34,377 nt of DNA from Pseudomonadota bacterium (GTDB lineage: Bacteria > Pseudomonadota > Gammaproteobacteria > Acidiferrobacterales > Acidiferrobacteraceae): positions 1 to 34,377 of the forward strand of contig JAJYDT010000022.1 in NCBI GenBank assembly GCA_021777335.1. The letters run 5' to 3'. This document shows positions 1 to 34,377 of the stretch, piece after piece. The notes below the pieces were generated by a model, which saw only the letters and a program-made list of their open reading frames with translations, was not told the DNA's origin and made no database searches. The translations under genes and the position numbers were made by a program. How positions within the stretch are numbered: the first letter of the stretch is position 1; the number at the start of each line of letters is the position of its first letter.

Positions 1-15
1 CTTAGCGGATTCGTC

Positions 16-32
16 GTAAGCGATCGAGCAAC
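16..32 (+). repeat. IS66 terminal inverted repeat, tnpC side
   Basis: This is the outer end of the element downstream of tnpC. It starts GTAAGCG and matches the other end at 13 of 17 positions. The bases left of it do not repeat on the far side. Confidence 0.65.
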
Positions 33-43
33 AGCAGGCTTGC

Positions 44-1633
44 TTATCCCGATGGTGTCGCGGCCGGCAATGCCAGATCTTTCTGTACCGGCGGCTGGCC
101 CGGCAGCAAGGCTTCCAGTGCCTCGACGGTCTGCGCCTGCGGCAATTCGGTGAAGACCCGCCGAAGGTAAACGTAGGGTTCGAGTCCGCAGGCTTTTGCG
201 GTCTCGATCAGGGAGTACAGATTCGCACTCGCCTTCACGCCGCGGACACTGTCACTGAAGAGCCAGTTTTTTTTGCCCAGGACAAAGGGCCGGATCGTGT
301 TCTCGGTACGGTTGTTGTCGATCTCCAGCCGCCCGTCTTCCAGATACACGACAAGCTTGTCCCATTCGTGGTGGAGATAGGCCAGGGCTTTGCCCAAGGC
401 CATCTGCGGGGGCACCTCGGGGCGTGCGGACTCGAGCCAGTGGCGCAGGGTCGTCCACAGCGGACGGGCATGCTCGGTCCGATACGCCTGACGCACCTCG
501 GGGCTCGCGGTCCGGATCGCCTGCTCCACCACATAGAGCTGTTGGATCTGCTTCAGACCCTCCTCGGCGAGTCCCGGACGCCGGTGCTTGCCCTGGGCCT
601 TGATCGCCTCATCGAACTTCCTCCGGGCATGGGCGAGGCAACCCTGGTGCGTGAGACCGAGATCCCGCACGACGGCGTTGTACCCATCATAGCCATCGGT
701 CTGCAGGAACCCTTGGAAGCCCTCGAGGAGACGGATCGGGACCTGGGCCCCGCGGCCCGGATCATAGTCAAAGAGCACCACCGGCAGGCCGGGCGGTCCC
801 CCGCGCTGCACCCAGAGATACGACTTCGACTGGGCGGTCTTCCCGGGTTCCTTCAGGACCTGCACCGGGGTCTCGTCCATGTGGAGGAGATCGTAGGCGA
901 GGAGGCGATCGCGCAGGAGATTGATGAGCGGTTGAATGAGGACCCCGGCCTGGATCATCCACGAGGCGAGGGTCGCCCGAGGGAGATCGACTCCGATGCG
1001 GGTCAGGATCTGCTCCTGGCGGTATAAGGGCAGCGCATCCTGGTACTTCGAGACCGCGATGTGGGCGAGCAACCCCGGGGCACACAGGCTCTTCGGAATC
1101 GGCTGGGCCGGCAAGGGCGCGGTCTTCAGGCACTGGCCACAGGCACAGGCGTATCGCGTGCGCTGGTGCTGGAGCACCCGGATCTGCGCCGGGATGAGCT
1201 CGAGCTGTTCACTCGTGACCACGCCGATCTCGGTCAGCACCTGCCCATCATGCGGACAGATCCGTTCGGCCTCGGGCAGGGTATGAATCACCAGGACCCG
1301 GGGTAACGAGGCGGGCAACGGCCGGCGGCCGGCCTTGATCCGGGGGTGCGCGGCCACGACGGTGTTCGGAAGGACGTCCTCCGCCCCGCCGTCCCTGGCG
1401 GCTTCGGCTTCTCCCTCGGCCTCGTCAAACAGCCGGATCTGATCCGGGGACACCTCACTGCGGGCGGCATAGCGCCGGGCGAGTGCGAGGTTCAGTTGTT
1501 CCTGGAGGTGTTCGGCGCGGGCACTGAATCGGTCCCGTTCCTGGGTGAGGAAGGCGATGCGCTGATCCCGCTCGATCAGCAACGCCTGCAGGGCCGTGAC
1601 CTCAGAAGCGACCCCGGAAGACGTGGTTTTCAT
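44..1633 (-). CDS. tnpC: IS66 family transposase (TnpC, DDE type)
   Basis: This is the catalytic transposase of the IS66 element, 529 residues from the chosen start. The N-terminus is a coiled-coil-like stretch rich in Glu, Gln and Arg. A Cys/His zinc-binding part follows (CPHDG, then CACGQC). The DDE core shows D in LLHMDETPV, D in LQTDGYDGYN and E in IDNNRTENTIRPF, followed by the conserved GKKNWLFSDS. The reading frame is open upstream to 1768, but the family start MKTTSSG lies at 1633. A longer start would run into the 3' end of tnpB. It is the last gene of the IS operon, 35 bp after tnpB. Confidence 0.93.
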   Translation of the reverse strand: MKTTSSGVASEVTALQALLIERDQRIAFLTQERDRFSARAEHLQEQLNLALARRYAARSEVSPDQIRLFDEAEGEAEAARDGGAEDVLPNTVVAAHPRIKAGRRPLPASLPRVLVIHTLPEAERICPHDGQVLTEIGVVTSEQLELIPAQIRVLQHQRTRYACACGQCLKTAPLPAQPIPKSLCAPGLLAHIAVSKYQDALPLYRQEQILTRIGVDLPRATLASWMIQAGVLIQPLINLLRDRLLAYDLLHMDETPVQVLKEPGKTAQSKSYLWVQRGGPPGLPVVLFDYDPGRGAQVPIRLLEGFQGFLQTDGYDGYNAVVRDLGLTHQGCLAHARRKFDEAIKAQGKHRRPGLAEEGLKQIQQLYVVEQAIRTASPEVRQAYRTEHARPLWTTLRHWLESARPEVPPQMALGKALAYLHHEWDKLVVYLEDGRLEIDNNRTENTIRPFVLGKKNWLFSDSVRGVKASANLYSLIETAKACGLEPYVYLRRVFTELPQAQTVEALEALLPGQPPVQKDLALPAATPSG

Positions 1634-1668
1634 GCCCCGGATTATACCAAAGCGCAGACGTAAATACG

Positions 1669-2022
1669 CTATAAAACCCGGGAATAATGCAGTATTTTGT
1701 GCGGGGCCGGGCGCACGATGTCGTAGCCCTGAAGGAGTGCGTGCAATTCCCCCTCGGTGAGCGTCCACACCGCATCACCCGTCCGTGGCCACCGGAACCG
1801 GGCCTCTTCGAGCCGCTTGTACCACAGCGCAAAGCCGGTGTGATCCCAGTACAAAAGCTTGAGCCTCGTGCGCTGCCGGTTGCAGAACAGGAACAGCGCC
1901 CCGGACAGGGGGGACAAGTGCATCGTGCCTTCGACCCGCGCCGTGAGCCCGTTGATCGACTGCCTAAAGTCGACCGGCTCCCGGTGCAGGTACACCGCCA
2001 GAGGTTCCACGAACATGCGCAT
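1669..2022 (-). CDS. tnpB: IS66 family accessory protein TnpB
   Basis: This 117-residue protein is the second IS66 gene. It carries the family features: the DFRQSINGL motif near the N-terminus, then LFLFCNRQRTRLKLLYWDHTG, with W in ALWYKRLE. TnpB is needed for transposition in studied IS66 members, although its biochemical role is unclear. It starts 3 bp after the tnpA stop codon. A second ATG two codons downstream (2016) is an alternative start. Confidence 0.92.
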   Translation of the reverse strand: MRMFVEPLAVYLHREPVDFRQSINGLTARVEGTMHLSPLSGALFLFCNRQRTRLKLLYWDHTGFALWYKRLEEARFRWPRTGDAVWTLTEGELHALLQGYDIVRPAPHKILHYSRVL

Positions 2023-2025
2023 GCC

Positions 2026-2325
2026 TCAGTCCTTGAGCGCGTGCAGCAGGTCCGCGAGCCAGCGCACCGACACCGAGGCCGGCAGTCGCAGGGCCACCGG
2101 GCCAAAGCGCAGATCCACCGCCGCGGGTTCGGAGGCACGGGCGACCGCCACCGGCACAAAGGCCGAGAGACCCTTGCCCGAGCCATCGCCAGACAACTCC
2201 CGACGGCGCTGCCGGAAGTACGGGCGTGCAATCCCGTGGGCGGCACAGAACGCCGTCTCGTCCTGACCGCTGGTTGCCTGTTCCTGAAACAGCTGATGCC
2301 ATTGTGCGTGGGACCGGATCTTCAT
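2026..2325 (-). CDS. tnpA: IS66 family accessory protein TnpA
   Basis: This is the first gene of the element, 99 residues from ATG 2325; an in-frame TTG at 2331 would add two residues. The N-terminal half (HAQWHQLFQEQATSG, then AHGIARPYFRQRRREL) looks like the helix-turn-helix region of IS66 TnpA. The C-terminal part, VDLRFGPVALRLPASVS, is the usual family ending. Members are often about 100-130 residues. It probably binds the element's ends or regulates transposition; this is inferred from the family and not visible here. Confidence 0.85.
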   Translation of the reverse strand: MKIRSHAQWHQLFQEQATSGQDETAFCAAHGIARPYFRQRRRELSGDGSGKGLSAFVPVAVARASEPAAVDLRFGPVALRLPASVSVRWLADLLHALKD

Positions 2326-2389
2326 GCGCAACCCCCTGCTCTGGAAAAGCAGGACACTGAGCGTTTTATCGGGGGTTGGGTAGGGCGGG

Positions 2390-2406
2390 GTTTATGGAGC
2401 GCTTAC
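2390..2406 (-). repeat. IS66 terminal inverted repeat, tnpA side
   Basis: Read on the minus strand from 2406, this end starts GTAAGCG like the opposite end. The adjoining 8 bp (2407-2414) do not match the left flank. Confidence 0.65.
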
Positions 2407-2706
2407 CATGAAACTCCGATCTTAGCCCATATTTCGCTATTTGCCCCCCATACTGGCACCGTTCGTTGATTTTGGCTGGGTGTAACCTGTTGAAGTAATT
2501 TGCCTTTGACGATGGCGGTGGAATGGTGCGTATCATAATCTTGGCGGAAAATTGCGGTGCAATTTGCCAAGTTGGTAGATATCGCGAGCATCCGGGAACC
2601 GACGCACGAATCGACTGGCGATAGTGGATCGTAAGGACTCGGCCGCATCGAGCGGCTAAAGCCGCTTTCCGAGGGCAAAGTCGGCCTGCTTGCAATGCTC
2701 CCGGAA

Positions 2707-2738
2707 CTTTGAAAATATATCGCTAAATATTTTCAAAG
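2707..2738 (+). promoter_or_regulatory. Perfect palindrome upstream of fic (probable operator)
   Basis: Two perfect 12-base arms, CTTTGAAAATAT at 2707-2718 and its reverse complement at 2727-2738, are separated by 8 bases. The site ends 40 bp before the fic start codon and has no U-tract after it, so it fits a dimer-binding operator better than a terminator. The fic product has a winged-helix-like C-terminus, so autoregulation is plausible. That is an inference. Confidence 0.6.
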
Positions 2739-2747
2739 CCTCCTGGG

Positions 2748-2769
2748 CTTTGAAAATGCGATTGCAAAG
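2748..2769 (+). promoter_or_regulatory. Second, imperfect copy of the fic operator
   Basis: CTTTGAAAAT (2748-2757) repeats the half-site of the first palindrome, and ATTGCAAAG (2761-2769) is a degraded inverted partner. The centres of the two palindromes are about 36 bp apart. The second one ends 9 bp before the fic ATG and overlaps its AAAGGG ribosome binding site, so binding here could also block translation initiation. Confidence 0.45.
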
Positions 2770-2778
2770 GGCAGACCC

Positions 2779-3918
2779 ATGGATCCCGCGGATTTCAGGA
2801 CCTCAAAAACCGGAAAAGTCATCCGGACCCCCGAGGGCTATCATGCCTTTATTCCGGCCATGCTGCCACCGAAATTTGAATACGATGACGCGCTGGTTCT
2901 CGCTTTGTCGCAGGCCGATGCGGCACTGAGCGAGCTGTCCGGTCTCGGGCGGTTGTTGCCTAACCCGCATCTGCTAATCGCACCTTACGTCCGTCGCGAG
3001 GCTGTGCTGTCCTCACGCATCGAGGGTACCCACGCCAGCCTTTCCGATGTGCTGCTCGACGAAATGGGAGATGATGCTTCAAAGGTCGATGCAGCGGATG
3101 TGCGTGAGGTGCGCAATTACGTTAACGCGCTGGAGTTCGGGGTCAAGCGCCTGGAATCACTTCCGCTGTCGTTGCGGCTGACACGCGAGCTGCACGGTCG
3201 GCTCATGAAAGGGGTGCGCGGCGATCGCGCTACGCCCGGTGAATTCCGCCGCAGTCAGAACTGGATTGGCCCGGCTGGCAGCACGCCGGCTACAGCAGTC
3301 TATGTTCCACCGCCACCTCGCGAGATGGAATCAGCACTGGCAGATTGGGAGAAATTTCTGCATGAGCGAAACCGCATAGCAGACTTGATCCAATGTGCTC
3401 TCATTCACGAACAGTTCGAAGCCATCCATCCCTTCCTCGACGGCAATGGCCGTGTCGGACGCCTGCTCATTGCGCTATTTCTCATCGAGCGCGGGCGGCT
3501 TTCGCAGCCGCTACTCTATCTCTCCGCGTACATCGAAGACCATCGGCAGGACTATTATGACCTGCTCCAACGCACCCGTACCCACGGCCAGTGGAATGCC
3601 TGGTTTCGGTTCTTTTTGGCTGGCGTAGCCGAGATGGCGCAGGATGCCGTGCGCCGCTCGCGCCAATTGATGGAGCTGCGAGAAAAACTCCGCAAGCGCC
3701 TTGTCGACAAACCGCGGGCACTGGCGCTGCTGGACGAACTTTTTGTGAACCCGTATATCACGGTCGCACGTGCCGAACAGAAGCTTGAGGTGTCCAACCC
3801 TACAGCACGGCAGGTGGTCGCGTTGTTACAGCAACACCGCGTACTTAAGGAAGTGTCCGGACGCCAGTGGGGAAAACTGTATCTGGCGCGGCCGATACTC
3901 GATGTGATTGAAAAGTAA
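2779..3918 (+). CDS. Fic family protein (probable AMPylase) with N-terminal inhibitory helix
   Basis: Fic proteins transfer AMP or another nucleotide moiety from a cofactor to target proteins. This one has 379 residues. A Fic N-terminal domain contains the inhibitory motif S78-x3-E82-G83. The catalytic Fic core carries HPFLDGNGRVGR at 217-228, with His217 as the general base and all key residues intact. The C-terminus (about 300-379) resembles a winged helix (TVARAEQKLEVSNPTARQVV). Because the inhibitory helix is N-terminal in the same chain, it should be a self-inhibited class II enzyme, not one held by a separate antitoxin. The start at 2779 has AAAGGG upstream. It lies beside an IS and has a tandem palindromic operator; the target is unknown. 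Confidence 0.92.
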   Translation: MDPADFRTSKTGKVIRTPEGYHAFIPAMLPPKFEYDDALVLALSQADAALSELSGLGRLLPNPHLLIAPYVRREAVLSSRIEGTHASLSDVLLDEMGDDASKVDAADVREVRNYVNALEFGVKRLESLPLSLRLTRELHGRLMKGVRGDRATPGEFRRSQNWIGPAGSTPATAVYVPPPPREMESALADWEKFLHERNRIADLIQCALIHEQFEAIHPFLDGNGRVGRLLIALFLIERGRLSQPLLYLSAYIEDHRQDYYDLLQRTRTHGQWNAWFRFFLAGVAEMAQDAVRRSRQLMELREKLRKRLVDKPRALALLDELFVNPYITVARAEQKLEVSNPTARQVVALLQQHRVLKEVSGRQWGKLYLARPILDVIEK

Positions 3919-4102
3919 GACTACCAGACCATGGTACGCCGCCGGCAGCGCTAATGGAGCCGGGTTCCGCCGTCTTATGGTGAGCCTTGGCATGGCCAGC
4001 AGCCGGCTGAAGAACTCCTTCGATCTGCGCGCCCTGGCACGCGAAGGGGTATTGAGGTGTGCGGGACTCGCATTGAGACGCCCGGTGGGCACGGCGACAG
4101 GG

Positions 4103-4111
4103 TGCTAGAAT
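4103..4111 (+). promoter_or_regulatory. Extended -10 promoter of the flavoprotein gene
   Basis: TGCTAGAAT at 4103-4111 matches an extended -10 element (TGnTAnAAT type). No good -35 lies 17 bp upstream, which is usual for extended -10 promoters. Transcription would start near 4118, about 30 bases before the start codon at 4149. The 180 bp between fic and this site contain no gene I can support. Confidence 0.4.
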
Positions 4112-4148
4112 GCCGGTTTCGCCCCATCGGCTCCGAAGGTGGATGTGC

Positions 4149-5555
4149 ATGAACGATTTTGATCTGATCGTGATCGGCTCGGGGCCTGGCGGCTACCGGG
4201 CCGCCGTGCTCGGGGCATTGCGCGGATTGCGCGTGGCTATTGTGGAGAAGGCCGAGTGGGGCGGCTGCTGCCTGAATCGGGGCTGTGTGCCGAAGAAGGC
4301 GTGGTATCACACGGCTCGACTGCTTGTCGCGAGCCGGCATTTCGCTGAACGCGGGATTTCCGGTACGCTTCGCATTGATATAGGTACTGCCTGGGATCAC
4401 CAGCGTGCCGTTGTCACGAAGGTTCGTAACAGTTATCTCGACTATATGAAACGGCTTGGAGTCGCGCGCCACGAAGGGATGGCCGCCTTTGCCAGCAGTC
4501 GGCGGGTCGAGATCACCCGGGGGGCCGACCGGACAATGATCGAAGGCGCCCACTGTATCCTTGCGACCGGCGCGCGTCCTTATGTGCCCGAGATGTTTCA
4601 GGGCGTCTCGGCGCGTATTCTGACGACCGATGATCTGTATGACCGCCCGCCCCCGTCGGGCGACCAGGTGGCGATCGTCGGCGGCGGTGTGATCGCGACG
4701 GAATTCGCTTTCATTCTCACTCTGCTCGGCAAGAACGTCACCTGGCTCAGCCGGGGAGTCCCGCTCGCGCGCACGCGGTTCGGCGCGCAGGCGCGCCAGG
4801 GCCTGACTCGATCGCTTGCGGTCCATGGTATCAAGCCTGAGACACTGCGCCTCCGTGGCGCGGATGCCGATGGCACACAGGTTGTTTTGAGGTTCGAGGA
4901 TGCGGAACCGCGGCGGTTTGACTGGGTGCTCGTGGCGACAGGCCGGCGGCCGTTTACCGAAGGTTTGAACCTCCCTGGGGCCGGGGTCGGCATCGATGAA
5001 GAGGGCTTCATCGCAGTTGACGAGGGTCTCGAGACCGCCGCATCCGGCGTCTACGCGATCGGCGACTGTGTCGGGGGCGCGATGACGGCGAACCAGGCGC
5101 TGCACGACGCCGGTGTCGTCATCGGCAACGTGTTGGGCACGGACAGCGGTCCGCGCCTGCATCGGGCCCCCGAGAAGGTTCCCGAGGTTCTCTACAGCGC
5201 GCTTGAGATCGCCCGCATCGGGCTCGACGATGAGGGTGCCGAGGATGCGGGATTCGAACCCGCGATCGGTTTTTCGGCCTTCGAGACATCGCCGCGGGCG
5301 CTTGGCCAGGATGACCCCGAAGGATTTGTGCGCATCATCGGTGATATGGACAGCGGGCGCTTTCTGGGCGGAGAGGTCGTTGGGGCCGAGGCCGGCGAAC
5401 TGATCCATCTCCTCGCGATGTTGTCTGATCGGGACGGGCTCAGAACCCTGGCGCGGACGTCCTTTAACCATCCGGCGCGTGCTGAAGAGATACTGAATGC
5501 AGTTGAAACCCTCGCCAGCAAATGGAGTCTGACGGAGACTATCTTTGGTGGCTGA
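4149..5555 (+). CDS. Dihydrolipoamide dehydrogenase-like FAD/NAD(P) disulfide oxidoreductase
   Basis: This 468-residue class I pyridine nucleotide-disulfide oxidoreductase should pass electrons between NAD(P)H, FAD and a redox-active Cys pair. It has the N-terminal FAD fold GSGPGGYRAA, the redox pair C41-LNRG-C46 in GGCCLNRGCVPKK, the NAD fold GGGVIATE (Ala replaces the usual third Gly), the second FAD contact YAIGDC, and the C-terminal base in SFNHPARAEE. GCVPKK is more typical of glutathione reductases, whereas the overall layout is like Lpd. ATG 4149 is preceded by GAAGGTGG; in-frame ATGs at 4143 and 4110 are worse. No dehydrogenase-complex genes are near, so its substrate is unknown. Confidence 0.85.
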   Translation: MNDFDLIVIGSGPGGYRAAVLGALRGLRVAIVEKAEWGGCCLNRGCVPKKAWYHTARLLVASRHFAERGISGTLRIDIGTAWDHQRAVVTKVRNSYLDYMKRLGVARHEGMAAFASSRRVEITRGADRTMIEGAHCILATGARPYVPEMFQGVSARILTTDDLYDRPPPSGDQVAIVGGGVIATEFAFILTLLGKNVTWLSRGVPLARTRFGAQARQGLTRSLAVHGIKPETLRLRGADADGTQVVLRFEDAEPRRFDWVLVATGRRPFTEGLNLPGAGVGIDEEGFIAVDEGLETAASGVYAIGDCVGGAMTANQALHDAGVVIGNVLGTDSGPRLHRAPEKVPEVLYSALEIARIGLDDEGAEDAGFEPAIGFSAFETSPRALGQDDPEGFVRIIGDMDSGRFLGGEVVGAEAGELIHLLAMLSDRDGLRTLARTSFNHPARAEEILNAVETLASKWSLTETIFGG

Positions 5556-5583
5556 GGCGATTCCGGGTTGCAGTTTTCCGGTT

Positions 5584-5613
5584 TTGTCATATGGTTATCG
5601 GTATGGCTAGAAT
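5584..5613 (+). promoter_or_regulatory. Candidate sigma-70 promoter overlapping the start of the WYL gene
   Basis: TTGTCA (5584-5589) and TAGAAT (5608-5613) are separated by 18 bp, a good match to a housekeeping promoter. If real, the transcript starts near 5620, downstream of both ATGs I considered for the WYL gene. That would shift its start to the GTG at 5633. Confidence 0.35.
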
Positions 5614-6022
5614 AAAAGACGACGCGCCTTCAGTGAAGGTGCTGACCGCCGCGATCAAGCAGAAACGCAGGGTCTCGATCCACTACCGTGATCAGGCCCG
5701 CGCGCGGGTGATTGAACCGCATGCGATCTACACCGATGAGCACGGCGAGCTTATTGCAGACTGTTATCAGGTGCGTGGGTATTCATCCGCGGGCCGACCC
5801 GCACCGTTTTGGCGACCGTTCCGGGTGAAGAAGATTTCGAACGCGGAACTGCTGGATGAGCCATTCACGCCGCGTAACGGCGAGGGCTTCAATCCGGAAA
5901 AGCAGAAGTATCGCTTCGGTCTCGTGGCCATGGTTGGAGACAAGAACGCCTCGTTTGTGTTTCCCGAGGCACAGGGCGAGCCAATGGGCCCGTTTCTTCC
6001 CACGAAGAGCGGCCGGCGTTAG
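5591..6022 (+). CDS. Stand-alone WYL-domain protein
   Basis: The gene encodes a small basic protein of up to 143 residues. The segment VSIHYRDQARARVIEPHAIY, then LIADCYQVRGYS and FRPFRVKKI-like spacing (here WRPFRVKKIS), matches the WYL fold, an SH3-like domain thought to bind ligands or nucleic acid in transcription regulators. No helix-turn-helix precedes it, so it is a bare WYL domain with a short C-terminal tail. The start is uncertain: ATG 5591, ATG 5603 and GTG 5633 are all in frame, none has a strong ribosome binding site, and a promoter-like sequence overlaps the first two. It converges with the His-rich gene. Confidence 0.7.
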   Translation: MVIGMARIKDDAPSVKVLTAAIKQKRRVSIHYRDQARARVIEPHAIYTDEHGELIADCYQVRGYSSAGRPAPFWRPFRVKKISNAELLDEPFTPRNGEGFNPEKQKYRFGLVAMVGDKNASFVFPEAQGEPMGPFLPTKSGRR

Positions 6023-6242
6023 ACGTCCGGCGGGCTGGCGCCCCCACCGTATGAAGCAAAATCAGGGCCGTTGGCGACGTACGGAGAGACCCAAACGCCG
6101 CTTCACCGCAGCGACTCTCCAGACCAACTAGCTTTTTCTGCTTTCCATGGAAAAGTGACTCCCGAAAATCACCCAGCGGCGCTGCTCGGGCTGCCCATCT
6201 TCCGATTCGTCGCTGTTCCACCGTGCGACACGTGTGTAAAAC

Positions 6243-6277
6243 ATCGCCCTATCCATATGCTGTTTGGATAGAGCGAT
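6243..6277 (-). terminator. Hairpin terminator downstream of the His-rich gene
   Basis: Two 13-base arms (6243-6255 and 6265-6277) pair with one mismatch around a 9-base loop. On the minus strand the stem is followed by GTTTTAC, a short U-rich run. It lies 10 bp beyond the stop codon of the His-rich gene and between convergent genes, so it may act on both strands. Confidence 0.55.
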
Positions 6278-6287
6278 CCTAGGTAAG

Positions 6288-6500
6288 TCACCGGCTTGAT
6301 GCGTGATGGGTAGCGTAATGCTTTGCCGCTTCCTCACGGTAATGGGAGGCGTGGATGCTGTGCGCGTGCGCGAGATGCGCATGATGGGCTGCTTTGTCAT
6401 GCTGTCCGGCCTCATGATGTTTCGCGGCTTCGCGATGATGCTTGGCGGCCTCGGTGTGCTGTTTTTCTGCGTTTTTATGATGCTCTGCGCCTTCATGCAT
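6288..6500 (-). CDS. Small histidine-rich protein
   Basis: The product has 70 residues, of which 19 are His, with many Ala, Glu and Lys. Heptad-like units such as EAAKHHR and EAAKHHE repeat, and the whole chain is predicted to be helical with His clusters on one side. It has no signal peptide and no Cys. Similar His-rich small proteins occur in Proteobacteria without an established function; binding of metal ions or buffering of protons is an inference from composition. ATG 6500 is chosen because GGAG lies about 10 bases upstream. The frame stays open to 6578, but that extension looks unrelated. A hairpin terminator follows. Confidence 0.72.
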   Translation of the reverse strand: MHEGAEHHKNAEKQHTEAAKHHREAAKHHEAGQHDKAAHHAHLAHAHSIHASHYREEAAKHYATHHASSR

Positions 6501-7081
6501 AAAGTAGACTCCTTGTATCAAGATTGAACGGGAACCGTAGATATCCATACCAGCAGCGCTCGAATACCGGAGGGACAAATTAACGTAGGGACGCTGCCGT
6601 TATATGGTAGTCAGTCCGTTAATAACGAAAAAAGTTCACCAGACCGGGCAACGGGCCTGCGAAGCCCAGTGCCAGGCTCAGCGGAAAAAGGCGAAGAAAA
6701 TCCGGGGAGCCGGGTCTCGCGCTCTGTGCTCATTGGAATCCCCGGCAAAGACCGGATCAGTCCGGCCGCCAAGGCCTCGTGCATCGTGAAGGCAGCAAGC
6801 GGCAGATCGAAACCTCTCGTGGTGAGGTGGCGTACCGTGATCCTATGCCGGCCTTCGAGTGGCCTGCGTCTGGTGCATCGGCACACGCAACAGACAGATG
6901 GATCGCACAGACACCGACTGACGGCGAAGGCAGGATGCTGCGGACTCCGTATGTTCGGGGTGCGGACGCTCGCGCCCCCGGTCGAGCCGATTCAGGGATT
7001 CCGCTCCGTCACGCCGCTTCAACGTCCTGTGTTTCGATGATACGACAACAAACGGATCGATAGGCTGAGGTCCGACAGACC
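6501..7081. other. Gene-free stretch of about 580 bp
   Basis: Between the divergently placed His-rich gene and the 3' end of ptsI I see only short unsupported frames with no recognisable product. There is no RNA gene, and no clear terminator follows ptsI. The promoter of the His-rich gene should be in the first 100 bp, but no convincing -35/-10 pair is visible. Confidence 0.5.
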
Positions 7082-8839
7082 CTAGGAAAGATTGGTGTTC
7101 TCCGGGGAGGCTCGTTCGTTCAGTTCGTCGACCAATGCGTGCAGCGCCTCCATCCGCCCCGCTTGCAGCACATTTGCCGCAAACCCCGCGAGTTCGTCTA
7201 TGTCGCTGCTACGGACGATCTGCTTGATTTCGAGCAGTGCGGCGGGGTGCATGCTGAATTCTGTCAGACCAAGCCCGAGCAGCAATCGCGTATAACGCGC
7301 ATCGCCCGCCATCTCACCGCACATAGCGACAGGTATGCCAGCCCCCCGTCCGGCGTCAATGGTGGTTTTTATGAGCCGTATCACCGAGGGGTGCAACGGA
7401 TCATAGAGATAATTGACCGTGTCATCGATCCGGTCGATCGCGAGCGTGTACTGGATCAGGTCGTTCGTCCCGATTGAAAGGAAATCCAGATGCGGCGCAA
7501 ACAGATCCGCCGCGATCGCTGCCGCCGGCACCTCGATCATGCCACCGACAGGAAGTCGCTCAGCGAACCGCACCCCATTATCGGACAGTTCGGCCTTGAC
7601 CTCCTTGATGAGGTCCAGTACGCGGAACACCTCACCCACATTGGAGAGCATCGGGATCATGAGGCGCACGGGGCCATGCGCGGACGAGCGGACGATGGCG
7701 CGTAATTGGGGCCGGAACAGCGAGGTGTCATTGAGGCACAGGCGCACAGCGCGCAAACCAAGTGCGGGGTTGACCGCCTGGCTTGAACCTATACCATTTA
7801 CCTGCTTGTCGCCGCCGAGATCAAGCGTTCGTATCGTCACCGGTTTTCCGGACAAGGCGCGAATGACGCGCGAGTACGCTTCGTACTGCTCCTCTTCGCC
7901 GGGCGGTTCTTTTCGGTTCATGAACAGAAACTCGGTCCGGTACAGACCGATGCCGTCAGCACCCACCTGCAGCACCGCCTTGATGTCGTCCGGTAGCTCA
8001 ATATTCGCCATCAGACTGATCCGCTGGCCATCGGCGCTCACGGACTCGCTGGTTTTCAGGAGTTCGAGATGATGCCGGAAGCGGTCGATGTCGCTTTTTC
8101 GGCGGCGGAATTCGGCCAGGATTTCCCGTTCTGCCGCGACCAGAAGCACGCCCCGCTTGCCATCAACGATCAATTCCTCCTCGGTGCGCACATACTGTGT
8201 CGCGCCATGGACGCCGACGATTGCCGGGATATCGAGGCTTCGTGCAAGGATCGCAGTATGGGATATGGGGCCCCCCAGCGTGGTGACGAATGCACTGATA
8301 TTGCGGTGCTTGAGCAGGACGGCGTCGGCCGGGGTGAGATCAGTCGCGACAACGATGTAGCCGCTCAGGTCTGTTGACAGTCGCTCGTGTTCGTCGTCTC
8401 CCGGCGTCATCAGGTTCCTAAGGATCCGGTCGACGACCTGAATAACATCCGTTTTGCGGTTCCTGAGGTAGGGGTCTTCCATCTTTTCGAAGACATCGAC
8501 GAGCCGTTTGCTCTGGGTATCGAGCGCGAGCTCCGCGTTCCACTGCCGCTCCCGGATATTCTTGACGGGTTCCTCGGAGATCATCGTATCCTGCAGGATA
8601 AGCAGGTGCGTATCGATGAAGCTTGCGGTCTCGGCGGGTGCGGTGGAGGGAATGTGGTTTCGTATGCGCTGGAGCTGTGCCCGTGACCGTTCGACTGCCT
8701 GCAGGAACCGCTCCACCTCGTCCTCGATGAGATGTCGCGGCAGCACGTATTCCGGGACTTCAGGTCGGTCCCGCTGGAGCACGAAGGCTTTACCGATGCT
8801 GATTCCGCTGCTGACACCCTTTCCGTGGAGTGAAAGCAT
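7082..8839 (-). CDS. ptsI: Phosphoenolpyruvate-protein phosphotransferase (PTS enzyme I)
   Basis: Enzyme I takes phosphate from PEP onto its own His and passes it to HPr. The 585-residue length is standard. The N-terminal HPr-binding and phospho-His domains include GGPISHTAILAR with the active-site His194. The C-terminal PEP-binding barrel has LYRTEFLF, the signature GTNDLIQYTLAIDR and the conserved Cys in AMCGEMAGD. ATG 8839 overlaps the HPr stop codon as TGATG, indicating translational coupling; a GTG one codon upstream is also in frame. It has no GAF domain, so it is not EI-Ntr (PtsP). No sugar-specific EIIBC lies in the window, so the role is probably regulatory. Confidence 0.95.
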   Translation of the reverse strand: MLSLHGKGVSSGISIGKAFVLQRDRPEVPEYVLPRHLIEDEVERFLQAVERSRAQLQRIRNHIPSTAPAETASFIDTHLLILQDTMISEEPVKNIRERQWNAELALDTQSKRLVDVFEKMEDPYLRNRKTDVIQVVDRILRNLMTPGDDEHERLSTDLSGYIVVATDLTPADAVLLKHRNISAFVTTLGGPISHTAILARSLDIPAIVGVHGATQYVRTEEELIVDGKRGVLLVAAEREILAEFRRRKSDIDRFRHHLELLKTSESVSADGQRISLMANIELPDDIKAVLQVGADGIGLYRTEFLFMNRKEPPGEEEQYEAYSRVIRALSGKPVTIRTLDLGGDKQVNGIGSSQAVNPALGLRAVRLCLNDTSLFRPQLRAIVRSSAHGPVRLMIPMLSNVGEVFRVLDLIKEVKAELSDNGVRFAERLPVGGMIEVPAAAIAADLFAPHLDFLSIGTNDLIQYTLAIDRIDDTVNYLYDPLHPSVIRLIKTTIDAGRGAGIPVAMCGEMAGDARYTRLLLGLGLTEFSMHPAALLEIKQIVRSSDIDELAGFAANVLQAGRMEALHALVDELNERASPENTNLS

Positions 8840-9108
8840 CACTCGTCCTCGCCAAAGCGATTGGCAATCAACTGGGAAAGTTCTCTGATCGCGCCGTCCT
8901 CGTCGGGCCCATCAGCGCACAAGGTCAGCTCAATGCCGGTCCCGGCCGCAAGCATCATGATGCCCATGATGCTTTTCCCATTCACCTGCCGCCCGCTGCG
9001 CGCGAGTGTCACGCTCGCTGTGAACCCGCTTGCAAGGTGCACGAATTTGGCGGACGCACGCGCGTGCATGCCAAGTTTGTTGATGATCGTGACCGGAACG
9101 CACTTCAT
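8839..9108 (-). CDS. ptsH: HPr family phosphocarrier protein
   Basis: This 89-residue phosphocarrier moves phosphate from enzyme I to EIIA proteins. The catalytic site is intact: NKLGMHARA with His15. The regulatory site GKSIMGIM has Ser46, the residue that HPr kinase modifies. Both sites being intact fits the hprK gene three genes upstream. ATG 9108 overlaps the stop codon of the EIIA gene (TAATG). The frame is open to 9135, but that would lengthen the protein beyond the family. It is of the small HPr/NPr type found with rpoN. Confidence 0.94.
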   Translation of the reverse strand: MKCVPVTIINKLGMHARASAKFVHLASGFTASVTLARSGRQVNGKSIMGIMMLAAGTGIELTLCADGPDEDGAIRELSQLIANRFGEDE

Positions 9109-9518
9109 TAGCGCCGAATCTCGGCATAACAGCAATCCGTAGCACAGAGGATCCCTTCCACACCTCCCTTGAGGGCCTTATCAATCAGGTCACTCATCTT
9201 GAGGGAGCGGTAATTGAGTACCCTGATCACCATGGGCAGGTTAACACCTGCGACCAGTTCCACACGGCCGCGGCTGAGGATCCGGCAGGCGACATTGATA
9301 TGGGTCGCGCCATAGATGTCGGCCAGGATCAGAACCCCGTCGCCTGAATCCATTTTTGCGACCTCGCGTTCCATTGCCTCCGCAAGCTGTTCCGGGGGCT
9401 GATCATAGTTGACGGGGAAGGCAGCGAGGTTTGGCGGACAGGAGCCGAGTACATGCTCGACCGCGCGCACGAGACCGATACCGACGTCCTTCTGGGCCAG
9501 GATGAGTATCCCGATCAT
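9108..9518 (-). CDS. Mannose-type PTS EIIA protein lacking the phosphorylated His
   Basis: The gene encodes a 136-residue EIIA-Man (PF03610-type) domain. Conserved parts are the N-terminal strand MIGILIL, the DIYGAT loop and AGVNLPMV. In the family the first strand is followed by T/A-H-G, and that His accepts phosphate from HPr. Here the codons read GCC CAG AAG, giving A-Q9-K, so the acceptor is Gln. In addition the usual GATPSN loop reads GATHIN, which puts a His at residue 73. The chain has no IIB domain. ATG 9518 overlaps the rapZ stop codon (ATGA). It may act as a non-phosphorylated partner or sensor; catalysis in the usual way looks impossible. Confidence 0.88.
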   Translation of the reverse strand: MIGILILAQKDVGIGLVRAVEHVLGSCPPNLAAFPVNYDQPPEQLAEAMEREVAKMDSGDGVLILADIYGATHINVACRILSRGRVELVAGVNLPMVIRVLNYRSLKMSDLIDKALKGGVEGILCATDCCYAEIRR

Positions 9519-10438
9519 GAAAGTTCCCGGTGCCGGATCTGTGTTTTGAACCCAAGACCAGAAAAGTGGGCCGCGAGTCTGTCGGCGAGATACACCGAGC
9601 GATGCTGGCCTCCTGTGCAGCCGATGGCGATGGTCATATAGGTGCGCTGTTCGCGCTCGAATCCCGGTAGCCATTCAGTGAGGAACGCGCACAGCTGTTC
9701 GAACATCATGCGGACCTGTTCGTGTTGCTCCAGGAAGGCCTTGACGGGGGGCTCAAGCCCGGTGAACCTGCGCAACTCCTGTTGCCAATATGGGTTCGGC
9801 AGGCAGCGTACATCAAATACGTAGTCCGCGTCCAAAGGTGTCCCGTGTTTGAAGCCGAATGACTGGAAGAGCAGGGTCATTCCCGACGTCTCTGATCCTT
9901 GAGCGAAATCCCGGATGATCTGCCGCAGCGCATGCGGTGTCGTGTGCGTCGTGTCGATCCGCCGATCGGCGTGGAATGACAGTGGTTCAAGCAGCTGTTT
10001 CTCACGACGTATACCCTCGAGCAGGGGTGTGTCCTTGTCGGTCAGCGGATGCTTGCGGCGTGTTTCCTTGAATCGTTTGACGAGCACTGATTCCTCTGCT
10101 TCCAGGAACACGATTTTGTAGCGTACGTCGAGCAGTTTCAGTGCTTCCAGACTTGCGGGAGTGTTGGCCAGAAAGAAGCGGTTGCGCGCGTCTATGCCGA
10201 CGGCGGCATTGTGCACGCCCCCCCCTTCCATGCTGAGCAGCTCATTGGCGAAGTGCGGCAGCAGGCCCGAGGGGAGGTTGTCAATACAGTAGAACCCAAG
10301 ATCCTCAAGCGCCTGCAAGGCAATACTTTTCCCGGAGCCGGACAGGCCGCTGACGACAAACAGGTTCATCAGTTTTCGTGGGAGATCCCGGCCTTCAGGC
10401 CGGGGAGGGGCGGCGTATGACGCATTGACCTCGCCCAT
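9515..10438 (-). CDS. rapZ: RNase adapter protein RapZ
   Basis: RapZ is a nucleotide-binding protein that in E. coli delivers the small RNA GlmZ to RNase E and so controls glucosamine-6-phosphate synthase. The Walker A motif GLSGSGKS lies at the start of the core, with GFYCIDNLP after it and the C-terminal GCTGGQHRSV signature. From the internal ATG at 10369 the protein would have 284 residues, the exact E. coli length. However, ATG 10438 has a much better ribosome binding site (GAGAGGGGGA, 6 bases before), so I chose it; it adds 23 residues. It is followed with a 4-base overlap by the EIIA gene. Confidence 0.93.
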   Translation of the reverse strand: MGEVNASYAAPPRPEGRDLPRKLMNLFVVSGLSGSGKSIALQALEDLGFYCIDNLPSGLLPHFANELLSMEGGGVHNAAVGIDARNRFFLANTPASLEALKLLDVRYKIVFLEAEESVLVKRFKETRRKHPLTDKDTPLLEGIRREKQLLEPLSFHADRRIDTTHTTPHALRQIIRDFAQGSETSGMTLLFQSFGFKHGTPLDADYVFDVRCLPNPYWQQELRRFTGLEPPVKAFLEQHEQVRMMFEQLCAFLTEWLPGFEREQRTYMTIAIGCTGGQHRSVYLADRLAAHFSGLGFKTQIRHRELS

Positions 10439-10621
10439 TTCGGTCCCCCTCTCGAGTGTTTAGATGCTATCACTGTGTGTCTTGCCTCGCCCATAGCTGA
10501 CAATTCATGCAAGCGGGCAAGATGAGTTTTCCTGACCGCACCGGTGCGCCCGGATAGTCCGCTGGATCATCAACGCCGCGGGTTCCTAAGTGGCGAATCC
10601 GGAAACACTCGCCCGGTGCCC

Positions 10622-11572
10622 TTACCGTTTGGGAGCCGTCATCAGATCCTGCTGTCTTTTCATGAATTCCTCAAGCGGGTTGATGCCGCGCGTCCGGAGA
10701 ATATGGCTCCGCGTTGCGGTTTCTACGAGCACGGCAAGGTTGCGGCCCGGGCCTACAAACAGGACTACTTCGGGAATCTCAACCCCAAGGATCGTGCGCG
10801 TCAACTGCTCGGCCTGGAGCCGGTCGATCACGGTGGTGTTATAAGAGGCCAGTTCCTCCAGCCGGACGATGAGGTGGAGAATCTTGGCGCGCCTCACTGC
10901 CGTATCCCCGAACATGGCGCGAACGTTCAGGATCCCGAGACCCCGCACTTCCAGGAAATCGTTCAGGAGGTCTGGGCATCGCCCCTCAAGATCGTCGGTT
11001 CCCAGCCGGGAAAACTCAATGGCATCGTCGCCGATCAGGCGATGGTTGCGACTGAGCAGCTCGAGCGCAAGCTCACTCTTGCCGATGCCGCTTTCGCCGG
11101 TGATAAATACCCCTATGCTCATTACCTCCATGTACACACCGTGCAACGTCACCCGCTCGGCAAGGGCACGGGCGAGATAGTACTGGAGATCATGTATGAC
11201 GCGCGGGCTCGGCAGGGGCGATGAAAGCAGGGGCATCCCGTGTGACTCAGACGCGGCGATGAAGTCCTGCGGGATCGTGCCGCAGTCCGCAAGGATCACG
11301 AGCGCCGAAGTGTCGCAGGAAAAAAGTTCGTCCACCGCCCTCTGGTGCCGCGCGGGCGTCATCCGCGCGATATACTCAACCTCTCCTGTCCCCAGCACCT
11401 GCACCCTGTTCGGGTGTACGTAATTGAGGTGTCCCACGAGCGCCATTCCGGGAAAGCGGGCGGTCGCGGGCTCAAGCAGCTTGACGCCACCCTGGCGACC
11501 ACTTATCCACACGAGCCCGAGCGCGCCTTGCTGCGCCTCAAATACGTCCTGGGCAGTGAGAACGATGTTCAT
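10622..11572 (-). CDS. hprK: HPr kinase/phosphorylase
   Basis: This bifunctional enzyme adds phosphate to, and removes it from, HPr Ser46. It has 316 residues. The N-terminal regulatory domain is followed by the Walker A motif GESGIGKS at 159-166, a conserved His in LHGVYMEV just before it, and the family signature LEVRGLGILNV around 207-217. In many Proteobacteria it stands in an rpoN-hpf-ptsN-hprK-rapZ cluster. Here ptsN is missing: only 90 bp separate hprK from hpf. The HPr encoded downstream keeps Ser46, so kinase and target are both present. Confidence 0.94.
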   Translation of the reverse strand: MNIVLTAQDVFEAQQGALGLVWISGRQGGVKLLEPATARFPGMALVGHLNYVHPNRVQVLGTGEVEYIARMTPARHQRAVDELFSCDTSALVILADCGTIPQDFIAASESHGMPLLSSPLPSPRVIHDLQYYLARALAERVTLHGVYMEVMSIGVFITGESGIGKSELALELLSRNHRLIGDDAIEFSRLGTDDLEGRCPDLLNDFLEVRGLGILNVRAMFGDTAVRRAKILHLIVRLEELASYNTTVIDRLQAEQLTRTILGVEIPEVVLFVGPGRNLAVLVETATRSHILRTRGINPLEEFMKRQQDLMTAPKR

Positions 11573-11662
11573 GGATACGGGCTCGCCGAGCGGGCGTACT
11601 TATCATAACAGGTAGGGTCGGGGGTTCAAGAAACCATCAAATGGCTCCAGCGACCCGGCGTG

Positions 11663-11968
11663 CTACTGGGCCTCGCTGCGGTGGTGCTCCCGGATTTTTT
11701 CCTTGTGTCGCAGAACCTGCCGATCCAACTTATCGGCCAGCGAGTCGATTGCGGCATACAGATCCGGCGCCTCGGCGTCTGCGTGGAGCATGGCGCCCTT
11801 TGCATGGATGGTTCCTTCGGCGACATGCCGTGTTTTTTCGACATGGAGCACGACCGTCGTTGTGGTCATATGGTCGAAGTGTTTTTCCAGGCGTCCCACC
11901 TTCTGGAGTGTGTAGTGACGAAGCGGTTCCGTGATATCCATCTGGTGACCTGTAACTGTGATCTGCAT
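11663..11968 (-). CDS. hpf: Ribosome hibernation promoting factor (short HPF type)
   Basis: This 101-residue protein binds the 30S decoding region in starved cells and helps form inactive 70S dimers. It opens MQITVTGHQMDITEPLRHYT, and the core includes the basic helix HKEKIREHH near the end and the acidic APDLYAAIDSLADKLDRQV helix, all typical of short HPF/YfiA. It lies 15 bp after rpoN and in its usual position. It lacks the C-terminal dimerisation domain of long HPF. Confidence 0.93.
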   Translation of the reverse strand: MQITVTGHQMDITEPLRHYTLQKVGRLEKHFDHMTTTTVVLHVEKTRHVAEGTIHAKGAMLHADAEAPDLYAAIDSLADKLDRQVLRHKEKIREHHRSEAQ

Positions 11969-11983
11969 GTCTGTCTCCTGTGC

Positions 11984-13414
11984 TCAGATGAGAGACTTTC
12001 GTTGATGCGATGGGGGAATATTCAGGGACTCGCGGTACTTGGCTATGGTCCGCCGCGCGATATTGATCCCCTGCTGTTCCAGGATTTCGACGATCTGGCT
12101 GTCGCTTACGGGTTTTGACGTGGTTTCCTGTTCAATGAATCGTTTGATCAGGGATCTTATGGCGGTTGCCGAACAGGCGCCGCCGTCAGTCGTGCTGACG
12201 TGACTCGAAAAGAAATATTTGAGCTCAAAGATCCCGCGCGGCGTCCACATGTACTTGCTTGTCGTGACCCGCGAAATCGTGGACTCGTGCATCTCTACGG
12301 ACTCAGCCACGTCGTGAAGCACCAGTGGCTTCATTGCCTCGGGTCCATGATCGAAAAATGCCCGTTGCCGGTCGACGATGGTTCTCGCGACCTTGAGGAG
12401 CGTTTCATTCCGGCTTTGCAGACTTTTCAGGAACCAGCGCGCGTTCTGCAGGTGATCCTGCAGGAACCGGTTCTGCGGGCTCGGATTACCGCGCTGGACC
12501 AGCGCCTTGTACTGGGCATTGATGCGGATGCGCGGGATAATGGCCGTGTTCAGTTCAGCGCGCCAGACCCCGCGGTGTTTTTTTACGATGATCTCGGGAA
12601 CGATATAGTCCGCATGAGTCACGGACATGATGCTCCCCGGTTTCGGGTTGAGCGTCTGGATCAACGCGATTCCCTGCTGCAGGTCCTCCGGTTTGAGCTT
12701 GAGCTTCCGCCGGAGCTGGGCGAGGTCACGCCGGCCGAGCAGTTCTAGGTATGCGTCGTTCGCCAGCGCAAGCGCTGTCTCCAGGCCCGGGGTCGACGTC
12801 GGCAAAACACGCAGTTGCAGGCGCAGACATTCGGCGAGCGAGCGCGCGCCCACGCCCAGGGGATCGAAGTTCTGGATCTGGTGCAAAACGGCCTCGACCT
12901 CGGCCTCGTCGAGATCCGGGCCCAGTTGGGGCACAAGGAGGTCGCGGATCTCGGCTAGGGGGCAGGTCAGATATCCATCGTCGTCGATTGAATCAATGAG
13001 GGCTGATGCAATGAGCTGGTCGCCTGGCGACATCGAAGACATCTGGAGTTGCCAGAGCAGGTGGCTGTTCAGACTGACGGGCAGGCTGTTCCTGCCGTCA
13101 ATATCAGGGGCTTCCTCGTCCCCGCCGGTTCCGGAAAACTCCTCCCATTCGACCGCGTCGGCAGATTCCGGCACCCCGTCTTCTTCGGACGCGTCCTGAT
13201 CGCCCGCTTCCGGGGTCGCCAGCTCTTCGGGACCCGGGGTGTCCTCCTCGGTGGTATCTGTCTCCTCGGCCTCAAGCAGGGGATTGGATTCGAGCGCCTG
13301 CTGAATCTCCTGTCTCAGCTCCAGACTCGACAACTGAAGCAGCCGTATGGCCTGCTGCAATTGTGGTGTGATGGTGAGATGCTGACCCAGCCGGATATCG
13401 AGAGACTGTTTCAT
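11984..13414 (-). CDS. rpoN: RNA polymerase sigma-54 factor
   Basis: Sigma-54 directs RNA polymerase to -24/-12 promoters and needs enhancer-binding ATPases. The protein has 476 residues from ATG 13414 (MKQSLDIRLGQ). The N-terminal Gln/Leu-rich region I (QLQQAIRLLQLSSLELRQEI) contacts activators, and the acidic region II follows (about 55-115). The core-binding and DNA-binding parts come next, and the RpoN box ARRTIAKYRE is at 453-462. The open frame extends to 13516, but region I fixes the start. It lies between lptB and hpf, as in many gammaproteobacteria. Confidence 0.96.
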   Translation of the reverse strand: MKQSLDIRLGQHLTITPQLQQAIRLLQLSSLELRQEIQQALESNPLLEAEETDTTEEDTPGPEELATPEAGDQDASEEDGVPESADAVEWEEFSGTGGDEEAPDIDGRNSLPVSLNSHLLWQLQMSSMSPGDQLIASALIDSIDDDGYLTCPLAEIRDLLVPQLGPDLDEAEVEAVLHQIQNFDPLGVGARSLAECLRLQLRVLPTSTPGLETALALANDAYLELLGRRDLAQLRRKLKLKPEDLQQGIALIQTLNPKPGSIMSVTHADYIVPEIIVKKHRGVWRAELNTAIIPRIRINAQYKALVQRGNPSPQNRFLQDHLQNARWFLKSLQSRNETLLKVARTIVDRQRAFFDHGPEAMKPLVLHDVAESVEMHESTISRVTTSKYMWTPRGIFELKYFFSSHVSTTDGGACSATAIRSLIKRFIEQETTSKPVSDSQIVEILEQQGINIARRTIAKYRESLNIPPSHQRKSLI

Positions 13415-13521
13415 GACGGGGCAGACGTATCTGGCTCCTTTCCCATAGTCCCAGTCTAGTCCATCTTGGCGTGTCTGACGAATTTTTAACGAAGCGGGGT
13501 ATACGGCATACAACAAGGAAC

Positions 13522-14247
13522 CTAGAGGCGGAAATCCTCCCCCAAATACACCTTACGTACGTCGTCATTATACAGAATCTGCTCCGGTGTGCCATGAGTC
13601 AGGACTTTCCCGTCACTCAGGATGTAGGCCCGGTCGCAGATCTTGAGTGTCTCACGTACATTATGGTCGGTAATCAGGATGCCGATACCAAGACTCTTCA
13701 GGTGCAGGATGTGCTGCTGGATGTCGACGACGGACAGAGGGTCGACGCCGGCAAAGGGTTCGTCCAGAAGCATGAACCGGGGTCGCGTGGCGAGCGCCCG
13801 TGCGATCTCGACACGTCGTCGTTCGCCGCCTGACAGGCTGATGCCAAGCGTGCTTCGCCGTTCGACAATATGTAACTCCTGCAGCAGTTCCTCGAGGCGG
13901 GCCCTCCGCTCCTGTTCGCTCAGGCCATGAATTGTCTCCAGAATTGCCTGAATGTTGTCTTCGACCGAAAGTTTCCTGAATACCGAGGCTTCCTGAGGAA
14001 GGTAGCCAAGGCCATTGCGGGCCCGGCTGTGCATGGGCAGACTGCCGATGTTCGCGTCGTCCAGAAGGATCGTGCCGCTGTCCAGCGGCACGAGTCCGAC
14101 GATCATGTAAAAGCACGTTGTTTTCCCGGCACCGTTCGGTCCCAGCAGCCCGACCACTTCGCCATCGTCAACGCGTAGATCGACATTGTTTACCACAACG
14201 CGCTTTTTGTAATGTTTTCGCAGGCCGCGGGCTTCGAGTGTGCTCAT
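13522..14247 (-). CDS. lptB: LPS export ABC transporter ATP-binding protein LptB
   Basis: LptB is the cytoplasmic ATPase that powers extraction of lipopolysaccharide by LptFG. It has 241 residues: Walker A GPNGAGKT near 38-45, the Q-loop in [18 protein letters not shown], signature [15 protein letters not shown] and Walker [14 protein letters not shown]. The E/P pattern in Walker B is typical of LptB. The start ATG overlaps the lptA stop codon by 4 bases. LptF and LptG are not in this window, as expected, since they are usually encoded elsewhere. Confidence 0.96.
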
Positions 14248-14831
14248 GGGGAAGGTCGGGGCTTGGATGTGGATCGCACCTGTTTTGGTACGATGACGGC
14301 ATGGACGCGTCCTGTGGCGGTGTTACCGGTCACGTCGAGCTGCTGGCTGAGGATATTGTAGCGCATGGCTGCGCCGGTAAACGAGTTGTGGCCCTGGCGC
14401 ACCACGACCTGTTTTTGCAGCACGAGCAGATGGCGGGGCGCCGCATACATCAGGTGAAGCGCGGATCCCGTGATTTCCGGGACCTGACGGTGCGGTCGTT
14501 CCCGGAAGCGCACGGGCTTACCATAGGCATCGATCTGCTGGATGACGTTTCCATGCACGGAAGCGACAACCTTGTCGGCTTCGATGTGCAGGCTGCCCTG
14601 GGTCAGGGTGACATGCCCATAATACGTGGCTATTCCGGTGCGCTGATTGAGACTGATGCGGTCGGCATTGATATTGATCGGCTGCGCGCGGTCGCCGGAC
14701 AGTGCGAACGCATTCCCCGCGAGGAGCATCGTGGCCACCGTGGCAACCGCGAACCAGAGACATCCGTGGTTGCGCGGGTGTCGCCGGTTAGCGCAGGATA
14801 ATATTGATCCGCTGCGTTGCAATGTTGGCAC
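14244..14831 (-). CDS. lptA: LPS transport periplasmic protein LptA
   Basis: LptA forms the periplasmic bridge that carries LPS from LptC to LptD. The 195-residue precursor has a basic N-terminus, a hydrophobic segment (about 25-44) ending AFALS as a likely signal cleavage site, and then the OstA-like domain starting [21 protein letters not shown]. The N-terminal 23 residues before the hydrophobic core are unusually long, and the start overlaps the end of lptC by 44 bp. The next in-frame Met would remove most of the signal peptide, so I keep 14831. Confidence 0.88.
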
Positions 14832-15222
14832 TCACCGAATTTGGACTTTTGCTCCGTGTGACCCGCACGTTTCCGAGCATCAGCAGCCGTTTTCCGTTAC
14901 GGGACATCCAGCCGGTCTGCGCGCGACTCCTCGTGACCCCGCTGGCATTGAACTGCGTGAGGCGCGGACGGATCAGTTTCGTGCTCCGCGCATGTGGATA
15001 ATGGACCATGCGCGCAGCGCGCAGCACATATTTGGGTCGCCCCTCTGCATTCATCTCGGTGACCTTGAAGTGCTCGATGTAATAGTCAGGAACGTTTCGG
15101 TAAAGACCGGTGAGGTGGATAGCGGGTGTCATGAGCGCGGCCGGAAGCCACCAGAACAATGCCGCCAGAAGCAGCAGGCTCATGAATATCGCAAGTTTAC
15201 TGAGATCCCACATGCCGGTCAT
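14788..15222 (-). CDS. lptC: LPS export protein LptC, short form
   Basis: LptC is the bitopic inner-membrane protein that passes LPS from LptBFG to LptA. It has one N-terminal membrane segment (about 10-30, SKLAIFMSLLLLAALFWWLP) and then the LptC fold: DYYIEHFKVTEMNAEGRPKYVL, MVHYPHARSTKLIRPRL, GWMSRNGKRLLMLGNVRV. It ends after 144 residues, while E. coli LptC has 191, so the last part of the jellyroll that contacts LptA is missing. Neither other frame just past the stop restores it. The start overlaps the kdsC stop (ATGA). Confidence 0.87.
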   Translation of the reverse strand: MTGMWDLSKLAIFMSLLLLAALFWWLPAALMTPAIHLTGLYRNVPDYYIEHFKVTEMNAEGRPKYVLRAARMVHYPHARSTKLIRPRLTQFNASGVTRSRAQTGWMSRNGKRLLMLGNVRVTRSKSPNSVSANIATQRINIILR

Positions 15223-15773
15223 GACAGAAATCGAGCGAATTCCCGTTCGTAGTTTCCCTGAGCCTCCATGATCAGCTCACACACGTCCCTCGCTGCGCCG
15301 CAGCCGCCCGCGCTGGGCGTCACCCAGTGCGCACGCTCCTTGACCAAATAGTGTGCGTCCTGCACCGCCACCGCCAGTCCGACACGCGCCATGATGGGCA
15401 GATCGACAATGTCGTCTCCGACAAAGGCGACCGCCTGCTGTGTAAGCCCGCATTCCCGCACAAGTGTGTCGTATACGGGCAGTTTGTCGCGGCAGCCCTG
15501 GAACAGGTGTTTCACCCCGAGTTCAGCGGCACGTAGCTCGACCACCCGGGAAGTTCGCCCGGTGATGATGCCGATCTCGACTCCCGTCATTTGCAGCATG
15601 CGCAGGCCGTGACCGTCACGGGCATAAAACGCCTTGGTTTCCCGGCCGGTATCATCTAAAAACAGACGACCGTCAGTCAGGACCCCGTCAACATCGAACA
15701 GTACGAGCCTGATAAGGGACGCCGAATGCGTCACGTTCTCATGGACCAGGTATGGAAAACGGATAGGATCCAT
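15219..15773 (-). CDS. kdsC: 3-deoxy-D-manno-octulosonate 8-phosphate phosphatase KdsC
   Basis: This HAD-superfamily phosphatase removes phosphate from Kdo-8-phosphate to give Kdo for the LPS core. It has 184 residues: motif I LFDVDGVLTDG with the nucleophile Asp, motif II GIITGR, and motif IV GDDIVDLP. There is no cap domain, as in the tetrameric KdsC group. The start overlaps the kdsD stop codon (TAATG), and the stop overlaps lptC, so the genes are translationally coupled. Confidence 0.94.
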   Translation of the reverse strand: MDPIRFPYLVHENVTHSASLIRLVLFDVDGVLTDGRLFLDDTGRETKAFYARDGHGLRMLQMTGVEIGIITGRTSRVVELRAAELGVKHLFQGCRDKLPVYDTLVRECGLTQQAVAFVGDDIVDLPIMARVGLAVAVQDAHYLVKERAHWVTPSAGGCGAARDVCELIMEAQGNYEREFARFLS

Positions 15774-16747
15774 TACACCACTCCGGCCTTCAGGAGATCC
15801 TGCATGTTGAGCGCTCCCAGGACGTGGTTCGCGTTGTCCACGACGAATACACCGTTGATGTTTTTCGTGCGCATGAGTTCGACCAGCTCTGCCGCGAGCT
15901 TGTCCGCGCGCGCGGTTTTTGGCTGCGTGGTCATGACCTCGGAGATCCGCGCGCGGTACACGTCGACGCCGCGATTGAGGCTGCGGCGAAGGTCGCCATC
16001 CGTGAAGATACCACAGAGACGCGAATCGTCATCGAGCACTCCGGTCATGCCAAGGCCCTTTCCGCTCATCTCCACGAGCGCGTCCGTGAGCCGGGCGTCG
16101 TGTGGCACCAGTGGGACGTGTTCCCCCGTGTGCATGATGTCGCCGACATACACAAGGAGTCTGCGGCCAAGGCGGCCGCCAGGGTGCGATCGCGCAAAAT
16201 CATCCTGCGTGAAACCACGTGACTGGAGCAAGGCGACGGCCAAGGCGTCTCCCACTGCAAGCGCCGCCGTGGTGCTGGCAGTGGGGGCCAGGTTCAGGGG
16301 ACACGCTTCCCTGGGGACATGGATGTGGATATGCACTTCGGCCTGGCGCGCGAGCGTCGACTCGGGATTCCCGGTCATGGTAATCAGCGCAACGCCGATC
16401 CGCTTGATGATCGGCAGGATCTTTAGGATCTCCTCGGTTTCCCCGGAATTCGACAAGGCCAGCACGATATCAGACGCGGTGATCATTCCGAGGTCGCCGT
16501 GACTTGCCTCCCCGGGGTGCACGAAGAACGCGGGGGTCCCGGTGCTCGCGAGCGTCGCCGCGATTTTTCCGCCGATATGTCCGGATTTTCCCATCCCCAC
16601 GACAACGACGCGGCCTGCGCATCCCAGGATCAGGTCACAGGCGCGCGCAAACTGCCGGTCAATGTGGGCAGCGACCTCCGTGATTGCGGCGGCTTCGATC
16701 GCGAGGACCGTTTTTGCCAGCTGTTCATACGAGGGCTTGCCGGTCAT
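15773..16747 (-). CDS. kdsD: Arabinose-5-phosphate isomerase KdsD
   Basis: KdsD converts ribulose-5-phosphate to arabinose-5-phosphate, the first step to Kdo. The 324-residue protein has an N-terminal SIS domain (GMGKSGHIGGKIAATLASTG, then FVHPGEASHGDLG with the conserved His) and two C-terminal CBS domains (about 205-324). It is the first gene of the minus-strand block. A TATACT sequence (minus strand, 16797-16792) 45 bp upstream could be its -10, but no clear -35 is visible. Confidence 0.95.
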   Translation of the reverse strand: MTGKPSYEQLAKTVLAIEAAAITEVAAHIDRQFARACDLILGCAGRVVVVGMGKSGHIGGKIAATLASTGTPAFFVHPGEASHGDLGMITASDIVLALSNSGETEEILKILPIIKRIGVALITMTGNPESTLARQAEVHIHIHVPREACPLNLAPTASTTAALAVGDALAVALLQSRGFTQDDFARSHPGGRLGRRLLVYVGDIMHTGEHVPLVPHDARLTDALVEMSGKGLGMTGVLDDDSRLCGIFTDGDLRRSLNRGVDVYRARISEVMTTQPKTARADKLAAELVELMRTKNINGVFVVDNANHVLGALNMQDLLKAGVV

Positions 16748-16881
16748 AGGCTGGGACGAGGGGCCCGACTAGAGGTGGTTGATTCGTCGGGAGTATAGCT
16801 AAACGCCCGCGAATATCCTACGTTGTCGGATGCCCCGTGCCGACCTGGCGTGCGTGCATCCGTGCGGGGTTATGAGCGACA

Positions 16882-17460
16882 ATGCGGCTTTTCCGGATAC
16901 CCCGCCGGTGCGGGGTGCGGATGACGGCAAGGGCGGGGATTGGGACGGTGGATACAGCAGACTTCGGAGTAGGTGCGCGTGTCGCGTCGGGCTATCCATT
17001 GGAGGAAGATCTGAGGGCGCTTGCCACCCTTGGCCATAGCCGCGCTTTGTGGCCCGAGGAAAGGGTGTCCCGGGCGCTCGGACGGATCGATCACGTGCTC
17101 TGTGCCCTTGCCGGTGTGCTTGAGGTCGAATATTACGGGCCCGAGGTCGGTCTTGGCGCCGGTCGCGAGGTTTACCGGATGGTCGTGCGTCGACATCATC
17201 TCGGAGCGGACATGGACGTGTGGGGGCTCTGGATCTGTACCGCTCTGCCGCACGCGCAGTGGCGTCCCGCATGGCGCATGCCGGATGCCGGAAGGCTTCG
17301 CAAGCAACTGGTAGTGAAGGCGCTGCCTGCCTTTTTTCAAGGTTACGCCGAGGCAGTGCGGGACGCCGGCAAGGCCGGGACAAATGCCGGACGCCGCCTC
17401 CTTGCGCTCGCCCGGATGGTCTCGGCGGTGGCACCCGCCCAGGAGGCGCCACCTGAATGA
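16882..17460 (+). CDS. Unknown protein coupled to an ABC-2 transporter
   Basis: I do not recognise this protein (192 residues from ATG 16882; 179 from ATG 16921). It has no signal peptide or membrane segment. The most distinctive part is WGLWICTALPHAQWRPAWRMPDAGRL-like, rich in Trp, Pro and Arg (about 113-140), preceded by EVEYYGPEVGLG. Its stop overlaps the ATG of the ABC ATPase gene (ATGA), so the three genes should be one translation unit and the protein probably serves the exporter. The N-terminus is uncertain: an overlapping frame from ATG 16872 also looks protein-like for about 35 codons. Confidence 0.6.
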   Translation: MRLFRIPRRCGVRMTARAGIGTVDTADFGVGARVASGYPLEEDLRALATLGHSRALWPEERVSRALGRIDHVLCALAGVLEVEYYGPEVGLGAGREVYRMVVRRHHLGADMDVWGLWICTALPHAQWRPAWRMPDAGRLRKQLVVKALPAFFQGYAEAVRDAGKAGTNAGRRLLALARMVSAVAPAQEAPPE

Positions 17461-18182
17461 CGGACGCAGTGGAGGTCCGCAACCTGGAGAAGCATTACGG
17501 GCAGACCATGGCGCTCTCAGGGGTATCGTTCGCGATCGCGGAAGGACAGGTGTGCGCGCTGTTAGGGGGTAACGGCGCCGGCAAGACCACGACGCTTGCG
17601 ATACTCTTAGGCCTGTTGCTGCCGAGCGCCGGAGCCGTGCGCGTCCTCGGAGAGGACCTCCTGGCGCACCGATACCGCGTCCTGCCGCGCATGAATTTCT
17701 CGTCGCCCTATGTTGATCTGCCGCACCGTCTTACCATAGCTGAAAATCTGAGGATATACGCACGCCTATACGGTGTGCAGCGCATTGCCCGCCGCATCAC
17801 GGCGCTCGCGGAAGAACTCGATCTCGCCGAATTGCTCGATCGCGCGTACGGTGGTCTGTCGGCAGGCCAGAAGACGCGCGTGTCGCTTGCGAAAGCGCTC
17901 ATCAACCAGCCGGATCTGCTGCTGCTGGACGAGCCGACGGCATCGCTAGACCCGGACAGTGCCGACCGCATCCGCGGGTACCTTCTGGGTTACCGACGCG
18001 CCCACACCGCGACGCTCCTGGTTGCTTCGCACAACATGCAGGAGGTGGAGCGGATTGCGGAACGAGTATTGATATTGAGGCGTGGGCAGTTGATCGGGGC
18101 AGGCACGCCGCAGGCGCTGATCGCGCAGTTTCGTCGCAATAATCTCGAGGAGGTTTTCCTCGACGTCGCGCGGTCCCCATGA
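17457..18182 (+). CDS. ABC-2 type transporter ATP-binding protein
   Basis: This 241-residue ATPase of an exporter has Walker A GGNGAGKT at 37-44, a Q-loop replaced by a MNFSSPY segment, signature LSAGQ (Ala instead of the usual Gly), Walker B LLLLDEPTASLDP and the switch His in VASHNMQEVERIAERV. The subfamily is that of drug, polysaccharide or lipid exporters, and the substrate cannot be read from sequence. It overlaps the unknown gene upstream and the permease gene downstream by 4 bases each. Confidence 0.9.
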   Translation: MTDAVEVRNLEKHYGQTMALSGVSFAIAEGQVCALLGGNGAGKTTTLAILLGLLLPSAGAVRVLGEDLLAHRYRVLPRMNFSSPYVDLPHRLTIAENLRIYARLYGVQRIARRITALAEELDLAELLDRAYGGLSAGQKTRVSLAKALINQPDLLLLDEPTASLDPDSADRIRGYLLGYRRAHTATLLVASHNMQEVERIAERVLILRRGQLIGAGTPQALIAQFRRNNLEEVFLDVARSP

Positions 18183-19021
18183 ATAGCCGAGAGGATCTTG
18201 TGTCCATGCCGATGCGTGGCCGCTGCCTCGAAGCATCCAACCGTGTCCTGGCGATGGTCCTGCGGTACGGCTACCTCATGCGCGGTTCGTGGCCACGTAT
18301 CCTGGAGCTCGTATACTGGCCCGCGATGCAGATCATCATGTGGGGCTTCATCAGCGAGTTTCTGCGCGAGCAGCATGCCTCGCTTGCGGGTGTGTCGATC
18401 GCTTTCCTCGCGGCGGTGCTGTTGTGGGACGTCATGTTCCGGGGGCAGCTCGGTGTCTCGGTCGTGTTCTTCGAAGAACTGTATTCGCGCAATCTCGGCC
18501 ACCTCTTTGCAAGTCCATTGCGTCCATACGAACTCGTGATCGCGCTTCTGATCATCAGTTTTCTCAGGACACTGATCGGCGTAGGGAGCGCAGCTCTTCT
18601 GGCCCTGTGGCTCTACCATTACTCGATATTCCGGATGGGACTGCCCCTGGTCGCATTTTTTTCCAACCTGCTGATCATGGGGTGGTCTATGGGGTTGCTG
18701 GTGTCGGGCCTTGTATTGCGTTACGGCCTCGGGGCCGAAAGTCTCGCATGGGCCGGGATCTTTGCGATCGCACCGATCAGTGGCATCTACTATCCGATCT
18801 CCGTGCTTCCGTTTTGGCTTCGCCCGGTGGCGAAGGCGATACCGGCGAGCTACGTCTTTCATGGCATGCGGATGCTGCTCTTTCATCACGTCTTCGACTG
18901 GCGCGCGTTCTGGATATCGAGCGCTCTCAATGGTTTGTATCTGCTGATTGGCGCCGCTGTCTTCTTTGCAATCTTCCGCGTCGCCCGCGTCCGCGGACTT
19001 TTCCTGAATCTCGGCGAGTAA
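18179..19021 (+). CDS. ABC-2 type transporter permease
   Basis: This 280-residue membrane protein has about six hydrophobic segments. After a basic N-terminus come LELVYWPAMQIIMWGFI, FLAAVLLWDVMF, VIALLIISFLRTLIGVG, then LLIMGWSMGLLVSGLVLRYG, and near the end LYLLIGAAVFFAIF. The WP..Q...WGF pattern of the first segment and the ISGIYYPISVLPFWL part are typical of ABC-2 permeases. It pairs with the ATPase gene it overlaps. It converges with the epimerase gene downstream. Confidence 0.88.
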   Translation: MNSREDLVSMPMRGRCLEASNRVLAMVLRYGYLMRGSWPRILELVYWPAMQIIMWGFISEFLREQHASLAGVSIAFLAAVLLWDVMFRGQLGVSVVFFEELYSRNLGHLFASPLRPYELVIALLIISFLRTLIGVGSAALLALWLYHYSIFRMGLPLVAFFSNLLIMGWSMGLLVSGLVLRYGLGAESLAWAGIFAIAPISGIYYPISVLPFWLRPVAKAIPASYVFHGMRMLLFHHVFDWRAFWISSALNGLYLLIGAAVFFAIFRVARVRGLFLNLGE

Positions 19022-19178
19022 ACAGCGGGTGATCGTAAGCCAGGACCGGTGGCGCCCCCGGCGGTCGTCGTGCTCGGCACTTGGTTACATCTGGCTGCGA
19101 TCGCGGCTGGCAGGGTCCTGATGTTCTGCGGCGGGCGCTGTTGCCCGCGAGTTCCGGGAAATCCGCCCACGCGTTCCT

Positions 19179-20126
19179 TCAGGCGCGGGAGTCATGTGTC
19201 ATGGAATCGACGCAGGACGACATCAACGGGTATTGCGGGAGCCATTCGAGTATTGTGCGGGCCTTGCGGTTGTCGAGCACGAGCGAATGGCGCAGACCGA
19301 GAACCCATGAAGGGTCGGTCGTGTTCTGACCGAAACGCCAGGACAGGGCCGCCGCCGCACGGATCAGCGGTAACGGCACGGCAATCGCCCACCCCCGTGT
19401 GCGCACGAGAGAACGCAGCGATTGCGCATCATCCGTACTGAGATTGAAGGCACCGGTTGCTGTGGTCGTGAATAACGCACGCGTCACGGCTTCGGCCACA
19501 TCCTCCTCGTGAACGCATTGGATCAGCGGCTCCGGCCGCGGCAGGACCGGGTAGATATGGCCGGTCGCGAGTTGTTTCAGGATCGGTTGTGCGTGCGGCC
19601 CGAGGATTGCATGCGGACGGAGGCGCGCGACGCGCACGGCGGGATGGCGCTGCTCGAATGTGTCAAGCCAGCGCTCGATTTCGATCTTGTCTTCCGCATA
19701 GAAGAAACCTGGAAGCGCTTTCAGCGGAGCATCCTCGGCGAGCCGGACATCGGGAGGTCCATATCCATACACGGAGGCCGATGAGCAATGGATGATGCAA
19801 CGTATACCCGCCATGGCGGCCCCTTCGAACACCGCGAGGCTTCCTTCGACATTTATTGAGTGCATGAGGCCCCGGTCTCCCCGCAGACGGCCAAGGTCCG
19901 AGCGCATGACCACGAATGCCAGGTGAACGACTGCATCCGCGCTACCCAGCAGGCGATGCATTGCGCGGTCACGGACATCGACCACATGTGGTTCAAAGCG
20001 CGCATCCGGGAACCGGACCGGTCGCAGGTCGACGCCGACCACACCAGTCACGTCTGGATGCCGGAGCAGCCGGGGTATGACCGCGGCTGCAAGGCGGGAA
20101 GCGCTGCCGGTGACAATGACTTTCAT
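19179..20126 (-). CDS. NAD-dependent epimerase/dehydratase family protein with altered Gly motif
   Basis: This extended short-chain dehydrogenase/reductase has 315 residues from ATG 20126. The fold is clear: an opening MKVIVTG strand, DVRD after the third strand, HCSSASVYG, and the catalytic Y143-AED-K147. The nucleotide loop, normally TGxxGxxG, reads TGSASRLA, so two of three glycines are Ser and Ala. The codons confirm this. Cofactor binding may be weakened or changed. The ATG overlaps the stop of the monooxygenase gene (ATGA), so the two probably act together. Substrate unknown. Confidence 0.85.
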   Translation of the reverse strand: MKVIVTGSASRLAAAVIPRLLRHPDVTGVVGVDLRPVRFPDARFEPHVVDVRDRAMHRLLGSADAVVHLAFVVMRSDLGRLRGDRGLMHSINVEGSLAVFEGAAMAGIRCIIHCSSASVYGYGPPDVRLAEDAPLKALPGFFYAEDKIEIERWLDTFEQRHPAVRVARLRPHAILGPHAQPILKQLATGHIYPVLPRPEPLIQCVHEEDVAEAVTRALFTTTATGAFNLSTDDAQSLRSLVRTRGWAIAVPLPLIRAAAALSWRFGQNTTDPSWVLGLRHSLVLDNRKARTILEWLPQYPLMSSCVDSMTHDSRA

Positions 20127-21184
20127 CGGAAATGCGGAATCAGGTGCCGGCCGATGGTCTCGATCGATTCCCGCACCAGCGCTGTCGGCGCCGCGCCAGC
20201 CGCGACCGCGCAGAGCAGATGATCGAGACCGCAGCGGGCGTACCCCTTGATCTTGCGCCTGCAATGTTCCGGATCGCCGCAGACGACCATGCCCATCTGC
20301 TCAAGGACCGGCAGGCTGACGACGCGCGACAGCAGGGTCCGTATATGGCCGACCTTGCGATAGTAATCGTAGGTCTCGTAGAGGTGCTCGAGTACAGGCG
20401 CGGTGTGGCTGAGCAACTCCCGGTAGAACCAGGGGAATACCTGTTCGGCGACCTCGCGCGCGCGTTTTCCATCCTCAAGGCATACGATACCGATCGTCAT
20501 GGCGGTGCGCGGCGATCCAATGCGCGGCCTGCTCGCGGCCCAGGTTTCACGGTACCGCGCCAGATCATGGCGAACCATGAACCATGGTTTGAACGGACCC
20601 GCAAGGACACCGACACCGAGTGTTGCCGCAAGTGTAAAGCTGTCCGGACTGACTGATGCCATCCAGAATGGCGGGTGGGGACGCTGGAGCGCGTTTGGCA
20701 GCACGTCGAGGGCTTTTAATGTGAAATGGCGTCCCTCGATGGAAACGCATCCGCCGGCGAATGCCTGGCGCAGTACCGAAAGTGTCTCTTCGGTGCGTGA
20801 ACGGCTCTCGGCCATATCGACACCGAACGCGGCGTATTCGTCAGGCGAGAACCCGCGGCCGAATCCGAACTCGAGCCGGCCACCTGACAGCAGGTCGAGT
20901 GTCGCCGCGCGCTCGGCGATGTGCACGGGATGATGGTACGGCAGCGGTACGATGGCATGGCCAAGGCGCAGTGTCCGCGTCCGCTGGCTTGCCGCCGCGA
21001 GAAACAGATCAGGCGCGCTTGAGTGCGAATATTCGCGCAGAAAATGATGTTCGGCGACCCATGCGGTCCGGAAGCCGCTGCGTTCGGCCACCTCCAGCTC
21101 ACCAAGGGTCTCAAGAAACGTTTCGGCCTCCGTGCGCTTTAGGAACGGCGGGCACGACAGCTCATAGAACAGGTCAAAATGCAT
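20123..21184 (-). CDS. Luciferase-like (LLM-class) flavin monooxygenase
   Basis: This 353-residue TIM-barrel protein of the bacterial luciferase superfamily would use FMNH2 or F420 for oxidation. Family features are WVAEHHFLREY near residue 43, LRLGHAIVPLPYHHPVHIAER, LDLLSGGRLEFGFGRGF and the FGVDMAESRSR(T)EE segment. ATG 21184 has AAAGGATC 10 bases upstream; the frame is open to 21373 but the luciferase fold starts at 21184. It is coupled to the epimerase downstream and divergent from the DUF72-like gene, with 126 bp between. Substrate unknown. Confidence 0.87.
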   Translation of the reverse strand: MHFDLFYELSCPPFLKRTEAETFLETLGELEVAERSGFRTAWVAEHHFLREYSHSSAPDLFLAAASQRTRTLRLGHAIVPLPYHHPVHIAERAATLDLLSGGRLEFGFGRGFSPDEYAAFGVDMAESRSRTEETLSVLRQAFAGGCVSIEGRHFTLKALDVLPNALQRPHPPFWMASVSPDSFTLAATLGVGVLAGPFKPWFMVRHDLARYRETWAASRPRIGSPRTAMTIGIVCLEDGKRAREVAEQVFPWFYRELLSHTAPVLEHLYETYDYYRKVGHIRTLLSRVVSLPVLEQMGMVVCGDPEHCRRKIKGYARCGLDHLLCAVAAGAAPTALVRESIETIGRHLIPHFR

Positions 21185-21310
21185 AGCAGCAGATCCTTTA
21201 TCACATGGGATGGTGTGCGCATGTCGCGCGCGCCTGATACCATACCGGAACCCCACATTGCCGATTGCCATGAACCATCCGCGGTCATTCAGTGACAGGA
21301 GCCCGCCGTC

Positions 21311-22006
21311 GTGACCGCCAAGGGTGATCTGCCCCCGCCCGGTCTTCTGATCGGTACCCGCGGCTGGGAGCATGCGGCCTGGACACCGGAATTTTATCCG
21401 GAAGCGCTCCCCCTGGAGTGGCGCCTCACATTCTATGCCAACTACTTTGACTCAGTCCTCGTGCCTCCTGCCTGCTGGCTTCTCAGTGATCTGCAGGTTC
21501 TCGATCAATGGCTTGAAGACACGGGCGATGAGTTCCGGTTCGTGCTCGAGCTGCCCGACGACCATGACCGGCACCAGGAGAATATCGCGTGCCGGACGGA
21601 GATACTGGGCGCGCGTATCGCGGCGCTCGTGGTTCCATACGCGAAAGGTGATACCGTTTCCGTGATCGGGCGGTTCAGCCGCTGGCCTCTCTCGGTACGT
21701 GTGCCGGGCGGGCTTGCTGAGTCAGAACGTGCGGTGCTCACAAGCGCTGGTGCTTCAATCCTATGGGATCCCGCGCATACACAAGATCCGGTCCCGGGAG
21801 GACAATTGCTGGTCATCGCGCTGTCAGCGCCGGATGACCATGTGATCGCGATAACGGCGCAGAGTCTGGCCCGCATGCGCGCAGATTTCCCCCGCGTGGC
21901 GTTTTTCGTAGATGGTCCTCCCAGCATGGGGGAAAAGGCACGCGCTGCCGCGACATTGCTCGGCCTTTGGCCCCCGGACACACGGCACGTCGAACAGGCG
22001 ACCTAG
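21311..22006 (+). CDS. Divergent DUF72-like protein
   Basis: The N-terminus, LLIGTRGWEHAAWTPEFYP then WRLTFYANYFDSV, matches the opening of DUF72 (YecE-like) TIM-barrel proteins, whose function is not established. After that the likeness fades: the family's VEIN.(S/T)FY stretch is VLVPPACW here, and 231 residues is at the short end. It starts with GTG at 21311, preceded by AGGAG. It is divergent from the monooxygenase gene. Because family-defining residues are missing it may have lost the ancestral activity. Confidence 0.65.
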   Translation: MTAKGDLPPPGLLIGTRGWEHAAWTPEFYPEALPLEWRLTFYANYFDSVLVPPACWLLSDLQVLDQWLEDTGDEFRFVLELPDDHDRHQENIACRTEILGARIAALVVPYAKGDTVSVIGRFSRWPLSVRVPGGLAESERAVLTSAGASILWDPAHTQDPVPGGQLLVIALSAPDDHVIAITAQSLARMRADFPRVAFFVDGPPSMGEKARAAATLLGLWPPDTRHVEQAT

Positions 22007-22329
22007 AAAAGCGGGCTCGGGTGGCAACGCGCTGATGCCGGTCCTGTGGATCTTGCGCTGTAGCCGAGATCAAGCGCAATGCTGCGCAATGATCTGGTGC
22101 CGATGTCCCCACCCGAAGTCGCGTGATTCGCGTCGGTGCCAACACGGACAAACAGAGGGAGACCCGATCCGTAGTCCATGGTACTGTTTACCATCAGCAG
22201 GAGATCCTGATCGCGGCAGCATCATCGGCGATCGGCGTCCCCGGGGCAAGGCGGGTCGACCCTTACGCGGTCTTGCCCTACAATGGCCCGCCTTGCAAAA
22301 AATATATGACCTGCAAAGGGAAAGGCCCC
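22007..22329. other. Gene-free leader region of the mla operon
   Basis: About 320 bp between the DUF72-like gene and mlaF. I see no gene. A promoter is proposed at its 3' end. The frame of mlaF is open upstream to 22123, but that part has no family likeness. Confidence 0.5.
22256..22284 (+). promoter_or_regulatory. Candidate sigma-70 promoter of the mla operon
   Basis: TCGACC (22256-22261) and TACAAT (22279-22284) are separated by 17 bp and match the consensus at 4 and 5 of 6 positions. Transcription would start near 22291, about 39 bases before the GTG start of mlaF. Confidence 0.5.
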
Positions 22330-23148
22330 GTGCCTGTACTGGAACCGAAAAAGCCGCTTGTGGAGATCCGTAATGTGTCGTTCCACCGCGGCGAGCGGAC
22401 GATCTTCGAAGACCTCAACCTCACCATCGCCCGTGGCAAGATCACGACGATCATGGGGGGCAGCGGGATCGGGAAGACGACTTTACTGAACCTTATCGGG
22501 GGACGGCTTGCTCCGGACCGCGGCAATGTGATCGTCGAAGGGCTCGACGTGGTGACGCTCAGACGCCATGCCCTGTACCGGCTGCGACGGCGCATGGGGA
22601 TGCTGTTCCAGTCGGGTGCATTGTTTACCGACCTCAGTGTCTTCGAAAATGTGGCGTTCCCGTTACGCGAGCACACGGCGCTCCCGGAGCGCATGATCCG
22701 CCTGCTGGTGCTCATGAAGCTCGAACTCGTCGGGCTGCGCGGCGCGCGCGAGCTGTTGCCGAACGAGTTGTCGGGCGGTATGGCCCGGCGCGCGGCGCTT
22801 GCGCGCGCGATTGTGCTCGATCCGATCGTCGTTATGTATGATGAGCCTTTTGCCGGACTCGATCCTATCTCCATGGGAGTCATCGTCCGGCTGATCCGGG
22901 ACCTCAATGACACCCTCGGTATGACATCGATCATCGTCACCCATGACGTCGCCGAAGCCTGTTCCATATCGGATTATATGTACCTGCTCGGGGACGGACA
23001 TGTGCTGTCGGAAGGCACGCCTGAGGATATACGGAAGTCGGACATGCCCTCCGTGCGCCAGTTCGTTGGCGGACTTCCCGACGGACCGGTGTCCTACCAT
23101 TATCCCGCGGCGGATTATTTTGAGGATCTGCGAGGACCGGGCGGATGA
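22330..23148 (+). CDS. mlaF: Mla phospholipid transport ATP-binding protein MlaF
   Basis: MlaF powers the MlaFEDB complex that moves phospholipids between the inner membrane and the periplasmic carrier MlaC. The 272-residue protein has Walker A GGSGIGKT (about 43-50), LFQSGALFTDL in the Q-loop as in MlaF, signature LSGGMARRAALARA, Walker B VVMYDEPFAGLDP and a C-terminal extension. The GTG at 22330 gives the family length (E. coli 269) and follows AAAGGGAAAGG; ATG 22306 is an alternative. Overlaps mlaE by 4 bases. Confidence 0.93.
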   Translation: MPVLEPKKPLVEIRNVSFHRGERTIFEDLNLTIARGKITTIMGGSGIGKTTLLNLIGGRLAPDRGNVIVEGLDVVTLRRHALYRLRRRMGMLFQSGALFTDLSVFENVAFPLREHTALPERMIRLLVLMKLELVGLRGARELLPNELSGGMARRAALARAIVLDPIVVMYDEPFAGLDPISMGVIVRLIRDLNDTLGMTSIIVTHDVAEACSISDYMYLLGDGHVLSEGTPEDIRKSDMPSVRQFVGGLPDGPVSYHYPAADYFEDLRGPGG

Positions 23149-23924
23149 ATCAGATCCAGCGGCTCGGCCGCGCGACTATAGACACGCTCGAGCGGCTCGG
23201 CCGCGCGACCCTGTTCCTGCTGCGTGTCCTTAGAGCAACGCGTACGTTGACCGGGCGCTTCCGGCTGGTCGTTCAGCAGGTATATTCCGTTGGCGTAATG
23301 ACGCTTGTGATCGTGCTTGTGTCCGGCCTTTTTGTCGGTTTCGTGCTGGGTCTGCAAGGTTACAATACGCTCGTCCGGTACGGTGCTGAGTCGTCGCTTG
23401 GTTTGCTGGTCGCGCTGTCTTTGACCCGGGAGCTCGGTCCGGTGGTGACGGCGCTTCTGTTCGCGGGACGGGCAGGATCGGCACTTGCCGCCGAGATCGG
23501 TCTGATGAAAACGACGGAACAGCTCGCAGGGATGGAGATGATGGCGGTCGATCCGATGGAGCGCATCGTTGCCCCTCGCTTTGTCGCGGGTGTTATCGCG
23601 ATGCCGCTGCTGGCCGCGATATTCTCCGTGGTAGGCGTCTTTGGAGGTTACCTCGTGGGGGTCGGCCTGATGGGTGTCGATGGCGGCTTGTTCTGGTCGC
23701 AGATGCGGTCGGGGGTCGGCATTTATAACGATGTTCTGGGCGGTGTCGTCAAAAGTGTGGTGTTTGGCGTTATCGTCACGTGGATTGCCGTGTTCGAGGG
23801 TTATGACGCGCAGCCCACAGCAGAAGGGGTCGGCCGCGCGACGACACGCACCGTGGTCACATCATCACTTGCGGTGCTGGGGCTTGATTTCATTATGACG
23901 GCATTGATGATGCGAGGGTTGTGA
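23145..23924 (+). CDS. mlaE: Mla phospholipid transport permease MlaE
   Basis: This is the 259-residue inner-membrane subunit of the Mla complex. The amphipathic N-terminus has an 11-residue repeat (RLGRAT twice, encoded by a 19-bp direct repeat at 23158-23176 and 23191-23209). The family core follows: LVSGLFVGFVLGLQGY, then SLTRELGPVVTALLFAGRAGSA, MKTTEQL-type loop with MAVDPMERIVAPRF, and GVVKSVVFGVIV. EIG..K.TEQ and GP.....AGR are signature residues of the MlaE/permease family. Overlaps mlaF. Confidence 0.95.
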   Translation: MNQIQRLGRATIDTLERLGRATLFLLRVLRATRTLTGRFRLVVQQVYSVGVMTLVIVLVSGLFVGFVLGLQGYNTLVRYGAESSLGLLVALSLTRELGPVVTALLFAGRAGSALAAEIGLMKTTEQLAGMEMMAVDPMERIVAPRFVAGVIAMPLLAAIFSVVGVFGGYLVGVGLMGVDGGLFWSQMRSGVGIYNDVLGGVVKSVVFGVIVTWIAVFEGYDAQPTAEGVGRATTRTVVTSSLAVLGLDFIMTALMMRGL

Positions 23925-23925
23925 T

Positions 23926-24450
23926 ATGGCGCAAAGCAAGGTATTGGAAGTGGCCGTCGGCCTGTTTGTCATCGCAGGGATCGCGGCGCTCGCGACGCTC
24001 GCGCTCAAGATCAGCAATCTTCACTCGATCGGCCCCAGTCGTGGTTACGACGTCAAGGCTTATTTCAACGACATCGGCGGCCTGAAAAGCGAAGCCCCAG
24101 TGACAATGGCGGGGGTACGCATAGGGCACGTCGCGAGCATCTATTTTGACAAGAAACGCTACCAGGCGGTGACGGTGCTCCACATCCAGGCCAAGTACAA
24201 TACGATTCCGGTGGATACCAGCGCGTCAATACTGACCCAGGGTCTGCTCGGCGAGCAGTACGTAAGCCTTAGCCCGGGTGGCAGCACGCAGTATTTGAAG
24301 AATGGTAGTAAAATCACCATGACCCAGTCGGCCATGGTGCTTGAACAGGTGATCGGGCAGTTTCTGTTTCACAAGGCAGCCGAGGGGGAGCAACAACAGC
24401 CTCAGTCACCCGGGGCTCCAGGACTGCCCGCAGCCCCGGCGACACCCTAG
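23926..24450 (+). CDS. mlaD: Mla outer-membrane lipid asymmetry protein MlaD (MCE domain)
   Basis: MlaD forms a hexameric ring on MlaE in the periplasm and channels lipids. The 174-residue protein has a single N-terminal membrane anchor (about 7-28), followed by one MCE domain (about 38-118) with YFNDIGGLKSEAPVTMAGVRIG and LLGEQYVSLSPGG. The C-terminus (about 150-174) is rich in Gln, Pro and Ala and probably flexible. It starts one base after the mlaE stop codon. Confidence 0.94.
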   Translation: MAQSKVLEVAVGLFVIAGIAALATLALKISNLHSIGPSRGYDVKAYFNDIGGLKSEAPVTMAGVRIGHVASIYFDKKRYQAVTVLHIQAKYNTIPVDTSASILTQGLLGEQYVSLSPGGSTQYLKNGSKITMTQSAMVLEQVIGQFLFHKAAEGEQQQPQSPGAPGLPAAPATP

Positions 24451-24470
24451 CAAGGACGAATTGGACCGGG

Positions 24471-24506
24471 GCAAAAATCCGGCGCGAGCAGCACCGGTTT
24501 TTGGCT
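24471..24506 (+). terminator. Possible attenuator-like hairpin between mlaD and mlaC
   Basis: An A-run, CCGG, an 11-base loop, CCGG and a TTTTT run form an imperfect inverted repeat in the 211-bp gap between mlaD and mlaC. The stem is weak. It could lower expression of mlaC, mlaB and later genes, or be chance. Confidence 0.25.
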
Positions 24507-24661
24507 AGAGCAGGGTGGGTGTCTTAACGAAAGAATAGCGGTTGCGCCATGGCACGTGTGATCAGTCTGCAGAGAGCCGAATCAAAAGAAGAGACAGGTA
24601 TCTGTACCTGCATCGCGCTGATCTCCATCACAAAATACTGGTGTTTCCAGGGAGCATGATA

Positions 24662-25276
24662 ATGAAAAAACTGATCGTTTTTTTGATGGCGTTCCAGATG
24701 TTCTGGGCGGTGTCGGCGTTCGCCGCGAACGCGGGCAACCCGGAGGCGCTCGTACGCCAGAAGACGGTCCAGATCCTGTCACTCCTTCAGAAGAACCGCG
24801 CCGAATACAAAACCCATCCGGCGATGCTGTATGCGATGGTGCAGCAGCGTGTTCTGCCTTACTTCGATTTTGACCTGATGTCCCGCTGGGTCCTTGGGCG
24901 CTACTGGCAGCAGGCGACACCGCAGCAGAGGCAGGCGTTCATACAGCAGTTTCGCACGCTGCTCGTGCGCACCTACGCAACTGCCCTCATGAGTTACAGC
25001 GGACAGAGGATCATCTATCTTCCGTTTCGTGGCAATCTGAAAGGACAGACGGTGACTGTTCGGACCCTGGTGCAGCAGGACAATGGCAGCCCCGCGGTTC
25101 CGGTCGACTACAGCTTCAACAAGGAACCCGGAGGCTGGAAGGTATACGACGTCAGTATCGACCGTGTTTCACTTGTCACCAACTACCGCATGACCTATTC
25201 GAACAAGATCCAGGACCAGGGGTTGCCCGCGTTGATCAGCAGCATGGAGCGCGTGAACGCGCAGTATGCACGATGA
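24662..25276 (+). CDS. mlaC: Periplasmic phospholipid-binding protein MlaC
   Basis: MlaC shuttles phospholipids between the outer-membrane MlaA and the MlaFEDB complex. The 204-residue precursor has a signal peptide (MKKLIVFLMAFQMFWAVSAFAAN) and then the family core with VLPYFDFDLMSRWVLGRYW, the QFRTLLVRTYATAL helix, VPVDYSF and GWKVYDVSIDRVSLVTNYR. ATG 24662 follows GGGAG; ATG 24656 is close by. The gap from mlaD is longer than the others in the operon. Its stop overlaps the mlaB ATG. Confidence 0.94.
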   Translation: MKKLIVFLMAFQMFWAVSAFAANAGNPEALVRQKTVQILSLLQKNRAEYKTHPAMLYAMVQQRVLPYFDFDLMSRWVLGRYWQQATPQQRQAFIQQFRTLLVRTYATALMSYSGQRIIYLPFRGNLKGQTVTVRTLVQQDNGSPAVPVDYSFNKEPGGWKVYDVSIDRVSLVTNYRMTYSNKIQDQGLPALISSMERVNAQYAR

Positions 25277-25575
25277 GCGGCCGCATCGAATCCAGTGGAA
25301 CGCATGGGTTCCGCGTGCTCGGAGAGATCACATTTGAAACGGCTAAGGATCTGGACGGCTTCCCCGAGCGCTGGGGGGAGATTCGGCAGGTCGACGTGGA
25401 TTTCTCGGAAACAGGCGATACGGACAGCGCGGCAGCAGCGCTCTTGCTGGATTGGGTGAATGTCGCCCGTGCGTCTGGCCGTGAACTTCGTTTCACCGGG
25501 GTTCCTGCGCGGTTACAGGATCTGATTCGCGTTTATGGCCTGACCCCGCTCCTGGACGCAGCCATCGCACGGTAA
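25273..25575 (+). CDS. mlaB: STAS-domain protein MlaB
   Basis: MlaB is the small cytoplasmic STAS subunit that stabilises MlaF in the complex. It has 100 residues. VDVDFSETGDTDSAAAALLLDWVNVARASG is the STAS core, with the Asp/Ser that in MlaB proteins sits at the MlaF interface (DTDS). Only weak sequence conservation is expected; the position after mlaC and a 4-base overlap support the call. Confidence 0.88.
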   Translation: MSGRIESSGTHGFRVLGEITFETAKDLDGFPERWGEIRQVDVDFSETGDTDSAAAALLLDWVNVARASGRELRFTGVPARLQDLIRVYGLTPLLDAAIAR

Positions 25576-25580
25576 CATCA

Positions 25581-26528
25581 ATGTCGGGCCCAGAAACAGC
25601 CGGGCCGGCCTTCCCCCCGGCAATCCGCATTTCCGGTCTTCGCAAGCACTATGGGTCGGTCCATGCGGTTGATGGAATTGATCTCGAGGTCCGCCGAGGC
25701 GAGTTTTTCGGGCTCCTCGGGCCGAACGGCGCTGGCAAATCGACGCTCATCAATATCATGGCAGGATTGGCGCGGGCGGACGAGGGCAGCGTGTCGGTTC
25801 TCGGGCACGACGTCGTCACGGACTACCGGAAGGCGCGTCGCGCGCTCGGCGTGGTACCGCAGGAGATCGTCTTCGATCCGTTTTTCACGGTGCGCGAGGT
25901 CCTTGCGCTGCAGGCAGGGTATTTCGGCCTTGGCGGCGAAAGCGAAGCCTGGCGCGAAGAACTCCTTTCGGCGCTTATGCTCGTGGAGAAGGGGGACGCG
26001 AACATGCGCTCGCTGTCAGGGGGTATGAAGCGGCGCGTGCTGATCGCTCAGGCGCTTGTCCATCGCCCTGAGGTCGTGGTTCTGGACGAGCCGACTGCAG
26101 GGGTCGACGTTGAGCTCAGGCAGTTGCTCTGGGTATTCATTCGCCGCCTTCAGAAAGAGGGCCACACGATTCTGCTCACGACGCATTACCTGGAAGAGGC
26201 GGAGCTGTTGTGTGACCGCATCGCCATCGTCAGCAGCGGTCGGATCATCGCCCTCGACTCCAAGGAAAACCTCCTTTCGCGGAACTTCCACCAGACGCTT
26301 TGCATCACCCTGTCCGCGGATTCCGCTCCGGTCCCTGCGACCCTGCTTGCCAAGGCCTTGAGCGTGGCTGGTAACCGTCTCGAGTTCCGGCTCAAGAAGG
26401 GCGTCGACGCCACCATGGAGATCCTCGAGGAACTGAAGCTTAGCGGAGCGAAGATCGCGGATCTGCACACACAGCAAACAGACCTTGAGGACGTGTTCCT
26501 GGAACTTACCCGGCGGCCGATGTCATGA
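25581..26528 (+). CDS. ABC-2 exporter ATP-binding protein (YadG-like)
   Basis: This 315-residue ATPase has Walker A GPNGAGKS at 47-54, Q-loop GVVPQEIVFDPFFTV, signature LSGGMKRRVLIAQAL, Walker B VVVLDEPTAGVD, switch His in TTHYLEEAELLCDRIAIV and a C-terminal tail (about 230-315) typical of YadG/CcmA-like ATPases. YadGH are ABC-2 exporters of unknown substrate. It starts 5 bp after mlaB and overlaps the permease gene by 4 bases, so it is transcribed with the mla genes in this organism. Confidence 0.92.
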   Translation: MSGPETAGPAFPPAIRISGLRKHYGSVHAVDGIDLEVRRGEFFGLLGPNGAGKSTLINIMAGLARADEGSVSVLGHDVVTDYRKARRALGVVPQEIVFDPFFTVREVLALQAGYFGLGGESEAWREELLSALMLVEKGDANMRSLSGGMKRRVLIAQALVHRPEVVVLDEPTAGVDVELRQLLWVFIRRLQKEGHTILLTTHYLEEAELLCDRIAIVSSGRIIALDSKENLLSRNFHQTLCITLSADSAPVPATLLAKALSVAGNRLEFRLKKGVDATMEILEELKLSGAKIADLHTQQTDLEDVFLELTRRPMS

Positions 26529-27286
26529 ACTGGCGCGGATGGTATACGCTGCTCTACAAGGAGCTGCTGCGCTTTTACAAGGTCGCGCTTCAGACGATTG
26601 GCGCGCCGATCATCACGGCACTGCTGTACCTGCTCGTGTTTTCGCATGTGCTCGCATCGAACGTTCAGGCGCTTCCAGGCGTGACATACGGTCATTTCCT
26701 GATCCCGGGGCTGATGATGATGTCGCTCATTCAGAACGCCTTCGCGAACAGCTCTTCAAGCATCATCCAGTCCAAGGTGACCGGGAATCTCATCTTCATT
26801 CTCATGACTCCGCTGTCCTCTGCGGAATTCCTGCTGGCGTTCGTGGTTGCCTCGATCGTGCGCGGTTTCCTGGTGGCTGCCGGTATCTATGTCATGGCGC
26901 TTTTTTTCATGAAGTTGCCCCTGGTCCATCCCCTGGTGGCATTGCTGTTCGCTGTACTTGCCGGCGGGGCGCTCGGTTCTCTGGGTGTCATTGCCGGAAT
27001 CTGGGCCGACAAGTTTGACCAGATGGCAGGATTCCAGAACTTCATCATCATGCCGCTGTCTTTCCTGAGCGGTGTTTTCTATTCGATTCACTCGCTTCCG
27101 CCCGTCTGGGCGAAAGTGTCGCACTTCAACCCTTTCTTTTATATGATAGATGGTTTCCGTTACGGGTTTTTCGGCGTATCGGATGTCGCGCCTTGGACGA
27201 GTCTCGTTGCGGCCCTCCTATTCCTCGCGCTGACCACAGCGGTGGCACTCGGCATGGTCGTACGTGGATACAAGTTGCGGTCTTAG
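26525..27286 (+). CDS. ABC-2 exporter permease (YadH-like)
   Basis: This 253-residue membrane protein has about six hydrophobic segments. Typical YadH features are the opening WYTLLYKELLRFYKVALQTIGAPIITALLYLLVF, the LIPGLMMMSLIQNAF segment, SSSIIQSKVTGNLIFILMTPLS and FIIMPLSFLSGVFYSIHSLP. It is the partner of the ATPase gene it overlaps. Substrate unknown. Confidence 0.92.
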   Translation: MNWRGWYTLLYKELLRFYKVALQTIGAPIITALLYLLVFSHVLASNVQALPGVTYGHFLIPGLMMMSLIQNAFANSSSSIIQSKVTGNLIFILMTPLSSAEFLLAFVVASIVRGFLVAAGIYVMALFFMKLPLVHPLVALLFAVLAGGALGSLGVIAGIWADKFDQMAGFQNFIIMPLSFLSGVFYSIHSLPPVWAKVSHFNPFFYMIDGFRYGFFGVSDVAPWTSLVAALLFLALTTAVALGMVVRGYKLRS

Positions 27287-27317
27287 CCGGCGGCAGGGCC
27301 GCCTTGGAGTCTTGACG

Positions 27318-27560
27318 ATGCACATACAGACCATCCGGGAGCTGATCGAGCAGGGGTTGCCAGGTGCCAAGGTCACGGTGCAGGGTGATGGCCGTCACTT
27401 CGAGGCGCTGGTCGAGAGTCCGCTCTTCTCCGGCAAGAGCATGGTGGCGCGTCATCAGATGGTGTATCGGGCGCTTGGCGACAAGATGCGGGAGGAGATC
27501 CATGCCCTCTCGATCAGGGCCGTGGCCCCCGATGAGCCGGGGGCAGGAGACGGACATTGA
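27318..27560 (+). CDS. ibaG: BolA/IbaG family protein
   Basis: This small 80-residue BolA-like protein lies before murA, as IbaG (YrbA) does in E. coli. The segment IRELIEQGLPGAKVTVQGDGRHFEALVESPLFSGKSMVARHQMVYRALGDKM shows the family core with the conserved His in ARHQMVY, a candidate Fe-S ligand. ATG 27318 is preceded by GGAG; the frame opens earlier at 27264 inside the permease gene. It stands directly before a monothiol glutaredoxin gene, its known Fe-S partner family. Confidence 0.92.
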   Translation: MHIQTIRELIEQGLPGAKVTVQGDGRHFEALVESPLFSGKSMVARHQMVYRALGDKMREEIHALSIRAVAPDEPGAGDGH

Positions 27561-27589
27561 AGGATTTTGACAAATCAGGAGGTGATATT

Positions 27590-29868
<2,279 letters not shown>

Positions 29869-29872
<4 letters not shown>

Positions 29873-31185
29873 CCGCGATACGCCGACTTGATGCCAGGAA
29901 TGCCGATTTTGGTACCGAGATCGAGACCCTTCTGGGGCGTGGTCTGCAGCAGGATGACGACGTCGAGCAGCGCGTGAAAATGATCATCGCGGATGTGCGG
30001 CGCGAGGGTGATGCAGCGCTTCTTCGGTACACACGCGAATATGACCATTTGGACGTGCGGGAGGCCGCCGCGCTCGAAGTTGCTCCACAGCGCCTCAAGA
30101 CGGCGCTTGCCGGGGTTCCCCGGGAACAGCGAACGGCACTGGAAGAAGCCGCGCGCCGCATCCGTCATTACCATGAGCGTCAGAGGCAGGAATCATGGAG
30201 CTACGATGACGGCCAGGGTATCAGTCTGGGGCAGCGGATCACGCCGCTCGACCGCGTCGGTCTTTATGTGCCGGGAGGCAAGGCGTCCTATCCGTCATCC
30301 GTGCTCATGAACGCGATTCCCGCGCATCTCGCAGGGGTTCCGGAGGTTGTGATGGTGGTGCCGACCCCGGGCGGGATCGTGAATGATCTTGTTCTCGCCG
30401 CCGCGGCGATAGCGGGTGTCGGCCGCGTCTTCCGCATCGGGGGGGCCCAGGCGATCGCGGCACTTGCCTACGGGACCAATACCGTACCGCGCGTGGACAA
30501 GATTGTAGGCCCTGGAAACGTATACGTCGCAACCGCTAAACGCTTGGTGTACGGCCAGGTTGCGATCGACATGATCGCCGGGCCGTCGGAGATCGTGATT
30601 GTGTGTGATGGAGACACCGATCCGGACTGGGTAGCCATGGATCTCTTCTCCCAGGCCGAGCACGATGAACGCGCGCAGTCGATCCTGATCAGCACCGACG
30701 CGGCTTTCCTCGGCGTGGTCGATCAGGCCATGGACCGGGCACTTGCGGGCATGGAGCGCGCAGAGGTGATCGGCGAGGCGCTTGCACGCAATGGCGCTCT
30801 GATTCTCGTGCGCTCGCTCGACGAGGCGGCTGACGTCGTCAACCGCATCGCACCCGAACATCTCGAGTTGTCTGTCAAGGATCCGGCAGCGGTTGCCGCA
30901 AAGGTCCGGCACGCCGGCGCCATCTTCCTTGGCCGGCATACAGCAGAGGCCTTGGGTGACTACTGTGCTGGCCCCAACCACGTGTTGCCGACGTCAGGAA
31001 CCGCGCGTTTCAGTTCACCGCTTGGAGTCTACGATTTCCAGAAGCGGACCAGCATCATCGGCTGTTCGCCTGAGGGCGCAGCGCGTCTTGGTCATACGGC
31101 GAGTGTGCTTGCGCGTGCCGAGGGACTGACCGCGCACGCGCGCTCCGCAGAGTACCGCATGGGTGACGGACGTCCGCAAAATTAA
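29869..31185 (+). CDS. hisD: Histidinol dehydrogenase
   Basis: HisD oxidises histidinol to histidine in two NAD-dependent steps with a zinc ion. The 438-residue protein has [58 protein letters not shown] with a catalytic/zinc His, and [19 protein letters not shown]. It overlaps hisG by 4 bases and hisC by 23. Confidence 0.97.
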
Positions 31186-32254
31186 CCCGGGATCCGGGAA
31201 GGATCGGTTGATCCGGCCCGAGGTCCGTGCGCTCAGGGCGTACGAGGTGGCAGATGCCACGGGCCTCATCAAGCTCGACGCCATGGAGAATCCGTATTCC
31301 TGGCCCCCGGAGCTTGTCTCCAAATGGCAGCGGCTGCTGGCGGCGGCGCCGATCAACCGCTATCCGGACCCGGGCGCGTCGGTGCTCAGGCAGGTCTTGC
31401 GGCGCAGGATCGGGCTGGCAGATGAGTTTGGTCTGCTGCTTGGAAATGGTTCTGACGAGATCATACAGATGCTCTTGTTGGCACTGGACCGCGACTGTGC
31501 GGTAATTGCGCCCACCCCGACCTTTGTCATGTACGAGATGAGTGCGAAGACCGTGGGATTGCCCTACGTCGGTGTTCCGCTCGGTCCCGAATTCGTGCTC
31601 GACGCTGAGCGGTTGCTCGAGGCCGCTGCCACGGTGCGACCCGGAGTGATTTTCATCGCCTACCCCAATAATCCGACCGGAAATCTGTTTTCCACGAAGG
31701 AGATCGAACGGGTCATCCGCGGGACTGATGCACTCGTGGTCGTCGACGAGGCTTATTTTCCCTTCGCCGGGAGCACTTTCATGGACCGGCTTCAGGAGTT
31801 CGAGAATCTCCTCGTCATGCGCACGCTGTCCAAGGAGGGGCTCGCCGGCCTCAGGCTTGGGTTTATCGCCGGACACCGGTCATGGATCGACGAGATCGAC
31901 AAGGTGCGCCTGCCGTACAACATCAACTGCGTCACGCAGATCACCGTAGCGTTCGCGCTCGAGCAGTCCGGGATGCTGGCCGCACAGGCAGAGCAGATCA
32001 GGGCCTCTCGTGCGCGCCTGTTCGAAGGACTGAGCGCGATTCCTGGGATACGTGCGTGGCCGAGCGACGCCAACTTCATTCTCTTCAGAACCCACGGCGC
32101 TAATGAGGTGTTCGACGGACTGCGGCGCCGCGGGGTCCTGATCAAGAACCTTGCTGGCAGCGGACTTCCTGGATTTCTGCGTGTTACCGTCGGCACGGAT
32201 GAGGAAAACCGCTGTTTTCTGCAGGCACTGCGGGATGAAATGGCGCCGGCGTAG
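31163..32254 (+). CDS. hisC: Histidinol-phosphate aminotransferase
   Basis: HisC transfers an amino group from glutamate to imidazole acetol phosphate. The 363-residue fold-type I PLP enzyme has NGSDEIIQ at 95, YPNNPTGN at 168, [10 protein letters not shown] near 193 and the PLP lysine K224 in [15 protein letters not shown]. It starts with GTG 31163 inside hisD. Its ribosome binding site is poor, so it probably relies on coupling to hisD translation. hisB, the usual next gene, is not present; a TIGR03790-type gene follows instead. Confidence 0.94.
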
Positions 32255-33506
32255 TTTCGGCTTCTGGCTGCTGCTCGCGCTGTGCGCAGTCCCGCTGCGC
32301 GTCACGGCCTTCAATCGTGTGATCTCGATTCCTAATGGCCCCGTGGTCATATTCCCGAAGACCAGTCTTGGGCCGCGCGATCTCGGCGTTGTCGTCAACC
32401 TCGTCGATCCCGAGAGCATACGCATCGGCCGGTATTACGAGACCATGCGCCATATTCCGCCGGCCAATATCATCCATGTGCGATTTGTCCCTGATGGGCC
32501 CGACATGAATGTCTCCGTGTTCGAGCATCTCGAGTCCGAACTTATCCAGCGTACCCCGCCCTGGGTGCAGGCGTACGTACTCACGTGGACCCGCCCGTAT
32601 CGCGTCGGCTGCATGTCCATTACGACCGCATTCGCGATGGGATACGACACGCATTTTTGCGCCGCCACCTGCATGCCGACAAAGTGGGACCCGTACTTCA
32701 ACTCCAACAGCGAGGCGCCTTACCGCGACTTCGGTGTGCGCCCCACGATGATGCTGGCAGGAAAGAGCGTGCGCGCGGTCAAGGCGCTGATTGATCGCGG
32801 TGTCGCCTCGGATGGCACTGATCCGCGCGGGACCGCCTATCTTGTGAGCACGGGCGATCCGGCGCGCAACGTGCGCGCCGTGGAATACGGGGTGATCAAG
32901 CGACTCATGCGCGGTGTTATCCGGACCCGGGTGATTCACGCGCCGGGGATTCAGTACAAACGACATGTACTGTTCTATTTCACCGGGATTGCCCGGGTGC
33001 CCGACCTTGACACCAACCGCTTTGCCGCCGGGGCCGTGGGAGATGACCTGACCTCGTTCGGCGGCATACTGGACGGAAAGACCGGCCAGACAGACGTACT
33101 GCAGTGGCTCTCCGCGGGCGTAACCGGGAGTTATGGGACCGTGACGGAGCCCTGCAGTTTCCGCACTAAATTTCCGGACCCGGGCATCTTGATGACGCGG
33201 TATGTAAGTGGCGAATCGCTGATCGAGGCCTACTGGAAGAGTGTCGCCATGCCAGGCCAGGGGATCTTCGTGGGGGAGCCGCTGGCTGATCCCTTTGGGG
33301 GGTACTCGGTGGAATACCGTCACCACACGCTCACCCTGAGTACGCACGCGCTGCCCCCCGGGCGCTATTTTGTGTCGGCAGGTAATGCGCGCCATGGACA
33401 CTACCAGCCGGTGGGATCGGTGGTTGTGCACGCAGGTCTGCAGAAAATCACGCTGACCCATGCGTACGCACCGTTTTATCGACTGTCGCCGTCCGTGACC
33501 CGCTGA
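32235..33506 (+). CDS. Secreted TIGR03790-type protein of unknown function
   Basis: The gene encodes a 423-residue precursor with a signal peptide (WRRR, then FGFWLLLALCAVPLRVTA). The mature part starts with VVVNLVDPESIRIGRYYETMRHIPPANII, the opening of the TIGR03790 family, and later has VQAYVLTWTRPYRVGCMSITTAFAMG, an FCAATC double-Cys site and LTSFGGILDG. No enzymatic motif is known to me. ATG 32235 sits inside the last codons of hisC (20-base overlap), so it is cotranscribed with the his genes. It has three Cys near FCAATC, which could form disulfides in the periplasm. Confidence 0.72.
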   Translation: MKWRRRSFGFWLLLALCAVPLRVTAFNRVISIPNGPVVIFPKTSLGPRDLGVVVNLVDPESIRIGRYYETMRHIPPANIIHVRFVPDGPDMNVSVFEHLESELIQRTPPWVQAYVLTWTRPYRVGCMSITTAFAMGYDTHFCAATCMPTKWDPYFNSNSEAPYRDFGVRPTMMLAGKSVRAVKALIDRGVASDGTDPRGTAYLVSTGDPARNVRAVEYGVIKRLMRGVIRTRVIHAPGIQYKRHVLFYFTGIARVPDLDTNRFAAGAVGDDLTSFGGILDGKTGQTDVLQWLSAGVTGSYGTVTEPCSFRTKFPDPGILMTRYVSGESLIEAYWKSVAMPGQGIFVGEPLADPFGGYSVEYRHHTLTLSTHALPPGRYFVSAGNARHGHYQPVGSVVVHAGLQKITLTHAYAPFYRLSPSVTR

Positions 33507-34093
33507 CGGCCCATCATCGTTCCGGGCCTGCCCCTTTTGCGCATCCTCGTGTCTCCGTGCGGGTCTGTCCAGTGCGCACCTGCATGAGTTGCCTGAATAC
33601 GTGATCGGTGACCGGTGTTGCCGCTACATCCGGAACGGCCCGATCACCACTGCGAAGATTGCGCGTTTTTCTGGTGCGGGAGCGTACAGGCCCGAATCGT
33701 GAGGCGTCCCGCATTGAGCGGTTGAGACCACCAGATGCCGGCCACCTTCGGGCCACTGTCCTGCCTGCGGTGCAGAGTTCGGCTCAGGTAGTGGTTGCGG
33801 TCGAGGTTTCTGCGGCGACTCTATCCGATTAAGGCAGTGGAGAACTCAGCGCCATAGGAGCCAGTGATGTCAACGGCGGGACCCTTCGCACGTTTACTTT
33901 AGGACCTGTCAGGCTTGGGGGGTTGAGACCGAGATGCGGGAAAATTTCGCTGAATTTTTAGGATTGGGCGATTCATCGCCCAGTGATCTGCTGATTATTT
34001 GGCGACACAATAATCTTCCCTTGCGCACGCACGATTTGTCCTGAGTCCGACAGCCTAGTTTATCCATGATGGCCCACCTAAGGAGAACGAGTC
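33507..34093. other. Gene-free stretch of about 590 bp
   Basis: No gene can be supported here. A 75-codon open frame (33608-33832) has no family likeness. In another frame near 33630-33700 I read YIRNGPITTAKIARFSGAGA, and further on a CPACG-type site. That faintly recalls the C-terminal part of IS91-like transposases and may be a decayed mobile gene. A small hairpin (TGGGCGA, 4-base loop, TCGCCCA) lies at 33965-33982. Confidence 0.4.
33508..33538 (+). terminator. Weak hairpin terminator after the his-linked operon
   Basis: GGCCC (33508-33512) pairs with GGGCC (33524-33528) over an 11-base loop, and TTTT follows at 33535-33538. The stem is short. It lies directly after the last gene of the block. 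Confidence 0.3.
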
Positions 34094-34240
34094 ATGAGTG
34101 TTTATCGGAAAGTGGCAAGAATCGGAGGCCTCCTGATACTGTCTTTGGCGCTGTCGGGATGTTTTGCCGTGGTTCGACCCGGGTATTGGCACCCGGGATG
34201 GTGGGGTCGTGGTGGCTGGCATCGGGGCTATTGGCGTTAA
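34094..34240 (+). CDS. Small Trp/Gly-rich lipoprotein, 48 residues
   Basis: ATG 34094 follows TAAGGAGAACGAGTC, a strong ribosome binding site with 7-base spacing. The product starts MSVYRKVARIGGLLILSLAL and has a lipobox, LALSGC, with Cys23 as the lipid-bearing residue. The mature part is only 26 residues: six Trp, six Gly, two His and four Arg in a pattern like GYWHPGWWGRGGWHRGYWR. The signal, lipobox and ribosome binding site together make it credible. I do not recognise a family; small Trp/Gly/His-rich lipoproteins occur in the envelope of many Proteobacteria. Confidence 0.72.
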   Translation: MSVYRKVARIGGLLILSLALSGCFAVVRPGYWHPGWWGRGGWHRGYWR

Positions 34241-34377
34241 GTTGAATACGTATCTTGGACAGACAGCAAGAAAGATGATCCAGTCTCACTCGTTCGCTGG
34301 TCGAGGGGGTATCCAGCGCCGAACCGGGTGATCAGCCTCGCTGTCGCGTTGTTCCTCATCAGCCGACGGTTGCAACA
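34241..34377. other. 3' flank of the window
   Basis: 137 bp with no gene, repeat or terminator that I can support. Confidence 0.4.

Follow-up and report, generated by a model that had tools for sequence, protein, structure and literature searches.

A relocated phosphohistidine as the probable explanation for the glutamine at the active site of EIIA-Man-like proteins in Acidiferrobacterales

Mannose-type EIIA proteins receive phosphate on a histidine that follows the first strand of the fold, and the discovery of a copy which lacks this histidine raises the question of where the phosphate goes. Such a protein is encoded at positions 9108–9518 (minus strand) of the window, by which we mean the whole stretch of 34,377 nucleotides that was analysed. 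The original prediction left two answers, transfer to a new histidine or conversion into a non-phosphorylated regulator. Because His9 has been lost and another histidine gained within the pocket that held it, it is probable that the phosphate site moved inside the protein, from residue 9 to residue 73, and did not disappear.

The EIIA-Man-like protein and its operon

The protein is 136 amino acids long (translation MIGILILAQKDVG...ADIYGATHINVACR...GVNLPM) and belongs to the EIIA-Man family, as it scores 60.6 bits against the Pfam profile PF03610 (EIIA-man; cut-off 21.4). Its genome contains no other PF03610 match. Its score against NCBIfam TIGR00824 (mannose/fructose/sorbose transporter IIA) is 48.6, below the cut-off of 98.35. 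An AF2 model built on a 24-row alignment (pLDDT 88.7) matches E. coli ManX (1pdo) over 121 residues with a Z of 17.1 and a deviation of 1.9 Å. The ten top VIA matches are all EIIA-Man-type chains (Z 18.2–15.1, one of them in a designed cage), in agreement with an EIIA-Man fold, and the matches beyond EIIA-Man are DegV, DhaM and FakB at a Z of about 10. No solved structure of a protein with histidine at residue 73 was found among the PDB matches, not each of which was inspected at this residue.

Codon 9 (9492–9494) is CAG, which confirms that glutamine, in the sequence A-Q-K, occupies the aligned column of the canonical phosphorylated histidine (His10 of E. coli ManX). The predicted gain of a histidine at residue 73 is equally borne out: codon 73 (9300–9302) is CAT, in a column where homologues carry proline, and His73 is the putative new phosphate acceptor. 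Three other residues of the canonical site are present in the window protein, namely Asp67 (9318–9320), the partner of the active-site histidine, Thr72 (9303–9305) and Asn75. According to the available part of PMC7587183, the His10 imidazole of E. coli EIIA-Man has Gly71, Ser72, Pro73 and other residues around it, and the phosphoryl group is held by Ser72. The helix in our model begins at residue 72, and from this and the alignment to 1pdo His73 should be located by the phosphate pocket. A second candidate acceptor, His22 (9453–9455), is considered below. Residue 10 (9489–9491) also varies with the site: it is lysine or arginine in 33 of the 51 homologues with His73 alone, versus glycine, asparagine or aspartate in 160 of the 216 with His9 and Pro73. 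This might possibly bring a new charge near the phosphate.

The gene lies in a minus-strand series in the order rpoN, hpf, hprK, rapZ, EIIA, HPr, EI. HPr kinase/phosphorylase (hprK, 10622–11572) is identified by PF07475/PF02603 and by a TIGR00679 score above the cut-off, and rapZ (9515–10438) by PF22740/PF03668 and NF003828, again above the cut-off. HPr (ptsH, 8839–9108; PF00381) has both His15 and Ser46 intact, and Enzyme I (ptsI, 7082–8842; TIGR01417 553.8 bits, above the cut-off) retains its active histidine in GGPISHTAI, at residue 195 as counted from the GTG start. The EIIA start overlaps rapZ (ATGA) and the EIIA stop overlaps HPr (TAATG); the gene is therefore coupled on both sides, as had been claimed. 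The clustering of hprK, HPr and EI is that of operons with a regulatory EIIA-Man-like protein (PtsM/ManX), and relatives are similar in this respect. Further along the window lie a 96-aa open reading frame rich in histidine and alanine with repeated KHH/AHH motifs and no Pfam or NCBIfam match (6288–6578, minus strand), an open reading frame with a weak WYL domain match (5522–6022, plus strand; 25.2 bits, cut-off 21.8) and a dihydrolipoyl dehydrogenase-like flavoprotein (4110–5555, plus strand; TIGR01350 295.9 bits, below the cut-off of 408.8).

Residues 9 and 73 in relatives

In the family of the window's genome, a match was obtained for 17 of 18 genomes (its own included), each of the 17 with A-Q at residues 8–9 and GATH at 70–73. 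Conservation of the glutamine across a clade, proposed as a check, is thus found at the family level, and none of these close relatives carries the His9 that would have pointed to a private change. In the order Acidiferrobacterales 57 genomes were searched, of which 52 gave a match and five gave none. Among the 52, 48 combine a residue other than histidine at position 9 with His73 (a state hereafter written X9/H73, and present in nine family codes), three carry both histidines (G047, G042 and G041) and one has His9 and Pro73 (G045), so that His9 occurs in four of 52 at this wider level. Residue 9 is replaced by Q, E, D, Y, F, T or L, and by P in the family f116. Therefore the suggestion that a single base change from a histidine codon explains the glutamine, with which CAG agrees, is too narrow, since the loss of His9 is common to an order and the residue at position 9 is varied.

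A wider sample of 337 loci yielded 310 EIIA rows and 276 distinct sequences; the 27 loci without an EIIA match at E 1e-4 include L043 of G204, which had been fetched by a Pfam profile, and stray motif matches. The contig scan retained the best 80 of 573 confirmed places. In the 276 sequences, residues 9 and 73 are H9/P73 in 216, X9/H73 in 51 (residue 9 being Q in 33, E in seven, Y in four, F and P in two each, and D, T and L in one each), H9/H73 in five and otherwise in four (one each of H9/Q73, H9/A73, R9/Q73 and Y9/S73). Histidine is accordingly present at one position or the other in 274, and two sequences lack both. Four of the 218 genomes of the class with a PF03610 match belong to the order; 154 of the other 214 were read, together with three from the order searches, and those with the lowest-scoring matches fall mostly outside the read set. 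These 157 genomes comprise 148 H9/P73, three X9/H73, two H9/H73 and four others.

Two families outside the order carry His73. In f116 (four genomes of its order sampled), two proteins are P9/H73 and two are H9/H73. In f114 one protein is Q9/H73 (G163; L229 4001–4462, minus strand), another is H9/Q73 (G279; L228 1263–1709, minus strand) and a third is R9/Q73 (G732; L234). Glutamine and histidine are thus swapped between two genera of f114, and this reciprocal pair is placed far from the window's clade in the tree.

The sampled genomes were also searched at the DNA level for the motif D-x-[YF]-G-x-x-H-x-N, with W-S-N at residue 72, a pattern that misses other residue choices. It matched in 16 of 369 genomes of the class. 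Eight of these matches are EIIA (four in the order, three in f116, one in f114) and the other eight, on visual inspection, belong to reading frames that do not resemble EIIA. The reversed control pattern gave 18 matches in the same 369 genomes by our own count, so stray matches are to be expected. Among 329 genomes of the phylum 17 matched (control 10, own count), and none of the 16 beyond the window's own looked like EIIA.

The 51 X9/H73 proteins are divergent, with a lowest pairwise identity of 25%. Their invariant residues are D67, G70, H73, N75, G91 and M96, and column 9 ranks only 82nd of 124 in conservation; as the sets are defined by residues 9 and 73, the informative part is that residue 9 drifts across divergent relatives and residue 73 does not. 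The 216 H9/P73 proteins share D67, G70, G91 and M96 as invariant residues besides the two defining columns. Asp67 is found in every member of both sets (51/51 and 216/216), and residue 72 is serine or threonine in all 51 X9/H73 proteins. The only other frequent histidine in the X9/H73 set is His22.

A tree was built from RapZ, EIIA (minus columns 9 and 73), HPr and part of EI, using the 106 of 176 rows that passed a filter for coverage and near-copies. In it Acidiferrobacterales groups with f116 in a single clade (SH-aLRT 100), and 41 of the 42 rows of this clade have His73. The His73 label requires three changes on this tree versus an average of 32.6 for shuffled labels, with four rows of other states uncounted. 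When the EIIA columns are left out altogether (55 rows, f114 omitted), the same clade is recovered with SH-aLRT 96; the His73 label then needs two changes and the presence or absence of histidine at residue 9 needs five. The H9/P73 genome G045 lies inside the His73 clade, beside the double-His loci L034 and L118, and its EIIA is most similar to those of members of Acidiferrobacterales. A grouping of the His73 rows without G045 is rejected with p-AU 0.009, a value which is optimistic because the 22 rows were picked after viewing the tree. Misbinning of the 3.7 kb G045 contig from outside the order was considered and is disfavoured, since its RapZ, HPr and EI group within the order; it could still come from another member of Acidiferrobacterales. 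The simplest account of these comparisons would be one gain of His73 at the base of the clade, repeated loss or regain of histidine at residue 9, and a single reversion to His9/Pro73.

Where the phosphate may go

The relay upstream of EIIA is kept in the X9/H73 proteins. HPr His15 and Ser46 are present in all 50 rows having an HPr match and the active histidine of EI in all 47 rows covering the residue, two further EI matches not covering it. Wherever rapZ was matched (50 of the 51 rows), it lies directly upstream of EIIA; within the 8-kb locus of G163 no rapZ match was found, so the neighbourhood of that gene differs.

A search for EIIA proteins of the families PF03610 and PF00359 (PtsN) gave no PtsN match in the window's genome, which is 97.84% complete in 164 contigs, nor in any of the 18 genomes of its family or in 38 of the 57 of the order. 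Many of these genomes are drafts, so that the absence falls short of proof; one member of the window's family with no PtsN match, G007, is a single contig. EIIA could be read in 34 of the 38, and all 34 keep histidine at residue 9 or 73, 32 of them His73 alone. Where PtsN is lacking, the search of these two EIIA families leaves the EIIA-Man-like protein as the sole acceptor. Each of 11 genomes examined from four further families carries PtsN. So do 16 of the order's X9/H73 genomes and all three outside it, and in these 19 the relay consequently has another acceptor.

We consider it probable, at roughly 0.7, that the window EIIA still functions as a terminal phosphoacceptor in a regulatory PTS, with His73 taking the phosphate. 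Phosphate would pass from PEP to EI (His195), to HPr (His15) and then to His73 of EIIA in place of residue 9. Residue 73 is predicted where the helix that follows beta-3 begins, adjoining Thr72 and the place of the old imidazole, so it could take the phosphate with HPr docking unchanged. We infer that His73 is phosphorylated and placed in the pocket of the window protein, and that a target in the cell is regulated by the change of state, in line with the proposal for the EIIA-Man-like protein of Brucella. The move may have passed through double-His forms, with residue 9 afterwards freed from constraint. The intact histidines of EI and HPr, the kept pocket residues and the lack of a PtsN match in 38 genomes of the order favour relocation, as do the Q9/H73 and H9/Q73 pair of f114 and the position of G045 inside the His73 clade. 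Between the two answers offered originally, the balance thus tilts to a new histidine and away from a non-phosphorylated regulator, judging from His73 in 51 of 51 proteins while residue 9 drifts, the double-His forms and the mere two of 276 homologues that lack both.

It is nevertheless conceivable, though unlikely, that the EIIA is no longer phosphorylated and acts as a binding regulator, His73 having been recruited for a ligand, a metal or a partner. The canonical histidine has gone in 48 of the 52 genomes of the order, and G383 (Y9/S73) and G732 (R9/Q73) lack both histidines yet retain EI and HPr beside the gene, so an unphosphorylated form is possible; both also carry PtsN. The EIIA of G383 (L338 3077–3445, minus strand) is situated between rapZ and HPr/EI, and its relative G286 is His9/Pro73; it is a candidate for a truly non-phosphorylated EIIA. 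However, the new histidine stands beside Ser/Thr72 with Asp67 kept, the active histidines of EI and HPr are intact though PtsN was not matched in 32 of the order's X9/H73 genomes, and in G045 His9 is present where His73 is gone.

Slightly less likely still is that the phosphate goes to His22, which would probably face the site from the adjoining subunit, and that His73 assists. His22 is enriched, being present in 48 of 51 X9/H73 and five of five H9/H73 proteins versus 58 of 216 H9/P73, and its E. coli equivalent by eye, Met23, lines the site from the other subunit in the part of PMC7587183 available. However, those 58 proteins have His22 while keeping His9, and three X9/H73 rows do without His22 whereas none is without His73, as the definition of the set demands. 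A private mutation, decay or a sequencing or assembly error in the window's genome, for which it could be said that CAG is one base from a histidine codon, is rejected because the trait is shared across the order, with Gln9 in all matching family genomes and X9/H73 in nine family codes; the claim that the gene has not decayed holds for the same reason.

Returning to His73 as the acceptor, the phosphohistidine may have hopped between backbone positions 9 and 73 of one pocket more than once, a proposal that we regard as evenly balanced: at the root of Acidiferrobacterales plus f116 (9 to 73), separately inside f114 (in either direction) and in G045 (73 to 9). Double-His or swapped forms are found beside each proposed hop. 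The G045 state is likely a reversal, and that in f114 is apparently an independent swap. If such a hop is true, the new site, with its imidazole at a helix N-terminus next to serine or threonine, would resemble the His15 site of HPr. It could alter how long the phosphate lasts or which way it flows, perhaps with the greatest consequence for those genomes of the order that lack PtsN.

The phosphorylated histidine is treated as fixed in the EIIA-Man family, so annotation would either label proteins of this kind ordinary EIIA-Man or write them off as dead copies. Should His73 be the acceptor, they represent a natural and traceable relocation of a phosphorelay residue with donor and pocket unchanged, and how an essential catalytic residue moves becomes directly testable by a two-residue swap. 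Sequenced genomes include examples of each state, from the starting one through double-His to the finished and the apparently reversed.

Comparison with known systems

The window protein shares its fold, Asp67, Ser/Thr72, Asn75 and the GVN-PM segment with EIIA-Man of the mannose PTS (E. coli ManX, 1pdo; S. pneumoniae EIIA-Man, PMC7587183), from which it differs by glutamine for the phosphorylated His10 and histidine for Pro73. Small stand-alone EIIA proteins clustered with HPr are likewise described, in the parts of the papers available, for Brucella (PMC2937029), Rhizobium (ManX, PMC13104625) and Xanthomonas (PtsN-Man, PMC6916182); hprK and EI are also in the cluster in the window and in Xanthomonas, where the same kinds of genes occur without EIIB/EIIC (PMC6916182). 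In Brucella the protein receives phosphate from P~NPr and binds SucA (PMC2937029, in part), and in Rhizobium ManX and PtsN are terminal acceptors whose phosphorylated state lowers TCA activity (PMC13104625, a review, in part). By analogy the window EIIA would be expected to convey the PEP/HPr state to some target in metabolism. It is distinguished from the Brucella protein by an acceptor position that appears to have changed, and by PtsN not being found in the window's family. Deletion of the homologue (by annotation) in Xanthomonas campestris gave no obvious phenotype in the assays described in the available part of PMC6916182, which by analogy would count against the reading with His73 as acceptor.

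IIA-Man in such operons is mentioned in PMC2405797, and the changed histidine is absent from the parts of that paper seen. Among the matches listed in our literature search, from which subscription papers were mostly excluded, none reported by title or abstract opening a relocated or missing histidine of EIIA-Man. Residue migration itself is known from nucleases, as in the GIY-YIG relatives of R.Hpy188I and in the PD-(D/E)XK enzymes cited with them (PMC2630997, in part), and none of those matches reported it for EIIA-Man. The nuclease cases likewise place a key residue at another backbone position and in a similar spatial place. In contrast to them, the residue here is the presumed phosphohistidine of a phosphorelay, and it comes with double-His forms, with a pair in which the two residues are exchanged, and with what is likely a reversal.
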